Origin: Lysobacter capsici
GTDB lineage: Bacteria > Pseudomonadota > Gammaproteobacteria > Xanthomonadales > Xanthomonadaceae
Direction of reading: 5' to 3'
Length of the DNA stretch: 64,000 bases
Assembly (NCBI RefSeq): GCF_014779555.2
Contig: NZ_CP094357.1
Coordinates: 4,526,001-4,590,000, forward strand
Positions 1 through 64,000 of this stretch are shown here, one piece after another. Numbering within the stretch: position 1 is the first letter of the stretch; each line of letters starts with the position of its first letter. Below the pieces are notes generated by a model, which did not search any database, was not told the origin of the DNA, and saw only the letters and a list, made by a program, of their open reading frames with translations. The translations under genes and the position numbers were made by a program.

Positions 1-75
1 ATTTGCCCATGCCGACCACCATCCGCCGTCACACCCGCTCGCCCGGCCCGGTCGGCCGCCGTTGAGGAGGTCCAG

Positions 76-873
76 GTGCTGCTACCGCCAAGCGCCCGTA
101 TGCTGGAGGCCGTGAGCGTCGACAACGACCCGCCGAGCGATCCGCTGGAACACCGCTACGACCACCGGCGGCCGGCCGGCGCACGCCCGGAGCCGGCCAC
201 GCCGGGCACATCGACCGCGCCGGGCACGCCAGCAACGGCGCCGGGCATGGCCCCGGACCCGGCCGCGTCCACGAGCAGGCTGCGCGAAAGCGCGCCGCCG
301 GACGCCGCCGCGCACGAACGGGGCCCGCACGAACAGGCGCGGCCAGAGCCGTCCGCGCGCCTGCCGGCGACGATCGAGGAGTTCCTCGCCGGCCTGGGCA
401 CGCGCGCGTTCCGTTTCGCCGAACTGGGCCTGCGCCATCGCGAGGACGCGCTCGACGCGGTGCAGGACGCGATGATGAAGATGCTCGGCTACCGCGAGCG
501 TCCGCCGCAGGAATGGACGCCGCTGTTCTGGAGCATCCTGCGCAGCCGCATCGTCGACATCCAGCGCCGCCGCACCTTCCGCCTGCGCTGGCTGATGCCG
601 GCCGCGCGCGACGACGACGATGCGCCGATGGACTGGGCCGACGACGGACCCGACCCCTCGCGCACCCACGACGGCCGCGAGGCCTACGGCAAACTCGCCG
701 ATGCGCTGGCCAAGTTGCCGCGCCGGCAACGCGAGGCGTTTTCCTTGCGGATTTTGGAAGAACTCGACGTCGCCACGACCGCGCGGGCGATGGGTTGCAG
801 CGAAGGCGCGGTGAAAACCCATCTGTCGCGAGCACGCGAAGCCCTGCAGCGGCAATTGGAGGAATGGCGATGA
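76..873 (+). CDS. ECF-type RNA polymerase sigma factor
   Basis: Probable sigma-70 family factor (265 aa) that directs RNA polymerase to a small regulon. The GTG start is chosen because GAGGAGG lies 5-6 bases upstream; an ATG at 100 is the alternative. Residues 1 to about 95 are Pro/Ala-rich and look disordered, which is unusual for the family. Region 2 is seen around residues 112-165 (HREDALDAVQDAMMKMLGY then an Arg-rich stretch). Region 4 is around residues 210-258 (LPRRQREAFSLRILEEL followed by the helix-turn-helix MGCSEGAVKTHLSRAREAL). The stop overlaps the next start as ATGA, so the pair is probably translationally coupled. The function class is firm; the target regulon is unknown. Confidence 0.88.
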   Translation: MLLPPSARMLEAVSVDNDPPSDPLEHRYDHRRPAGARPEPATPGTSTAPGTPATAPGMAPDPAASTSRLRESAPPDAAAHERGPHEQARPEPSARLPATIEEFLAGLGTRAFRFAELGLRHREDALDAVQDAMMKMLGYRERPPQEWTPLFWSILRSRIVDIQRRRTFRLRWLMPAARDDDDAPMDWADDGPDPSRTHDGREAYGKLADALAKLPRRQREAFSLRILEELDVATTARAMGCSEGAVKTHLSRAREALQRQLEEWR

Positions 874-1313
874 GCACTCAAACCCCACCCGGCGGCGATC
901 CGTCGCGATCCCCGCGTCACGACGACCCGGAGCAGCGCTTCGACGCGGCGATGCGCGCGATGTACGCGCAGGCGGTCGAACAGGTCAGCCCGGACACCCG
1001 CATGCGCCTGCGCGCGATCCGCAACGATTCCAGCGCGCGCGCGCAGCGTCGCGGCGGCGTGTTCGGCTGGGCCCTGGCCAGCGGCGGCGTGGCCGCGTTC
1101 GCGCTGGCCCTGGGCCTGCAGTTCGCCGGCGGTTCGGGCAGCGCGCCCGGCGTCACCGCGGTGCCCGCGCTCGCCGGCGGCGCCGAGGTCGCCCATCCGG
1201 TCGTCGACGTCAGCTACGACCCCGACACCGCGGTCGCCGCGCTCGACGAAAACCCCGACCTTTACCTGTGGCTGGCGTCCAATACCGACGCCCTGCCGAC
1301 TCACACGGAGTAA
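870..1313 (+). CDS. Membrane-anchored DUF3619-like protein, possible anti-sigma partner
   Basis: 147 aa with a charged N-terminal half (DDPEQRFDAAMRAMYAQAVEQ) and one hydrophobic segment near residues 68-90 (WALASGGVAAFALALGLQF). A probably periplasmic tail follows, ending DENPDLYLWLASNTD. It starts inside the sigma factor stop codon. The order sigma factor, DUF3619-like protein, DUF3106 protein is familiar from other proteobacteria, so a role in controlling the sigma factor is inferred from position and one-pass topology. No canonical zinc-binding anti-sigma motif (HxxxCxxC) is visible. Confidence 0.75.
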   Translation: MSTQTPPGGDPSRSPRHDDPEQRFDAAMRAMYAQAVEQVSPDTRMRLRAIRNDSSARAQRRGGVFGWALASGGVAAFALALGLQFAGGSGSAPGVTAVPALAGGAEVAHPVVDVSYDPDTAVAALDENPDLYLWLASNTDALPTHTE

Positions 1314-1319
1314 CCCGCC

Positions 1320-1796
1320 ATGCCTCGCCTCGCTACGCTCCGCTTCGCCGGCCTGGCCCTGGCCGTCGGCGTCCTGTTCGCCGCGCCGGCCTTCGCCGCG
1401 CCGCCGCCGCCCGCGGGCGCCTCCGCGGCCAACCTGCCGAAGTGGGAACAGCTCAGCCCGGCGCAGCGCGAGCAGCTGATCGCGCCGATGCGCGACCGCT
1501 GGAACAACTCGCCGGAAGAACGCGAGCGCATGTTCGAACACGCCCGCCGCTGGCAGCAGATGAGCCCCGACGAACGCCAGAACGCACGCCGCGGCATGAA
1601 GCGCTGGGAGCATCTGAACCCGGAAGAGCGCGGCCAGATGCGCGCCCTGTTCGGCAAGATGCGCGGCCTGGACGACAACGCGCGCCGCGCGCTGATGGAG
1701 AGATGGCGCACCATGACCCCGGACCAGCGCCGCGCCTGGGTGCAGGCCAATCCGGCCCCGCCGAAGCCCGAGGGTGGGCGGCCGCCGCGGGATTGA
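1320..1796 (+). CDS. Secreted DUF3106 domain protein
   Basis: 158 aa. A signal peptide is clear (hydrophobic FAGLALAVGVLFAAPAFA, cleavage near residue 26). The mature part is an Arg/Glu/Trp-rich helical repeat: LPKWEQLSPAQREQL, RWQQMSPDERQN, RWEHLNPEERGQM and RWRTMTPDQRRAW. This matches the W-x2-L/M-(S/T/N)-P-x-(E/Q)-R pattern of DUF3106. It lies six bases after the preceding gene and is probably the last gene of the sigma-factor operon. The biochemical role is unknown; a periplasmic stress-related role is only a guess. Confidence 0.85.
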   Translation: MPRLATLRFAGLALAVGVLFAAPAFAAPPPPAGASAANLPKWEQLSPAQREQLIAPMRDRWNNSPEERERMFEHARRWQQMSPDERQNARRGMKRWEHLNPEERGQMRALFGKMRGLDDNARRALMERWRTMTPDQRRAWVQANPAPPKPEGGRPPRD

Positions 1797-1801
1797 ATTT
1801 C

Positions 1802-1852
1802 GGGAATCGGGAATCGGGAATCGGGAATCGGGAATCGGGAATCGGGAATCGG
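1802..1852. repeat. Tandem GGGAATC heptamer repeat, seven copies
   Basis: Seven perfect head-to-tail copies of GGGAATC (1802-1850) plus two bases of an eighth, just downstream of the DUF3106 stop. Perfect identity suggests slippage-prone, copy-variable DNA. No gene is encoded here. Confidence 0.95.
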
Positions 1853-1942
1853 ATCGATTTGATTCGGCCCTGGCAGTCCACACAAGCGCGCATCGGTCGT
1901 TTAGTTCGAGCAACCTCATGACGTCGCAACCGGACCGTGCGT

Positions 1943-2018
1943 GTCGCGGCTTGCGCCGCTCCTACAGGGCTTGACCGCAGCCACGACCGCCCCCTGTAGG
2001 AGCGGCGCAAGCCGCGAC
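1943..2018. repeat. REP-type inverted pair
   Basis: GTCGCGGCTTGCGCCGCTCC (from 1943) is followed by its reverse complement ending at 2018 (TGTAGGAGCGGCGCAAGCC), about 26 bases apart. The pair would fold into a long hairpin. The same unit recurs at 24.4, 27.8, 36.2, 38.5-38.7 and 46.9 kb. The rest of the 1797-2206 gap holds nothing recognisable. Confidence 0.9.
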
Positions 2019-2206
2019 CGCGCCACCCCACCCACCGCGTCACCGCACCTCATCTCGCAGCACACATCCAGGCCATGCGAGCGTGATCGCTTCAGACACG
2101 CCATCCCCTTAGGTGGGGATGCAGCAACACACAGCGCCACCGCATCGCTCAAAACTCACGGAAAACCCAATCGGCCCGCCGCAAAGCCTCGCCACCCCCG
2201 AACCAC

Positions 2207-2857
2207 CTAGCGCAACACCCCGCTTGCATCCCCCGCCGCCACGCCATCGAGCCGCACCGCCAACCAGGCGATCGCGTCCTGCAACGCCTCGAACCGGGTG
2301 TCTTCGCCGCGATGCGGCTCGCGATAGCCCAGCACCTGCCAATCCCCGCATCGCGGATCGAAACTCAGGCTGAAAGCCGCGCGACCGCGCTTGAGCTCAT
2401 CGGCATCCACTAAATCGCCCTGCGCCGGGTCGAACAGCAATATGCGCGAATTCGACCAATGCCGGTCGCTGCGCACCGCGAACCCGCGCATGCGCAACTG
2501 CGACAGCGCATCGGCGAGCGCGTCATGGCCGCGGCCGCGTTCGTTGCGAAGCGCGTTGATGCGGCGGCCGACTTCCAGCGCGGCCTCGTGCAGGGAATCG
2601 AAATCTTGCGCTTCGCTCTGCGCCGCGCTGCCCACGACCTGCCAGCGCGCGCCGTCCTGAGCAATCAGAAAGGTGTCGTGATGCAGATCGAGCACCGTGC
2701 CCGGATCGTCGGGCCCGCGACGGCCGGCCCCCAGCACCACGCGTTCGGCTTCGCCGGCGATGCCGATGTGGCCGGGCCGCTCGGCGCCCGGCCAATGCAG
2801 GAAACCCTGGTCCCTGAACCAGGCGATCGCGTCCTCGCGGGTGACGATCCGCTTCAC
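2207..2857 (-). CDS. Hypothetical protein following the transhydrogenase subunit
   Basis: 216 aa, not recognised. It is soluble, with no signal peptide or membrane segment. Short related helices sit near both ends (TREDAIAWFRDQGF at residues 6-19 and FEALQDAIAWLAVRL near 189-203), so a duplicated small domain is possible. It begins three bases after the stop of the pntA-like gene, so the two are probably co-transcribed. The place usually taken by the membrane subunit of transhydrogenase is therefore held by an unrelated gene. Confidence 0.75.
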   Translation of the reverse strand: MKRIVTREDAIAWFRDQGFLHWPGAERPGHIGIAGEAERVVLGAGRRGPDDPGTVLDLHHDTFLIAQDGARWQVVGSAAQSEAQDFDSLHEAALEVGRRINALRNERGRGHDALADALSQLRMRGFAVRSDRHWSNSRILLFDPAQGDLVDADELKRGRAAFSLSFDPRCGDWQVLGYREPHRGEDTRFEALQDAIAWLAVRLDGVAAGDASGVLR

Positions 2858-2860
2858 CGA

Positions 2861-3964
2861 TCAGGCGGGCGCCGCGCGCTCCGGCCACACCGTCTTGGTC
2901 AGCAGTTCGTCGTTCCAGTCGAAATTCACCGCGCCGTCGTTGACGAACAGGCTGACGAAGTTGAACACGTTGCGCGCATACATCTCGCTGGCGTGGACCG
3001 CGCCGCTGCTGGCCAGGTTCAACGGGCCGGCGACGGTCACGCCGTCGACGTCGATGGTTTCGCCGGGCTGGGTGAGTTCGCAATTGCCGCCGGTTTCGGC
3101 GGCCAGGTCGACCAGCACGCTGCCGGGCTTCATCCCGCCGATCATCGCCGCGGTCACGATCTTCGGCGCCGGACGCCCCGGCACCGCGGCGGTGCAGACG
3201 ATCACGTCGATGTTCTTGAGATGCTCGCCGAGCCGGCGCTGCTGCTCGGCGCGTTCTTCCTCGGTGAGCTGGCGCGCGTAGCCGCCCTCGCCCGCGGCGC
3301 TGACGCCCAGGTCGAGGAACTTGCCGCCGAGCGATTCGATCTGTTCGCGCGTTTCCGGGCGCACGTCGAAACCTTCGACCTGCGCGCCCAGGCGCTTGGC
3401 GGTCGCGATCGCCTGCAGGCCGGCGACGCCGGCGCCGACGATCAGCACCTTGGACGGACGGATCGTGCCGGCCGCGGTGGTCAGCATCGGAAAGAAGCGC
3501 GGCGCCAGCTGGGCGGCGATCAACACCGCCTTGTAGCCGGCCATGCCGGCCTGCGAGCTGAGCACGTCCATGGCCTGCGCGCGGGTGGTGCGCGGCAGGC
3601 GTTCGAGCGGGAAGGCATTGAGTTTGCGCGCGACGATCGCCTCGCCGCGCGCGGCATCGCCTTGCGGCTGCAGCAGGCCGATCAGCGCCGCGCCTTCGCG
3701 CAGAGTCGCCAGCCGCGCCGGGTCGGGCGCCTGCACGCACAGCACCACTTCGGCGTCGGCCACGGCCGCGGCCGCGTCGTCGGCGAGTTCGGCGCCGGCC
3801 TGGACGTAGGCATCGTCGGTGAAGCTCGCCGCGCGGCCGGCGCCGCGCTGCACGCGCACCCGCGCGCCACGGGCGACCAGTTTCTTGCAGGTTTCCGGCG
3901 TGAGCGCGACGCGCTTCTCGCCTGATGCGGTTTCGCTCGCAACGCCAATCGTAATGCCCGACAT
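2861..3964 (-). CDS. pntA: NAD(P) transhydrogenase alpha subunit (PntAA-type)
   Basis: 367 aa, the NAD(H)-binding domain I of proton-translocating transhydrogenase, which exchanges hydride between NADH and NADP+. Visible features are the N-terminal GEKRVALTPETCKKLVARGA, the MAGYKAV motif and a Rossmann fold (VLIVGAGVAGLQAIATAKRL, about residues 172-191) followed by the acidic end of strand 2 (FDVRPETREQI). It ends soon after WNDELLTKTVW and lacks the C-terminal helices of the long E. coli PntA. It therefore matches the three-subunit type, which needs PntAB and PntB, and neither is adjacent. Alanine dehydrogenase shares the fold, but the length and motifs favour PntAA. Confidence 0.88.
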   Translation of the reverse strand: MSGITIGVASETASGEKRVALTPETCKKLVARGARVRVQRGAGRAASFTDDAYVQAGAELADDAAAAVADAEVVLCVQAPDPARLATLREGAALIGLLQPQGDAARGEAIVARKLNAFPLERLPRTTRAQAMDVLSSQAGMAGYKAVLIAAQLAPRFFPMLTTAAGTIRPSKVLIVGAGVAGLQAIATAKRLGAQVEGFDVRPETREQIESLGGKFLDLGVSAAGEGGYARQLTEEERAEQQRRLGEHLKNIDVIVCTAAVPGRPAPKIVTAAMIGGMKPGSVLVDLAAETGGNCELTQPGETIDVDGVTVAGPLNLASSGAVHASEMYARNVFNFVSLFVNDGAVNFDWNDELLTKTVWPERAAPA

Positions 3965-4094
3965 GCTCCGCTCCGTACCCCGTTCACCGCATCGTAGCGG
4001 AATGCCCGGCGGCCGTGCGATCTCGGATCGATGACGGCGGCGGCGCGAGGGCGCGGAAACGGATTGGGGTCACATCGCGGGGTGAAGCTGGGTG

Positions 4095-4268
4095 CCTGGG
4101 TCGCCTGATCCGTCCGGCCGCCGCGGCCCGCAGGTTTCGCGGGAAGGGCTTGAGCCCCGACGCGGTCCGATCAGGTCCCCACAACAATCGATGCGATCGG
4201 AGCCCAAAGCGTCGGAGCCGAAAGCCACCCCACAAAAAACTTCGGGGCTTTCGTCCCGTCGTGGTCGT
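4095..4268. repeat. Degenerate inverted-repeat element in a gene-free gap
   Basis: The gap 3965-4348 holds no convincing gene. Within it GGGCTTGAGCCCCGACGC (about 4147) is matched on the other strand by a variant near 4190-4230 (read in reverse: GGCTTTCGGCTCCGACGC). Outer arms rich in GGGA/TCCC extend the fold. The core resembles units at 28.7, 40.9, 43.8 and 59.7 kb. Confidence 0.5.
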
Positions 4269-4348
4269 GCTTTTCGTGACACACCCATCGCCGAGGTCCG
4301 GCATCGACGGCTAACGCAGCCGCTGAACGCCCGACAGCCCGCGCAAAC

Positions 4349-6652
4349 TCAGATCACCCGATCCAGATGCCGGCGTACCTGCCGCATCGCCTCATCGAAC
4401 GCGGTGCGTTCGGCGCCGACCAGCAACCGACCGGACGCCGCCAATACCGCCAGTTCCTCCGCCGACGCCACCAGCGCGCGTACGCCGCGCCGGTTGACCA
4501 GCAGGAAACGCGAGGTCAGCGGACTGACCCAGGCGACCTTGACCGCGACGGTCTCGCCCTGGGTATTGGTCAGGCGCAGCCAGTCGCCCGGCTCGAGCTG
4601 GCGCATGCGCTCGGCCAGCAAGGGATCGTGCGCGCCGGAACCGTCGCCGCCGGCCATGTACAGGCGGCGCTCCTCGGCGATGTCTTCCTCGACCTCCGAC
4701 GCGCTCGGCGGCGCATGTTCGTCGCGCTCGCTGTCCGGCGTCGCCAGCGCCCGCACCAGACCGGCCATGCCGTGCTGGGCCGCGCTGTCGTCCAGGCCCG
4801 AACTGGCCAGGCACTGGACGATGATCGGCTGCAGCGCCAGCAACTGATCGGCCAGTTCGCGGCCGCGGTTTTCGGCGGCAAGCTTGTCGGCCATCACCAG
4901 CGCATCGCCCAGCGCCAGCGCCTGCGCGCGGCGCTTGGGATCTTCGTTTTCGCGCAGCAGCACCTGGACCATGTGGTGACGCCACGGCGTGGCCAGGAAA
5001 TCGGCCACCGCCTGGGTCAGCCGGCCTTCGCCGATGCGTTCGCGCACCGCCGCGTCGGCCTGGCTGCGCGCCGCGCCGAGGCGCTCGCGGCCGTAAGTGG
5101 CCTTGGCCGCGCGCTGTTCCTGTAGTTCGATCCGGCGCCGGTGCTGCGACAGCAGCGCGTCGAGTTCGGCATGGGCCAGTTCGAACACCGCGAGGTCTTC
5201 GTTGTAATCGGAGACGATGCGCTGCGAGATGTCGGAGGCGCGCTCGAGCAGATCGCGGTCCTGCGGGGTTTCGCCGTCGTTGCCTTCGCAGGCTTCGGTG
5301 ATCGCGTCTAGCAAGCGCCGCGCCGGGTGCTCGCGTTTGACGAATACCTCGTTGTCGGTCAGCGCGACCTTGACGTACGGCATCACCAGCCGCGCATACA
5401 CGCGCCGGGCGCGATCCTGCAGGGCGTGGTTGCGGAACAGCGAATCGAACAGCAACGCGACCAGATCGATCGCATCGTCCTCTTCGGCGCTGAAGCAGGT
5501 CTGGTCGGGATTGAAGCCGAGCCGGCGTGCGCCGTCGAACAACTGGTCGCGGATGGTTTCGCCCAGGCGTCCGGACACCGCCAGGGCGCGCGCGTACGCG
5601 TCCGGCGGTTCGGGCTGCAGCAGCGAGGCCATGCCAACCACTTCGTCGATGCGCAGTTCGCGCCGCGGCGCCATCGAACGCTGCGGCGCCTGGCCCGGCG
5701 GCAGACCGCCGGCCTTGACCATGCCCTCGCGCCAGGCGTGCAGTTGCGAACGCAGCTCGGCCAGTTCGCTGGCCATCGCCGCCACATCGGCCTGCGATAT
5801 CTGCGGATTGTCGTGACCGCCGGCATGCGCGGCGTGGCCGTCGCCGCCGTAGCCGCCGCTCGCGGCGGAATGAGCGTTGTAGTCGTGGGGCACGGACGCG
5901 GCAGCCTCGCGATGCGGGACGGTGTCGAACACGCTGTCGAGCGTGTTGCGGTCGCGGCGCTCTTCGGCCGCGCGGGCCGGCGCGACGGGCGCGCCCGCGC
6001 CACCCATGCTGACCCCGTAACCGGCCGTCGCCATTAGATTGTTGACGCGGCCGTACAAGTCGCCGAGCAGCCGCGCGAGTTCGTGTTCGTACTGACGGAA
6101 CAGGCGCAGGCGCAGGCTTTCGTTGACCTGCGCCTCGCTGTAGATGGCGGTGAAGGCCTTGACCAGCCGGTACGGTCCCAGCGGGTTGTCGCCCTCGGGC
6201 GCGCCCATCGCCTGCGACATCATCTGCAGGCGGCTGCGGATCATTTCCAGCGGGCGCTGATAGCGCAGTTCCAGCGCCTCGGTCAGGCGCTCGCCGTCCA
6301 GATCGAACGCCAGTTGCTGTTCGCCGACCAGTTGCAACGGCGAGCCGCCGAGCCCGCCGACCACGCTGCCGGGCTGGCGGAACGCGTCGAAGCCGTGACC
6401 GACCTGCTGGCGAAACGCCATGACATGGCTGGCCTGTTGCTGACGCAGGATCCACAATGCGGCCTGGTCTTCGTAATGATGATTGCGACCGTCGCCCTTG
6501 AGCGAGTCGGCCTTGAGCGCTTCCTCGATCGGTCCATACAGGGTGCCCGGCAGCCCCCCGAGTTGCTCGAGCGTCTGTCGTTTGATTTCTTCGAGCACGC
6601 GCGACGGATCGCTGCGCGTGGTCTGAACGACGCCGTGCAAATGACCGGACAC
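4349..6652 (-). CDS. DUF1631 domain protein
   Basis: Large protein (767 aa from the GTG at 6652) of the DUF1631 family, common in Xanthomonadaceae and of unknown function. The GTG is preferred because AGGGGG lies ten bases before it; an in-frame ATG at 6730 would add 26 weakly conserved residues. It is acidic and largely helical, with no signal peptide or membrane helix. Conserved-looking blocks are the N-terminal RVLEEIKRQTLEQLGG, the middle LFDSLFRNHALQDRARRVYARL and the C-terminal LEPGDWLRLTNTQGETVAVKVAW, which resembles a PilZ/SH3-like beta fold. It is transcribed divergently from the nitroreductase gene. Annotations of similar proteins as 'thymidine phosphorylase' are not supported by anything visible here. 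Confidence 0.85.
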   Translation of the reverse strand: MSGHLHGVVQTTRSDPSRVLEEIKRQTLEQLGGLPGTLYGPIEEALKADSLKGDGRNHHYEDQAALWILRQQQASHVMAFRQQVGHGFDAFRQPGSVVGGLGGSPLQLVGEQQLAFDLDGERLTEALELRYQRPLEMIRSRLQMMSQAMGAPEGDNPLGPYRLVKAFTAIYSEAQVNESLRLRLFRQYEHELARLLGDLYGRVNNLMATAGYGVSMGGAGAPVAPARAAEERRDRNTLDSVFDTVPHREAAASVPHDYNAHSAASGGYGGDGHAAHAGGHDNPQISQADVAAMASELAELRSQLHAWREGMVKAGGLPPGQAPQRSMAPRRELRIDEVVGMASLLQPEPPDAYARALAVSGRLGETIRDQLFDGARRLGFNPDQTCFSAEEDDAIDLVALLFDSLFRNHALQDRARRVYARLVMPYVKVALTDNEVFVKREHPARRLLDAITEACEGNDGETPQDRDLLERASDISQRIVSDYNEDLAVFELAHAELDALLSQHRRRIELQEQRAAKATYGRERLGAARSQADAAVRERIGEGRLTQAVADFLATPWRHHMVQVLLRENEDPKRRAQALALGDALVMADKLAAENRGRELADQLLALQPIIVQCLASSGLDDSAAQHGMAGLVRALATPDSERDEHAPPSASEVEEDIAEERRLYMAGGDGSGAHDPLLAERMRQLEPGDWLRLTNTQGETVAVKVAWVSPLTSRFLLVNRRGVRALVASAEELAVLAASGRLLVGAERTAFDEAMRQVRRHLDRVI

Positions 6653-6776
6653 GTACGGAGTTCCCCCTGATGGATGCGGTCGCGTCTGTTTGCGACGGCC
6701 ACGGTCAGGATAGTGCCTAGATGCGACCATTTATGTGTCGCCGTTCATTTTTGTGACCGAGGTTCAACTTACTTCC

Positions 6777-7361
6777 ATGCCCTCCGCCTCCCCCGACTTG
6801 CTCATCGCGCTCGACAGCCGCCGATCCGTCCCCGCCAAGCAACTCACCGCGCCCGGACCGGACGAATCCACCCTTAAACGTATGTTGGCCTCGGCCGTGC
6901 GCGTGCCCGATCACGGCAAGCGCGTGCCGTTCCGCTTCCTCACCATCGAAGGCGAGGCCCGCCACGCGCTGGGCGAACGCGTCGCCGCGCGCGGCATCGA
7001 GGTGTTTCCCGACGCCGGCGAGGCCGCGGTCGAAAAGGATCGCGGCCGCTATTCCTCCGCGCCGCTGATCGTCACCGTGATCGCCAGACTCGGCCCCGAC
7101 GAAAAAATCCCCGAGTTCGAACGCGTGCTCACCGTCGGCAGCGTGTGCTTCGCTTTATTGCAGGCGGCGCAGGCGTTTGGCTTCGGCGCGGTCTGGCTGA
7201 CCGGCTGGCCGGCCTACGACGAGCAGGTCGCGCGGTGGCTGGGTCTGCAGGCCCACGAACGCATCGGTGGCTTCATCCATATCGGCACGCCCAAGCTCGA
7301 TGCGCCCGAACGCGAGCGGCCCGATCCGCTCGAGTTGACCCAAGCCTGGTCGCCGGCCTGA
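6777..7361 (+). CDS. Nitroreductase family protein (YdjA-like)
   Basis: 194 aa FMN-dependent nitroreductase-fold protein, about the size of the compact YdjA group. The N-terminal RRSVPAKQLTAPGPDE and DHGKRVPFRF resemble the phosphate- and FMN-binding start of the family; GFGAVWLTGW is the family's C-terminal motif. The start MPSASPDLL is preferred over an upstream in-frame ATG at 6735, which would add 14 unlike residues. It probably reduces nitroaromatics or quinones with NAD(P)H; the natural substrate is unknown. It is followed 23 bases later by the exonuclease gene on the same strand. Confidence 0.87.
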   Translation: MPSASPDLLIALDSRRSVPAKQLTAPGPDESTLKRMLASAVRVPDHGKRVPFRFLTIEGEARHALGERVAARGIEVFPDAGEAAVEKDRGRYSSAPLIVTVIARLGPDEKIPEFERVLTVGSVCFALLQAAQAFGFGAVWLTGWPAYDEQVARWLGLQAHERIGGFIHIGTPKLDAPERERPDPLELTQAWSPA

Positions 7362-7384
7362 GCGCCGCGTGTTTGAATGAGCCC

Positions 7385-8314
7385 ATGAACAACGCCGCAC
7401 CCACACCGGTTTATCTTGTCGACGCCAGCCTGTACGTGTTCCGCGCCTGGCATTCGATCCCCGACGAATTCCAGGACGCCGAAGGCTGGCCGACCAACGC
7501 CGTCCACGGTTTCGCCCGCTTCCTGCTCGAACTGATCGAACGCGAACGCCCGCGCCATATCGCGATCGCCTTCGACGAAGCGCTGGACTCGTGCTTCCGC
7601 AACGCGATCTATCCGGCCTACAAGGCCAATCGCGATCCGGCGCCGGACGCGCTCAAGCGCCAGTTCGTACATTGCCAGGCGCTGTGCCGCGCGCTCGGCC
7701 TGGCGGTGCTGTCGGATTCGCAGTACGAAGCCGACGACCTGATCGGCAGCGCGATCGTGAGCATGCGCGGCCACGGCTACCGCGGCGTGATCGTGTCGGC
7801 CGACAAGGACCTGTCGCAATTGCTCGACACCCACGACGAACAATGGGACTTCGCCCGCGGCCAGCGCTGGGGCGCCGACGGCGTGCACGCGCGCCAGGGC
7901 GTGCATGCGCGCCAAGTCGCCGATTACCTGGCCCTGACCGGCGACGCGGTCGACAACATTCCCGGCGTGCCCGGCATCGGCGCCAAGACCGCGGCCGCCC
8001 TGCTCGCCCACTTCGATACCCTCGACGCCTTGCTGGCGCGGGTCGAGGAAGTCCCGTTCCTGCGCCTGCGCGGCGCCGCCAGCGCCGCGGCGCGCCTGCG
8101 CGAACACCGCGCCCAGGCCTTGCTGTGCCGGCAACTGACCACGATCGCGCTGGACGCGCCGCTGGGCGACAGCAGCGGCCACTTCGTGCGCGGCCAGGCC
8201 GACGCGGCCGGCCTGCTGGAACTGTGCGACCGTCTGCGCTTCGGGCCGATGACCCGGCGCCGGCTGCACGAAGCGGTCGGCCTGGACTTCGCCGCGTCAC
8301 AGGTTCCGTCGTAG
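7385..8314 (+). CDS. 5'-3' exonuclease, FEN/Xni type
   Basis: 309 aa metal-dependent 5' nuclease resembling the polymerase I 5'-nuclease domain or ExoIX. The active-site acidic residues are visible: VYLVDASLYVFRAW near the N terminus, IAIAFDEA, YEADDLIG and VSADKDLSQLLD. They are followed by the helix-3-turn-helix DNA-binding motif DNIPGVPGIGAKTAAALL (about residues 193-210). The start MNNAAPTPVYLVDAS places the first catalytic Asp close to the N terminus, as expected. A role in flap removal or repair is inferred from the family. Confidence 0.9.
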   Translation: MNNAAPTPVYLVDASLYVFRAWHSIPDEFQDAEGWPTNAVHGFARFLLELIERERPRHIAIAFDEALDSCFRNAIYPAYKANRDPAPDALKRQFVHCQALCRALGLAVLSDSQYEADDLIGSAIVSMRGHGYRGVIVSADKDLSQLLDTHDEQWDFARGQRWGADGVHARQGVHARQVADYLALTGDAVDNIPGVPGIGAKTAAALLAHFDTLDALLARVEEVPFLRLRGAASAAARLREHRAQALLCRQLTTIALDAPLGDSSGHFVRGQADAAGLLELCDRLRFGPMTRRRLHEAVGLDFAASQVPS

Positions 8315-8500
8315 CATCACCCGCTCACGGCGCGGCGCGCCACGGCACCGACCGACCCCGTCCCGCTGCGGTACGCTGAAGGCATGAACGCGTCGCCGCG
8401 CGGCCGCGGCCGGTTCCGGCCGGCCCCGCCGCGACGCGCCCCACTTTCAGCCACGGCCAAGCGCCTCGCCCCGCCGCGAGACGCCCCTGCGAGGAACGCA

Positions 8501-9067
8501 ATGACGTCAGCCGACCACACCGCGCACGACCAACCGATCGAAACCATCTACACCGGCCAGTGGCTGCGCATGATGCGCCGCGGCCATTGGGAATACGCCG
8601 AACGCACCCACGGCAAGGGCATGGCGGTGATCATCGTCGCCGTCACCCCCGCCGACGACATCCTGTTCGTCGAGCAATACCGCGTGCCGCTGGGCGCGCG
8701 CACCATCGAAATGCCGGCCGGCCTGGTCGGCGACGACCACGACCACGACACCCTCGAATCGGCCGCGCAACGCGAACTGATCGAAGAAACCGGCTGGGAC
8801 CCCGCGCGCGTGGAAGTCCTGCTGACCGGCCCGACCTCCGCCGGCATGAGCAGCGAACGCATCGCCTTCGTCCGCGCCACCCAGCTGCGCAAGGTCGGCG
8901 ACGGCGGCGGCGTGGCCGGCGAAGACATCATCGTCCACCAAGTCCCGCGCGCCACCGCGCCGATGTGGCTGATGCAGAAACAGGCGGAAGGCTACGAACT
9001 CGACCTCAAGCTGTGGGCGGGGCTTTGGATGATTGAGCGGAATCCGGATGGGTCGGCGGTGGGCTGA
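8501..9067 (+). CDS. NUDIX hydrolase (ADP-ribose pyrophosphatase-like)
   Basis: 188 aa. The start at 8501 follows GAGGAA with good spacing; a longer frame from 8384 would add a Pro/Arg-rich extension. The Nudix box is seen with its helix RELIEETGW and an upstream Gly-containing loop (AGLVGDDHDHDTLESAAQ). The loop is longer than in the consensus and His/Asp-rich. VAVTPADDILFVEQYRVPLG fits the ADP-ribose and GDP-mannose pyrophosphatase groups. It probably hydrolyses a nucleoside diphosphate linked to a sugar; the substrate is not determined. Confidence 0.88.
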   Translation: MTSADHTAHDQPIETIYTGQWLRMMRRGHWEYAERTHGKGMAVIIVAVTPADDILFVEQYRVPLGARTIEMPAGLVGDDHDHDTLESAAQRELIEETGWDPARVEVLLTGPTSAGMSSERIAFVRATQLRKVGDGGGVAGEDIIVHQVPRATAPMWLMQKQAEGYELDLKLWAGLWMIERNPDGSAVG

Positions 9068-9148
9068 ATCGAGCCGGCCGTCCGCTCGGCTGCTATCGAT
9101 TCGCCGCGCAACCGGCGCGATCAAGAGCGCGACGCGCCTCGATCGAAG

Positions 9149-9886
9149 TCAGGATTCGTCCTGTCGCGTCAACACGCAGACCGACTGCCCCAGACAGCCG
9201 TGGCCTTCGACCTGCCGACCGTCGCTCCAACGTATGACACGGTCCAGCGCGATATGCGGCAGATGCCCATCCTGCAGTTCGAGCACCGTCAGTCCGAGAT
9301 CGTGGGCGAAGCAATGAATCATGTCGCGATCCATGAACTGGTTGAGCACCTTGTCGGGCCGGTCGTCGCGCACTGAATGCTCGAAGATGAACCAGTGCGA
9401 TGGCAGACGGTACTCAAGGAAAGAGAACACGATCTTGCCGTCGGCCTTGAGCACACGCCGGGCTTCGCGCAGGTAGCGATAAGTCTCCTCGTGCTGCAGA
9501 TGAGTGAAGACCGAAAAGAACGTGATGAAATCGGCCGATCCGTCCGGCTCGGGTATCGTCGTTCCTGGTGCGCTGTAGAAACGCCAGTCGTCTCGTCCGC
9601 ACAGCCGTTGCGCATACTCGTACAGCTCCGGCACCACATCCAGCCCGACCAGTTGGCCGGTCAGGTAGTCCTTGAGCTGCACCGCGAGCCGGCCGCTGCC
9701 ACAGCCCACGTCCACCACCGTGTGCCCGGGCGAAAGACCCAACTGTTTGAGCAGGCAGAACTCCAACACGCCCACCGTCTCGAAGTCGCCGCCCACGGCC
9801 AGTTCCATCGCGCGATCCAGGTCGTGGTTTTGCAGCAACGACCGACTCTGCTTGAGATAACTGGACAGGAAATGCGGGAGTTTCAT
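9149..9886 (-). CDS. Class I SAM-dependent methyltransferase, last gene of the polysaccharide operon
   Basis: 245 aa. The start MKLPHFLSSYLK is chosen because GGAG lies six bases upstream. The SAM-binding motif I is VVDVGCGSGRLAVQL and motif II ends VGLDVVPELYEYA. The post-motif ADFITFFSVFTHLQHEETYRYL is typical of small-molecule or sugar methyltransferases. It follows the second methyltransferase gene by 37 bases. It may O-methylate a sugar residue or cap a chain end; this is inferred only from its place in the cluster. Confidence 0.85.
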   Translation of the reverse strand: MKLPHFLSSYLKQSRSLLQNHDLDRAMELAVGGDFETVGVLEFCLLKQLGLSPGHTVVDVGCGSGRLAVQLKDYLTGQLVGLDVVPELYEYAQRLCGRDDWRFYSAPGTTIPEPDGSADFITFFSVFTHLQHEETYRYLREARRVLKADGKIVFSFLEYRLPSHWFIFEHSVRDDRPDKVLNQFMDRDMIHCFAHDLGLTVLELQDGHLPHIALDRVIRWSDGRQVEGHGCLGQSVCVLTRQDES

Positions 9887-9923
9887 CGCCGGCTCCATAA
9901 GCGCGACACAGGATGAGGGGCAT

Positions 9924-10910
9924 TCAAGGCGACACCCCCGGCTTGCGGCCGAACAGCGCATGCGCGCTGGCCAGTTCGGTCGACGCCTGCGCACTCAGAT
10001 CGATCACAACAGGAAGCGTTTCGAGCGACTGCGGCGATGCCAGCAGTTGCGCGACCGTCATCGCCTCGAATGTTTCGCGCAGTTCGGCAGGCAGGCCGGC
10101 ACGATAGCTCGACATGAACCAGTGCAGCGCCCATATCGGCCGCATCGCGCCGTAGATTTCGACCCGGCACTCACCCAGTGACTCGAACAGGCTCGCCAGT
10201 CCCTGCCGGGTCATATTGAAGTAGTGATGCGGATAGCCGTGCAAGGGCTGCAGGAACGGCGCCACGCACATTAATTCACCGCCCGGCTTAAGCACGCGCA
10301 CAAGCTCGCTGGCCGCGCGGAACGGGTCCTTGACGTGTTCGAGCACGTTCATGCTCATCACCGCATCGAAGGTCGCGTCCGCGAACGGCAGCCGCTCGGC
10401 GGCGGCGAGCACGTCGGTGCTGTCGTAGTCCACGATTTCGCAGTTCACGACATTGCGGAAATACACGTTGCGCAAGCCGGCGCCGCAGTCCAGTACCAGG
10501 CCGTCCGCATGGCGATCGATCAGCGCTAAGGCTTCATGGTCGTACGCATGCGAACTCACATTGTTGGTTGCGACAAGGCCGAACTCATCGCGTACCCCTT
10601 GATCGATGAAGTCGAGACGATCCGCCCTGTCGCCACAGGCCAGATTCGCGCGAAGCGAAGGACGCAAGCGATCCAGTTTTTCCGCTCGCCAGCCCTTGGG
10701 AACCTCAAGACGCACGCAGCGTCGTTCGTCGCGGCCGAACGCGATGAAGTGCTCCCAACCCGAAGCGCATACACCCGACTCGACCGCGCGGGCGATATCC
10801 GGGTTGGCCCGCAGGTACGCGGCCTCGTCGAAATTCACGTCCGTGGCGACGACCATGAGCTCCAGGCGATCCGCGCGGATCGCCTGACCCATCGAAAGAG
10901 AATCAGTCAT
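9924..10910 (-). CDS. Class I SAM-dependent methyltransferase with N-terminal glycan-cluster module
   Basis: 328 aa. Residues 25-65 form a short module, FDEAAYLRANPDIARAV then GWEHFIAFGRDE. A YLxxNPDVxxAV...GxxHYxxxGxxEGR pattern of this kind recurs in proteins from polysaccharide clusters. The methyltransferase domain follows, with VLDCGAG (about residue 139) in place of the usual GxGxG and MNVLEHVKDPFRAASELVRV as the post-motif. Its start overlaps the end of the pyruvyl transferase gene by 8 bases. The substrate is probably a sugar or lipid-linked glycan, by context. Confidence 0.85.
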   Translation of the reverse strand: MTDSLSMGQAIRADRLELMVVATDVNFDEAAYLRANPDIARAVESGVCASGWEHFIAFGRDERRCVRLEVPKGWRAEKLDRLRPSLRANLACGDRADRLDFIDQGVRDEFGLVATNNVSSHAYDHEALALIDRHADGLVLDCGAGLRNVYFRNVVNCEIVDYDSTDVLAAAERLPFADATFDAVMSMNVLEHVKDPFRAASELVRVLKPGGELMCVAPFLQPLHGYPHHYFNMTRQGLASLFESLGECRVEIYGAMRPIWALHWFMSSYRAGLPAELRETFEAMTVAQLLASPQSLETLPVVIDLSAQASTELASAHALFGRKPGVSP

Positions 10911-11712
10911 TTCCGTGCCCGATCACCGGTTCGAACGGCATGCGGTCCAGATACGCCGGGAAATCGAACTCGAACCGGTAACGCTTGCGCACCGCTTTGG
11001 CGATCTGCTCGACAGTCTTGCCCTTGAGCAGGAAGAACGGTGTCTCGCGCTTACGCCCGCACGAGGAAAAATAGTCGTAAAACTTGAAACCGGCTCCGAC
11101 CACGCCATCGGATAACTGCATCCAGCGATTTGGAACCCCCAACGAATCGCAAGCGATCAAGCCATGCAGCGAACTGGACAAGCAGGTCTCGCAGTCCTGG
11201 ATATCGGCAATCACCTGATCGATCCCGGCCTGGATATCGATTACTTTCACTCCATCCATCTTGCCGAACAACGAGACCAGAGGATGATCTTTCTCCACGT
11301 AGTGGGGGATCAGGCCGAGCTTGTACTTCGGCACCACGAATTGTCGCGCGCAGCCCAGATACCGCACGAACAGGCCCAGGTCGCCATAGACCTTCGGGCA
11401 GGCGATGCCATTGCCCTCCAGCACCGCGCGGCTCAAGTTACCGCGCACCGAGACGATCCGCTTGGGCTTGTGATCCACGTACAGGCATTGCTCGGCGAGC
11501 ATGAAGCCCGCTCCGAGCACATTGCTGTGTTGATTCGCCAGCGAAAGAATCGATCCCACTACCACCCAGCTTTCCATGCCGCGCTCGACCTCCGGCACAT
11601 GCTGGCACTCGATGCCGAACAACTCCCCCAGCAAGCGCTCGGTCAGATCGTCGCCGAAGTTGCCCTTGAAACCGACGGTTACAATGCGCCGTGCTGGTCG
11701 ATCAGTAGGCAT
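10903..11712 (-). CDS. Polysaccharide pyruvyl transferase family protein
   Basis: 269 aa. The family normally moves pyruvate from phosphoenolpyruvate to a sugar hydroxyl as a ketal. VTVGFKGNFGDDLTERLLGE at the N terminus and SSSLHGLIACDSLGVPN at the C terminus are the family hallmarks (the GNxGD start and the S-x-H-G-x-I/A helix). It begins at MPTDRPARRIV, overlapping the end of the upstream gene by 11 bases; a longer start would be needed only if coupling is absent. Pyruvylation would add negative charge to the surface glycan. The acceptor sugar is unknown. Confidence 0.82.
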   Translation of the reverse strand: MPTDRPARRIVTVGFKGNFGDDLTERLLGELFGIECQHVPEVERGMESWVVVGSILSLANQHSNVLGAGFMLAEQCLYVDHKPKRIVSVRGNLSRAVLEGNGIACPKVYGDLGLFVRYLGCARQFVVPKYKLGLIPHYVEKDHPLVSLFGKMDGVKVIDIQAGIDQVIADIQDCETCLSSSLHGLIACDSLGVPNRWMQLSDGVVGAGFKFYDYFSSCGRKRETPFFLLKGKTVEQIAKAVRKRYRFEFDFPAYLDRMPFEPVIGHGND

Positions 11713-12427
11713 GGATGTCACCACGACCGGCGAGGTAAGCGGCCCATTCCGCGGAAGGAATCCGATTGTCACGCATCCACGGCAAATGCACCGCGACGAA
11801 CTCCCCAGCCAATCTGTAGCTGCCGGGCGTATCCATGCAGGAGAATCGCCCGTGCGGACGCATGCGATCGACTTGTTGCTTGAACCGGTCGCGATCGTAA
11901 AGCGCGAACGTCGTATCGACGGGCGCCCGATACACCTCCAGGCCAGTGGCCGACGGCACCCGCTCCTTCCAGAACTGCGCCTCCCAGGACTGGATCGTAT
12001 ATAGCTGCCCGCCGATGCTGAAATCCGCGCGGATCATGTCCGCGGGCTGCGAAATGTCCAGCGCCAGCCCGACCTTGATGGCGGACAAATCGTCCAGCAC
12101 GGCGTCCATAGTGTCGATAAACCCGCTTTTGAGCTGCGCCGAGAACAACAGGTCCGCGTCCGTATACGCGAATCTAGGGGGAAGCAGTTCGAAGAACCGC
12201 GACAGAAAGAACCAGTGCGGGCCGTTGTTGTCCGCCAGCTTGACGACCGGGTAACGATGCTTCAACTCGTCCAGCAACGAGAGCAACTCGGGCGAGGTCG
12301 ACGCCTGATCGATGATGACGAGGTTATCGACCCCGAGCGCCGACAACTGGTTCACCATCATTCGCAGATAGCTGGGCTGGTTAAAGGAATTGATCACGAC
12401 TGGAATGGAGCCGGCTGACATGCTCAT
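11702..12427 (-). CDS. Glycosyltransferase-like protein of the polysaccharide operon
   Basis: 241 aa GT-A-like protein. IPVVINSFNQPSYLRMMVNQL is the nucleotide-sugar binding start, and FAYTDADLLFS supplies a DxD-type metal site. An acceptor half with several Trp residues follows, ending PWMRDNRIPSAEWAAYL. The start MSMSAGS at 12427 overlaps the previous stop as ATGA; a frame running further upstream has no counterpart in the fold. The enzyme and linkage specificity cannot be read from the sequence. Confidence 0.8.
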   Translation of the reverse strand: MSMSAGSIPVVINSFNQPSYLRMMVNQLSALGVDNLVIIDQASTSPELLSLLDELKHRYPVVKLADNNGPHWFFLSRFFELLPPRFAYTDADLLFSAQLKSGFIDTMDAVLDDLSAIKVGLALDISQPADMIRADFSIGGQLYTIQSWEAQFWKERVPSATGLEVYRAPVDTTFALYDRDRFKQQVDRMRPHGRFSCMDTPGSYRLAGEFVAVHLPWMRDNRIPSAEWAAYLAGRGDIHAY

Positions 12428-13230
12428 GCCCTTCCGGCGCGATGCCGCGCTGCGAGGGCCGCGGCTTGATAGCGTCCACGCACCACCCTGGTTTCCAGCG
12501 ATGCCACCCCCGCGAGCTGCGAGAAGGAGTTGCTGGAATGAATGCGATAGAAGTACAGGTCCTCCGGAACGTAGATTGGATCGGCAAGCAACGAAGCACG
12601 CAGGATGAAGTCCCAGTCGTGGCAATACTTCAGGTCGCAAAACGGCCCGACCGCATCGTAAAGATCGCGATGGAAAACGAAGTTTCCGGTGGATATGGCG
12701 AAATTTGCCCTGAGCAGGTCCTGCGCCGGGTCGATGCTGTTCGCATATACCTGGTCGGCGAGGTGGAAAACTCCCGTCAGTTCACGAGGCAGGGCGACGG
12801 GCGACATCAACCGGCCATCATCGTCGATCGGTACCACGCGGGAAAACGCTAATCCACCTTCACGACTGATCAGGCGATCCACCAGCCTGCTCAGGCGCGA
12901 AGGATGAAACAGGTCGTCCGAATTGAGCACGGCGATGTACCGGCCCGCGGCCATGGCGCACCCGCGGTTGATGCTGGCATGGGCGCCGGAATTGGAACCA
13001 TTGGATACGAAACTCATGCCACGAAAGCGCGCGGCGACCGCCGAACGCCCCGCCCACAGTCCAATCGCGCTGGCCGTGTTGTCCGGCGATGCGTCGTCGA
13101 CGACGATCAACTCGACGTTCGGATAGTCCTGGTCGAACACCGACTGCAATGCCGGCACGACGAAAGACTCGTGCTTGTAGGCCGGCACGACCACGCTTAC
13201 CAAAGGCAGACTGCGTGGATCACACGACAC
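12424..13230 (-). CDS. Family 2 glycosyltransferase
   Basis: 268 aa inverting GT2 enzyme. The N terminus LVSVVVPAYKHESFVVPALQ, the first Asp pair IVVDDASPDNT, the Gly-rich SNSGAHASINRG and the DxD-type VLNSDDLFHPSRL are in the right order. A C-terminal catalytic block CHDWDFILRASL follows. There is no membrane segment, so it probably acts on the cytoplasmic face. It overlaps the gene before it by 11 bases and the gene after it by 4, indicating tight coupling. The donor and acceptor are unknown. Confidence 0.9.
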   Translation of the reverse strand: MSCDPRSLPLVSVVVPAYKHESFVVPALQSVFDQDYPNVELIVVDDASPDNTASAIGLWAGRSAVAARFRGMSFVSNGSNSGAHASINRGCAMAAGRYIAVLNSDDLFHPSRLSRLVDRLISREGGLAFSRVVPIDDDGRLMSPVALPRELTGVFHLADQVYANSIDPAQDLLRANFAISTGNFVFHRDLYDAVGPFCDLKYCHDWDFILRASLLADPIYVPEDLYFYRIHSSNSFSQLAGVASLETRVVRGRYQAAALAARHRAGRA

Positions 13231-15382
13231 GGATCACCCCATCGGCATAGTTCAACGAGAACGACTCCGCGGCGACCTGTACTATGCCGATCCTGTACTC
13301 ACCCGGTTCCAGCCGGGTGATATCCACGTAGGCGCGGAAGCCGCTGTAGCGGGTCGAGGACGCCGACAAGCCGCTGAACGCGACCACGACGTCTTCGCGG
13401 ACTTGGCGACCGAAGATCGGTGCGTAGTTGCGCCCCTTGCCCTTGAGCGATTCCATGACCAGGTACGAGACGGTCCTGTTCCCGACTTCGACCTCTGGAT
13501 GAACGCACCAGCCTTCGACGAACAGATCGGCCGACCGGCGAACCACGACCACCTTCATATCGCCCGCGAGCGCGCCGATACGATCGAAATTGGCGCGCGC
13601 TGCCGGGACCAGCGGCAGGAAGTCCATCATGTACGGAACCGTGTCGCTCATGACCGTTCCGCCGTCGGTCAAACCGTGATTGCGGGAAATCAGGCGCTGC
13701 GCATGCGCCTCGATACGCTCGGCGTGTGCAAATCGTGCCTGTATTTCCGCCAGCCAGTCGTGCAGATCGTCGCCGGACAGGCCGCCCTTGGCTTGCGCGT
13801 ACTGAATCAACGTCTGCCACTCGCTCAGACCGGACAACGCCCGCATCGTCGCTTCCAGATACGCGCGCCCGTGCTTGACATCGGGTTCCAGGTGAGTGCC
13901 TTCCGCCCACTCGTTCCACGCGTTGATGAAAACCAGCTGCTCCTGCGGAACATGATGGTCCCGGGTCCACTGAACCGCGGCGCGCATCCAAAGTTCGTAG
14001 GCAGCGGGAGTGGCCTTGTGGAACATGTGCGCTTTGTTCTTTCGGCGCGCCGAGTTGTCCCAGGACAGCATGACCCCGCGATAACGCTTGTAGCCCGGCT
14101 GCGGCGCGACGAGTTCGTTCTGAACTACTTCTTCGTAATCGAAAACATGCCCTTCGAAGTCCTTGTCCAGGCCTTTCAGCGAGGCGGCGATTTCGCTGGC
14201 GCTTATGCCGTGCGGCGGGAACTGCACTGAGGAATCGAATCCGATGGAGTACGGGTCGTTGAACCCGAACGACTCCACCGCACATAAATGTATGTGCGGC
14301 AGACCTTCCTCAGCGCAGATTCGCCGCCACACGTCCGCGGTCGCCTTCATGTCCGGGAACAACGTAGTGCGGTAGATCAGCAACAGCGGAGCGCCGGCGA
14401 TGGTGATGTAGCGCGGGTCCTTGAGGATCGGAATGACATCGCGGATGAAGGCGATATCGTTGCCCTGGGTGTGTTCCTGCTTGAGCAGCACCTCATGTTC
14501 CGATCCGTCCCAACGCCTTGACCAGGTTTCGTTGGCCCAGCAGATGCAGAACGGAAAATCTGGCGAGCCCGAACTGAGCATGTCGTTCAACGGGCGCTCG
14601 AGGATCCTGCGTCCGGCGAACCAATAGTAGTAGTAGCAAAACCCGTGGATGCCGTGCTCTCGCGCCAACCGCGCCTGCGCTTCGCGCACCTCGGCCAGGC
14701 GCAGGTCGTAGAAACCCAGCTCACCGGGAATTCGCGGCTGATAGTGATCCTGGAACGCCGGCCTGGCCTGGGTGACGTTGGTCCATTCAGTGAAGCCCGG
14801 CCCCCACCATTCGTCGTTCTCGGGCACCGGATGGTATTGGGGCAGGTAGAACGCGATGGCCTTGACCTTGGCATCGCTGGTTGCGGGCAACGCCAGTTCC
14901 TCGACGTAGCGATCGACTTCTGCGCGTATCTGGGTTTCTGATTGCGGAACAGATCTGGCGCGCATGTGGGCACCGACGGCCTTGAGGTCCACCTCCTGCC
15001 CAGGCAGGAACGGTAGGCACGCGGATGCGTCTTCTATCTTGAAGACCAGGGGGATCGACTCGGCCTGTTCGCCCTGAAGGCGGGCGGGAATCTCGAGCAA
15101 CGCTACCGGATAGGTGAAACCAGACTTCGCGGTCCGGCCCAGCAGAGCCGCGATATCGGCCCGGTTCTCGGTGCAGTAGGCCCGACCCAGCAATTCATCA
15201 TCGGCGTATATGCCGATCGACAGCATGCGACCGGTATCGCTGGCATCCACCGCCCAGCCGGTGATCTCATTGGAATGCTTCAAGCCCTCCACGCAGCCGA
15301 AGAATCCATCCGAACTGATCCGGTCGGCCGCGGCCGTTACGGTTTTCAGCAATTGCTTTGCGCTCTCTTTTTTGCTGTTCAT
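13220..15382 (-). CDS. WbsX-type GH99-like glycan protein with flanking beta modules
   Basis: 720 aa. The central region (about residues 168-540) is a WbsX/GH99-like TIM-barrel: AIAFYLPQYHPVPENDEWWG, FTEWTNVTQARPAF, HGFCYYYYWFAGRR and FINAWNEWAEGTHLEPD are hallmark strings. Residues 28-120 hold a module with EITGWAVDASDTG, NRADIAALLGRTAKSGF; residues 605-720 hold a related one (FVEGWCVHPEVEVGN, REDVVVAF, SGFRAYVDITRLEPGEY). The exporter ATPase encoded next carries the same module. The domain is often found in O-antigen clusters and annotated as glycosyltransferase or hydrolase, but the reaction is not settled. Confidence 0.87.
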   Translation of the reverse strand: MNSKKESAKQLLKTVTAAADRISSDGFFGCVEGLKHSNEITGWAVDASDTGRMLSIGIYADDELLGRAYCTENRADIAALLGRTAKSGFTYPVALLEIPARLQGEQAESIPLVFKIEDASACLPFLPGQEVDLKAVGAHMRARSVPQSETQIRAEVDRYVEELALPATSDAKVKAIAFYLPQYHPVPENDEWWGPGFTEWTNVTQARPAFQDHYQPRIPGELGFYDLRLAEVREAQARLAREHGIHGFCYYYYWFAGRRILERPLNDMLSSGSPDFPFCICWANETWSRRWDGSEHEVLLKQEHTQGNDIAFIRDVIPILKDPRYITIAGAPLLLIYRTTLFPDMKATADVWRRICAEEGLPHIHLCAVESFGFNDPYSIGFDSSVQFPPHGISASEIAASLKGLDKDFEGHVFDYEEVVQNELVAPQPGYKRYRGVMLSWDNSARRKNKAHMFHKATPAAYELWMRAAVQWTRDHHVPQEQLVFINAWNEWAEGTHLEPDVKHGRAYLEATMRALSGLSEWQTLIQYAQAKGGLSGDDLHDWLAEIQARFAHAERIEAHAQRLISRNHGLTDGGTVMSDTVPYMMDFLPLVPAARANFDRIGALAGDMKVVVVRRSADLFVEGWCVHPEVEVGNRTVSYLVMESLKGKGRNYAPIFGRQVREDVVVAFSGLSASSTRYSGFRAYVDITRLEPGEYRIGIVQVAAESFSLNYADGVIRVV

Positions 15383-15406
15383 TAAGGTCTCAAGCTGACA
15401 ATTGGT

Positions 15407-16540
15407 TCAAGTGCGCTCTATCAGTGCGGCGGCGGCCAATCCGAGCGGCAGAGCCGGCCGATCGGCACGCCCGAGGGCGCTCACATACAGCTGGGTCGGC
15501 GACCAGTCCACGCCCTGGCCGCCCGCCCCGCTCACCGTTAGGCGGAACCCGAATCGTCCCTTGGCCCGCCCGAGGTGCAACCTGACATCGACGCGATCGA
15601 TGCGTTCGAAATCTCGGATCTGGTGCTCGCGCCCATCGATTTCGACGCATAACGCCTCGACTTCCTCGCCGCCAGCCCCCATCGCCCACCCTTCCAGTTC
15701 CAGGCCGCTGGCGTGCGTGCGTATGCGCTCAACAAGGCCGGTCGAGCCGCCGAACAACATTGGATCGTAGTCGGCCAGGGCTTTTCGGACCTGCACGTCG
15801 GCTCGCGAAACCAGCTCGCGATACTGCTGGATCGCTTCGTCGATGCCGCCGAAGAAATGCATTGCTCCCTTGTGCAGCACCAACCCCTTGTTGCACATAT
15901 CATTGAGCATCGAGGTGTTGTGGCTGGCCAGGACAACGATGTGGCTGCCTTCAAAACGCGTCACCATCCGTGCCTGCGCGCGCTTGAGAAAGGCCGCATC
16001 GCCGGTGGCGATCCACTCGTCCATCAACAGGATGTCGGGCTGGATCGCGGTGGAAATCGCGAAACCCAGACGCATGCGCTGGCCAGACGACAGCGTGTGC
16101 AGGCTTTGATTGGCGTATTCGGTCAGGGCCGAGAAGTCCAGGATGTCGGGCAGCGAAAATTCCAGCTGCCTGCGGCGCAGGCCCATCGCCGTGCCGCGCA
16201 GGATCACGTTCTCCGCCACGGTCGCGTACTCGGAAAATCCGAGAGTGGCGTTGAGCAAGGACTGCATATCACCGCAGGACTCGACATGGCCTTGGGTGGG
16301 CGGGAACGCGCCGTTCAATACGCGCAATAGGGTGGTCTTGCCGGCCCCATTTAGCCCCATCAAAGCGATTCGGTCGCCGGGCTGCGCGGCGAAACTCACG
16401 TTTTTCAACACTCCGCGATACAGGCGTGAAGCGCGAGCGAGCGAAGCACGGAAGCCGCTGTTGCCCACACCCGACCGCAGCCGCTGAAGATCCAGCGGAA
16501 GTTCCAGATTTACCGAATGCACACGCAGATAAGCACTCAC
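15407..16540 (-). CDS. Polysaccharide ABC exporter ATP-binding protein (Wzt-like)
   Basis: 377 aa. The start is GTG at 16540, with GAGGA upstream and 10 bases after the permease stop. Walker A is GLNGAGKTT, the signature is TLSSGQRMRLGFA, Walker B is DILLMDEW and the switch His is in LASHNTSM. The ABC domain ends near residue 240. The remaining C-terminal part contains LELEGWAMGAGGEEVEALCV and IDRVDVRLHLGRAKGRFGF, a beta module like that in the WbsX-type neighbour. In Wzt proteins a C-terminal domain recognises the glycan chain end, so a similar role is inferred. Confidence 0.9.
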   Translation of the reverse strand: MSAYLRVHSVNLELPLDLQRLRSGVGNSGFRASLARASRLYRGVLKNVSFAAQPGDRIALMGLNGAGKTTLLRVLNGAFPPTQGHVESCGDMQSLLNATLGFSEYATVAENVILRGTAMGLRRRQLEFSLPDILDFSALTEYANQSLHTLSSGQRMRLGFAISTAIQPDILLMDEWIATGDAAFLKRAQARMVTRFEGSHIVVLASHNTSMLNDMCNKGLVLHKGAMHFFGGIDEAIQQYRELVSRADVQVRKALADYDPMLFGGSTGLVERIRTHASGLELEGWAMGAGGEEVEALCVEIDGREHQIRDFERIDRVDVRLHLGRAKGRFGFRLTVSGAGGQGVDWSPTQLYVSALGRADRPALPLGLAAAALIERT

Positions 16541-16550
16541 GACAAAGTCC

Positions 16551-17342
16551 TCAAAGCCACAGCGGAACGCGGCGTGCGAACGCCTGGTAGGCAACCGGCG
16601 CGGCGACGAGTCCGAGCACGGTGGTCGCAACCAGGTAATAGATCGTCAACTGCTCCAGGGGTTCTCCAAGCAATGGCGCGCGCACCGACGCGAGCAGGTG
16701 ATGAAATGGATTGGCGCGCATGAACGCGCCCTGGATCGTCCCGGCCGGCGCCATGTCCGGATACCACACCACCGGCGTGATCAAAAATGACGCCATCATC
16801 GCGCTGCTCATGAACTCGCTTAGGTCGGGAAAGCGCGCACCAAGCAGCGACAGCAAGACCGAATAGAAGAACAGGTTGACCAGCACCGCGGCCATTCCGA
16901 GCATGGAGCCCAAGATGCCCAGCCACTCGAACTGCTGCGACGCGAATACGGCGACCGCCACCACCGGCAGCGCCAACAGGAAATAACAGAACGATCGGTT
17001 GATCATCCTGAATATCAGGTCCGTCAGGCGCAGGCTGCCGTCGTATATGTACGGCTTGAAACCGCTGAAAACGGCCGTCGCATCGCTCAGGACGGTCATG
17101 ATGAAGCGAAACACCACAAACCCCACCGCAACGTGTGCAAGGAAGTCCTGGGTATTCGCGCCTGGCTGCAGCGCGCTGATGAATCCTCCGATGCCCCAGA
17201 TGTAAACAGCGATCGGCACAAACACCCATGACAGCCCCAGGTAGGTCTTCCTGTACTTGGTCACGATGTCCAGCCAACTTCCGTACAGCCAGTGGTCGGG
17301 CCGGCGTAAGCTCTGGCGCAAATGAAAAAACAACAGATTCAT
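16551..17342 (-). CDS. Polysaccharide ABC exporter permease (Wzm-like)
   Basis: 263 aa integral membrane protein with about six hydrophobic helices (for example VFVPIAVYIWGIGGFISAL, VGFVVFRFIMTVLSDAT, YFLLALPVVAVAVFAS and IYYLVATTVLGLVAAPVAY). The N-terminal cytoplasmic stretch LRRPDHWLYGSWLDIVTKYRKTYLG is typical of ABC-2 O-antigen permeases. With the adjacent ATPase it would export a completed lipid-linked glycan to the periplasm. ATGA overlap with the upstream glycosyltransferase stop indicates coupling. Confidence 0.9.
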   Translation of the reverse strand: MNLLFFHLRQSLRRPDHWLYGSWLDIVTKYRKTYLGLSWVFVPIAVYIWGIGGFISALQPGANTQDFLAHVAVGFVVFRFIMTVLSDATAVFSGFKPYIYDGSLRLTDLIFRMINRSFCYFLLALPVVAVAVFASQQFEWLGILGSMLGMAAVLVNLFFYSVLLSLLGARFPDLSEFMSSAMMASFLITPVVWYPDMAPAGTIQGAFMRANPFHHLLASVRAPLLGEPLEQLTIYYLVATTVLGLVAAPVAYQAFARRVPLWL

Positions 17343-19681
17343 TGAACTACCGGCATCGCAGTGAGAGTTGAAGGCTTTTGCGCAACTCGGCTCGCCGGGT
17401 TGCGCGGCGGAAACGCCAGCTCGAAATGCAGGCTATTGAGCGACAGGTTCGGGTTGTAGGCAGGATCGTTGAGGAGCAGGTCGCCCCAGCGCTGGCGCAT
17501 GATGTCGGTCTCAGCACGAAACCTCGCGCGTTTTTCCGGCGTGTTCTCGTGCCCGCGACTCGCCGATTCGTGGTGGTACAGCTCTGCGAACGGCGTCCAT
17601 ACGTTGCGATAGCCACGCTCGTGGATACGCAGGCACAGGTCGATGTCGTTGAAGGCGATGGCCAAGCCTTCATCCATGCCGCCGACCTCGTCGAACACCT
17701 CGCGCCGTATCGCCAAGCAGGCGCCGGTGACGGCGCTCATGTTTTGCACGACACCCGCGCGCCCGAGGTAACCGTTGCTACCGCGACGCAGGTGGACGTG
17801 GGCATGGCCGGCAACGCCGCCGACGCCTAGGATCACCCCCGCGTGTTGGATGGTGTCTCCGGGGTAGTACAGCATGCCGCCTACGGCGCCGACTTCGGTG
17901 CGCGTAGCATGCGACACCAATTCGTCCAGCCATCGGGCGGCGATTATTTCGGTGTCGTTATTGAGCAGGCACAGCACGCTGCCCGCTGCCTGGCGCGCGC
18001 CATGATTGATGATCGCGGAAAAATTGAAAGTGCCCGGATACTCGATAACGCGGACACGCTCGCGCGTTCGGAGCTGGTTGAGATAGGCCAACGCGGACGG
18101 GTCGGTTGAGCCGTTGTCGATCACCAGTATTTCGTACGAACGATAGGAGGTCCGCTCGAGCAAGCTGGCGATACACTTCTTCAACAGGTCGGCGCGATCC
18201 CGGGTCGGCACCAATACGGATACCTGGGGCGGTTCCGCGCCGAGTTTTCGCACCGTGCGGTAATAGCCATGCTGCGTCACCTCAACGCTCGCATCCACGC
18301 CGGTGCGGCCCAGGTGATCCTCGATCGCGCGTCGGCCCGCATCCAGTGCGTAGGGCTTGCTGCCACCGCTTTGCGCCGTGGATTCGCCGCTCGATCGCCA
18401 GTGATAGAGCACCTTGGGTACATGCACGATCTGATCAGGCCGAATGCGTTCGACGCAACGCAGAATCAGATCATGGTCCTGCGCGCCTTCGTAGCCGGGA
18501 CGCAATCCACCCAGCTCACGCACCAGTTCGGCCTGGATGACTGTGAAGTGACAGACATAGTTCTGTCCACACAGCAGATCCGGATTCCAGGCCGGCTTGA
18601 AGTGCGGCTCGTAGCGATCACCCGATTCATCGATCTTGTCCTCATCGGAATACAGCAAGCGCACCTCGGGGTGCTCGCCGATCGCCCGCGCCATTTCGCT
18701 CAGCGCGTCGCGATGCAGTTCGTCGTCATGATCGAGAAACCCAAGAAATTCCCCGCGCGCCAGATCGATCGCGTTGTTGCTCGCCTCGCAGATATGCCCG
18801 TGGTTCTCGCGGAAATGCACGGCGATGCGCGTTTCGCGGCTGGCGTAGCCGCGCAACAGGCGCTTGACCGCGCCCGAGGAGGACGCGTCGTCGGCGATGC
18901 ACAGTTGCCAGTTCGGATAGGTCTGGGCGAGAACGCTGTCGATGCAGCGCCTGAGCCACGGCAGCGGCGTGTCGCGCACCGGCAGCACGATCGAGATCAG
19001 CGGGCCGTCGCCGCCCGGGTCGGGCGATGCCGCGCCCGGGCGTTCGGACAGATGGCCGCCGAACCGGGCCAGCCACTGTTGATACGAATGCGCGCGCTGG
19101 CGCAGCGTGCGGCGATAGCGTTGCGCGAGCAGTTCGCCGCCGGCGCCGACCTTGCCGCGCAAGGCCCGGCTGAGGAACAGCGCGAACGCGATCAGCGCGT
19201 CTTCCCACAGCAGTCGCCGGGTGATGCGCTGGATGCCGCGCAGCATTTCGAACACCGCGCGCACGCGGGAAATCGGTTGGAAATCGAACCGGCGCAAGCC
19301 GAAGCGCGCGCTGCATTCGGTCGGATCGAAACGCAGCGCCAGCAGCGACGGGCCGATGACGATCACCGTGCGCGAGCGTCCGTTCGCGCTCGGATCGGCC
19401 AGGTCGATGCGGATGGATTCGTTCAGGCCGCTGCCGTAATCGGGGTACAGGCACGGCGCGACGATCGCGCCGTCGTCGACGTCGAAATCCACCGTCACCA
19501 GATACCAGCCGGTCGCCGGCAGCGCGCCGTCCTGCGTCGCCCGCACCTCGAACTGAGGATCGTCACCCTCGGCTATGTAGCGAGACCGCGCGCCGGACGG
19601 CTCAGGCTGTTCCAGCAATTGCTGCAACGGCACCAGCGCCCACGGCTGACCTGGCCGATGTAGTGAACTGTTCTTCGACAT
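17339..19681 (-). CDS. Two-domain family 2 glycosyltransferase, first gene of the operon
   Basis: 780 aa. The start MSKNSSLHRPG is chosen at 19681, close to GGGCAGGGG. Residues 1-230 are a poorly known N-terminal region. The first GT2 domain starts near residue 240 (ISIVLPVRDTPLPWLRRCI, LCIADDASSSG, FLDHDDELHRDAL). A second GT2 domain starts near residue 515 (VSVLVPTRDRADLLKKCI, LVIDNGSTD, CLLNNDTEII, with IAFNDIDLCLRIHERGYRNVW). Tandem GT2 enzymes often build alternating linkages or O-antigen backbones. It leads the operon and is preceded by the AT-rich promoter region. Confidence 0.9.
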   Translation of the reverse strand: MSKNSSLHRPGQPWALVPLQQLLEQPEPSGARSRYIAEGDDPQFEVRATQDGALPATGWYLVTVDFDVDDGAIVAPCLYPDYGSGLNESIRIDLADPSANGRSRTVIVIGPSLLALRFDPTECSARFGLRRFDFQPISRVRAVFEMLRGIQRITRRLLWEDALIAFALFLSRALRGKVGAGGELLAQRYRRTLRQRAHSYQQWLARFGGHLSERPGAASPDPGGDGPLISIVLPVRDTPLPWLRRCIDSVLAQTYPNWQLCIADDASSSGAVKRLLRGYASRETRIAVHFRENHGHICEASNNAIDLARGEFLGFLDHDDELHRDALSEMARAIGEHPEVRLLYSDEDKIDESGDRYEPHFKPAWNPDLLCGQNYVCHFTVIQAELVRELGGLRPGYEGAQDHDLILRCVERIRPDQIVHVPKVLYHWRSSGESTAQSGGSKPYALDAGRRAIEDHLGRTGVDASVEVTQHGYYRTVRKLGAEPPQVSVLVPTRDRADLLKKCIASLLERTSYRSYEILVIDNGSTDPSALAYLNQLRTRERVRVIEYPGTFNFSAIINHGARQAAGSVLCLLNNDTEIIAARWLDELVSHATRTEVGAVGGMLYYPGDTIQHAGVILGVGGVAGHAHVHLRRGSNGYLGRAGVVQNMSAVTGACLAIRREVFDEVGGMDEGLAIAFNDIDLCLRIHERGYRNVWTPFAELYHHESASRGHENTPEKRARFRAETDIMRQRWGDLLLNDPAYNPNLSLNSLHFELAFPPRNPASRVAQKPSTLTAMPVVQ

Positions 19682-19764
19682 CCCCTGCCCCGCACCCTCG
19701 TGACCCGGACGCACCGCGTCCGCCCCCACTCAAATCGCCGCCGGCGAAATCCCCGCATCGCCGC

Positions 19765-19830
19765 AGCGTTAAAAACTCATAAAATATTTATTCTGATTAG
19801 AGAATCACACTCTGATCAGAGAAATGTCAA
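19765..19830 (-). promoter_or_regulatory. Probable promoter/operator of the polysaccharide operon
   Basis: An AT-rich island in GC-rich DNA, just before the first gene of the minus-strand operon. TTGACA (19830 down to 19825 on the minus strand) is a perfect -35-like hexamer. Two 13-base direct repeats lie at 19792-19804 and 19811-19823 (plus strand TCTGATTAGAGAA and TCTGATCAGAGAA), 19 bases apart. The second contains the palindrome TCTGATCAGA. The -10 hexamer is not obvious (TGATTC or TAAATA). The spacing of about two helical turns suggests paired regulator sites; the regulator is unknown. The remainder of the gap to 20182 shows no gene. Confidence 0.5.
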
Positions 19831-20182
19831 GCAAGCGGCTGGGGACCGGAAACGGCGCGTCGGCGAGGGTATTTCGGCTGAAAAGTAACGGTGCGAAGGG
19901 CGCGCGGCCGGGCTTTACCGGTTTGCTGTGCCGCGATTCGCGCGAAATTCAACGATGGCCTGTCGAGCAGGCCACGCGTACGCACATTAATTGCGCTGTC
20001 TGCGACGCGAGTGGCTCGAAACGCGACGGCGCATGCCGGCCTTGGGCCACGAACGCCGGGCGCGAAAACCGCGACACACCGGCGCGCTGCGATGATGCGG
20101 CCGCTATCGCGACCACTGACGGTGTCGCCGGCAGCGTCGGGCCGAAGCCCGACACCGCGGTCACGTACGCGATTGCAATCGA

Positions 20183-21124
20183 TCAGGCGAAGCGGTCGGT
20201 CGCCTGCACCAGCGCGTCGATGTTTTCGATTTCGAACGCCGAATGGCCCGAGGCCGGGGTGATGTTGAGCTCCGCCTTCGGCCAGACCTGCTTGAGGTCC
20301 CACGCGTTCTGCAGCGGGCAGACCACGTCGTAACGGCCATGCACGATCACCCCGGGGATGTCGGCGATCTTGTGCGCGTCGCGCAGCAACTGGTCCTCGA
20401 CTTCGAAGAAGCCGCCGTTGACGAAGTAGTGGTTCTCGATGCGGGCGAAGGCCAACGCGAACTTGGCGTCTTCGTGGCCGCTGACGAAGTCCTGGTCGAC
20501 ATGCAGGAAACTGGTCGCGCCTTCCCACACGCTCCAGGCGCGCGCGGCGTCGAGCCGGGTCTGCTCGTCGTCGCCGGTCAGGCGGCGATGGAAGGCGCTG
20601 ATCAGGTCGTGGCGTTCGACCGGCGGAATCGCCTTGAGGTAATGCTGCCACGCATCCGGGAACAGGCGCGAGGCGCCTTCCTGGTAGAACCATTCCAGTT
20701 CCCAGCGCCGCAGCATGAAGATGCCGCGCAGGACCAGTTCGGTGACGCGTTGCGGATGAGTCTGCGCATACGCCAGCGACAGCGTCGCGCCCCACGAGCC
20801 GCCGAACACCTGCCAGCGCTCGATGCCGAGCCGCACGCGGAGTTTTTCGATATCGGCGACCAAATCCCAGGTTGTATTGCCGACCAGATCCGCATGCGGC
20901 GTGGAGCGGCCGGCGCCGCGCTGATCGAACAACACGATGCGGTACTTGGCCGGATCGTGGAAGCGCCGCATCTTCGCGCTGCAGCCCGCGCCGGGACCGC
21001 CGTGCAGCAGCACCACCGGCTTGCCGTTCGGGTTGCCGCACTGTTCGTAATACAGGCTGTGACGATCGTCGACCTGGATCGTGCCGGTGTCGAAGGGTTC
21101 GATCTCGGGATAGAGCGTGCGCAT
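20183..21124 (-). CDS. pip: Prolyl aminopeptidase
   Basis: 313 aa alpha/beta hydrolase (family S33) that removes N-terminal proline from peptides in the cytoplasm. The oxyanion-hole region is VVLLHGGPGAGC, the nucleophile elbow is GGSWGATLSLAYA (Ser near residue 110), the acid is in GRYDVVCP and the His in ASGHSAFE. The N-terminal MRTLYPEIEPFDTG and DQRGAGRSTPHA are typical of bacterial Pip. Length equals that of Xanthomonas-type enzymes. There is no signal peptide. It is transcribed alone. Confidence 0.95.
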   Translation of the reverse strand: MRTLYPEIEPFDTGTIQVDDRHSLYYEQCGNPNGKPVVLLHGGPGAGCSAKMRRFHDPAKYRIVLFDQRGAGRSTPHADLVGNTTWDLVADIEKLRVRLGIERWQVFGGSWGATLSLAYAQTHPQRVTELVLRGIFMLRRWELEWFYQEGASRLFPDAWQHYLKAIPPVERHDLISAFHRRLTGDDEQTRLDAARAWSVWEGATSFLHVDQDFVSGHEDAKFALAFARIENHYFVNGGFFEVEDQLLRDAHKIADIPGVIVHGRYDVVCPLQNAWDLKQVWPKAELNITPASGHSAFEIENIDALVQATDRFA

Positions 21125-21246
21125 CGCAGGTCTCGCAGTCGGGGATGCGCCAGTTTACCGGGCCGGACCGGCCGGTCGCGTGCGTATGTAGCGGTTGGGG
21201 CGCGGATCGTCGCGTCGACGGGCCCGCCCTGGCTGCGGGCGACGCT

Positions 21247-22074
21247 TCAGCCCGGAGCGCGTCGCGCCAGGCTGACCCGGTCGCGGCCTTCCCAATCCTG
21301 CTCGGTCGCCACCTCGATCAGCCCCGCCGATTGCAACAACGCGCGCACCACCTCGCCCTGCATCCATCCATGCTCGATCAACAGCCAACCGCCAGGCCGC
21401 AGATGCGAAGGCGCTTCGCGGGCGATAGTGCGGATCGCATCCAGGCCGTCTTCGCCCGATGCCAGCGCGTTGGCCGGCTCATAACGCAGATCGCCCTGGC
21501 GCAGATGCGGATCGTCGGATTCGATGTACGGAGGATTGCTGGCGATCAGGTCGAAATGCTCGCCGGCCAGCGGCGCGAACCAGTCGCCTTGACGGAATTC
21601 CACGCGACCCAGCCCCAACGCCGCGGCATTGCCGCGCGCGACCTCCAGCGCCTGCGCGCTGACGTCGACCGCGATCACCCGCGCCGATGGCCGCTCCATC
21701 GCCAATGCCAGCGCGATCGCGCCGCTGCCGGTGCCCAGGTCGGCGAGCGTGAGCGCGCCGGATTCGGGCAACCGCTGCAAGGCCAGTTCGACCAGCCGCT
21801 CGGTTTCCGGGCGCGGAATCAAGGTCGCCGGCGTGACCCGCAGATCGAAGCGCCAGAACCCGCGCGAGCCGGTCAGGTAGGCCACCGGTTCGCCGTCGGC
21901 GCGGCGGGCGATCAGCTCGCGCACCTCTTGCGCCTGTGTGTCGTCCAACACTTCGTCGGCATGCGCGAACAACCAGCTGCGCGACTTGCCGAGCGCATGG
22001 CAGACCAGCAATTCGGCATCGGCCTCGTCCATCCGTTGGCGCGCCTCGCGCAGCAGGGCATCGATGCGGGTCAT
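21247..22074 (-). CDS. prmC: Peptide chain release factor N5-glutamine methyltransferase
   Basis: 275 aa SAM-dependent enzyme that methylates the Gln of the GGQ motif in release factors 1 and 2. The N-terminal helical recognition domain ([38 protein letters not shown]) is followed by motif [16 protein letters not shown] and the catalytic NPPY motif in [15 protein letters not shown]. The start MTRIDALL is chosen; a frame extending to 22167 adds an Arg-rich segment of no value to the fold. prfA, often adjacent, is not seen here. Confidence 0.95.
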
Positions 22075-22344
22075 GGGCGGCGCGGACGGGATCGACAGGA
22101 AGGGGCGCCATCGTAGCGCGATCGGTCGCTCGTCCGGATTGCGTGGGCGGCGCGAATCGGCACGCACGACGTCGGCTCACGAATCGTGACGCGCGAAACT
22201 GACGCGCGCTCCGAGCGAAGCCGACGGCCGCGCGAAACCGTGCTGCGACGCAACGCACCGCTTCGGCGATCTGTGCGCGGCGTCGAATCCTCGCGGCCGC
22301 GCGCGAACAGGCACAGCGCCTTGATTGCTCAGGAAAAACTCCGC

Positions 22345-22400
22345 GACCGTAACGCGTTTAAACGAATTTACCCGTTTTAAATCGATCCAAATATTGACAC
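22345..22400 (+). promoter_or_regulatory. AT-rich promoter-like island upstream of the secreted hydrolase-like gene
   Basis: Between 22345 and 22400 the DNA is clearly AT-richer than its surroundings. It contains the perfect palindrome CGTTTAAACG (22355-22364), a second TTTAAA tract (near 22375) and TTGACA (22394-22399). No convincing -10 follows at 16-18 bases, so the exact promoter is uncertain. The gap 22075-22543 shows no gene. Confidence 0.35.
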
Positions 22401-22543
22401 GCCCAAATCCGCGCTCGCACTGTCGCCCCCGTCGCCGCACGGCGACAAGGACTGCGTTCCTGTGATGCGCAAGCCATCGCGACGTGGGAACGCGCATTGC
22501 CGCCATTGCGTCGCCGTCGACGCTTATCGCAGGGGATCGCTCC

Positions 22544-24148
22544 ATGTCGAAGTCGCACCAGCAACCGTCCGCCACCCTCCGCCGCCTCGCTCCGGCCTTC
22601 GCCGCGTTGACGCTCGCCCTGACCGCGCCGGCCGCGATCGGCGCCGAATCGGCGATCTTCGGCGGTGGTCCGTTCTATTCCGGCGGCCAGACCGTGATCA
22701 ACGACCTACGCAACTCGGGCTTCACCACGGTGTTCCTGTGGAGCATCCACATCGAGGACAACGGCGATCTGGTCTACAACGACATCCCGATCGTCAAGAA
22801 CGGCGCGTACGTCGGCGCCGACGCCGACTGGCCGGCGCGACTGGCGACGCTGAAGACCGCGCCGACCTCGGTCAAGCGCGTGGAAGTCTCGATCGGCGCC
22901 TGGGGCGTGCCCGACTTCGAACGCATGGCCAAGCTGGCCAACGGCACCGCCGCCGGCTGCGGCACCACCGTGGTCTGCGGTACCGGCAGCGGCAGCATCC
23001 TGTACCGAAATTTCCAGGCGCTGAAGACCGCCACCGGCGCCGACGCGGTGAACTTCGACGACGAGAGCCATTACAACGTCGCCGACACCACCACCTTCGG
23101 CCAGATGCTGGTCGGGCTGGGCTACAAGATCACCTTCGCGCCCTACACCAATCAAAGCTTCTGGAAGGGCGTGAAAGACAACCTGGGTGCTTCGGTCGAC
23201 CGCATCTACCTGCAGGTCTACGACGGCGGCGCCGGCAACAACCCGGCCACCTGGAACACGGCGATGGGCATGACCGTCATGCCCGGCCTGTGGACCAAGC
23301 ACGGCAGCGGCTGCAGCGCCGGCGACAGCCCGGCGCAGGTCAACACCCGCATGGCCGGCTGGAAGACCAGCGCCGGCATCAGCGGCGGTTTCCTGTGGCT
23401 GTACGACGATATCCAGGCCTGCTGGGCGCAGGGCACGACCGCGCAATACGCGGCGGCGATCAACAACGCGCTCAGCGGCAACACCGCGCCGGTGGCCAAC
23501 TTCGGCGTCAGCATCAGCGGGCTGACCGCGAATTTCAGCGACTCCTCCAGCGACGCCGACGGCAGCATCGCCTCGCGCAGCTGGAACTTCGGCGACGGCG
23601 GCAGTTCCACCGCGACCAATCCTTCGCGCACCTACGCGAGCGCCGGCAACTACACCGTCAGCCTGACCGTCACCGACAACGGCGGCGCCACCCATACCAA
23701 GACCCAGACCGTGTCGGTGGGCGCGGGCAACGTCAACCTGGCGCTCAACAAACCGGTCACCAGCTCAGCCGCGTGCAACAGCAACGAATCGGCGGCGAAG
23801 GCGGTCAACGGCAGCACCTCCGGCGGCACCACCGACAAGTTCTGCTCGCTCGCCTCGCCGGCGTGGCTGCAGGTCGATCTGGGTTCGGCCCAGACCGTCA
23901 GCGGTTTCACGGTCAAGCATGCCGGCGCGGGCGGCGAGTCGACCAGTTGGAACAGCAAGGCCTTCACCATCCAGACCTCGAGCAACGGCAGCACCTGGAG
24001 CACGCCGGTGAGCGCGACCGCCAATACCGCCAGCACTTCGACCCATGCGATCACGGCGACGTCGGCGCGTTACATCAAGCTCAACGTGACCACGCCGACG
24101 CAGAATGGCGATCCGGCCACGCGGATTTATGAGTTCGAGGTTCGCTGA
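22544..24148 (+). CDS. Secreted multidomain carbohydrate-active-like protein (catalytic-like barrel, PKD, F5/8 type C)
   Basis: 534 aa. The start at 22544 has AGGGGA seven bases upstream. A signal peptide covers roughly residues 1-34, ending PAAIGA. Residues 36-315 resemble a GH18-like barrel: FGGGPFYSGGQTVINDLRNS, RVEVSIGAWG, ADAVNFDDESHYN and RIYLQVYDGG. The NFDDES string may stand for the GH18 DxxDxDxE motif but does not match it, so the activity is unproven. Residues 326-410 are a PKD domain (WNFGDGGSSTATNPSRTYASAG) and residues 415-534 an F5/8C (CBM32-like) domain (NLALNKPVTSSAAC, WLQVDLGS, RYIKLNV). It is probably a secreted glycan-binding or degrading protein. Confidence 0.8.
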   Translation: MSKSHQQPSATLRRLAPAFAALTLALTAPAAIGAESAIFGGGPFYSGGQTVINDLRNSGFTTVFLWSIHIEDNGDLVYNDIPIVKNGAYVGADADWPARLATLKTAPTSVKRVEVSIGAWGVPDFERMAKLANGTAAGCGTTVVCGTGSGSILYRNFQALKTATGADAVNFDDESHYNVADTTTFGQMLVGLGYKITFAPYTNQSFWKGVKDNLGASVDRIYLQVYDGGAGNNPATWNTAMGMTVMPGLWTKHGSGCSAGDSPAQVNTRMAGWKTSAGISGGFLWLYDDIQACWAQGTTAQYAAAINNALSGNTAPVANFGVSISGLTANFSDSSSDADGSIASRSWNFGDGGSSTATNPSRTYASAGNYTVSLTVTDNGGATHTKTQTVSVGAGNVNLALNKPVTSSAACNSNESAAKAVNGSTSGGTTDKFCSLASPAWLQVDLGSAQTVSGFTVKHAGAGGESTSWNSKAFTIQTSSNGSTWSTPVSATANTASTSTHAITATSARYIKLNVTTPTQNGDPATRIYEFEVR

Positions 24149-24162
24149 AGGTTGGGATATGG

Positions 24163-24196
24163 GCCGGCTCGCGATGCAGTCGCGGGCCGGCTTTTT
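24163..24196 (+). terminator. Rho-independent terminator
   Basis: GCCGGCTCGCGA (24163-24174) pairs with TCGCGGGCCGGC (24180-24191) with one mismatch and a five-base loop, followed by TTTTT. It lies 15 bases after the stop of the secreted multidomain protein gene. Confidence 0.85.
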
Positions 24197-24412
24197 CATG
24201 GGGTCTGGATTCGGCTTGATCGAAGAGCGTAAGGCTAAAGCCGCGCCTGAAAAATCGTCGCTATGGCGAAGTTTGGTTCTTACGTGGCTATTGCGTACTT
24301 GCCGTTCATCCGCCTGGCTCCGCGCGCCAGCACCCGTCTGGCTTCACCTCCGCCTTTAGCTCGGCTTTTGGCTCAAGCGTCGGTATCGAAACCTACGATG
24401 CAGCTCAGTTTT

Positions 24413-24441
24413 CGCGGTCGCGGCTTGCGCCGCTCCTACAG
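24413..24441 (-). repeat. Single REP unit
   Basis: One copy of the dispersed unit, read on the minus strand as CTGTAGGAGCGGCGCAAGCC followed by GCGACCGCG. It lies just before the large palindrome. Confidence 0.85.
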
Positions 24442-24465
24442 GTAGGCCATGTCGCTTTTGCTTGG

Positions 24466-25060
24466 GCTTGAGGCAGCGCAGTTCATCCAGCGCTGCGAGG
24501 CTTGTAACTCGCGTTAGCAAAAGCACACCCGTAGGGTGGCGTGCAGGATGCACGCCGTGCGCCACCGGGACATGGATGTCCCGTGTGGCGCATGCCCGCG
24601 TCAGCCTCGATCTTGCGGGCCCTTGATTCACAAAAAAGCATTTTTCTTTGGTTACCTTTCTTTTGTTGCTTTAGACAAAAGAAAGTAACCCGCCGCTTCA
24701 GCGGCGGAACGCTTTTGATCCTGCTTGCAGCTTTAAAGGCTTCAAAGCTTTAAAGTCTTCAAAGTTTTGAAGCTCTAGAGCTTTTGAAGCCAGAGGCAAG
24801 ATCAACAGCTTTCGTCCGCAAGCGGCCGAGTTACTTTCTTTTGTCTAAAGCAACAAAAGAAAGGTAACCAAAGAAAAACGCTTTTCTTTGAATCAAGGGC
24901 CCGCAAGTGCGGTGCTTCCGCGGGCATGCGCCACACGAGACATCCTGTCTCGGTGGCGCACGGCGCACATCCATGTGCGCCGCCCTTCGGGTGTCCTGTT
25001 GTTCTCGCGAGTTCCGAGCTTCGCAGCGCTGGATGAGCTGCGCGGCTTCAGGCTCAAAAC
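24466..25060. repeat. Large near-palindromic element, copy 1
   Basis: About 595 bases, mostly self-complementary. The outer arms are CAGTTCATCCAGCGCTGCGA (from 24479) against TCGCAGCGCTGGATGAGCTG (from 25021). The middle arms are CTTGCGGGCCCTTGATTCA against TGAATCAAGGGCCCGCAAG. The inner arms are TTTCTTTGGTTACCTTTCTT against AAGAAAGGTAACCAAAGAAA. The roughly 110-base centre is rich in AAAGC/GCTTT and GAAGC runs. Two related copies lie at 31.5 and 46.3 kb. This copy lacks the 24-base insert seen in both. Most of the 24149-25247 gap is occupied by it; no gene is supported. Confidence 0.88.
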
Positions 25061-25190
25061 CAAGGCATAAAAAGCAAAGGTCAAGCTAATGCGATAGCTA
25101 CAGCGACGACGCACCCAAGTCCGACTTTGGGCCTTCATTTCATGAAAACACCGCCATAAGATGGCATCAAGCTGACGACATCCATCAACA

Positions 25191-25216
25191 AAAACGCCGG
25201 CTTTCGCCGGCGTTTT
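25191..25216 (-). terminator. Rho-independent terminator after ahpD
   Basis: A perfect 11-base stem with a four-base loop: AAAACGCCGGC (25191-25201) and GCCGGCGTTTT (25206-25216). On the minus strand the stem ends in a T run (TTTTTG). It is 31 bases beyond the ahpD stop and could also act in the plus direction. Confidence 0.9.
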
Positions 25217-25247
25217 CGCAATACGATCGCAACGAGCGATCAACCCA

Positions 25248-25775
25248 TCACATCTGTTCCAACGTCACCGCCACCGCATGCACCACCGCGCCGATCTTGA
25301 GCGCGCTCTGCACGCCCTGCGCGCTGATGTCGTGCTTGCGCAGCACCTTCTCGTGCGAGTCCATGCAGGCGCCGCAACCGTTGATCGCCGACACCGCCAG
25401 CGACGCCAGTTCGAAGGTCATCTTGTCGATGCCCGGATTGGCCATCACGTTCATGCGCAGGCCGGCGCGCAGCTGGCCGTACTCTTCGTTCTGGATCAGG
25501 TGGGTGGCGCGGTAATAGATGTTGTTCATCGCCATCACCGCGGCCGCGGCCTTGGCGCCGTTGATCTCCTCGGGCGACAGCTTTTCGGCGGCGAATTCCT
25601 CGATCGCCGCGGCGAACGGCTTGTAGCGCGAGGCGATCGCGCACGCCAGCGCGATGGCGCGGATCTGCTTGGCGTCCAGGCCCTGCGAACCGGCGTCGCT
25701 GAGCACGCTATCGAGGTTGAGCTTGAGGTCCTTGGCGTAATCGGGAAGCGAGTTGCGAAGATCGGAAAGGCTCAT
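25248..25775 (-). CDS. ahpD: AhpD-type carboxymuconolactone decarboxylase family protein
   Basis: 175 aa. AhpD is a small helical protein whose CxxC reduces AhpC in some bacteria. The catalytic string is SAINGCGACMDSHEKVLRK, with Cys-x-x-Cys and the downstream His of the family. The start MSLSDLRNSLPDY has AAGGAGC five bases upstream. It is encoded downstream of ahpC on the same strand but separated by 338 bases, so it may share the ahpC promoter or have its own. No ahpF or lipoamide partner is seen in the window. Confidence 0.93.
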   Translation of the reverse strand: MSLSDLRNSLPDYAKDLKLNLDSVLSDAGSQGLDAKQIRAIALACAIASRYKPFAAAIEEFAAEKLSPEEINGAKAAAAVMAMNNIYYRATHLIQNEEYGQLRAGLRMNVMANPGIDKMTFELASLAVSAINGCGACMDSHEKVLRKHDISAQGVQSALKIGAVVHAVAVTLEQM

Positions 25776-26024
25776 CGAAAGCTCCTTAAGGCGAAAGATC
25801 CGTCGCGCGACGGACACGCGTCATCGCCTGGCGGGCATGCGCAAGCGCACGGCTGGCGGGGTCGATAACGAAACGAAAGAACATCGGAAGAAGTGCAGCC
25901 GGGGCGAACCCCGGCCGCGGGCATCCCGCATGGGAGGGAGGTTGGCCGCTGGTGGCCACATGCGGGGTACTGCCTTGAAAGTCTGCGCCGACGGCATGAG
26001 CCGGCAGCGCAGTAGAACCAGAGG

Positions 26025-26050
26025 GGAGCCGGGTCACGGAATCCGGCTCC
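26025..26050. other. Hairpin in the ahpC-ahpD gap
   Basis: GGAGCCGG (26025-26032) and CCGGCTCC (26043-26050) form an eight-base stem with a ten-base loop and no T run. It may stabilise or attenuate the transcript between ahpC and ahpD. The rest of 25776-26113 contains nothing else recognisable. Confidence 0.4.
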
Positions 26051-26113
26051 GCGGGAGGTCACTCCCGGTCGAACGATCTACACGGACGAACCGCGAGGAT
26101 CGAGCCTGAAAAA

Positions 26114-26653
26114 TCAGGCGACCTTGAGGGTGCTCTCGCCCTGGCTCCAGTTGCACGGGCACAGCTCGTCGGTCTGCAGCGCGTCGAGCACGCGCAGGAC
26201 TTCCTGCGGGTTGCGGCCGACCGAACCGTCGGTGACGTAGACGAAGCGGATGATGCCGTCCGGGTCGACCAGGAAGGTCGCGCGCTGGGCGACGCCGTCT
26301 TCGGTCAGGATGCCGAGCGAGGAGGTCAGGTCCTTCTTGATGTCGGCCAGCATGGGGAACGGCAGGTCGCGCAGGTCCTTATGGTCCTTGCGCCACGCCA
26401 GGTGGACGAACTCGCTGTCGGTCGACGCGGCCAGCACCTGGCAATCGCGGTCGAGGAACTGCTGGTTCAGGTCGCCGAAGCCCTTGATCTCGGTCGGGCA
26501 CACGAAGGTGAAGTCCTTCGGGTAGAAGAACACCAGCAGCCACTTGCCCTTGTAGGTGTCGTTGTCGATATCGGCGAACGCGCTATCGAGACTGTCGATA
26601 CCAACGGTGGCCTTGACCTTGAATTTCGGGAACTTTTCGCCGATCGAAAGCAT
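26114..26653 (-). CDS. ahpC: Alkyl hydroperoxide reductase AhpC (2-Cys peroxiredoxin)
   Basis: 179 aa peroxiredoxin that reduces H2O2, organic peroxides and peroxynitrite. The peroxidatic Cys is in FTFVCPTEIKGF (about residue 50). The resolving Cys is near the C terminus in TDELCPCNWSQGE, an unusual CPC spacing compared with the single VCPA form of enterobacterial AhpC. The start MLSIGEKFPKF follows AAGGAGT. The gene is divergent from oxyR and shares with it a region holding an OxyR-like operator, so peroxide induction is expected. AhpD, encoded downstream, is the probable reductant. Confidence 0.95.
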   Translation of the reverse strand: MLSIGEKFPKFKVKATVGIDSLDSAFADIDNDTYKGKWLLVFFYPKDFTFVCPTEIKGFGDLNQQFLDRDCQVLAASTDSEFVHLAWRKDHKDLRDLPFPMLADIKKDLTSSLGILTEDGVAQRATFLVDPDGIIRFVYVTDGSVGRNPQEVLRVLDALQTDELCPCNWSQGESTLKVA

Positions 26654-26758
26654 GCGGATGACTCCTTGAAGGGATGGGATGGGTGGAAAGGGGTGATTGG
26701 TGCCGACGGACACAACCTATGTGCTACATGTTGCAGCACAGCAATTGATAAATAAAAT

Positions 26759-26790
26759 GAATTGTTCCTATTATGCCGATAGTCGCACTC
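26759..26790. promoter_or_regulatory. Putative OxyR operator between ahpC and oxyR
   Basis: CTAT (26768-26771), seven bases, then ATAG (26779-26782). This is exactly the central half of the known OxyR pattern ATAG-N7-CTAT-N7-ATAG-N7-CTAT. Outer ATAG/CTAT elements are degenerate. It lies in an AT-rich stretch 25-40 bases before oxyR and about 115 bases before ahpC, well placed to control both. Confidence 0.7.
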
Positions 26791-26806
26791 AATTGACAGG
26801 CCGCAC

Positions 26807-27763
26807 ATGAACCTTCGTGATCTCAAATATCTGGTCGCTCTGTCCGATCACAAGCACTTCGGCCGGGCGGCCGCGGCCAGTTTCGTGAGCCAGCCCACGC
26901 TGTCGACCCAGATCAAGAAGCTGGAGGAGGAACTGGGCGTGTCGCTGGTCGAACGCGCGCCGCGGCGGGTCATGCTTACCCCGGTCGGGCGCGACATCGC
27001 CGAGCGCGCGCGCAAGGTCATCGCCGACGTCGAGCAGATGAGCGAGATCGCCCGCCGCAGCCAGGACCCGGAGGCCGGTTCGGTGCGATTGGGTCTGTTC
27101 CCGACCCTGGGACCGTATCTGTTGCCGCATGTGGTGCCGGGGCTGCGCAAGCGTTTCCCGCGCCTGGAATTGCTGCTGGTCGAAGAGAAGACCGACCAGA
27201 TCCTCGCGCGCCTGCGCGACGGCCGTCTCGACGCCGGCCTGCTCGCGTTGCCGATCCATGACGACCAGTTGCATGTCGAACCGCTGTTCGACGAACCGTT
27301 CCTGCTGGCGGTGCCGCAGCAGCATCCGATGGCCGGGCGCGATTCGCTCGATCTGCACGATCTCGACGACCAGCACCTGCTGCTGCTCGAAGAAGGCCAC
27401 TGCCTGCGCGAACAGGCGCTGGACGTGTGCCGCCTGGCCGGCGCCGACGAACGCGACGGTTTCCGCGCCACCAGCCTGGAAACGCTGCGGCAGATGGTCG
27501 CGTCCGGGGTCGGCATCACCTTGCTGCCGATGCTGTCGGTGCAACCGCCGGTGCCGCCCTCGCCCGACATCCACCTGCTGCGCTTCAACGGCGAGTCGCC
27601 GCATCGGCAGATCGGCATGCTGTGGCGGCGCAGTTCGGCGATGTCGGAGTTCCTGATGCAGCTGGCGCTGGAGTTGCGCAAGTTGCCGGCGTCGTTGTTG
27701 CAGGCGCCGCGGCCGGTGGGGGAGAAGCGCAGGAGTGCGCGCGGCCGCATTGAGGGGACGTGA
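26807..27763 (+). CDS. oxyR: Peroxide-sensing LysR-type regulator OxyR
   Basis: 318 aa. The N-terminal winged helix-turn-helix (MNLRDLKYLVALSDHKHFGRAAAASFVSQPTLSTQIKKLEEEL) is followed by a periplasmic-binding-like sensor domain. The redox pair is visible as GHCLREQALDVCRL, with nine residues from Cys to Cys as in E. coli Cys199 and Cys208. The family also has the G-V-G-I-T-L-L-P-x-L strand (here VASGVGITLLPML). A basic C-terminal tail (EKRRSARGR) is extra. It is divergent from ahpC and probably activates it on oxidation. Confidence 0.95.
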   Translation: MNLRDLKYLVALSDHKHFGRAAAASFVSQPTLSTQIKKLEEELGVSLVERAPRRVMLTPVGRDIAERARKVIADVEQMSEIARRSQDPEAGSVRLGLFPTLGPYLLPHVVPGLRKRFPRLELLLVEEKTDQILARLRDGRLDAGLLALPIHDDQLHVEPLFDEPFLLAVPQQHPMAGRDSLDLHDLDDQHLLLLEEGHCLREQALDVCRLAGADERDGFRATSLETLRQMVASGVGITLLPMLSVQPPVPPSPDIHLLRFNGESPHRQIGMLWRRSSAMSEFLMQLALELRKLPASLLQAPRPVGEKRRSARGRIEGT

Positions 27764-27817
27764 CCTGGTTGTTTGATATGGATCGGGCTGCTGGAGTGGC
27801 TTCGTATATGAAATGCC

Positions 27818-27925
27818 GCGGTCGCGGCTCACGCCGCTCCTACAGTGAGAAACGTGGCATCGCCGCAGGCCGGCTGTAGTGGCGGCGTCCTACTGGATTT
27901 CCTTCGGTCATGAGCCGCGACCGCG
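27818..27925. repeat. REP inverted pair, one arm split by the 24-base module
   Basis: The left unit (27818-27845, GCGGTCGCGGCTCACGCCGC...) faces a right unit 27876-27925 (TGTAGTGGCGGC ... GAGCCGCGACCGCG). The right unit is split at 27887-27910 by a 24-base module, reading on the minus strand TGACCGAAGG...GGAC. The same module splits a REP at 46.9 kb and the large palindromes at 31.7 and 46.4 kb. Confidence 0.8.
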
Positions 27926-28046
27926 AATCCGCCCGCTCTCGACGAATCGACATCTCCTGCATCGCCGCACACCTGACGCCCGTCACTGGCTGCATCACCA
28001 TCGTGCGCGGATCATGTCCAGCCTCGAAACATCAGGACATGCCCGC

Positions 28047-28619
28047 ATGAGCAAGACCATCGCGTTCGTCATGATCGACCGCCCCGCCGATTGGGAATAC
28101 GGCCCGCTCGCTGGCGCCGCGCATGCCTGGTTCGGGGTCGATGTCGTCAGCGCGAGCATCGACGGTACGCCGTTGACGACGATGGGTGGCCTGACGCTGC
28201 AACCGCATGCCCGCCTGGCCGAGCTCGATCCGCTCGCCGCCGACCTGTGGGTCGTGCCCGGCAGCGCGCTGTGGGACGAAGCGCCCGCGCCGGAAGCGAT
28301 CGTCGCCGCGCTGCGGCTGCGTGCCGCGGCCGGACGTCCGATCGCCGGCATCTGCGGCGGCACCCGCGGGCTCGCCGCGGCCGGTCTGCTCGACGAACGC
28401 GCGCATACCAGCAACGAGCCGGGTTATCTCGATGAAGTCGTCGGTTACCGCGGCAAGGCGCATTACCGCGACGCGGCCTGCGTCAGCGATGGCGGGGTCG
28501 TGACCGCGCCGGGCAGTTCGCCGATTTCCTTCGCCGAAGCCTGCCTGCGGATCGTGGTGCCCGAGCAGGCGGAAGGGATCGCGCAGATGAAGGCGATGTT
28601 CGCGCGCGATTTCGGCTGA
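28047..28619 (+). CDS. DJ-1/PfpI family protein
   Basis: 190 aa class I glutamine amidotransferase-like protein. The nucleophile elbow is AGICGGTRGLAAAG (Cys near residue 98) and the acidic partner lies in MIDRPADWEYGPL. The start MSKTIAFVM is chosen; longer in-frame starts add no conserved sequence. Related proteins act as glyoxalase III, chaperones or deglycases, but the subclass is not clear. It stands alone after a REP pair. Confidence 0.85.
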   Translation: MSKTIAFVMIDRPADWEYGPLAGAAHAWFGVDVVSASIDGTPLTTMGGLTLQPHARLAELDPLAADLWVVPGSALWDEAPAPEAIVAALRLRAAAGRPIAGICGGTRGLAAAGLLDERAHTSNEPGYLDEVVGYRGKAHYRDAACVSDGGVVTAPGSSPISFAEACLRIVVPEQAEGIAQMKAMFARDFG

Positions 28620-28634
28620 GGCATCGCCGTGGCG

Positions 28635-28793
28635 TTCGCTCGCAAATTCGCATGCGAGCGAACAAAACCGCGCAACGAAAAGCCGCGAGGTCCTTGCGAG
28701 ACAGGCTTCAGCCGCGACGCTTTGCGATCAAACGATGATCCGGAAAAAGCGCGTCGCGGCTGCACCACATCTCGCAAAAAATCTCGCGGCTTT
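28635..28793. repeat. Nested inverted-repeat element
   Basis: TTCGCTCGCA (28635-28644) pairs with TGCGAGCGAA (28653-28662). Then AAAGCCGCGAG (28679-28689), TTGCGAGA, and GCTTCAGCCGCGACGCTTT (near 28708) pair in order with AAAGCGCGTCGCGGCTGC, TCTCGCAA and CTCGCGGCTTT (28783-28793). This would give a 115-base hairpin. It occupies most of the gap between two convergent genes and may terminate both. Confidence 0.7.
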
Positions 28794-28846
28794 GCTTATC
28801 CCGGGTTACGGCTTGCCGCCGCGGACTGCCCAGGCAATCCGCCGAC

Positions 28847-29512
28847 TCACACCACCCCGATCGGACAACTCACCCCGGTCCCACCAAGGCCGCAATACCC
28901 CATCGGGTTCTTGGCCAGGTACTGCTGGTGTTCGTCCTCGGCGTAATAGAACACCGGCGCCGGCGGCTCGGGAATTTCGGTGGTGATGTCGCCGAACCCG
29001 GCCTCGCGCAACTTGACCTGAAACGCGTCGCGGCTGGCCAGCGCGGCCTGGTACTGGCTTTCGTCTTCGCAGTAGATCGCCGAGCGGTACTGGGTGCCGG
29101 CGTCGTTGCCCTGGCGCATGCCCTGGGTCGGGTCATGGCTTTCCCAGAACACTTTCAGCAGATCCTCGAACGCGACCTGCTTGGGGTCGTACACGACCAG
29201 CACCGCCTCGGTGTGACCGGTCTGGCCGCTGCAGACTTCGCGGTAGGTCGCATTGGGCGTGTAACCGCCCGAATAGCCGACCGCGGTGGTGACCACGCCC
29301 GGCACGGTCCAGAACTTGCGCTCGGCGCCCCAGAAACAGCCCATGCCGAACTGCACCCGCGCCAGCCCGGCAAAGGCGTCGCGCAGCGGTTGGCCGTTGA
29401 CGAAATGACGGTTGTGCAACGGCAGTTCCTGCGCGCGCCCGGGCAACGCGTCCTCGCGTTGCGGCAGCCGCTGCTTGAACGCGCCTATGCCAGGAATGAA
29501 TGAACCGGCCAT
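28847..29512 (-). CDS. msrA: Peptide-methionine (S)-S-oxide reductase
   Basis: 221 aa, repairs methionine-S-sulfoxide in proteins. The catalytic Cys is in the signature [14 protein letters not shown] (about residue 58). [20 protein letters not shown] and [21 protein letters not shown] are family blocks; resolving Cys residues are at the C terminus ([15 protein letters not shown]). The start [10 protein letters not shown] follows GGAGGCGAG. Its N-terminal extension (residues 1-50) is typical of E. coli-type MsrA. msrB is a separate gene at 47.1 kb. Confidence 0.95.
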
Positions 29513-29736
29513 CGTCTCGCCTCCGTATCGTCGATTGTCGCTGGGGATTGCTGCGGGCGAATGCCCTGCCGATGAAATGCGGCATGTGTCGCAGGATTCA
29601 AGCGCCGATCGCGCGCGCATGGCTTGTCGGTCGCGGCCAAACCCGGGAAGCTCGAAGGGCCCCGCCCGCCCCTGCGTGCGCACCGCCACGGTGCCGCGCC
29701 CGCCTGGACGGCCCGCCCTCTTTTCAGGACCTGGCT

Positions 29737-31386
29737 ATGAACCCTCATCTGCTTCGCGTTGGCCTGATTTCCACCGGCTTGTTGTCGGCCGCGTTGGCCT
29801 TCGCCGCGCCCGCCCATGCCGCCGACGAATTCGGCAGCGACTGGGACGACCCGCGCACCGCCGACCCGACCGTCGCGCGTCCCGACACCCGCAGTTGCAC
29901 GGTCGAAATCCTCGACACCGCGTTCGCCGATTTCGATTGGCATCCCGGTACGATCGCGCCGCCCGCGGCCTGTCCCGGCCCGTGGAGCAAGGTCGTGCTG
30001 GAAATGGACGGCCAGGTGAAGGGCGTCCAGTACGACCGCCTGGGCTATCTGCAGATCGCCGGCATGACCGTGCTGTCGACCAGCACGCCCGAACCTTCGC
30101 GCGACGGCATCGGCTGGCATGTCGAAAAAGACATCAGCGCCTACGCCTCGCTGCTGAAATCGCCGCAGGCGGTGCGCATGTACCTGGGCAACGTGGTCAA
30201 CCAGACCTACACCGGGGTGATCTACGTCCAGGCGCGGGTGGTGTTCTACACCGCCGACCGTCGCCACCGCGCGCTCGACAGCGCCGACGTGGTCGCGCCG
30301 CTGGCCAACGAACGCCGCGACGGCGCCGACCTGATCGGCGACTACACCCTGCCGGCCAATGCCACGCGCTGGCTCGGCGAGGTCTACGCGACCGGTTCGG
30401 GCGGCGGCTGCGAGGAATTCTGGTACTTCACCGCGCCGCCGGAAGCCAACTACTCCTGCCCGGCCCAGCACGGCGCCTACCGCGAAGTGCAGGTGCTGAT
30501 CGACGGCCGCGTCGCCGGCATCGCCATGCCCTACCCGCACATCTACACCGGCGGTTGGTCGAACCCGTTCCTTTGGTACGTGATCCCGGCGCCGCGCGCG
30601 TTCAACATCGAACCGATCCGCTACGACCTCACGCCCTTCATCGGCCTGGTCAACGACGGCCGCGCGCACGAAGTGCGCTTCCGCGTCGCCAACCTGCCCG
30701 ACGGCGCCTCGGGCTGGACCTTGCAACCGAACCTGCAGGCCTGGACCGACGCCCGCCGCGGCGCCACCGGCGGCCGTCTGTTGAGTTATGAACTCACTCC
30801 GCTCGCGGCGAAGTCGGTCTACACCGCCTTGCCGGACGGCACCTTCAAACTCGACACCCGCGGCGGCCATCGGCTGCGCGCGAGCGGCTATGTCGACACC
30901 TCCAAAGGCCGCGAATTCACCAGCATCGACCGCATCGTCGGCAACGAAAACCTGCACACCTGGGGCGCGGAGGAAAATCCCGATGGCGTGAAGGGCGAAT
31001 GGAACGACACCCAGACCGTCACCCGGATCGGCCGCGGCCTGCCGACGGTGGCGGTGCAGTCGCAGCGTTTCGGCCTGGACGGTTCGATCAGCGTGGTGCC
31101 GTCGGGCGATTACCAGCGCATCGTGACCACGATGAAGATTTTCGACGAGGCCAACGCCTTGCAGACGCCGGGGCTGGGGCAGCCGCTGATTGCGCAGGCC
31201 ACGCGCAACAGTTTCGAGGGCGAGGCGGGCTGGAATTACGGGGTTCCGCGTCCTGAGCGTCATGCGACGGGGCATTCGACGCAGCGGCATCGCAGTGTGG
31301 GGACGCAGGGGTGTTATGACCACGAGATCGCGCAGGAGAATGGGTTCATTCAACTCGATCGGTATCGCTGTGGCGGGGCGCGCTGA
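29737..31386 (+). CDS. Secreted PNGase A-like peptide-N4-asparagine amidase
   Basis: 549 aa with a signal peptide (LISTGLLSAALAFAAPAHA). It resembles the plant and fungal PNGase A family, which releases N-glycans from glycoproteins. Visible similarities are CTVEILDTAFADFDWHPGT, GPWSKVVLEMDGQVKGVQYD, RLGYLQIAGMTVLSTSTPEP and GVIYVQARVVFY near the N terminus, then a second beta-sandwich with VIPAPRAFNIEPIRYDLTPF. The N- and C-terminal parts are both beta-rich. It has several Cys, consistent with secretion. Activity on bacterial or host glycoproteins is inferred only from the family. Confidence 0.85.
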   Translation: MNPHLLRVGLISTGLLSAALAFAAPAHAADEFGSDWDDPRTADPTVARPDTRSCTVEILDTAFADFDWHPGTIAPPAACPGPWSKVVLEMDGQVKGVQYDRLGYLQIAGMTVLSTSTPEPSRDGIGWHVEKDISAYASLLKSPQAVRMYLGNVVNQTYTGVIYVQARVVFYTADRRHRALDSADVVAPLANERRDGADLIGDYTLPANATRWLGEVYATGSGGGCEEFWYFTAPPEANYSCPAQHGAYREVQVLIDGRVAGIAMPYPHIYTGGWSNPFLWYVIPAPRAFNIEPIRYDLTPFIGLVNDGRAHEVRFRVANLPDGASGWTLQPNLQAWTDARRGATGGRLLSYELTPLAAKSVYTALPDGTFKLDTRGGHRLRASGYVDTSKGREFTSIDRIVGNENLHTWGAEENPDGVKGEWNDTQTVTRIGRGLPTVAVQSQRFGLDGSISVVPSGDYQRIVTTMKIFDEANALQTPGLGQPLIAQATRNSFEGEAGWNYGVPRPERHATGHSTQRHRSVGTQGCYDHEIAQENGFIQLDRYRCGGAR

Positions 31387-31535
31387 TTGAGTGTTCTTGG
31401 GTGGGGCTCGTCCTCGTTTGAGGTGTGAGTCGGGGCTGACGCCCCACCGACAAGACCTCGTGCCTTGATGTCGACTACCGATTTGCTTTGCCGTTGCTTT
31501 GCCTTTGTTCCGCCCTTGCTTTGCATTTGCCTTGG

Positions 31536-32095
31536 CCCGGCGCGGCTTGTAACTCGCGATGCAATAGCAGGCCCGAAGGGCGGCACGCATGGATGCGTGC
31601 CGTAGGCCACCCAGGACATGGATGTCCTGTGTGGCCTACCCCCGCGTAAGCACCGATCTTGCGGGCTCTTGATTCGAAACAGGAACGCCTTTTTCTTTGG
31701 TTACTTTTGACCGAAGGGAATCCAGGCGGACTTTTGTGGCTTTGGACAAAAGAAAGTTACCCGCCGCTTTAGCGGCGGAAGCTTTTGATCCTGCTTCCAG
31801 CTTTGAAAGCTCTAGAGCCTATGAAGCCAAAGGCAAGATCAACAGCTTTCGTCCGCAAGCGGCCGAGTTACTTTCTTTTGTCAAAAGCGACAAAAGAAAG
31901 GTAACCAAAGAAAAACGCTTTTCTGTGAATCAAGGGCCCGCGCGATCGGTGCTTACGCGGGCACGCGCCACACGGGACATCCTGTCCCGGTGGCGCGCGG
32001 CGCACATCCATGTGCGCCGCCCTTCGGGTGTGCTGTTGCTAACGCGAGTTACAGGCATCGCAGCGCTGGATGAACTGCGCGATGGCAAGCTCAAG
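31536..32095. repeat. Large near-palindromic element, copy 2 (with 24-base insert)
   Basis: It matches copy 3 at 46.3 kb base for base over its left and central parts (31536 to about 31922), then diverges modestly. It carries the 24-base module at 31708-31731 inside the left inner arm. The right inner arm (TTTTGTCAAAAGCGACAAAAG region) is uninterrupted and so shows the empty form. Apparent reading frames here arise from the repeat. The rest of the gap 31387-32154 contains no recognised gene. Confidence 0.9.
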
Positions 32096-32154
32096 CCAAG
32101 CGATGCAAAGGCAGAAGCTGAAGCGATCAGCCATGCGCGACATGCTTACTCGAC

Positions 32155-33090
32155 TCAGGCGTCCTGCCGCGCCGAAAACAACGGCTGATCGCCTCGCGCC
32201 AATCCCAGAAAAATACCGGCCAGCGACAACCCGATGCCGACCAGCTCAATCGCCCCGAGCGACTTGTGGAACAGCAACACGTCCCAGACATAAGCCAACA
32301 ACGGCTGCAACAACAGACACAAACCAACCACGCCCGCCGGCAGCTTCGGCATCGCCCGACCGATCACCAGCCAACCCAGCACCTGCGCGATCGCCGCATA
32401 CGCGGTCAGGATCAACCAGTCGTGCGCACTCGCCGGCAACAAGGTCTCGCCACCGAACGGAACGCTGACCCCGAGCATCACCGCGCAGCCCAGACACAGC
32501 CACCACTGCAAGGCCTCGTTAGGCGTCGGCCCACGCCGCGCCTGCGCCGCGCGGAACGCGAGCAGGAAACCGCCGTAGGCCAGCGCCGCGGCCAGACCGA
32601 ACGCCACGCCCAGGCGAAAGCGCGCGTCCATGCTTTCCCAACCCGGCGCGAGCAGCAGGCCGAGCCCGATCAGGCCCATGATCAAACCGACCCACAACCG
32701 CCAACCCGCGCGCTCGCCGAGAAACAAGGCGCCGACGCCGGCCAGCACGAACACCTGGAAATTCGCCAGCAAGGTCGACAGACCCACGCCGACGTACAGG
32801 ATGCTGCGATGCCACAGCCACAGGTCCAGCGCCAGGAACGCCGCGCCGAGCATGACCAGACCGAGCACCCGGCCATCCGGGCGCCAGTGACGCATGCGGC
32901 CGCGCCGCCACGGCTGGCCGAGCAGCACCAGCAGGATCACCGCCGCCAGCGCCATGCGCCAGAACGCCGATGCGGCCGGACCGATCTCGACCCATTTGAC
33001 GAACACCGCCGAACTGCTGATGACGCTGGCGCCCAGCAGCATCTGCAGCAGCGGCGTACGCGAGGAAGGAGCGTGAGCGGCGGCGTTCAT
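32155..33090 (-). CDS. DMT-family (EamA) transporter
   Basis: 311 aa with about ten hydrophobic helices in two EamA repeats (first: LQMLLGASVISSSAVFVKW to WVGLIMGLIGLGLLLAPGW; second: LGVAFGLAAALAYGGFLLAF to VGIGLSLAGIFLGLA). The SSSAVFVKW and end-of-repeat Gly-rich helices are typical of drug/metabolite exporters. Substrate unknown. The gap 33091-33339 on its 5' side is GC-rich and shows no gene. Confidence 0.9.
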   Translation of the reverse strand: MNAAAHAPSSRTPLLQMLLGASVISSSAVFVKWVEIGPAASAFWRMALAAVILLVLLGQPWRRGRMRHWRPDGRVLGLVMLGAAFLALDLWLWHRSILYVGVGLSTLLANFQVFVLAGVGALFLGERAGWRLWVGLIMGLIGLGLLLAPGWESMDARFRLGVAFGLAAALAYGGFLLAFRAAQARRGPTPNEALQWWLCLGCAVMLGVSVPFGGETLLPASAHDWLILTAYAAIAQVLGWLVIGRAMPKLPAGVVGLCLLLQPLLAYVWDVLLFHKSLGAIELVGIGLSLAGIFLGLARGDQPLFSARQDA

Positions 33091-33339
33091 GCGCGCCTCC
33101 GCAGTCGGGACAGATCAATAACGAATCGCATGTCGAATACTCCGGTCGTCCCCGCCCACGGCGGTCGCCGTGGACGGGTGGCGCCGTCGCGGCGACCGGC
33201 AGCGCGCCGGTCGCGCCGCGGGCGGCGCATCGAATAGGAAAGAGGTGGGATGCGGTCCGGCCCGTGGGCGCGAACCACTGGCGCCGCGAAGGCGCCGTGG
33301 CCTGACTCGGGCGCGCGACCGAAGTCCGCGCCCGCGCTG

Positions 33340-33621
33340 TCAGGCCGGCAGCCAGCCGGTGGGCGGCAGGCCGCCGACCGGGTCCGGCTCGTCGGCGACA
33401 TCGGGCGGCGGATCGCCCAGCGACAAGGCCTCGACCACCTCGCGCGCCCGCGGCCAGGCGGCTTCGGGCACGCACACCTGCACCGCGCCGAACACCGGCA
33501 ACTCGCCGATCCCGCCCAGCAGGGCTTCGCCGCGCAGGAACACCGGAATCCCGGCGTCCTCCAGCGCATGCCGGACCAGATGGGCATCGATCAGATGAGC
33601 GGCTTCGTAGACGACTTTCAT
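33340..33621 (-). CDS. DUF2007 domain protein (putative signal transducing protein)
   Basis: 93 aa. MKVVYEAAHLIDAHLVRHAL, AGIPVFLRGEALLGGIGELP and QVCVPEAAWPRAREVVEAL match the DUF2007 fold, which resembles GlnB. The start at 33621 has AAGGAAGG upstream. A Pro-rich tail (GDPPPDVADEPDPVGGLPPT) closes it. Function unknown. Confidence 0.85.
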   Translation of the reverse strand: MKVVYEAAHLIDAHLVRHALEDAGIPVFLRGEALLGGIGELPVFGAVQVCVPEAAWPRAREVVEALSLGDPPPDVADEPDPVGGLPPTGWLPA

Positions 33622-33815
33622 CGTCCTTCCTTCGGCGCGGGGCCTGGCGGGGTCTGCGCCCAGCATACGCCGGCCGCGCGCGCCCGGCCCATGAACGCTG
33701 TGTCCCGCGCGACGATCGGCCCGACCCGGCAAGGGCCGCGACCGTTCAGGGCCGGGAGCACGGAATGCCGGCAACGGCTAAACTCCCGGTTCTCCCTTTC
33801 CTGTGTCCGCAAAGC

Positions 33816-35581
<1,766 letters not shown>

Positions 35582-35585
<4 letters not shown>

Positions 35586-36157
35586 GCCCGAAGATCCCCA
35601 ACCTGCTGACCGCCTCGGTCACCCTGGCGCTACCGAGCTGGATCGACGAAGTGGTCGACCGCAAGCGCGCCTACCTCGGCGACGACGACAAGGTCGCGCT
35701 GGCGATCGAACTGTCGCGGCACAACATCGAGCTGGGCACTGGCGGCCCGTTCGGCGCGGCGGTGTTCGACGGCAACGGCCTGGTGGTCGGGGTCGGCGTC
35801 AACCGCGTGGTGCCGCAGAACTGTTCGGTCGCCCACGCCGAGATGATGGCCTTCATGTGCGCGCAGGCCGCGGTCAGCGCGTTCCGGCTCAACGAGATCG
35901 GGCCGATGACCCTGGCCACCTCGGCCCAGCCGTGCTGCATGTGCTACGGCGCCAGCTTCTGGGCCGGCATCAACAATCTGCTGATCGGCGCGCGCTCGGA
36001 AGACGTGATGCGGCTGACCGAATTCGACGAAGGTCCGCTGCCGGCGGACTGGGTCGGCGAACTCGAACGTCGCGGCATCGCGGTACGCCGCGATCTGCAT
36101 CGCGACGCGGCCTGCGACGTGCTGCGCCGTTATGGCGAGAGTGGCGTTTCCTACTGA
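35582..36157 (+). CDS. Nucleoside/nucleobase deaminase (CDA fold)
   Basis: 191 aa zinc-dependent deaminase. The proton-shuttle and first zinc ligand are in NCSVAHAEMMAF (HAE), the two Cys ligands in SAQPCCMCYGA. It begins with a helical N terminus (LPSWIDEVVDRKRAYLGDDDK). The size and motif order fit the guanine deaminase/tRNA-adenosine deaminase group; the substrate is not determined. It overlaps glnS by four bases and is probably co-expressed with it. Confidence 0.87.
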
Positions 36158-36169
36158 GTCCCCGCTTTA

Positions 36170-36254
36170 TGTAGGAGCGGCGCAAGCCGCGACCGCGACC
36201 TCTCGCCTGCGTCGTCGCTGTGAGGTCGCGGTCGCGGCTCGCGCCGCTCCTACA
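36170..36254. repeat. REP inverted pair forming a 33-base stem
   Basis: TGTAGGAGCGGCGCAAGCC...ACCTC (36170-36202) is matched by GAGGTCGCGG...CTCCTACA (36222-36254) with a mismatch and a 19-base loop. It sits between the deaminase stop and rlmM and could form a very stable hairpin. Confidence 0.9.
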
Positions 36255-36295
36255 TTGAGACACCCGCACCTCCGCAACCCATGTGAGTTCCGACG

Positions 36296-37366
36296 ATGAC
36301 CGAGTCCGCCCTGCTATGTTGGTGCCGTGCCGGCTTCGAGCCCGAACTCGCCGCCGAATTGAACGAACGCGCCGCGATCGCCGGCCATCCCGGCTATGCG
36401 CGCACCCAGCGCAACAGCGGCTACGTCGAGTTCATCGTCGAGGACGCCAACGCGTTGTCGCGCGCGCTGCCGTGGTCGCAGTTGATCTTCGCCCGGCAGA
36501 AACTGGTGCGCATCGCCGACCTGAGCGACCTCAATCCCGCCGATCGCATCACACCGATGCTGGCCGCGCTCGATGCATTGGGCGGCTCGGGCCTGAACGT
36601 GTCGATGTTCGGCGAGTTGCTGGTCGAGCATCCCGATTCCGACGAAGGCAAGCAGTTGTCGGGCCTGGCGCGCAGCTTCGGCAACGCGCTGCGTCCGGCG
36701 CTGCGCAAGGCCGGCTGGCTGAGCAAGACCGACGATGCGCGCCGTCCGCGCCTGCATGTCGCCTTTGTCGCCGGCGATCACGCCATGCTCGCGCTGTCCG
36801 ATCCGCTCGACAGCTCGCCGTGGCCGCTCGGCATTCCGCGCCTGCGCATGCATCCCGATGCGCCGAGCCGTTCCGCGCTCAAGCTCGAAGAAGCGCTGCT
36901 GACCTTTCTCGACGCCGACGAGCGCCAACGCCGCGTGCGCGACAACATGCAGGCCGCCGACCTGGGCGCCGCGCCCGGCGGCTGGACCTGGGTGCTGATG
37001 CGCAACGGCATGATGGTGACCTCGGTCGACAACGGGCCGTTGAAGCAGGAGCTGATCGACAGCGGCCGGGTCGATCACCTGCGCGCCGACGGCTTCACCT
37101 GGCAGCCCAGGCGCACCCTGGACTGGATGGTCTGCGACATGGTCGAGTCGCCGGCGCGCGTGGCCGAGCGCATGGCGACGTGGTTTCGCGAGAACTGGTG
37201 CCGGCAGGCGATCTTCAACCTCAAGCTGCCGATGAAGAAGCGCTGGGAAGAAACCCGCATCTGTCTGGAAGCGTTCGAACATCAGGCCCATCGCCCGCTG
37301 ATCGTGCGCGCGCGCCAGCTGTATCACGATCGCGAAGAGATCACGGTGTTCGCCACGCCGAAGTAA
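36296..37366 (+). CDS. rlmM: 23S rRNA 2'-O-ribose methyltransferase RlmM
   Basis: 356 aa; methylates C2498 of 23S rRNA in E. coli. An N-terminal THUMP-like half (ALLCWCRAGFEPELAAELNER ... YVEFIVEDANALSRAL) is followed by a Rossmann domain with motif I AADLGAAPGGWTWVL, DNGPLKQELIDS and MVCDMVESPARVAERM. Length matches E. coli RlmM (366 aa). ATG at 36296 begins MTESALLC. No neighbour is functionally linked. Confidence 0.95.
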   Translation: MTESALLCWCRAGFEPELAAELNERAAIAGHPGYARTQRNSGYVEFIVEDANALSRALPWSQLIFARQKLVRIADLSDLNPADRITPMLAALDALGGSGLNVSMFGELLVEHPDSDEGKQLSGLARSFGNALRPALRKAGWLSKTDDARRPRLHVAFVAGDHAMLALSDPLDSSPWPLGIPRLRMHPDAPSRSALKLEEALLTFLDADERQRRVRDNMQAADLGAAPGGWTWVLMRNGMMVTSVDNGPLKQELIDSGRVDHLRADGFTWQPRRTLDWMVCDMVESPARVAERMATWFRENWCRQAIFNLKLPMKKRWEETRICLEAFEHQAHRPLIVRARQLYHDREEITVFATPK

Positions 37367-37566
37367 GCGGCGCGCGCCACGAAAATCTTACGTTTGGTTG
37401 ACCGCATGCGAACATTCGCAGCGATGCTCGCGACGCATTGAGCGATCTGCGTCGCATCAGGCGTCGATGCCGCGTGCAGGTTCAGCCTGGGTTGCGAAGA
37501 TTTACGCGGCATTGATCTTGCGCGGTCTAGCGTCGGGGCGTCCCTCAAACGACGCGAGGCTCCGCC

Positions 37567-38316
37567 ATGCAGCAGCACGCGAACCGATCGAAACATTCTT
37601 TCTCCAAACACGCTTTCTCCAAGCGCAGCCTGCTGGCCCTCGCGCTGCTGACGGCATTTGCCGCCAGCAGCGCACAGGCGCAGGTGCCGTCCAAGGTCCA
37701 GTCGAAACACGACGCGATCGAGAAGGCCGAAATGGCCGCGGCCGAAGCGCGCGCCGCGCGCCAGGACGCGCAGACCGCGCAAGCCGCGGCGCAGGCCGCC
37801 GCGGCGACCCGCGACGAAGGCGCGTTGACCGCGCGCGGTGCGCTGACCGCCGAAGCCACCGCTTACGACGCCAAGCAATCGGCACTGGATGCTCAAGACG
37901 CGGCAATCAAGGCCCGTCGCGCCGCCGAAGCCGCGCGTTCGGCGCAGGCATCGGCGGTGTCGGGCAACAACCCGACCGGCGCGGCGATCGAAGCACGTGC
38001 CGCGATGAACGACGCGATGACCGCGAGCTCGATCGCCACCGACGCCACCACCACCGCTCAGGCCGCCGCGTCGGCGACCGCGGACGCGGTGCAGCAGACC
38101 GGCGCGACCACCAACGTGCAGACGATGCCGCGCGCGATGGATTCGACGATCGAACCGCGCATCGACTTCAGCGCGCTCGACACCAATCGCGACGGCAGCG
38201 TCAGCCGGGTCGAGGCCAGTCTGAGTCCGGCGCTGACCGCCGATTTCGCCATCGCCGACCGCGATGCCGACGGACGTTTGAGCCAGCGCGAACTGGCCGG
38301 TTGGGCGCCGCGATAA
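37567..38316 (+). CDS. Secreted Ala-rich helical protein with two EF-hands
   Basis: 249 aa. A signal peptide follows a basic N-region (SLLALALLTAFAASSAQAQ). Residues 45-190 are extremely Ala-rich and heptad-like (EKAEMAAAEARAARQDAQTA), predicting a long helix or coiled coil. The C terminus has two calcium-binding loops, DTNRDGSVSRVE and DRDADGRLSQRE. Function unknown; a calcium-responsive periplasmic or envelope role is inferred. It stands alone and is followed by a strong terminator. Confidence 0.82.
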   Translation: MQQHANRSKHSFSKHAFSKRSLLALALLTAFAASSAQAQVPSKVQSKHDAIEKAEMAAAEARAARQDAQTAQAAAQAAAATRDEGALTARGALTAEATAYDAKQSALDAQDAAIKARRAAEAARSAQASAVSGNNPTGAAIEARAAMNDAMTASSIATDATTTAQAAASATADAVQQTGATTNVQTMPRAMDSTIEPRIDFSALDTNRDGSVSRVEASLSPALTADFAIADRDADGRLSQRELAGWAPR

Positions 38317-38379
38317 GCAAGCAATGAGTCCCGCGTGACGCATCGAAGCGCGCGCCGGACCAAGTCGACAGGGGCGAGG

Positions 38380-38409
38380 ACGCCTTCGGCAACGAAGGCG
38401 TTCTTGTTT
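38380..38409 (+). terminator. Rho-independent terminator
   Basis: CGCCTTCG (38381-38388) and CGAAGGCG (38393-38400) with loop GCAA, followed by TTCTTGTTT. It lies 64 bases after the EF-hand gene. Confidence 0.8.
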
Positions 38410-38518
38410 GCATGGCAGGGATTGAACAGGCCGCATCGCGCCGATATCCGGCATGCGTTCAACCCTCGTGATCGAGCGATATCGGCCTGCGGATAACGCG
38501 GCGATCGGATAACGACGT

Positions 38519-38668
38519 GTCGCGGCTTGCGCCGCTCCTACAGGGAGCCCATGTAGGAGCGGCGCAAGCCGCGACCGCGAATCCACAGACACCCGCGCTT
38601 GTTTGATTCACCACGCGCGCCGCCGCCCACATCGCCTACCTGTAGGAGCGGCGCAAGCCGCGACCGCG
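38519..38668. repeat. REP inverted pair plus a third unit
   Basis: Units at 38519-38542 (minus orientation), 38552-38575 (plus) and 38641-38664 (plus) share TGTAGGAGCGGCGCAAGCC. The first two form a hairpin with a nine-base loop. The remainder of the 38317-38821 gap holds no gene. Confidence 0.9.
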
Positions 38669-38821
38669 CGCCCGCAAACACCCGCGCTCACCCGCATAAC
38701 CCGCGCCCGCCGCACCCACTGCGCCCGAGCCGACAGACATCGCCACCGGCGAAAGCACCCCGCTTGCACCCCGCCCCCATTGCGGCATAGTGCCTTGCCC
38801 GCCCCGCCGCCCTCGCCGCCC

Positions 38822-40165
38822 ATGCCCGCAAGCCCCGTCCCGACCGGCTCCGCTTCGATCGAATCCGACTCGCTCGAACGCGCCCCCGCCCGCCGCCTCG
38901 ACCGCAAGGACGCGCGCACGCTGATGCTGGCCGCGCTCGGCGGCGCGCTCGAGTTCTACGATTTCGTCATCTTCGTCTTCCTGACCGAGACCCTGCGCCA
39001 TCTGTTCTTCCCGCCCGACATGCCCGGCTGGCTAAGCACGCTGCAGATCTACGGCATCTTCGCCGCCGGTTATCTGGTGCGCCCGATCGGCGGCATCGTC
39101 ATGGCCCATTTCGGCGACCGCACCGGGCGCAAGCGCATGTTCACCCTGAGCGTGTTGCTGATGGCGCTGCCGACCCTGTGCATCGGCCTGTTGCCGGTGT
39201 ACGCGCAGATCGGCGTCGCCGCGCCGCTGCTGCTGTTGGCGCTGCGCATCGTCCAGGGCATCGCGATCGGCGGCGAAGTGCCGGGCGCGTGGACCTTCGT
39301 CGCCGAACACGTCCCGCGCGGCCGGGTCGGTTTCGCCTGCGCCAGCCTGTCGGCCGGGCTCACCGCCGGCATCCTGATCGGCTCGTTGATTTCGACCGCG
39401 ATCAACACCTGGTTCACCCACGAGCAAGTGCTCGGCGGCGTGTGGCGCGCGCCGTTCGTGCTCGGCGGCGTGTTCGGTTTCCTGGCGGTGTACCTGCGCC
39501 GCTGGCTCAGCGAAACGCCGGTGTTCGCGGCGATGCGCGAGAGCCGGCAGTTGGTGCGTGAGCTGCCGCTCAAGCAAGTGCTGCGCGATCACCTGGGCGG
39601 CGTGGTGCTGTCGATGCTGGTGACCTGGCTGCTGACCGCGGCGATCGTGGTGATCATCCTGATGACCCCGACCATCGTGCAGCAGCAGTTCGGCATCGCC
39701 CCGGCGCGCGCGTTCTTCGGCAACAGCCTGGCGGCGTTCTGCCTGACCTTGAGCGCGATCGGCGGCGGCCTGCTGGTCGACTGGCTCGGACGCGGGCGCG
39801 CGCTGTTGATCGGTTCGCTCGGCGTGCTGGTCAGCAGCTTCGCGCTGTACTACGACCTCAACCACGGCGCCGAGCATTTTCTCGCGCTGTATGCGCTGGC
39901 CGGCGTGTTCGTCGGCGTGGTCGGAGTGATCCCGGCGGTGATGGTCGCCGCGTTCCCGGCGCCGGTGCGGTTCTCGGGGCTGTCGTTTTCCTACAACGTC
40001 GCCTATGCGGTGTTCGGCGCCGCCACTCCGCCGCTGATCGGCGGTTATCTGGCGCCGCATCTGGGCGGCATGGCGCCGGCTTATTACGTGATGGGCGTGG
40101 CGGTGGTGGGCATGGCGGTGGCGGTGTATCTGCTCAACACCCGGCGGCGGTTTCACGAGGATTGA
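38822..40165 (+). CDS. MFS transporter, metabolite:H+ symporter-like
   Basis: 447 aa, about 12 hydrophobic helices. The N-terminal LDRKDARTLMLAALGGALEFYDFVIF and loop 2-3 motif HFGDRTGRKRMF, then RIVQGIAIGGEVPGAWTFVAEH, are typical of the metabolite:H+ symporter family (compare proline/betaine or citrate carriers). MPASPVPTG is the likely start; an upstream frame is unconvincing. The substrate is unknown, probably an organic acid or compatible solute. Confidence 0.9.
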   Translation: MPASPVPTGSASIESDSLERAPARRLDRKDARTLMLAALGGALEFYDFVIFVFLTETLRHLFFPPDMPGWLSTLQIYGIFAAGYLVRPIGGIVMAHFGDRTGRKRMFTLSVLLMALPTLCIGLLPVYAQIGVAAPLLLLALRIVQGIAIGGEVPGAWTFVAEHVPRGRVGFACASLSAGLTAGILIGSLISTAINTWFTHEQVLGGVWRAPFVLGGVFGFLAVYLRRWLSETPVFAAMRESRQLVRELPLKQVLRDHLGGVVLSMLVTWLLTAAIVVIILMTPTIVQQQFGIAPARAFFGNSLAAFCLTLSAIGGGLLVDWLGRGRALLIGSLGVLVSSFALYYDLNHGAEHFLALYALAGVFVGVVGVIPAVMVAAFPAPVRFSGLSFSYNVAYAVFGAATPPLIGGYLAPHLGGMAPAYYVMGVAVVGMAVAVYLLNTRRRFHED

Positions 40166-40183
40166 TCGGCGGCCGCGCGTGCA

Positions 40184-40489
40184 TCAACAGCGCAAGGTAA
40201 AGAACTCGACGAACACCAGCAGGCCCGCGAGCCACAGGCCGAGCATCGGCACGCAGGCGGCCAGCGTCCAGGCCATGCGGCGGGCGACGCGGCGGCCGCG
40301 GGTGATGCGGATCGCCAAGATCGGGATCGCAAGACCGATCAGCACGAACACGCCCAGCACGCAGAAGCCAAGCGCCCAAAACCCCGCGCTCTTTTCGCCG
40401 TATTCGGGCGGGCATGACACCGTGGCCACGGCCAGCAGCGGCCACGCCGCCACGGCCGCGAGGCTCAGGCGCTGACTCAGCCGCCGCAT
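40184..40489 (-). CDS. Small membrane protein, paralogue of its upstream neighbour
   Basis: 101 aa with a signal-like first helix (LSLAAVAAWPLLAVATVSC), then two more hydrophobic helices (FWALGFCVLGVFVLIGLAIPILAI and MAWTLAACVPMLGLWLAGLLVF). It closely parallels the next gene: SCPPEYGEKSAGFWALGFCV matches QCPPGSTDKNGLFWAVAF, TLAACVPML is shared, and both end in Cys. The role is unknown. The ORF is convergent with the MFS gene. Confidence 0.78.
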   Translation of the reverse strand: MRRLSQRLSLAAVAAWPLLAVATVSCPPEYGEKSAGFWALGFCVLGVFVLIGLAIPILAIRITRGRRVARRMAWTLAACVPMLGLWLAGLLVFVEFFTLRC

Positions 40490-40490
40490 T

Positions 40491-40841
40491 TCAGCAGCTC
40501 ATGATGAAGACGCGGCCGAACACGAACAGGCCCAGCAGCCACACGGCGAGCATCGGCACGCAGGCCGCCAGGGTCAACAACACCCGCGCCACGGTTTTGC
40601 GCGCGCGGGTGAAGCGGATCGCCATGACCGGCGCGACCAGACCCAGCAGCAAGAACAGGCCCAGCACGGTGAAAGCGACGGCCCAGAACAACCCGTTCTT
40701 GTCGGTGGAGCCGGGCGGGCATTGGGTGGTGGCCGCGGCGAGCAGCGGCCATGCGCTCGCGGTCGCGATGCCAAGGCGCGCGAACCCGCGCGTGCAGGGC
40801 GATCTTGTATGTCGATTCGAAGCCGGTGTCGCCTCATCCAT
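40491..40841 (-). CDS. Small membrane protein, tandem paralogue
   Basis: 116 aa. The start MDEATPASNR has GGAGAG upstream. Three hydrophobic segments: LGIATASAWPLLAAATTQ, LFWAVAFTVLGLFLLLGLVAPVMAI and VLLTLAACVPMLAVWLLGLFVF. Its stop is one base before the next start, so both are co-transcribed. The pair arose by duplication and has diverged in the N-terminal residues. No family is recognised. Confidence 0.78.
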   Translation of the reverse strand: MDEATPASNRHTRSPCTRGFARLGIATASAWPLLAAATTQCPPGSTDKNGLFWAVAFTVLGLFLLLGLVAPVMAIRFTRARKTVARVLLTLAACVPMLAVWLLGLFVFGRVFIMSC

Positions 40842-40864
40842 GTGCGTGCTCTCCAATTCGGGCG

Positions 40865-40985
40865 CTGCTCTTTTTTGAGGCGCAGCTTCAGCCACAACGC
40901 GTCTGGCTCGGATCGTGGCGCTCTTCAGATTTGAAGCCGCCGGTGACCGGAGATAAAAGCGTCGTGGCTGAAGCCTTGCCCACAA
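40865..40985. repeat. Degenerate inverted repeat with GACGCTTT core
   Basis: Near 40886 CTTCAGCCACAACGCG faces the reverse complement of AAAGCGTCGTGGCTGAAGCC (40954-40973). Intergenic DNA between two operons on the same strand. It is related to the elements at 4.1 and 28.7 kb. Confidence 0.55.
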
Positions 40986-41018
40986 ATGAAAACGTCGTTA
41001 CACGGGTCGTCCAGCGCC

Positions 41019-42218
41019 TCAAACCCCCGCCGCGCGCCGCCAGAAATAATGGGTCAACGGCGGCAGCTTGCCGGCCAGTCCGAGTAACGGCCCGCGCAGC
41101 ATCGTCGCGGCGAAGTCGTCGTTCGAGAACAGCTTGTTCAAGCCATCGAACCCGTACGCCGCCAGCGCGTTCTCGCTGCGGCGTTCGCGCGCCCAGCGCT
41201 GCAGTCGCGCGGGCGAGCCGATGTCGAGGCCGCGCTTGCGCGCCTGCGCCAGCGCACCGCGCAGACCGGAGATATCGCGCAGCCCCAGGTTGACGCCCTG
41301 CCCGGCCAGCGGATGCACCACATGCGCCGCGTCGCCAGCGATGACCACGCGGCCGGCGACATAACGCTCGGCCAACTGCCGCCGCAACGGAAACGCGGCG
41401 CGCTTGGATACGCCGGTCAAGGCGCCCAGACGTCCGGCGAAGGCGCGTTCGAGTTCGTCCAGGAACGCCGCGTCGTCCAGCGCCAACAGCCGCTCGGCTT
41501 CGGCATTGGGCAAGGTCCAGACGATCGAACTGCGGCGGTCGCGCGCGCCGGGCGCGCCCACCGTGGGCAGGAAGGCCAACGGCCCGCCCGGCAGAAAGCG
41601 TTGCCAGCAAGTCGCTTCGTGGCTCAGTTCGCTGTCGACATAGGCGACCAGTCCGCGCTGGCCGTAATCGTGCGCCGGCGCTTCGATGCCGGCGAGTTCG
41701 CGCAACCGCGATTGCGCGCCGTCCGCGGCGACCACCAGCCGCGCGCGCAGGCGACGTCCGCTGGCGAGCACCACGCCCACGCCGTCGGCGGCATCGTGTT
41801 CCAGGGCTTCGACCGCGTCCGGGCAATGCAGGCGCACGCCGGCCGCGGGCAAGGCCGACCACAACCGATCGACCAACACGCCGTGCTCGACGATCCAGCC
41901 CAGCTCGCGCCGGCCGAACGCGTCGGCATCGAAATGCAGCTCGCCGCCGCCGGCCGCGTCCCACACCCGCATCGCGCGATACGGTTGCAGCCGCGCGGCC
42001 TGCACCGCGCTCCACACGCCCAGATCGTCCACAAACGCGGCGTTGTCGGGCGCGAAGGCGTACACGCGCAGGTCCGGATCCTCGGGCGACCACGGCGCGG
42101 GTTCGCGCGCTTCGACCAAGGCCACTTCGAAACCGTCGCGGGCGAACGCCAGCGCCGCCGCCGCGCCGACCACGCCCGCGCCGACCACGACGATGTCCAG
42201 CACCTCGCGCCGGCTCAT
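41019..42218 (-). CDS. UbiH/UbiF/VisC-family FAD hydroxylase
   Basis: 399 aa flavoprotein monooxygenase. Rossmann FAD motif DIVVVGAGVVGAAAALAFARD (residues 8-28) and the second FAD motif VVIAGDAAHVVHPLAGQGVN are clear; between them is VVAADGAQSRLRELAGI (DG motif). It fits the ubiquinone-biosynthesis C5/C6 hydroxylases (VisC/UbiI or UbiF group), but the position attacked cannot be fixed. It overlaps the adjacent UbiH-like gene by four bases, so the two are one operon. Confidence 0.9.
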   Translation of the reverse strand: MSRREVLDIVVVGAGVVGAAAALAFARDGFEVALVEAREPAPWSPEDPDLRVYAFAPDNAAFVDDLGVWSAVQAARLQPYRAMRVWDAAGGGELHFDADAFGRRELGWIVEHGVLVDRLWSALPAAGVRLHCPDAVEALEHDAADGVGVVLASGRRLRARLVVAADGAQSRLRELAGIEAPAHDYGQRGLVAYVDSELSHEATCWQRFLPGGPLAFLPTVGAPGARDRRSSIVWTLPNAEAERLLALDDAAFLDELERAFAGRLGALTGVSKRAAFPLRRQLAERYVAGRVVIAGDAAHVVHPLAGQGVNLGLRDISGLRGALAQARKRGLDIGSPARLQRWARERRSENALAAYGFDGLNKLFSNDDFAATMLRGPLLGLAGKLPPLTHYFWRRAAGV

Positions 42219-43600
42219 GCGCGGCCTCCGCGCAGCATCGGCTCATCGCCGCGACACAGCGCCGGCACGTCGCCGCGATAGCCCATCGCGCCGCCGACCA
42301 ACAGCGACTGCGCGGTCGGCATTCGATCCAGCGCGAACAATCCCAGACTGCGCAACGGCCGCATCAACGCGGTTTCGTTCGAGGCCAATCGCGCGATGCC
42401 GTCGGAGAACTCGACGGTACGGTCGCGATCGGGCTTGCGCCGCTGTTCGTAACGTTCAAGCAGATCGGCGCTGCCGCAGTCGGCCTGGTCCGCGCTCGCC
42501 GCAAGATCGTGTTCGATCAATTCGGCCAGGGTCATCGCATCGCGCAAGCCCAGGTTGAAGCCCTGCGCGCCGATCGGATGGATGGTCTGCGCGGCATTGC
42601 CGACCAGCACCGCGCGCGGCGCGATGGTGCGGGCGGCGAGCACGCGGATCGCCGGGTACAGGCTGCGCGCGCCGCAGGACACGAAGCGTCCCGCGCGCCA
42701 GCCGAAGGCGTCCTGCGCGCGGGCGAGAAAGCCGGCTTCGTCGAGCGCGGCGACCGCGTCGGCCTGCGCGTTGGCGACGCCGTGGATGAAACCGTAGTGG
42801 CGATCGCCGCGCGGCAACAGCGCGGTCGGGCCGTCGTCGCCGAGGCGTTCGTACGCGGTGCCGTCGGGCGCGCGCTCGCTGCGCAGGCGGGTGACGAACA
42901 AGGTCTGGCCGTAGTCGTATTCGTCCGCGGCGATGCCCAATGCGTCGCGCACGCCGCTGCGGGTGCCGTCGGCGGCTACCACGAGGCGCGCGCGCAAGAT
43001 CCGTTCTCCGGCACCGTCGGCAACCCGGATAGCGCGCCATTCGGAGCCTGCGCCGGCAGCAGCGCCGACGCCGCGTCGAGAGGCGTCATCGCCGTCGCGT
43101 GCTTGGGTTTGATCTATCGAGCCGGCATCACGCGTGCAGGTTTCGTCAGCCAACCCGACGAACCGCACCGGCCGATAGCGATGCAGCCGCGGCAGCTCGG
43201 CCAAGCGCGCTTCCAGCGCTTCGCCGAAATCGCGCGCCACCACGATGCGGCCGAATTCCTCGCGGCCGTAGCGTTGCGCGTCGAGCACGGTGCGGCCGAA
43301 ATCGCCGCGCCGGCTGATATGGATGCGCTGGATCGAACCGGTCGGCGCGCGCAGCTTGGCCAGCACGCCGAGCGCGCCCAAGGCGTTGAGCGTGGCTTCG
43401 GCGAAACTGAGGTTGCGTTCGTCGAACACCGCCGGCAAGGCGCCGGGCGGCGCGGCTTCGATCAGGCCCACGTCCAGGCCAAGCCGGTCCAGGGCGATCG
43501 CGAGACTGGCCCCGACCAGGCCGCCGCCGACGATCAGGACGTCGTGACTGGCGTGCAGCGCGGGGGTGGAAGGCATCTGCGGCTTTGCATCTGAAGTCAT
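42215..43600 (-). CDS. ubiH: 2-octaprenyl-6-methoxyphenol hydroxylase UbiH-like
   Basis: 461 aa FAD hydroxylase of ubiquinone biosynthesis. FAD motif DVLIVGGGLVGASLAIALDR (about residues 20-39), DG motif VVAADGTRSGVRDALGI, and VLVGNAAQTIHPIGAQGFN, which has the Asn-Ala-Ala-Gln form typical of E. coli UbiH rather than the Asp-Ala-Ala-His of UbiF. An unusual insertion near residues 150-190 (DAGSIDQTQARDGDDAS) is low-complexity. The start MTSDAKPQMP is used. The preceding gap 43601-44015 has no gene, only a weak copy of the CTTCAGAC repeat near 43854; no cobalamin riboswitch could be recognised in it. Confidence 0.9.
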   Translation of the reverse strand: MTSDAKPQMPSTPALHASHDVLIVGGGLVGASLAIALDRLGLDVGLIEAAPPGALPAVFDERNLSFAEATLNALGALGVLAKLRAPTGSIQRIHISRRGDFGRTVLDAQRYGREEFGRIVVARDFGEALEARLAELPRLHRYRPVRFVGLADETCTRDAGSIDQTQARDGDDASRRGVGAAAGAGSEWRAIRVADGAGERILRARLVVAADGTRSGVRDALGIAADEYDYGQTLFVTRLRSERAPDGTAYERLGDDGPTALLPRGDRHYGFIHGVANAQADAVAALDEAGFLARAQDAFGWRAGRFVSCGARSLYPAIRVLAARTIAPRAVLVGNAAQTIHPIGAQGFNLGLRDAMTLAELIEHDLAASADQADCGSADLLERYEQRRKPDRDRTVEFSDGIARLASNETALMRPLRSLGLFALDRMPTAQSLLVGGAMGYRGDVPALCRGDEPMLRGGRA

Positions 43601-44015
43601 GCGTTCATGATACGACCGCGTCCGTGCAGCGTCTGTTCGGATCGCGGTGGAAGCGGTGGGCGGATCGGCGCGGCGCGGCGGCGGAGCGAATCGCGTCGGG
43701 CTTGAAACGCCCAGCCACGAAAGGATCGGGCGATTCAACGCGAGATCGAACGCGAAATCGTGGCCTCGCCGACGCGAAGCGTGCTTGCGCGAATCCAGGC
43801 CGGCGGCGCGCCTGCAAGGCCGGCCGGCGGCCACGAGGTCGTTCGCGGGACGGCCTTCAGACCCGAACCTATTCGATCAAACCTTCCGAATCAGACACTT
43901 AGTCGTCCTTCACCCACCTGCCGCGCCCGCGCGCGCCAGCCAAACCGGCACTTTCGTCGCAGGTTCCTTAGAATGTGCGGATCGACGCGCCAGTCCGGCG
44001 TCAGGAGCCCTGGCC

Positions 44016-44609
44016 ATGAAGCCGAACACCCAACGCACCCTCATTCTCGCCCTGCTCGCCGTGCTGATGATCGGCACCCGCGTCAATCATTGGACGCCGA
44101 TTCCGGATGCGTCGTGGGCGGTGTTCTTCATCGGCGGCTTCTACCTGCGCAACTGGACCCGTTGGGCGTTCCCGCTGCTGATGGTGCTGGCGGTGGCGAT
44201 CGACTACGCGGTCATCACCGGCCAGGGCATGAGCTTCTGGCAGCACTACTGCGTCTCGGCGGCCTATTGGTTCCTGGTGCCGGCGTACTTCGCGATGTGG
44301 GCCGGTGGCCTGTGGGTCGCGCGTAATTATTCGCGCAGCTGGCGCACGCTGGGCCTGACCGCGGTGGCGCTGCTGGCGTCGGTCGCGGTCTGCCAGCTGT
44401 TGAGCCAGGGCAGCTTCTACTGGCTGTCGGATTCGGTCGCCAACAAGTCGGTGGCCGGCTGGGCCGCGAACTACTTCGAATGGCTGCTGCCTTACCTGCG
44501 CACCACCGCGACCTACGTCGGCATCGCCACGCTGGTCCAGGCGATCGCCGCCGGCGCGAGCAAGACCGACGCGCTGCCGGGCCGTTCCGACGACGCGCGC
44601 AAGCGCTGA
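44016..44609 (+). CDS. Membrane protein next to the cobalamin adenosyltransferase
   Basis: 197 aa with about six hydrophobic segments (LILALLAVLMIGTRV, AVFFIGGFYLRNW, FPLLMVLAVAIDYAVI, YWFLVPAYFAMWAGGLWV, LGLTAVALLASVAVCQLL and VGIATLVQAIAAG). The start has AGGAG nearby. S-components of vitamin ECF transporters have a similar size and topology, but no family motif is certain. Its gene lies 17 bases before the adenosyltransferase, so a role in cobalamin or precursor uptake is a reasonable inference. Confidence 0.75.
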   Translation: MKPNTQRTLILALLAVLMIGTRVNHWTPIPDASWAVFFIGGFYLRNWTRWAFPLLMVLAVAIDYAVITGQGMSFWQHYCVSAAYWFLVPAYFAMWAGGLWVARNYSRSWRTLGLTAVALLASVAVCQLLSQGSFYWLSDSVANKSVAGWAANYFEWLLPYLRTTATYVGIATLVQAIAAGASKTDALPGRSDDARKR

Positions 44610-44626
44610 TCGGGCGGCGCGGATCG

Positions 44627-45181
44627 ATGGGCAACCGTCTTTCGAAAATCTATACCCGCACCGGCGACGACGGCAGCACCGGTCTGGGCGACGGCAGCCG
44701 CACCGGCAAGGATTCGGCGCGGGTCGATGCCTACGGCACGGTCGACGAGGCCAACTCGACCATCGGCCTGGTGCTGGCGAGCGAGTTGCCGCAGCTGGTG
44801 CGCGATCAACTGGTCGCGATCCAGCACCAGATGTTCGACCTCGGCGCCGAGCTGTGCATTCCCGGCCATGCGGCGATCTTCGACGCCGATATCGATCGGC
44901 TGGAGCAGTGGCTCGACGGCCATAACGAAGACCTGCCGCCGCTGAAGGAATTCATCCTGCCGGCCGGCGGCGAGGCCGCGGCGCGCTGCCACATCGCGCG
45001 CACCGCGGTGCGCCGCGCCGAACGCGAGACCGTCGCGTTGTCGCGGCTGGAAAGCATCCGGCCCGAAGCGGTGCGCTATCTCAATCGCCTGTCCGACCTG
45101 CTGTTCGTGCTCGCCCGCGTGCTCGCGCGCGCCAGCGGCCACGGCGAGGTCACCTGGAACCACGAACGCCGCAAGGGCTGA
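44627..45181 (+). CDS. Cob(I)alamin adenosyltransferase, PduO type
   Basis: 184 aa; transfers the adenosyl group of ATP to cob(I)alamin. KIYTRTGDDGSTGLGDGS, RVDAYGTVDEANSTIG and FILPAGGEAAARCHIARTAVRRAE are signature blocks of PduO-type enzymes. It completes adenosylcobalamin from scavenged corrinoid. It is followed two bases later by the deacetylase-family gene. No other B12 genes are in the window. Confidence 0.93.
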   Translation: MGNRLSKIYTRTGDDGSTGLGDGSRTGKDSARVDAYGTVDEANSTIGLVLASELPQLVRDQLVAIQHQMFDLGAELCIPGHAAIFDADIDRLEQWLDGHNEDLPPLKEFILPAGGEAAARCHIARTAVRRAERETVALSRLESIRPEAVRYLNRLSDLLFVLARVLARASGHGEVTWNHERRKG

Positions 45182-45183
45182 CC

Positions 45184-46095
45184 GTGCGCATCTACACGCA
45201 TCCGGCCTGCACGCGTCACGACCCCGGTCCGGGGCACGCCGAGCGGCCGTTGCGTCTGGTCGCGGTCACCGAAGCGCTGCGCGAAGCCTTCCCGGGCCTG
45301 GACTGGCGCGAAGCGCCCGCCGCCAGCCGCGGCCAACTGCTGCGCGCACACACCGACGAATTGCTGGCGCTGGTGCTCGACACCGCGCTCGACGGCCCCA
45401 TGCACCTGGACCCCGACACCGTGCTCGCGCCCGGCTCGGCCGAAGCCGCGCTGCGCGCGGCGGGCGCCGGCGTGGCCGCGGTCGACGCGGTGCTCAAGGG
45501 CGAAACCCAGCGCGTGTTCTGCGCGGTGCGTCCGCCCGGCCATCACGCCACCTTCGAAGTGGCGATGGGCTTCTGCCTGTTCAACAACATCGCCGTCGCT
45601 GCCGCGCATGCCTGCGAAAAACACGGCCTGTCGCGGGTGGCGGTGATCGATTTCGACGTGCATCACGGCAACGGCACCCAGGCGATCTTCGACAGCGACC
45701 CGCGGGTGATGTACGTCAGCTCGCACCAGATGCCGCTGTACCCGGACACCGGTTCGGTGCACGAGCGCGGCGTGGGCAACATCGTCAACGCTCCCCTCGC
45801 CCCCGGCACCGGCAGCGAGGGTTTCCGCCGCGTATGGCGCGAACGCCTGCTGCCGACGATCGATTCGTTCCGCCCGCAACTGGTGCTGATCTCGGCCGGT
45901 TTCGACGCGCACAAGCGCGATCCGCTGGCGCAGGTGGAACTCGAGGGCGAGGACTTCGCGTGGATCACCCGCGAACTGGTGGCGATCGCCGATCGGCATG
46001 CGCTGGGCCGGGTGGTGTCGATGCTCGAGGGCGGTTACGACCTGGCGGCGTTGCGCGAGAGCGCGGTGGCGCATGTGGGTGCGTTGATGGCTTGA
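45184..46095 (+). CDS. Histone deacetylase family protein
   Basis: 303 aa zinc-dependent deacetylase (acetoin-utilization/acetylpolyamine amidohydrolase group). Catalytic strings: RPPGHHATFEVAMGFCLFNN (tandem His), VIDFDVHHGNGTQAIF (Asp/His zinc ligands) and ISAGFDAHKRDPLA. The start is GTG at 45184, two bases after the preceding stop. It could remove acetyl groups from small molecules or protein lysines; the substrate is unknown. Confidence 0.92.
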   Translation: MRIYTHPACTRHDPGPGHAERPLRLVAVTEALREAFPGLDWREAPAASRGQLLRAHTDELLALVLDTALDGPMHLDPDTVLAPGSAEAALRAAGAGVAAVDAVLKGETQRVFCAVRPPGHHATFEVAMGFCLFNNIAVAAAHACEKHGLSRVAVIDFDVHHGNGTQAIFDSDPRVMYVSSHQMPLYPDTGSVHERGVGNIVNAPLAPGTGSEGFRRVWRERLLPTIDSFRPQLVLISAGFDAHKRDPLAQVELEGEDFAWITRELVAIADRHALGRVVSMLEGGYDLAALRESAVAHVGALMA

Positions 46096-46265
46096 GCGCG
46101 TTCGGCGCTCTGGTGGGCTCGCGGTCTTGCGCGGACGAACTCTCACGTTTTCAAAGTCGCACCCGTCGGTTGCGCGGCACTGCTTGCGCGCACGCAACTC
46201 TTTAGCCTTTGGCTTTGGCCTTGGCTTTGACCTTGAATTTCAGCCGTTGGCTTTTTAGCTTTTCG

Positions 46266-46820
46266 CCCGGCGCGGCTTGTAACTCGCGATGCAATAGCAG
46301 GCCCGAAGGGCGGCACGCATGGATGCGTGCCGTAGGCCACCCAGGACATGGATGTCCTGTGTGGCCTACCCCCGCGTAAGCACCGATCTTGCGGGCTCTT
46401 GATTCGAAACAGGAACGCCTTTTTCTTTGGTTACTTTTGACCGAAGGGAATCCAGGCGGACTTTTGTGGCTTTGGACAAAAGAAAGTTACCCGCCGCTTT
46501 AGCGGCGGAAGCTTTTGATCCTGCTTCCAGCTTTGAAAGCTCTAGAGCCTATGAAGCCAAAGGCAAGATCAACAGCTTTCGTCCGCAAGCGGCCGAGTTA
46601 CTTTCTTTTGTCAAAAGCGACAAAAGAAAGGTAACCAAAGAAAAACGCTTTTTGGTGAATCAAGGGCCCGCAAGATCGTTGCAGACGCGGGCACGCGCCA
46701 CACGGGACATCCTGTCCCGGTGGCGCGCGGCGCACATCCTTGTGCGCCGCCCTTCGGGTGTGCTTTTGCTAACGCGAGTTACATGCCTCGCAGCGCTGGA
46801 TGAACTGCGCAACTTCAGGC
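46266..46820. repeat. Large near-palindromic element, copy 3 (with 24-base insert)
   Basis: It is identical to copy 2 from 46266 for about 390 bases, including the insert at 46438-46461. It then shows scattered differences up to the end near 46815, where a new arrangement of REP units begins. It is inserted downstream of a plus-strand operon. Reading frames spanning it are spurious. Confidence 0.9.
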
Positions 46821-46845
46821 TTAAGCCAAAGCCACATCGCCTACC

Positions 46846-46965
46846 TGTAGGAGCGACGCGAGTCGCGACCGCGGGAATGCAACTACGGCGCAGGTTGCGA
46901 AGTTGTCGCAATGCCGCGGTCGCGGCTTGTGACCGAAGGAAATCCAGTAGGACGTCGCTCCTACA
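46846..46965. repeat. REP inverted pair, right arm split by the 24-base module
   Basis: TGTAGGAGCGACGCGAGTCG (46846-46865) is mirrored by a REP unit ending GTCGCTCCTACA (46954-46965). The right unit is interrupted at 46930-46953 by the module TGACCGAAGGAAATCCAG...GGAC. The rest of the gap to 47119 is GC-rich without gene signs. Confidence 0.8.
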
Positions 46966-47119
46966 GGAGGGCCATGCGAGTCGCGATTCGCTCGTGTAGG
47001 TACGGATCAAAGCCGCGACCGCCATCGGGCGGCCGCCCGCGCAGATCAGCCCGCCCGCGAAACGGTCGCAAGCCCAGCCCCGCCACGGGACTCAATAACG
47101 GAAAATCCCAACCCGCCAA

Positions 47120-47617
47120 TCACCCACCCGACGCCTTGCCCTCACCCGCGCCCTCAAACCCCAGCGACGCCGAGTTGATGCAATACCGCAACCCGGTCGG
47201 CCGCGGACCATCCGGGAACAAGTGCCCCAGGTGCGAGTCGCAACGCGCACATTTGACCTCGATCCGGCGCATACCGTGACTCTCGTCGGCATGCTCGGTG
47301 ACCGCTTCGGGTGCCAACGGCTGCCAATAACTCGGCCAACCGCTGCCCGAGTCGTACTTGGCGTCCGAGGAGAACAACGGCTCGCCGCAGGCCACGCAGG
47401 TGTAGGTGCCGGCCTCCTTGTGATTCCAGAACTTGCCGGTGAAGGCCCGCTCGGTGGCCGAGCAACGGCAGACCGCGTACTGCTCCGGCGACAATTGCTC
47501 GCGCCATTCAGCTTCGCTCTTCGCGACCGCCGGCGCCGCGGTCGCCTGCGGTTCGGCCGACGGCTGCGTCGCGGCGGGGGCGGCCGGGTGCGGGTTCGGG
47601 TCGGGGTGCTGGCTCAT
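47120..47617 (-). CDS. msrB: Peptide-methionine (R)-S-oxide reductase
   Basis: 165 aa; reduces methionine-R-sulfoxide. Zinc ligand pairs are CVACG and [12 protein letters not shown]; the catalytic Cys is in [13 protein letters not shown]. Residues 1-40 are Pro/Ala-rich ([17 protein letters not shown]) and not part of the fold. The start MSQHPDPN follows AGGAGGACGTC. It is divergent from lptD. msrA is unlinked at 28.8 kb. Confidence 0.95.
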
Positions 47618-47758
47618 GACGTCCTCCTGGGTAGGCAAGCGGATCGATGCGGCGTTCGCGGAAGATGAACGCCGAAGCCCGATAGATGGCGCTCGCGTTG
47701 CCCGCTTGCAAGGGATACGGCAAGCTAACGGCCGTTTTTCCGTCTGCCGGATGCTCGC

Positions 47759-50314
47759 GTGCGCAAACCCTTCCGCCTGCTCCCGTTATCGTTGTGCATC
47801 GCCATCGCCCTGCCCGCTTACGCGGCGGACGACAACGAGAATTGGGGGCTGTGCCCGCTGATCGACGCGGTGCCGTCCTTCGACGACGCCCCCGCCCCGA
47901 CCGGCACCGCCGACCAGCGCACCGCCCAGCCGACCGACATCGACGGCGGCACCCTGCAGCGCGGCAGCAACGAGCAGAACATCGTGGTCCAGGACAACGT
48001 CCGGCTCAGCCGCGGCGACCAGTTCCTGGGCACCGACAAGCTCAGCTACAACCAGGAGTCGGGCAAGTACACGGCCGAAGGCCACGTGCGCTACCAGGAC
48101 TCGAGCATGCGCATGGTCGCCGAGCACGCCGAGGGCGACCAGAACGCCGATCAGCACCGCATCGACGACGTCGAATACCAGCTGACCTCGCGCCGCGGCA
48201 ACGGCGGCGCCGAACGCATCGACTTGAACGGCGCCAAGGGCGCGCTGCACAGCTCGACCTACTCGACCTGCGCGCCGAACCAGCGCGTGTGGGAACTGCG
48301 CGCCCACCGCATCGACCTGGACACCGACAAGGGCATGGGCGTGGCGCGCAACGCGACCTTGCGCATCGGCAAGATCCCGGTGCTGTACGTGCCGTGGTTC
48401 ATGTTCCCGATCGACGACCAGCGCCGTACCGGCCTGCTGTTTCCGAACATCGGCGTGTCGGGCAAGAACGGTTTCGACTGGCGCCAGCCGATCTACCTCA
48501 ACCTCGCGCCGAACTACGACGCCACCTTGTTCCCGCGCTACATGAGCAAGCGCGGCGTGGCGATGGGCGGCGAGTTCCGCTGGCTGTACGAGCGCGGCTC
48601 GGGCGAGGTCTCGGGCAACTGGATGCCCAGCGACGACCTGCCCCGCAACGACCCCGACCGCTACACCGATTATCGCCGCAACGACCCCAACGGCCTGTTC
48701 GAGATTCCCAGGGACCGCATGCCGGAAAAGAACCGCGGCGAGTTCGCGCTCAAGGCCCAGCACCGCCTCGACGGCACCTGGTACGCCGGCGCCAACCTGG
48801 CCTGGGTCAGCGACAAGTACTACCTGCAGGACTTCAACAACAGCCTGTACGGCCAGTCGGCGATTTCGCTGCGCAGCGAAATCGGCCTGTACGGCCGCGG
48901 CCGCTACTGGGACGCGAGCATCATCGCCGACCACAACCAGCTGGCCGACTTCACCCTGCAGGAAAACTCGCTGGCCTACGACCGCCTGCCGCGCGCGACC
49001 TTCCACTGGGCGCAGCCGTGGGGCAAGTGGGTCGAGACCGGTGTCGACACCGAGGCGGTGCGCTTCCAGCACGAAGACATGAAGTTCACCCCGGGCGACC
49101 CGGCCGCGCCGATCGGCCTGCGCCGCGAGATCCCCGGCGGCAGCCGGTTCGACATCAAGCCCTACGTCAGCTTCCCGCTGGAAGGCTCGGCCTGGTTCAT
49201 CCGGCCCAAGCTGGCCTGGCGCTACACCGCGTACGAACTCGAAGGCGACCTGGCCCAGCAGCTCGCGGCCAGTCAGGCGGCGGCCTTCGCCACGGCCAAC
49301 AACGTGCCCAACACGCCGGAGCTGGCGCGCAGCTTCTATAACAAGTCGCCCACGCGCAGCCTGCCGATCACCTCGATCGACGCGGGCATGTACTTCGACC
49401 GCGAGACCGAAATCCGCGGCGAGAACTACCTGCATACCCTGGAACCGCGCGTGTTCTACCTGCGCGCGCCGTACCGCGACCAGGGCGGCATCCCGCTGTT
49501 CGACACCAACCCGATGTCGTTCAGCTGGGGCGCGCTGTTCCGCGACAACCGCTACTCCGGCGCCGACCGCCAGACCGACGCCAACCAGCTGACCACCGCG
49601 CTGACCACCCGCCTGATCAATTCCGAGGACGGCCGCGAGCGGCTGGCGGCGAGCATCGGCCAGATCCAGTACTTCGACGACATCCGCGTGGTCGCCGGCG
49701 CGGAAACCCCGATCAAGCAGGGCAAGTCGGCCTGGGTCGCCGACGTCAGCGTCTCGCCGAGCGACCGCTGGACGATCAACGCCACCTACCAGTGGGACCC
49801 GCGCCTGCGCAGCGAGGACCTGGCCACCCTGCGCGCGCGCTATCTGTTCGGCGACGCCGGCGTGGTCAACTTCGCCTATCGCTATCGCCGCAACCTGTCG
49901 GTGCTGCCGACCGCGCCGCGCGAGCAGCGCGATCAGTTCGAGCAGGCCGACTTCTCGTTCCTGTACCCGATCAACAACAACTGGAGCGTGGTCGGCCGCT
50001 ACTACTACTCGATCAAGGACAAGCGTCCGCTCGAGCAGATCGCCGGCGTGCAGTGGGAAAGCTGCTGCCTGGCGGTGCGCGCCATCGCCCGCCGCTACCA
50101 GCGCAACCGCTCCGAAGACCTCAACAGCTCCTTTCAGGTGGAGTTCGAACTCAAGGGTCTAGGCTCCGCCGGCCAGAACACGGAGCGCGTTTTGCGCCGT
50201 GCTATTCTCGGCTATAACCGCGACGACCTGTATCTGGCGCCGCCGTCTCCCACGGTCAGCCGCGAAAACCGCGGCAACGACGCCGACGACTCGACCCTCG
50301 ACCCGACCCTATGA
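47759..50314 (+). CDS. lptD: LPS-assembly protein LptD
   Basis: 851 aa outer-membrane protein that inserts lipopolysaccharide into the outer leaflet with LptE. The start is GTG at 47759 with a signal peptide ([16 protein letters not shown]). An N-terminal LptA-like domain ([37 protein letters not shown]) is followed by the barrel. The Cys residues expected for the two disulfides are seen as [18 protein letters not shown] and [10 protein letters not shown]. surA is translationally coupled (ATGA). Confidence 0.95.
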
Positions 50315-51681
50315 ACAAACTTTTCGCGAGTCCGTTGCTCGCCGGCCTGATCGCCGGTGGCCTGCTGTTCGGTGGGGCGGTCCACGCCCAGGACGTGCAG
50401 CCGATCGATCGTATCGCCGCCGTCGTCGATGAAGACGTCATCCTCAAGACCGAACTCGACCGCGCGGTCGCCAACATCCTGGCCCAGTACGCCGGCCGCA
50501 GCGAGCAACTGCCGCCGCGCGACGTGCTCGAAAAGCAGGTGCTCGAGCGCCTGATCCTGCTCAAGATCCAGGTCGCCCAGGCCCAGGGCACCGGCGTGCG
50601 CGTGACCGATCAGGAAATCGATCAGGCCATCGGCGGCATCGCCCAGTCCAACAAGATCAGCGTCGAACAGCTGCGCCAGCAGCTGGCCCGCGACGGCAGC
50701 AGCTACACCGATTTCCGCGCCTCGATCCGCGACGAGCTGCTGGTCCAGCGCCTGCGCCAGCGTTTCGCCCAGACCCGGGTCTCGGTCAGCGACGCCGAGG
50801 TCGACGCCGCGCTGGCGGCGCAGGCCAACACCGGCACCCAGTACCACCTCGCCCACATCCTCGTGGCCCTGCCCGAGGGCGCCACCGCCGAGCAGATCGC
50901 GACCGCGCAGAAGAAGGTCGACGGCGTCAAGGCGCTGATCGACAAGGGCGAGATGGACTTCAACGCCGCCGCCGTGCGCTATTCCGACAGCCCCAACGCG
51001 CTGGAAGGCGGCGACCTGGGCTGGCGCAACGGCGACGAAATCCCGGCCGCGTTCAGCGACCTGATGAAGCAGATGAAGCCGGGCCAGATCACCGCCCCGC
51101 TGCGTGGTCCGAGCGGCTTCCAGCTGCTCAAGCTGGTCGAAGTCCGCGACGCCTCGCAGTCGGCGCCGCAGATGGTCACCCAGTACCACGCCCGCCACAT
51201 CCTGGTCCGGGTCAGCGACAAGGTCAGCGAAGCGCAGGCCAAGGCCAAGGCCGAGACCCTGCGCGCGCGCATCGCCGGCGGCGCCAAGTTCGAGGACGTG
51301 GTCAAGGAAAGCTCCGAGGACCTGGGCACCCAGAACAAGGGCGGCGACCTGGGCTGGTTCATGAAGGACGAATTCGGTCCCGAGTTCGGCGGCGCGGTCA
51401 CCAGCCTGGCCGACAACGACATCTCGCAGCCGATCCACACCAGCGCCGGCTACCACATCGTCCAGCGTCTGGGCACGCGCGAAAGCGACGTCGCCGACCA
51501 GAGCAAGCGCGCCCAGGTCCAGGAGACCATCGGCCGCCGCAAGCTGGAAGAAGAGTGGAACCGCTTCCTGCGCGAGAAGCGCGGCGAAGCCTACGTGGAC
51601 TTCCGCATCGGCAAGGGTTCGGAGGGCAACCAGCCCGGCACCGAGACCACCCTGCCGACCGCCAAGCCCGCCGGCAGCTGA
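50311..51681 (+). CDS. surA: Periplasmic chaperone and peptidyl-prolyl isomerase SurA
   Basis: 456 aa. Signal peptide (LLAGLIAGGLLFGGAVHA), then an N-terminal chaperone domain (RIAAVVDEDVILKTELDRAV) and two parvulin domains (TQYHLAHILVALPEGATAEQ and TQYHARHILVRVSDKVSEAQ). It helps outer-membrane barrel proteins such as the adjacent LptD to fold. Starts inside the lptD stop. It is somewhat longer than E. coli SurA (428 aa), with a Pro/Thr-rich C-terminal tail. Confidence 0.96.
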   Translation: MNKLFASPLLAGLIAGGLLFGGAVHAQDVQPIDRIAAVVDEDVILKTELDRAVANILAQYAGRSEQLPPRDVLEKQVLERLILLKIQVAQAQGTGVRVTDQEIDQAIGGIAQSNKISVEQLRQQLARDGSSYTDFRASIRDELLVQRLRQRFAQTRVSVSDAEVDAALAAQANTGTQYHLAHILVALPEGATAEQIATAQKKVDGVKALIDKGEMDFNAAAVRYSDSPNALEGGDLGWRNGDEIPAAFSDLMKQMKPGQITAPLRGPSGFQLLKLVEVRDASQSAPQMVTQYHARHILVRVSDKVSEAQAKAKAETLRARIAGGAKFEDVVKESSEDLGTQNKGGDLGWFMKDEFGPEFGGAVTSLADNDISQPIHTSAGYHIVQRLGTRESDVADQSKRAQVQETIGRRKLEEEWNRFLREKRGEAYVDFRIGKGSEGNQPGTETTLPTAKPAGS

Positions 51682-51682
51682 C

Positions 51683-52675
51683 GTGACCCCGCCCCGGCTC
51701 GCGCTGGTGCCGGGCGAGCCGGCCGGCGTCGGGCCGGAGCTGTGCGTGCGGCTGCTGCAACGGCCGCGCGATTACGATCTGGTCGGCTTCGCCGATCCGC
51801 GCAGCCTGCGCGCCGCCGCCGACGCGCTCGGCCTGCCCCTGACCCTGCTGCCGCCCGATCGCCCCTCGCGGGCGCCCGGCGAACTGGCCCTGGTCGAGAT
51901 ACCCAACCCGGTCCACCCGGCCTTCGGCACGCCCGAGCCGGGCAACGCCGCGGCGGTGATCCAGGCCCTGCTCGACAGCGCCCAGGGCTGCCTGGACGGC
52001 CGGTTCGACGGCGTGGTCACCGGTCCCGTGCACAAGGCCGTGATCAACGCCGGCGGCATCGCCTACACCGGCACCACCGAACTGCTGGCAAACCAGGCCG
52101 GACGCGAGGTGGTGATGATGCTGGCCAACGACATCGTCCGGGTCGCGCTGGCCACCACCCACCTGCCGCTGCGCGCGGTCGCCGATGCGATCGAGCCCGC
52201 CGCCCTGACCCGCACCCTGCGCACCGTCCACGCCGCCCTGCGCCACGACTTCGGCATCGCCCGGCCGCGCATCGCCGTGCTCGGCCTGAACCCGCATGCC
52301 GGGGAGGCCGGGCACCTGGGCATGGAAGAGATCGAGGTGATCGAACCGGTCATGGCCGCGCTGCGCAACGAAGGTTTCGACCTGATCGGCCCGCTGCCGG
52401 CCGACACCGCGTTCCTGCCGGCCAAGCTGCAAGGCTTCGACGCGGTCCTGGCGATGTACCACGACCAGGGCCTGCCGGTGCTCAAATACAGCGGCTTCGA
52501 GCGCGCGGTGAACCTGACCCTGGGCCTGCCCTACCCGCGCGTCGCGGTCGATCACGGCACCGCGCTGGACCTGGCCGGGCGCGGCCTGGCCGACCCGTCC
52601 AGCCTGATCGGCGCCGCCGACACCTGCGCGCGCATCGCGCGCACCCGCCGCAACCTGCCCGGAGGCACGCCATGA
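51683..52675 (+). CDS. pdxA: 4-hydroxythreonine-4-phosphate dehydrogenase
   Basis: 330 aa; oxidises 4-phosphohydroxy-L-threonine in pyridoxal phosphate synthesis. Family strings are LVPGEPAGVGPEL, VVTGPVHKAVINAGG, GLNPHAGEAGHLGMEE, AMYHDQGLPVLKY (metal-binding His) and LPYPRVAVDHGTALDLAG. The GTG start is one base after the surA stop, and the gene ends in an ATGA overlap with rsmA. Confidence 0.96.
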   Translation: MTPPRLALVPGEPAGVGPELCVRLLQRPRDYDLVGFADPRSLRAAADALGLPLTLLPPDRPSRAPGELALVEIPNPVHPAFGTPEPGNAAAVIQALLDSAQGCLDGRFDGVVTGPVHKAVINAGGIAYTGTTELLANQAGREVVMMLANDIVRVALATTHLPLRAVADAIEPAALTRTLRTVHAALRHDFGIARPRIAVLGLNPHAGEAGHLGMEEIEVIEPVMAALRNEGFDLIGPLPADTAFLPAKLQGFDAVLAMYHDQGLPVLKYSGFERAVNLTLGLPYPRVAVDHGTALDLAGRGLADPSSLIGAADTCARIARTRRNLPGGTP

Positions 52676-53532
52676 CCGGCACCGCCAAGAGCCACGCCAA
52701 GGGCTTCAAGCCCGAAGCCAAGAAACACCTGGGCCAGCACTTCCTGCACGACCAGGGGATCATCTCGATGATCGTGCAGGCCGTGGACCCCAAGCCCGGC
52801 GACCGCCTGGTCGAGATCGGCCCGGGCCAGGGCGCGATCACCTTCCCGCTGCTGGACCGCCACGGCGAGCTGACCGTGATCGAGTTCGACCGCGACCTGA
52901 TCTTCCCGCTCAGTGAAGGCGCGCGCGCCCACGGCACCCTGGAAGTGATCCACCGCGACGTGCTGACCGTGGATTTCAGCGCGCTCGCCAACGAAAGCCC
53001 GATCCGCCTGGTCGGCAACCTGCCCTACAACCTGTCCTCGCCGATCCTGTTCCATGCCCTGGACCACGCCGGCTCGATCGTCGACATGCACTTCATGCTG
53101 CAAAAGGAAGTGGTCGACCGCATGGCCGCCGGTCCCGGCAGCAAGGTCTACGGCCGGCTGAGCGTGATGCTGCAGGCGTATTGCCAGGTGATCGCGCTGT
53201 TCGATGTGCCACCTGGCGCATTTCGTCCGCCGCCGAAGGTGGATTCGGCGGTGGTGCGGATGATCCCGCACCCGCCGCAGAAGATCGGCATCGACGACCG
53301 CGCGCTGTTCGCGCGCGTGGTCCGCGACGCCTTCGGCCAACGCCGCAAGACCCTGCGCAACGCCCTGTCGCGGATCTGCGAAGGCGCCGCGATCGAAGCC
53401 GCCGGCCTGCGCCCGGATGCGCGCGCCGAGCAGATCGAAGTCGCCGATTTCGTGGCCCTGGCCAATTGGCTCAAGGCCAATGCGCAGGTCGAGGCCGATA
53501 CCGGCGAGGACGCGGCCGACAACACGGATTGA
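52672..53532 (+). CDS. rsmA: 16S rRNA (adenine-N6) dimethyltransferase
   Basis: 286 aa enzyme that dimethylates two adjacent adenines (1518 and 1519 in E. coli). HLGQHFLHDQGIISMI is the characteristic N terminus, EIGPGQGAITFPLL motif I, VGNLPYNLSSPILF the catalytic NLPY motif. The C-terminal extension (QVEADTGEDAADNTD) is acidic. The order lptD-surA-pdxA-rsmA-apaG-apaH is conserved in gammaproteobacteria. Confidence 0.96.
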   Translation: MTGTAKSHAKGFKPEAKKHLGQHFLHDQGIISMIVQAVDPKPGDRLVEIGPGQGAITFPLLDRHGELTVIEFDRDLIFPLSEGARAHGTLEVIHRDVLTVDFSALANESPIRLVGNLPYNLSSPILFHALDHAGSIVDMHFMLQKEVVDRMAAGPGSKVYGRLSVMLQAYCQVIALFDVPPGAFRPPPKVDSAVVRMIPHPPQKIGIDDRALFARVVRDAFGQRRKTLRNALSRICEGAAIEAAGLRPDARAEQIEVADFVALANWLKANAQVEADTGEDAADNTD

Positions 53533-53711
53533 GCGATTACGATCCACCCGAGGCAGCCGATCCACACACCCTCGCCAGCCAGCGCCGCATCGGCGCCAGC
53601 GCGCCACTGAACGACACGGCGAAGTTTTCCGCCGGCGAAAACCGCGGCGCGCCGGCACCGCTTCGCGCATGCCAATTCGCGTGAGCGTTCGCACCCTACC
53701 GCCTCGCACGC

Positions 53712-53731
53712 CGCAGGACCGCGGTCCTGCG
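53712..53731. other. Perfect 20-base palindrome upstream of apaG
   Basis: CGCAGGACCGCGGTCCTGCG (53712-53731) is a perfect palindrome in the 290-base gap before apaG, about 92 bases from its start. It might be a dimeric regulator site or a DNA hairpin. Nothing else in 53533-53822 is recognisable. Confidence 0.45.
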
Positions 53732-53822
53732 ACCGCATCGCCGTTGTCCCGGATTCGACCGCATAAGCCGTTATCCCGAAGACTCATTCCCGCTTCATCC
53801 CCGCTTTGCTTAAACTGCCGCC

Positions 53823-54209
53823 ATGGAACCGCAACGCCACGACTACGCCTTCGACATCGATGTCGCGACCCGCTACCTGGACGACCAGTCCGAGCCGGAG
53901 CAGGATCGCTATGTCTTTGCCTACACCATCCACATCCGCAACGCCGGCAAGGTTCCCGCGCGCCTGATCTCGCGCCACTGGGTGATCACCGACGCCAACG
54001 GCAAGGTGCAGGAAGTGCGCGGCGACGGCGTGGTCGGCGAACAGCCCTGGCTGCGGCCGGGCGACGATTACGAATACACCTCGGGCGCGGTGCTCGAAAC
54101 CAGCCTGGGGACGATGGAGGGCAGCTACGCGATGGTGGCCGACGACGGCACCCAGTTCGAAGCGCCGGTGCCGACGTTCACGCTCACCATTCCGCGCACC
54201 CTGCACTGA
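53823..54209 (+). CDS. apaG: ApaG, Co2+/Mg2+ efflux-associated protein
   Basis: 128 aa, single Ig-like beta fold. [31 protein letters not shown] and [19 protein letters not shown] with a Gly-rich [19 protein letters not shown] are family blocks. Length equals E. coli ApaG (125 aa). Encoded 13 bases before apaH. The exact molecular role is not settled. Confidence 0.95.
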
Positions 54210-54222
54210 GCGCGGACGACAC

Positions 54223-55086
54223 ATGACTGTTTGGGCAATAGGCGACCTGCAAGGCTGCTACGACGCGACTCAGCGCCTGCTGGAACGCATCCGGTTCGAT
54301 CCCGCGCGGGATCGGCTGTGGTTCTGCGGCGATCTGGTCAACCGCGGCGGGCAATCGCTGGAAACGCTGCGGCTGGTGCATTCGCTGCGCGAGTACAGCA
54401 CCACCGTGCTCGGCAATCACGACCTGTCGCTGCTGGCGATCGGCGAGCGCACCGAGGAAGAGAAGCGCAAGGTCAATCCCGATCTGCAGCGCATCGTCCT
54501 GGCCGAGGACGGCCCGGCCCTGCTCGACTGGCTGCGCCTGCAGAAACTGGTGCATGTCGACCGCAAGCTCGGCTGGATGATGGTGCATGCCGGCCTCGCG
54601 CCGAAGTGGACCACCGCGATGGCCGAGCGCCACGCGCGCGAAGTCGAGGAGCGCCTGCACGGCGATCAGTACAAGCGCCTGCTCAAGAACATGTACGGCG
54701 ATCGCCCGGCCTGGAATCCGAAACTCGCCGGCATCGACCGCCACCGCGCGATCATCAACATCTTCACCCGCCTGCGCTATTGCACGCCGCGCGGCCGCAT
54801 CGCATTCGAGGACAAGGGCAGCCCGGGCACGCAGCCGGTCGGCCTGTACCCGTGGTACGAAGTGCCGGGCCGGGCCGAGCGCGATCTCAAGATCGTGTGC
54901 GGGCATTGGTCGACCCTGGGCCTGTTCATCGGCCACGGCGTGCATGCGATCGACACCGGCGCGGTATGGGGCGGCAAGCTCACCGCGCTGCAGCTCGACA
55001 CCGACGAACTGCGGCTGGTGCAGGTGCCCGGTCGCGACGTGCCGGCGCATCCGCCGCGGCCGCGGCCACCGCGTCAGCCTAACTGA
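54223..55086 (+). CDS. apaH: Symmetrical bis(5'-nucleosyl)-tetraphosphatase
   Basis: 287 aa metallophosphatase that cleaves Ap4A to two ADP. The three metal motifs are seen in order: WAIGDLQGCYDAT, WFCGDLVNRGGQSLE and VLGNHDLSLLAIG, with HAGLAPKW downstream. A Pro/Arg-rich C-terminus (HPPRPRPPRQPN) is extra. Confidence 0.95.
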   Translation: MTVWAIGDLQGCYDATQRLLERIRFDPARDRLWFCGDLVNRGGQSLETLRLVHSLREYSTTVLGNHDLSLLAIGERTEEEKRKVNPDLQRIVLAEDGPALLDWLRLQKLVHVDRKLGWMMVHAGLAPKWTTAMAERHAREVEERLHGDQYKRLLKNMYGDRPAWNPKLAGIDRHRAIINIFTRLRYCTPRGRIAFEDKGSPGTQPVGLYPWYEVPGRAERDLKIVCGHWSTLGLFIGHGVHAIDTGAVWGGKLTALQLDTDELRLVQVPGRDVPAHPPRPRPPRQPN

Positions 55087-55210
55087 GCGAGGCACGCGCA
55101 TGCGCCAGGGAAGGTCGCGATCACAGCCATCCTCGGGGCCTGCACCGACGATGCGGCAAATCTTCGCCACACCCGCGCGAGTGGCGCGGATTTCAGTAAC
55201 GGCGAAACCG

Positions 55211-55891
55211 ATGCCGGCGACGACCTTCGCGCGAACGGTCACCGCCTTGCTGATCGCCGCGCTCGCCGCCGCATGTTCGCAGCCCGCCTCGCCGCCGGCC
55301 GAACGCACGACCGTGAGGGTCTGGCCGGCGCCATCCGCAGAACCCGCGGCAGCGTCGCCGCCCCTAGTCGCCGCCGCGCGCGCCCAGGTCGGCGTGGTGC
55401 GGCGGTACGACCCCGCCTACGTGCAACTGGCTTATCCCGGCGGCGACGTCGCCGCCGATCGCGGCGTCTGCACCGACGTGGTGATCCGCGCCTTGCGCGT
55501 GCAGGGCCTGGACCTGCAACAGACCGTGCACGAGGACATGCGCGCGAACTTCGCCGCGTATCCGTCGATCTGGCGGGCGAAATCCACCGACCGCAACATC
55601 GATCATCGCCGCGTGCCCAACCTGCGCCGCTGGTTCGAACGCCAGCGCTGGTCGTTGCCGGTCAGCGAGCGCGCCGACGACTACCGCGCCGGCGATCTGG
55701 TGACCTGGGAGCTCAACGGCGGCCTGCCGCATATCGGCATCGTGTCCGACCGCAAATCCTGGGACCGGCAGCGGCCGTTGATCCTGCACAACATCGCGCG
55801 CGGCACCCAGGAAGACGATGTGCTGTTCGATTATCCGATCACCGGGCATTACCGGCCGGTGTTGCCCGGCGCCGCGGTGGTCTCGCGATGA
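55211..55891 (+). CDS. DUF1287 lipoprotein
   Basis: 226 aa. The start MPATTFARTVTALLIAALAAAC gives a lipoprotein signal with a plausible lipobox before Cys22; starts at 55100 (with a GAGG box) and 55151 would bury this signal. The mature part has DRGVCTDVVIRALRVQGLDL, NIDHRRVPNLRRWFERQRW and DYRAGDLVTW, all family strings of DUF1287. GLPHIGIVSDRKS suggests a cysteine-protease-like or NlpC/P60-related fold with Cys and His, but activity is unproven. ATGA overlap with the next gene. Confidence 0.8.
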   Translation: MPATTFARTVTALLIAALAAACSQPASPPAERTTVRVWPAPSAEPAAASPPLVAAARAQVGVVRRYDPAYVQLAYPGGDVAADRGVCTDVVIRALRVQGLDLQQTVHEDMRANFAAYPSIWRAKSTDRNIDHRRVPNLRRWFERQRWSLPVSERADDYRAGDLVTWELNGGLPHIGIVSDRKSWDRQRPLILHNIARGTQEDDVLFDYPITGHYRPVLPGAAVVSR

Positions 55892-56535
55892 CCGCCCCCG
55901 GGCGATCCGGCACGGACGCGCGCAGCGCCGCGCAATCGCCGGCGCGCAGCAAGCAGGACGAACTCGACTGGCAGGCCGCGAAGGCGAAAAGACCCGATCT
56001 CATGCTGCTGATGATCTGCACCGTCCTCGCCGCGATGGTGCTGGTGGGGATCGTGCGCACCCACCTCGAGATTCCCGAGCCGGCTGCTGCGCGAAGTGCC
56101 GAACGCGCCGCATCCGCGAACGCCGCCACGGCGCGCGCCGGTCCGCCGCCGAGCGCCACCCCGCTCATCCTGGAGCGCGTGTTCGACAGCACGCTCGCCA
56201 ATCTCAAGAAAGAAAACGCCGTGCAACCTGAGGCTCAACGCCGGACCGCGGCCTATCGTTCGATGCTGACGCGCATGATCGCCAGCGCCCAGCTCAAGCT
56301 GGGCCTGGAAACCTTTGAGTGCGGACTCAGACTGTGCATCGGCTCGCTGCGCGGCGACGCAGCCGCCTACGCCACCTTGTTCGGCGCGATCGTGGACGCG
56401 CCGTTGCCGGTCTACGACGTCATCGATTACTCGACCGAACGCGAGCGCGGCGACGGCCCGCATCGTTTCGTCTTCTCGGTGAACCAGGGCAACGACGAAG
56501 CGAGCGCGCCCGCGCGCCCCGACGCCAACCGCTGA
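55888..56535 (+). CDS. Hypothetical single-pass membrane protein
   Basis: 215 aa, not recognised. A cytoplasmic N-terminus (RSKQDELDWQAAKAKRP) precedes one hydrophobic helix (LMLLMICTVLAAMVLVGIV, about residues 38-56). An Ala/Pro-rich linker leads to a small periplasmic domain with two Cys (LETFECGLRLCIGSL) that may form a disulfide. Coupled to the DUF1287 lipoprotein by ATGA, so both may act in the envelope. It is convergent with folA. Confidence 0.72.
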   Translation: MTAPGRSGTDARSAAQSPARSKQDELDWQAAKAKRPDLMLLMICTVLAAMVLVGIVRTHLEIPEPAAARSAERAASANAATARAGPPPSATPLILERVFDSTLANLKKENAVQPEAQRRTAAYRSMLTRMIASAQLKLGLETFECGLRLCIGSLRGDAAAYATLFGAIVDAPLPVYDVIDYSTERERGDGPHRFVFSVNQGNDEASAPARPDANR

Positions 56536-56546
56536 TCCAGCCGGCC

Positions 56547-57053
56547 TCAGTCCATGCCCAGGCGGACGTATTCCACGTATTCGACATCGAACTCGTTGCG
56601 CTCGTCGGCGCGATGCGACTCGCGCGCGACCTCGCGCCATTCGTCGCGATCGAAACGCGGGAAGAACGTATCGGCGCCTTCGACCTCGGTATCGACCCGG
56701 GTCAGGTGCATGCGCGAAGCCGACGGCAGGCACAGCGCGTAGATCTCGCCGCCGCCGATCACGCACAGCTCGGCGGCGCCGTCGGCCCGGGCCAGTTCCA
56801 GCGCCTGTTCGGTCGAACCCACCGCTTCCATGCCGGCGAACGGCACCTCCCCGGAGCGGGTCAGCACCAGATTGCGTCGGCCCGGCAGCGCGCGGCCGAG
56901 CGATTGCGCGGTCTTGCGTCCCATCAGCAAGGGTTTGCCGAGGGTCAGCGCCTTGAAGCGCTTGAGGTCGTCGGACAAGCGCCACGGCAGCGCGTTGTCG
57001 CGGCCGATGGCGTGCTTGCGGTCGAGTGCAGCGATCAGTACCAAAGCGGTCAT
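56547..57053 (-). CDS. folA: Dihydrofolate reductase
   Basis: 168 aa; reduces dihydrofolate with NADPH. LVLIAALDRKHAIGRDNALPW contains the NADPH/substrate loop, GKPLLMGRKTAQSLGRALPGR the next, and CVIGGGEIYAL the Gly-Gly motif. ATG at 57053 has AAGGAG six bases upstream and is preferred over a TTG two codons earlier. It follows thyA and the lipoprotein gene on the same strand, so folate-dependent dTMP synthesis is clustered. Confidence 0.95.
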   Translation of the reverse strand: MTALVLIAALDRKHAIGRDNALPWRLSDDLKRFKALTLGKPLLMGRKTAQSLGRALPGRRNLVLTRSGEVPFAGMEAVGSTEQALELARADGAAELCVIGGGEIYALCLPSASRMHLTRVDTEVEGADTFFPRFDRDEWREVARESHRADERNEFDVEYVEYVRLGMD

Positions 57054-57097
57054 ACCCAACTCCTTCGCTGTGGCGCCCGCGGCAGGCGGACGCCGGC

Positions 57098-57814
57098 TTA
57101 TTCGCTCTGCCTGAGCGTATCGGACAGGCGTCCATGCGCCGCGAAATTCCGTTCGCCGTCACGGTCGCGCTCGCCGTCGGAGCCGTCCTGGCGATAGCCG
57201 CCGTATTCGACATCGTCGAGCTTCCAGCGCCCGTCCTCGCGCAGCATCTGCACGCGGTCGGTCCAGCGCGAGGTGCCGCTGGGTTCGGTGTAGCTGAATT
57301 CGATTTCGAAACTTTCCAGATCCGCCGTCCGCACGATGTGCTTGCCAAGTTTGAAGGTGGTCACACCGTCATCCCTGCTGGTGAAGAAATCGCCTTCGAT
57401 GTACGGCGGCTTCACGCCCGGCGCCTGCGCGATCACCCGATCGCGCTCACGCGCGGCCGGCGCCATCAGCGCGAGCAACCGCCGGGACAGCATGGGTTGG
57501 TAACGCGCGAGGTCTTCGCCGACCGGCAGGCCGCTGGCCTTGAGCCGCACATGCATCCGATAGAAGGCTTGCAGCGCATCGGCGGCGCTGTCGCCGACCG
57601 CGGGCGGCTCAGCGACCGCTTCGGCGCGCACGCCCGGTTCGACGGCGGGCGCGGGCGGCGGCGGTGGAGTCGGCGGCGTGCGCTCGGTCGCCTGCATCGG
57701 CGCGATGTCCCGCGGCGCGACCGACACTTCGTCGGTCGGGCTCAGGCACGCGGTCGAACTCAACACCAACATGGACGCGAATCCGACGTTCAAACGCTGC
57801 CGCAACGGCCTCAT
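57098..57814 (-). CDS. Putative lipoprotein between thyA and folA
   Basis: 238 aa. The signal FASMLVLSSTACLS has a lipobox with Cys near residue 23. A Pro-rich spacer (TPPTPPPPPAPAVEP) precedes a globular domain: ADALQAFYRMHVRLKASGLP, YQPMLSRRLLALMAPAARER and FKLGKHIVRTADLESFEIEF. This resembles NTF2-like lipoproteins (DUF3828 type), but no assignment is sure. It lies 10 bases after the thyA stop and is probably transcribed with it. Confidence 0.78.
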   Translation of the reverse strand: MRPLRQRLNVGFASMLVLSSTACLSPTDEVSVAPRDIAPMQATERTPPTPPPPPAPAVEPGVRAEAVAEPPAVGDSAADALQAFYRMHVRLKASGLPVGEDLARYQPMLSRRLLALMAPAARERDRVIAQAPGVKPPYIEGDFFTSRDDGVTTFKLGKHIVRTADLESFEIEFSYTEPSGTSRWTDRVQMLREDGRWKLDDVEYGGYRQDGSDGERDRDGERNFAAHGRLSDTLRQSE

Positions 57815-57824
57815 CGCGCCGCGC

Positions 57825-58619
57825 TCAAACCGCCACCGGAGCCTTGATCGCCGGCAACGGGTCGTAGCCTTCGATGGCGATGTCGTCGAAAGTGAAATCG
57901 AAGATATCGCGCACGTCGGGATTGAGCTTGAGCGTCGGCAGCGCGCGCGGCGTGCGCGACAACTGCTCGCGCGCCTGGTCGAAGTGGTTGCTGTACAGAT
58001 GCGCATCGCCGAGGGTATGCACGAAATCGCCGACGCCCAGGCCGCAGACCTGCGCGACCATGTGGGTCAGCAAGGCGTAGCTGGCGATGTTGAACGGCAC
58101 GCCGAGGAAGATGTCGCCGCTGCGCTGGTACAACTGGCAGCTGAGCTTGCCGTCGGCGACGTAGAACTGGAACAGCGCGTGGCACGGCATCAGCGCCATC
58201 TTCGGCAGGTCGGCGACGTTCCAGGCGCTGACGATCAAGCGGCGCGAATCGGGATTGCGCTTGATCTCGTCGATCACCCAGCGGATCTGGTCGATCTCCA
58301 CGCCGTCCGCGCCGGACCAGCGTCGCCACTGCTTGCCGTAGACCGGGCCGAGTTCGCCGTCGGCGTTGGCCCATTCGTCCCAGATGCTGACCTTGTGCTC
58401 TTTCAGGTAAGCGGTGTTGGTCTCGCCTTTGAGAAACCACAGCAGCTCGTGCACGATCGAGCGCAGATGCAGTTTCTTGGTGGTGAGTAGTGGGAAGCCG
58501 GCGTTCAAGTCGTAGCGCAGCTGCCAGCCGAACACGCTGCGCGTGCCGGTGCCGGTGCGGTCGGATTTTTCGGTGCCGTGATCGAGCACGTGACGCAGCA
58601 GGTCGAGGTAGTTGTGCAT
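57825..58619 (-). CDS. thyA: Thymidylate synthase
   Basis: 264 aa, the same length as E. coli ThyA. It makes dTMP from dUMP with methylene-tetrahydrofolate. The catalytic Cys is in [12 protein letters not shown], the N-terminal loop is [22 protein letters not shown] and the dUMP Asn is in [15 protein letters not shown]. Its start is three bases after the lgt stop. Confidence 0.97.
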
Positions 58620-58622
58620 GGC

Positions 58623-59537
58623 TCAGCCCTTGTTCGTGGTCGCGGCGGCATCGGCCGGTTCGGCGGCCGGCAACTGCGGCTGCAGGGTCGGCGAACGCGT
58701 CGACCGCCACAGCCAGAACAGGCCCAGCAGGATCAGCGGCGTGCTCAGCACCTGGCCCATGGTCAGCCAACCAAATGCGAGGTAGCCGTGATCGCCGATC
58801 TGCGCATCGGGCACGCGCACGAATTCGACGATGAAGCGGAAGCAGCCGTATAGCAGCGCGAACATGCCCGACACCGCATAACGCGGACGCGGCTTGCGCG
58901 AGAACCACCACAGGATCGCGAACATGGCCACGCCCTCCAGCGCGGCCTGATACAGCTGCGAGGGATGCCGCGCGTAGCGGTCCAGCGCGCCGGCGGCGTA
59001 CTGGGTCTGCAGTTGCTGGGTGGTCCAGTTGGCGAATTCCGGCGCGCGCGGGAAGATCACGCCCCAGCCGGCGTCGGTGAACTTGCCCCACAACTCGCCG
59101 CCGATGTAATTGCCCAGGCGGCCGAAACCGAGGCCCGGCGGTACCAGCGGGGCGACGAAATCCATCACGTCGAAGAAGTGGGTGCGATGGCTGCGCGCCC
59201 ACCACCAGGCCGCGACCATCACCCCGATCAGGCCGCCGTGGAAGCTCATGCCGCCTTCCCAGATGCGCACCAGCATCAGCGGGTCTTTGACCAGTTCGGC
59301 GAAGTTGTAGAAGAACACGTAGCCGATGCGGCCGCCGAGGACCACGCCGAGCATGGCGTAGAACAGCAGATCGCCGTAAGCCTGTTCGCTGACGCCGGGC
59401 AGACGGCCGGCGCGCACGCGCTGGCGGCCGAGCCACCAGGCGCTGACGAACCCGAGCAGATACATGATCCCGTACCAATGGACTTGCAGCGGGCCGAGAT
59501 GGAGTGCGATCGGGTCGATCTGGTGCAGGATGGTCAT
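58623..59537 (-). CDS. lgt: Prolipoprotein diacylglyceryl transferase
   Basis: 304 aa inner-membrane enzyme that adds diacylglycerol to the Cys of prelipoproteins, with about seven helices. The signatures [30 protein letters not shown] (catalytic His) and [14 protein letters not shown] are present. The C-terminal tail is Ala/Pro-rich. It is the first gene of the lgt-thyA-lipoprotein-folA group. The following gap 59538-59853 contains no gene; near 59727 it holds a weak copy of the CTTCGGCGTCAACGCTTTG repeat. Confidence 0.96.
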
Positions 59538-59853
59538 GCGGCGGGGCGGCTCGAGGGCGGATGACCGGCTTATTGTGCCCCAGGCCGCCCGCAGCCGGGG
59601 TGCCGGTTGCGGCCGCTGACCGCGGGCGCGGATCGGGTTTCAGCGTGGGTTCGGGCTGGGTTGGGTCGGGGCTGGAACTCGGTTTTCGATCGGGCTGCGG
59701 TCGGTACGAGTCCGGCGAGAGGACTTCGGCGTCAACGCTTTGCGATTCGATAGTGCGAGGCGCGCGGACCGTCTTGGGGAAGTAGCTTCGTCGACAGAAT
59801 ATTTCGCGCAATGCAGCGGTCCCGAAGGTCGATCAGGCCGTGCGCCGCATCGC

Positions 59854-60378
59854 TTAGAGCCGCACCGGCCGATCCGGCAACTCATTGCCCTCGCCGTCCG
59901 CTCCGCCGCGCTTGCCAAGGGACGACTCTGCCGAGAATTCATCGCGCGGGAACTGCTCGGCGATGATCTCCGACAAGGCCGCGATCCCGCCGAGCAACGC
60001 CGCCTCGGCCTCGCCCGCGGCCAAGGCCTGCTGGATGCGCTCGCACACCGCCTGCCAACGCTCGTCGCCGACCCGCGCGGCATAGCCGCGATCGGCGACG
60101 ATCTCGATCCGGTGATCGGCCAACAGCAGGTACAGCAGCACGCCGTTGTTGGCCGCGGTGTCCCACACCCGCAACTGCGCGAACGCGACATGCGCGGCGT
60201 CGCGCGCATCGCGTCCGTCGAGCAGTTCGCCCAGGCTCAATCGCGACTCGACCGCGAAACACAACTGGCCGCGATGATGGCGTTCGCCGGCCGCGATCGC
60301 CTCGCCGATCCGCTCCAGGCTGGCGGCCGGAAACACTCGCCGCGACGAAAGCGCGAACAGATGACGTAGCCAACGCAT
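59854..60378 (-). CDS. Soluble TPM-domain protein
   Basis: 174 aa. It consists of a TPM/Psb32-type domain alone: GEAIAAGERHHRGQLCFAVES, LLYLLLADHRIEIVADRGYAAR, VGDERWQAVCERIQQAL. No signal peptide or C-terminal Gly-rich tail. The start overlaps the end of the preceding TPM gene by one base. It is probably a cytoplasmic-side member of the cluster. Confidence 0.85.
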   Translation of the reverse strand: MRWLRHLFALSSRRVFPAASLERIGEAIAAGERHHRGQLCFAVESRLSLGELLDGRDARDAAHVAFAQLRVWDTAANNGVLLYLLLADHRIEIVADRGYAARVGDERWQAVCERIQQALAAGEAEAALLGGIAALSEIIAEQFPRDEFSAESSLGKRGGADGEGNELPDRPVRL

Positions 60379-61310
60379 CACCAACTCCCCGAGGCGCCGC
60401 CGCCTCCGCTGGACCCGCCGCCGCCCGACCAGCCACCGCCACCGCCGCCACCACCGCCCCAACCGCCACCGCTGTAGCCGCCCGAGCCGCCGCTGCTGAC
60501 GAACATCCCGCCACCGCCGCCGATCAGGCCGAATACCAGGCCGACCACACCGGCCACCACGACCAGCCACAGCGACGGCGACAACTGCCACACCACGAAG
60601 GCCGACACCAATCCGGACACGATCCCGCGAATCAAGGCCGGCAGGCGGCGGATGAAAATATTCAGGATGCCGTTGGCGAAACTCGCCACCACGATCGCCA
60701 GGATCAGACCGGTCATGCCCGAGGCGACGGCCTGGCCGGCGACCGCGTCGTCGTCGCCGGCCAGCGGCGGCGGCAAGGGTTCGCCGTCGATCAGCTTGGT
60801 CAGCATCGCGGTGGCGTCGGCGAGGCCGCCGGCGTAATCGCCTTCGCGGAATTTCGGGGTGATGTATTCCTGGATGATGCGTCCGGCCTGGGCGTCGGTG
60901 ATCGCGCCCTCCAGGCCGTAACCGACTTCGATGCGCACCCGCCGATCGTCCTTGGCGACCACCAGCAGCACGCCGTCGGACACGCCCTTGCGGCCGAGCT
61001 GGAACTGATCGAACGCGCGCACCGCGTAGGAATCGATGTCCTCGGGCTGGGTGCTCGCGACCATCAGGATCTGCAACTGGCTGCCCTTGCGTTGCTGCAA
61101 CGCGCGCGCCTGCGCATCGAGCTGCGCGCGCGCGCCGTCGTCGAGCGTGCCGGTGGTATCGACCACCGGCGACTGCATCGCCGGGATCGCCGCCAGCGCC
61201 TGCGCGAACGCGCTGGCCATCGGCAGCAGCAGGCACACCATGAGCAACACGCGCAGCGCGAACGCTGCCCGCATCGAACGGCCGATCGACATGTCGTGGC
61301 GATTCACCAT
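60378..61310 (-). CDS. TPM-domain membrane protein, YgcG-like (paralogue 1)
   Basis: 310 aa from ATG at 61310 (MVNRHD; MSIGRS at 61292 is possible). Signal peptide (LLMVCLLLPMASAFAQA), TPM domain residues ~45-190 (VVDTTGTLDDGARAQLDAQ, LVVAKDDRRVRIEVGYGLEG, YITPKFREGDYAGGL), two hydrophobic helices (FVVWQLSPSLWLVVVAGVVG), and a Gly-rich tail ending GGGGASGSW. Role in the envelope is unknown; TPM domains were first described in plant photosystem II repair. Confidence 0.88.
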   Translation of the reverse strand: MVNRHDMSIGRSMRAAFALRVLLMVCLLLPMASAFAQALAAIPAMQSPVVDTTGTLDDGARAQLDAQARALQQRKGSQLQILMVASTQPEDIDSYAVRAFDQFQLGRKGVSDGVLLVVAKDDRRVRIEVGYGLEGAITDAQAGRIIQEYITPKFREGDYAGGLADATAMLTKLIDGEPLPPPLAGDDDAVAGQAVASGMTGLILAIVVASFANGILNIFIRRLPALIRGIVSGLVSAFVVWQLSPSLWLVVVAGVVGLVFGLIGGGGGMFVSSGGSGGYSGGGWGGGGGGGGGWSGGGGSSGGGGASGSW

Positions 61311-61317
61311 GAGCTGT

Positions 61318-62649
61318 TCACCATGATCCGCTCGCGCCTCCACCGCCGCTGCGTCCGCCGCCGCCGGACCAGCCCGAGCTGCTCGAGCCGCCGCTCGAAC
61401 TGCTGGACGTGCTGCTGGACGTACCGGAACTTCGATAGTCGCGCGACGACGAAGACGAACCCGACGCCGACTGACGCGAGCCGCCGCGCCGGGGCCCGAA
61501 CACGAACACACCCGCCCACGCGAACATGCCGACCACGCCGAGCAACAGCCCCGAAGCCATATCGATACCGGGTTCCATCCCGGCCCACCGCTGCGCCGCG
61601 AGCATGCCTTGCCACCCAAGCCAGGCCAGCGGCAGGAACAGCAGCGCGCGGATCACGCAGCCGACCCGGCTGACGTCCCAGGCGATGATCGGCGGCGCCA
61701 GCACCCCGGCCAGCAAAGGCGCCGCGAATAATTCCAACGCCAGGCCGAACACGATGCCGAGCAGATTCGGCTCGCGCTCGTGCCAGGCGAAAACGATCCC
61801 GATCGCGATCACCACCGCGATCGCGAACACCGTCATCGCGATCCGCAACCAGCGCTGGCGCGGCAGGCAATGGCCGATCGCCACGCCGGCCGCGGCGAAC
61901 GCGGCCGCGCCCCCGACCGAACCGATGCCGCTCCACATCCAGGCGAACAGCAGCGGCGGCAATAACGCCAGCGGCCAGGCCATAGCGCGCGGCCACTCGC
62001 GCGTGCGCGCGAATGCGGCCGCGCCGAGCGCGAACACGAACGCGAGCGACCACGCGGTGTCGAGCGGCCGCCAACCCACCCCGGCCACCGGCGCCTCGGG
62101 CGGCGGCGGCAAGGCTTCGCCGTCGATCAATCCGGTCAATGCGGCCGTGGCCTCGCGCAGGCCGCCGGCGTAGTCGCCTGCGCCGAAACGCGGACCGATG
62201 TAGTCGCGGATGATCGTCGCCGCCTGCGCGTCGGTGATCGCGCCTTCCAGGCCGTAGCCGACTTCGATGCGCACGCGCTGGTCGCGCTTGGCGACCACCA
62301 CCAGCACGCCGTCGGATACGTCCTTGCGGCCGAGTTCGAACTGGTCGAACGCGCGCAGCGCGTACGAATCGATGTCCTCGGACCCGGTGCTGTCCACCAT
62401 CAGGATCTGCAGCTGGCTGCCCTTGCGCTGCTGCAGCGCGCGCGCCTGCGCCGCGAGCTGCGAGCGCGTCGGCTCGTCGAGCGTGCCGGTGGTGTCGATC
62501 ACCGGCGAATCCATCGCGGGGATCGACGCCAAGGTCTGCGCCAACGCGCTCGCCATCGGCAGCAACAGCAACCACGCCACCAGCAGCATCCGCGCCAGCC
62601 AGCGCGCGCGGCCAAACCCCATGCGCGGATCGGCGCGCGTGTTCACCAC
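61318..62649 (-). CDS. TPM-domain membrane protein, YgcG-like (paralogue 2)
   Basis: 443 aa, start GTG at 62649 overlapping the previous stop; MGFGR (62622) is an alternative. The TPM domain is like paralogue 1 (VIDTTGTLDEPTRSQLAAQ, VVVAKRDQRVRIEVGYGLEG), but the membrane part is longer (about eight helices, residues 215-385). A Ser/Gly-rich tail ends SGGGGASGSW. The strong amino-acid similarity to paralogue 1 implies tandem duplication. Confidence 0.88.
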   Translation of the reverse strand: MVNTRADPRMGFGRARWLARMLLVAWLLLLPMASALAQTLASIPAMDSPVIDTTGTLDEPTRSQLAAQARALQQRKGSQLQILMVDSTGSEDIDSYALRAFDQFELGRKDVSDGVLVVVAKRDQRVRIEVGYGLEGAITDAQAATIIRDYIGPRFGAGDYAGGLREATAALTGLIDGEALPPPPEAPVAGVGWRPLDTAWSLAFVFALGAAAFARTREWPRAMAWPLALLPPLLFAWMWSGIGSVGGAAAFAAAGVAIGHCLPRQRWLRIAMTVFAIAVVIAIGIVFAWHEREPNLLGIVFGLALELFAAPLLAGVLAPPIIAWDVSRVGCVIRALLFLPLAWLGWQGMLAAQRWAGMEPGIDMASGLLLGVVGMFAWAGVFVFGPRRGGSRQSASGSSSSSRDYRSSGTSSSTSSSSSGGSSSSGWSGGGGRSGGGGASGSW

Positions 62650-63608
62650 GACCCGCTCGAGCCGCTGCCGCCGCTGCGCCCGCCGCCGCCGGAATAACTC
62701 GAACTGCTGCTGGAGCTGCTGCTGGAGCGACTGCGGCGACGGCGACGGTCGTCGTCGTCATCGCCGCGCGTACCGCTACGCCAGCCGCCGTCGCCGAACG
62801 CGGTGAAAAAGGTGAAGATGGTCGTGAGATACGTGATCAGCACCAGCGGCATGAAACGCTCCCAGCTGGTTTCGCTGACGATGGCCGAATACGACGCCGC
62901 CAGCGCCCAGCCGGCCGCCACCGCGACGATCGCCCAGCGGCCGAAGAACGCGAGCGGACCGCGCCGCCAGGCCGCGCGCATGCCCAACAGCGGCACCACG
63001 ATGAACGGCAAGGCGAACAGCGTGCCGAAGATCGATACGAAGATCAGCAACGGCATCGGCATGCTGTTGTCGGGTTCGGGCAGCGGGGTGCCGTCGATCA
63101 GGCCGATCAGCGCGTCGCTGCCGCGCAGCAAGCCCTCGCCGTATTCGCCGTTGCGGAACGCGGGGGTCAGGTACTCGTCGATCACCTGGGTCGCGGCTTC
63201 GTCGGTGACCGTCTGCTCCAGGCCGTAACCGACGTGGATGCGCATGCGCCGATCGGTCTTCGCCACCACGATCAACACACCGTCGTCGATGTCGGCGCGT
63301 CCGGGCTTCCATTGCTCGAACACGCGCTGGGCATAGGCCTCGATCGATTCCGAGCCGGTGCTGTCGATCATCAACAGCATCAGCTGCGAACCCTTGCGGC
63401 GCTGCAGATCGAGCGAGCGCTCGCGCAGCGTGCTTTGCGTCGCGGCGTCGAGGGTGCCGGTGGTGTCGGTCACCGGCGAGGTCAGTTTGGGAATCGCGCG
63501 CAGCGGCTGCGCGGCGAGGTTCAAACCAAGCAGCGCCAACATCAGCAACACGGCGAGTCGCGCCCATGCGTTGCGCGCGCGCCGGCGCGATCGGTGGTGC
63601 GAATCCAT
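62643..63608 (-). CDS. TPM-domain membrane protein, YgcG-like (paralogue 3)
   Basis: 321 aa; MDSHHRSRR at 63608 has AAGGA seven bases upstream. Signal or anchor helix (LAVLLMLALLGLNLAAQ), TPM domain (VTDTTGTLDAATQSTLRER, VVAKTDRRMRIHVGYGLEQ), three or four helices, then a Arg/Ser-rich tail with RRRRRSRSSSS and the ending SGSSGSW. It is the most diverged of the three and stands closest to lemA. Confidence 0.87.
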   Translation of the reverse strand: MDSHHRSRRRARNAWARLAVLLMLALLGLNLAAQPLRAIPKLTSPVTDTTGTLDAATQSTLRERSLDLQRRKGSQLMLLMIDSTGSESIEAYAQRVFEQWKPGRADIDDGVLIVVAKTDRRMRIHVGYGLEQTVTDEAATQVIDEYLTPAFRNGEYGEGLLRGSDALIGLIDGTPLPEPDNSMPMPLLIFVSIFGTLFALPFIVVPLLGMRAAWRRGPLAFFGRWAIVAVAAGWALAASYSAIVSETSWERFMPLVLITYLTTIFTFFTAFGDGGWRSGTRGDDDDDRRRRRSRSSSSSSSSSSYSGGGGRSGGSGSSGSW

Positions 63609-63737
63609 CACGACATCCTTCAAGCGTTCCATGCCCATCAGCGGCGCCCCGCGGCGCCGCCGCCTTCGTATTCGCGCTCGCCGCTCAGCGCGACCGCGGC
63701 CAGCCGGCAATACGCGCGAACGCGCGGCACGGCCGGC

Positions 63738-64000
63738 TCAGCCGCCGGCCGGCGGCGCGGGTGCCGGAGCAGGCGCCGGAGCGGCGGCCGGCTGGCCGAA
63801 ATCGACCTTCGGCGCTTCCTGGATTTCGGCCGCGTTCTGCACGGTGAAATTCGGCTTGGTCGAATAGCCGAACATCTTCGCGGTGAGGTTGGTCGGGAAC
63901 TGGCGCAGGTAGGTGTTGTAGTCCTGGACCGCGGCGATGTAGCGCTGGCGCTCCACCGTGATGCGGTTTTCGGTGCCTTCCAGCTGGGTCTGCAGGCTCA
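63738..64000 (-). CDS. lemA: LemA family protein, 3' end (truncated by window edge)
   Basis: The minus-strand frame is open to the window edge at 64000; only the C-terminal ~87 residues are seen. QTQLEGTENRITVERQRYIA then DYNTYLRQFPTNLTAKMFGY is the conserved LemA end. An Ala/Pro repeat tail (PAAAPAPAPAPAPPAGG) is unusual. It is upstream of the TPM paralogues, the common LemA-TPM arrangement. Confidence 0.9.
   Translation of the reverse strand, partial: SLQTQLEGTENRITVERQRYIAAVQDYNTYLRQFPTNLTAKMFGYSTKPNFTVQNAAEIQEAPKVDFGQPAAAPAPAPAPAPPAGG

Follow-up and report, generated by a model that had tools for sequence, protein, structure and literature searches.

The closest described system is the Rfam family TwoAYGGAY (RF01731), which has been proposed to bind CsrA (PMC4333381) and whose range was given in Weinberg 2010 as human gut, gamma-Proteobacteria and Clostridiales (PMC2864571). 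The primary CsrA/RsmA motif is described as A(N)GGA (PMC4066749), and binding of RsmA has been demonstrated for the Xanthomonas RNA RsmU (PMC7694677). Among extragenic DNA repeats, REPs are described as sequences of 20-40 bp with a GTAG or CGTC tag (PMC3733652).

The locus studied here is a stretch of 64,000 nucleotides from Lysobacter capsici (contig NZ_CP094357.1, 4,526,001 to 4,590,000; referred to below as the window). An earlier note on this DNA had placed three large palindromes at 24466-25060, 31536-32095 and 46266-46820, which our analysis confirmed, and had not recognised their family. The family could be recognised in part, as a portion of the element matches TwoAYGGAY while the other scanned units fell below its cut-off. 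The RF01731 cut-off (43) was passed by five distinct arms, at window positions 31580 (the same as L040) and 46310 and in loci L034, L036 and L037, one with 44.8 bits and four with 46.7, over model positions 49-107. It was not reached elsewhere in L001-L040, and sub-threshold scores of 31-33 bits were obtained in L001, L041 and L043.

Anatomy and copy number of the unit

Each palindrome is best explained as two head-to-head copies of a dispersed structured-RNA unit. Since relatives in other genera carry single arms, the building block was taken to be one arm of about 165 nt. On the GGA strand the unit runs in the order CCGAAGGGC, HP1, HP2, linker, HP3 (GGTTACTTTCTTTTG..CAAAAGAAAGTAACC) and HP4. 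HP1 and HP2 each carry A(N)GGA in the loop, with the GGA motifs 26-29 nt apart, and their loop consensus, from a unit set that requires GGA, is CA(N)GGA(N)G. Of the arms in the earlier note, TTTCTTTGGTTACC is HP3, CTTGATTC/GGGCCCGC is the linker and CAGCGCTGGATGA is the outer end; its description omits the pair of GGA hairpins that lies between linker and outer end. Its statements that arm order is identical in all three palindromes and that no coding sequence is kept in common both held, and a coding origin was rejected, as the three overlapping ORFs tested gave no Pfam match. The features of the window are as follows.

24413-24441, no strand: REP-type sequence flanking copy 1, with CTCCTACA towards the element
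24466-25060, no strand: palindromic copy 1, an inverted unit pair with GGA ends outside and HP3 ends inside (sequence reading, BLAST, arm model)
24529-24691, plus strand: unit 1a, HP1-HP2-linker-HP3 (arm covariance model R1, contig 4550529-4550691)
24538-24556, plus strand: HP1 of unit 1a, loop GCAGGATGC, GGA at 24546-24548 (sequence and folding)
24558-24592, plus strand: HP2 of unit 1a, loop CATGGATG, GGA at 24574-24576 (sequence and folding)
24639-24693, plus strand: HP3 of unit 1a, GGTTACCTTTCTTTTG..CAAAAGAAAGTAACC (HP3-only model R2, L001:1674-1728)
24690-24707, plus strand: HP4 of unit 1a, CCGCCGCTTCAGCGGCGG (direct reading of the sequence)
24828-24990, minus strand: unit 1b (arm model R1, contig 4550828-4550990)
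31536-32095, no strand: palindromic copy 2
31573-31762, plus strand: unit 2a (arm model); its HP1-HP2, 31580-31636, matches RF01731 with 46.7 bits (cut-off 43)
31709-31731, plus strand: mini-insert GACCGAAGGGAATCCAG in the 5' arm of HP3 of unit 2a
31865-32027, minus strand: unit 2b (arm model R1)
46266-46820, no strand: palindromic copy 3
46303-46492, plus strand: unit 3a (arm model); its HP1-HP2, 46310-46366, matches TwoAYGGAY with 46.7 bits
46439-46461, plus strand: the same mini-insert in HP3 of unit 3a
46595-46757, minus strand: unit 3b (arm model R1)
46845-46873, no strand: REP-type sequence flanking copy 3, variant CTGTAGGAGCGACGCGAGTCGCGACCGCG

The arms of copy 1 at 24574-24692 and 24827-24945 are 91% complementary, and its outer arms (24462-24541 and 24978-25057) 81%. 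Copies 2 and 3 agree at every position over 300 nt of their first halves, and the outer left CATCCAGCGCTG arm is missing from both, as it is from L034, L036 and L037. Further copies in the genome or its relatives, which the earlier note had proposed to look for, are present as about 121 half-elements here and as single arms in other genera. A BLAST search of the whole genome with copy 1 gave, far in excess of chance, at least 96 matches at E<=0.001 (best non-self E 1.4e-260), a count that covers both strands of each copy and 40 scored candidates of 82; the full-length copies listed are 82-93% identical to copy 1 in the better orientation. The covariance model of one arm identified at least 121 units in the 6.24 Mb genome (one contig), possibly a lower bound as 150 of 7350 candidates were scored. 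These form 53 pairs (106 units) with HP3 ends inside, one reverse pair, one tandem pair and 11 singles. The opposite pairing, with the GGA ends inside, is seen in L060. In some distant members (L203, L204, L206) an outer stem enclosing HP1 and HP2 was recognised by eye; it was not found in the Lysobacter-type unit.

A mini-insert of 17-23 nt, GACCGAAGGRAATCCAG..GGAC, is nested in two unrelated hairpin families. Eight copies were found in 464 kb of genome, four of them in HP3 and four in a REP-type hairpin; in the window it occurs at 31709-31731, 46439-46461 and 46925-46960. A different nested insert (GATTCGCGCCATCCATGGCGC..) lies in the HP3 region of L135 and L157, from a Xanthomonadaceae MAG and Luteimonas panaciterrae.

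Covariation, GGA loops and folding

In an alignment of 71 units, 99.1% of the stem cells were paired, versus 84.7% after shuffling, and pairing fell to 40-57% when the partners were slid as a control. Both sides had changed in 18 of 23 stem pairs, so that the compensatory base changes which the earlier note had named as a check are present. About fourteen HP2 stems were mis-registered in one stem alignment, and these stems were not used. HP3, with the outermost pair left aside, had 51 G-U cells on the GGA strand versus 4 A-C (cells, not independent events), as expected if the GGA strand acts as RNA. In HP1 and lower HP2 there were 4 G-U cells versus 0 A-C, and these stems are almost purely Watson-Crick, which, taken alone, DNA-level palindromes would fit equally well. 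The alternative here is a repeat that acts at the DNA level alone, like REP/BIME or MITE sequences, in which the hairpins would serve a transposase or chromosome structure, GGA would be a DNA recognition site and RsmA would be irrelevant. The Watson-Crick stems and the inverted pairing agree with such a repeat, the excess of G-U over A-C in HP3 argues against it, and on all the evidence given here and below we consider it distinctly unlikely.

The first unit finder required GGA, which accounts for part of the GGA invariance in the first alignment and the 142-unit sets. A less biased analysis used units placed by the HP3-only model R2 in loci L001-L079, which had themselves been retrieved for their similarity to copy 1. 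In this genome every one of the 78 distinct units so placed (of about 121) had two A(N)GGA hairpins, and none had a control hairpin with the reverse-complement motif TCC(N)T. Among 55 units from other Xanthomonadaceae, 32 had two GGA hairpins, 16 had one and 7 none (stem of at least 5 bp), and the control motif was again absent (0/55). Inspected by eye, the 16 units with one hairpin also have GGA in the second, whose upper stem is shorter; of the remaining seven, three are devoid of GGA hairpins, two hold GGA within stems that are short or imperfect, another has one GGA, and the last is an HP3 duplicate. When units were sought with no GGA requirement, inspection by eye showed two genuine ones whose HP2 has no GGA (L123 and L195). 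The earlier note had offered two readings of the palindromes, of which the first, selection on folded DNA or RNA, is thus favoured by further copies, compensatory change, near-invariant GGA loops and the G-U excess in HP3.

The full-length RNA of copy 1 folds arm to arm with a minimum free energy of -455 kcal/mol, and those of copies 2 and 3 with -375 and -354. In these whole-element folds the GGA loops of the three copies are unpaired with a probability of 0.00-0.03, and they open only when the 5' half is folded alone. At equilibrium a full-length transcript would thus favour an arm-arm duplex that hides GGA, and local co-transcriptional folding, or ending or cutting in mid-element, must be assumed for the loops to be exposed. 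The strong full-length fold of copy 1 would suit a bidirectional 3'-end element of convergent genes, a terminator, mRNA stabiliser or RNase III substrate whose long double-stranded fold is itself functional. Such an element leaves the GGA loops unexplained, however, and no U-tract follows HP3/HP4 as judged by eye; we regard it as unlikely.

Genomic position and history of the copies

The elements lie at gene ends. Among the 39 copies with both neighbours called, 22 were between convergent and 17 between tandem genes, with none between divergent genes, versus 39 convergent, 248 tandem and 38 divergent among 325 background gene pairs; the neighbours come from a simple codon-usage gene caller, and one further copy had one neighbour only. 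All three palindromes of the window lie between convergent genes. Single units in other Xanthomonadaceae (n=50, some of which may be pairs whose partner the scan missed) were convergent in 30 cases, sense tandem in 5, antisense tandem in 14 and divergent in 1. The convergent copies, 22/39 to 24/41 with 0 divergent, are what a bidirectional 3'-end element would give. REPs sit at gene ends, and position likewise favours a DNA-level repeat, as do the neighbouring sequences. Of 80 element ends, 46 had a REP-type sequence with CTCCTACA pointing inward no more than 150 nt away, versus 1.3% of random stretches, and 18 of these 46 ends also had one that points outward; the REP pattern matches 551 sequences in the genome.

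Tandem hexamers (GCCGTT, GGCTTG and GCTTGC types) were also observed, within 110 nt of 16 of 80 ends versus 0.4% of random stretches, the loci concerned including L002, L008, L013, L025 and L035. A yybP-ykoY manganese riboswitch lies near one element copy (L024:909-1007, minus strand).

The second reading of the earlier note, a recently spreading non-autonomous transposable element, would account for a multi-copy, palindromic, intergenic repeat with the identity to copy 1 given above for the full-length copies listed (82-93%). It did not survive comparison with a sister species about 94% identical, in which all nine full-length copies with mappable flanks occupy the same sites, and we consider it very improbable. 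The stretches compared hold 13 element intervals here, three of them without flank in the sister stretch fetched; the tenth interval with flanks is a 94-nt solo end at 248730, of which the sister species may have a shorter version or none. With no empty full-length site among the nine, recent transposition was rejected: the elements are not jumping now, and this sharing of sites also speaks against a DNA-level repeat. Identity between the species was 90.0% for orthologous and 89.4% for non-orthologous copies, and 90.3% for paralogues within the genome, the orthologue being the best match for just two of nine copies. The copies have thus been homogenised in place, by concerted evolution at fixed sites, which further weakens recent spread.

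Spread on plasmids or phages was also rejected. The whole element had no match among 72,556 records of plasmids and 50,697 of phages, a further point against a DNA-level repeat, and other unit queries gave the HP3 stretch only. The HP3 stretch alone matches an Ilyobacter megaplasmid and, weakly, three Pasteurella records. In the record of the Ilyobacter polytropus megaplasmid (Fusobacteriota), which has 6-7 matching places, an HP3-like hairpin lies at L304:1500-1550, and no HP1 or HP2 was found on reading that site.

Two further observations concern assemblies. The sister genome has a tandem duplication of about 25 kb that includes its element copies (G003:C1, about 4588685-4627967). In Lysobacter antibioticus 13-6 several draft contigs end inside HP1/HP2 (L092, L095, L121, L122, L125, L127, L136 and others), and the element thus seems to break assemblies.

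Relation to csrA and to known systems

The unit is present across the Xanthomonadaceae and in many families of the class. Among the 80 matches listed, the named contigs with the HP1 pattern are nearly all from Lysobacter, Luteimonas, Pseudoxanthomonas and Xanthomonas. Under the stricter filters of the family and class scans, in which per-genome unit counts are lower bounds, the arm model matched 90 of 149 family genomes and 71 of 274 class genomes. This genome has one csrA, and csrA was found in 235 of the 274 class genomes. Over the class, presence of the unit was not associated with presence of csrA (63/71 vs 172/203, p=0.55), nor was it among genomes at least 90% complete (p=0.14).

One order, that around G268, which may be Burkholderiales, is poor in csrA, which was found in 2 of 200 genomes, in one of them above the cut-off. 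The arm model matched 59 of these 200 genomes, often in HP3 alone, with a best match of 51.8 bits (E 3.7e-9); 30 class genomes outside both Xanthomonadaceae and this order had a better E, and in four of these 30, all 73-87% complete, csrA was not found. Among the best matches per genome in the csrA-poor order, 3 of 30 units had a GGA hairpin (one of them two) with 3.0 expected by shuffling, and among the next full-length arm-model matches 1 of 20 with 2.1 expected, giving 4 of 50 with about 5 expected; the arm model favours GGA, so that both samples were selected towards it, and G580 was left out of the 20. In the csrA-poor order HP3 thus persists with GGA hairpins no more frequent than chance, a result that argues against a DNA-level repeat and that a bidirectional 3'-end element leaves unexplained. 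The genomes are not independent, and the loss of GGA there may be one single event. An Rfam scan of 20 loci of this order gave SRP and SAH matches only.

In csrA-bearing genomes, nine loci found with the arm model all had a GGA hairpin, eight of them two, these being top-scoring and hence chosen for GGA. HP3-only searches of csrA-bearing genomes outside Xanthomonadaceae gave 44 units from 34 genomes, hand-picked among the matches listed (25 of 30 loci plus 19 of 20 further ones; two were dropped as csrA was not found, one as csrA-poor, two for short upstream sequence and one as cut by a contig end). A GGA hairpin was present in 18 of the 44 (4.8 by shuffling) and a second domain, GUCGGCGAGGACUGUYUGAG..CGAGUUCCGCAGCCGCC-like, in 22 (0.5 expected), one unit having both and five neither. 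GGA is therefore dispensable for the rest of the element. The second domain occurs in csrA-bearing and csrA-poor lineages alike; in the csrA-poor order it was seen in 6 of 20 full-length units and, in a set of 29 chosen mainly as HP3-only matches, in 19 (the 29 being 28 from mostly HP3-only arm-model matches, 20 plus 8, and one from the HP3 model). As it is present in just part of the csrA-poor units, further domains exist, for instance in G460 and G588. Picking HP3-only matches selects against GGA, so the figure of 1/29 with GGA and its p=0.004 are biased and were not relied on. The idea that the GGA domain was swapped for another upon loss of csrA was weakened, since the HP3-only search found the other domain to be common in csrA-bearing genomes too.

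Three exceptions were seen: L298, from a 67% complete genome of the csrA-poor order, has two GGA hairpins; L254 (G284, 95% complete, 470 contigs) has GGA, with csrA not found; and G580 has csrA within the csrA-poor order, with the one unit examined (L276) lacking GGA. HP3-bearing units without GGA hairpins and without the second domain were observed in L275, L277 and L375-L381 (G460, G588); they may represent a third domain type.

Taken together, the conserved anatomy and the GGA loops suggest that the elements are probably gene-end RNA modules, putatively binding RsmA/CsrA in the cell. We infer that transcripts running past the ends of neighbouring genes would copy the element, and that its inverted arrangement would let a sense unit come first from either flanking gene. 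HP1 and HP2 would fold while emerging and together hold one RsmA/CsrA dimer. The roughly 120 units could then act together as a dispersed reservoir that binds RsmA, linking RsmA to the 3' ends of numerous mRNAs; a sponge effect on RsmA is a more tentative proposal. Against RsmA binding we counted the arm-arm duplex fold, the larger number of antisense (14) than sense (5) singles, the lack of association between unit and csrA, the GGA exceptions (L298, G284 and G580) and the fact that half of the units found by HP3 in csrA-bearing genomes carry the other domain.

It is conceivable, though open to considerable doubt, that the unit belongs to a class-wide modular dispersed RNA element. In such an element an HP3/HP4 chassis, often with an outer stem, would carry exchangeable domains: one with two A(N)GGA hairpins would clamp CsrA/RsmA and be kept where csrA exists, and the second domain would recruit a different partner. 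In Lysobacter this would amount to a network across the genome in which RsmA docks at some 120 gene-end sites. If this were true, a repeat common in bacteria would prove to be a set of RNA docking sites for a global post-transcriptional regulator, present by the hundred at gene ends, rather than DNA filler, and the view of how RsmA/CsrA availability is set in Xanthomonadaceae would change. It would also allow the function of a dispersed repeat to be tested concretely, by way of its partner, and the other widespread domain, which lineages almost devoid of csrA also carry, would point to another binding partner.

The limited set of papers searched contained none with the four HP3 strings and no account of the high copy number, the palindromic pairing, the HP3/HP4 chassis or the relation to csrA. 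Compared with described repeats, the element resembles REP, REPIN and BIME sequences in being extragenic, palindromic and often paired, and in having REP-type sequences at 46 of 80 ends. It differs in that its unit is about 165 nt long with three conserved hairpins, the flanking REP-type sequences being separate. MITEs and other transposable elements show presence/absence polymorphism, whereas all nine full-length copies with mappable flanks are shared with the sister species here. Like CsrB, RsmY, RsmZ and Xanthomonas RsmU, the element has several GGA hairpins and could in principle titrate RsmA, but those are single sRNA genes or mRNA-derived sRNAs, while these are many dispersed repeats. 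The dual hairpin is already known in TwoAYGGAY, with which the unit shares two adjacent hairpins with AYGGAY-like loops; a putative outer stem around both was seen by eye in some distant relatives. In contrast to that family, however, many loops here are the shorter CAGGATG rather than AYGGAY, the scanned units below the cut-off match its core only, and HP3 and HP4 follow the dual hairpin in units that are mostly arranged as inverted pairs and number about 120 per genome.
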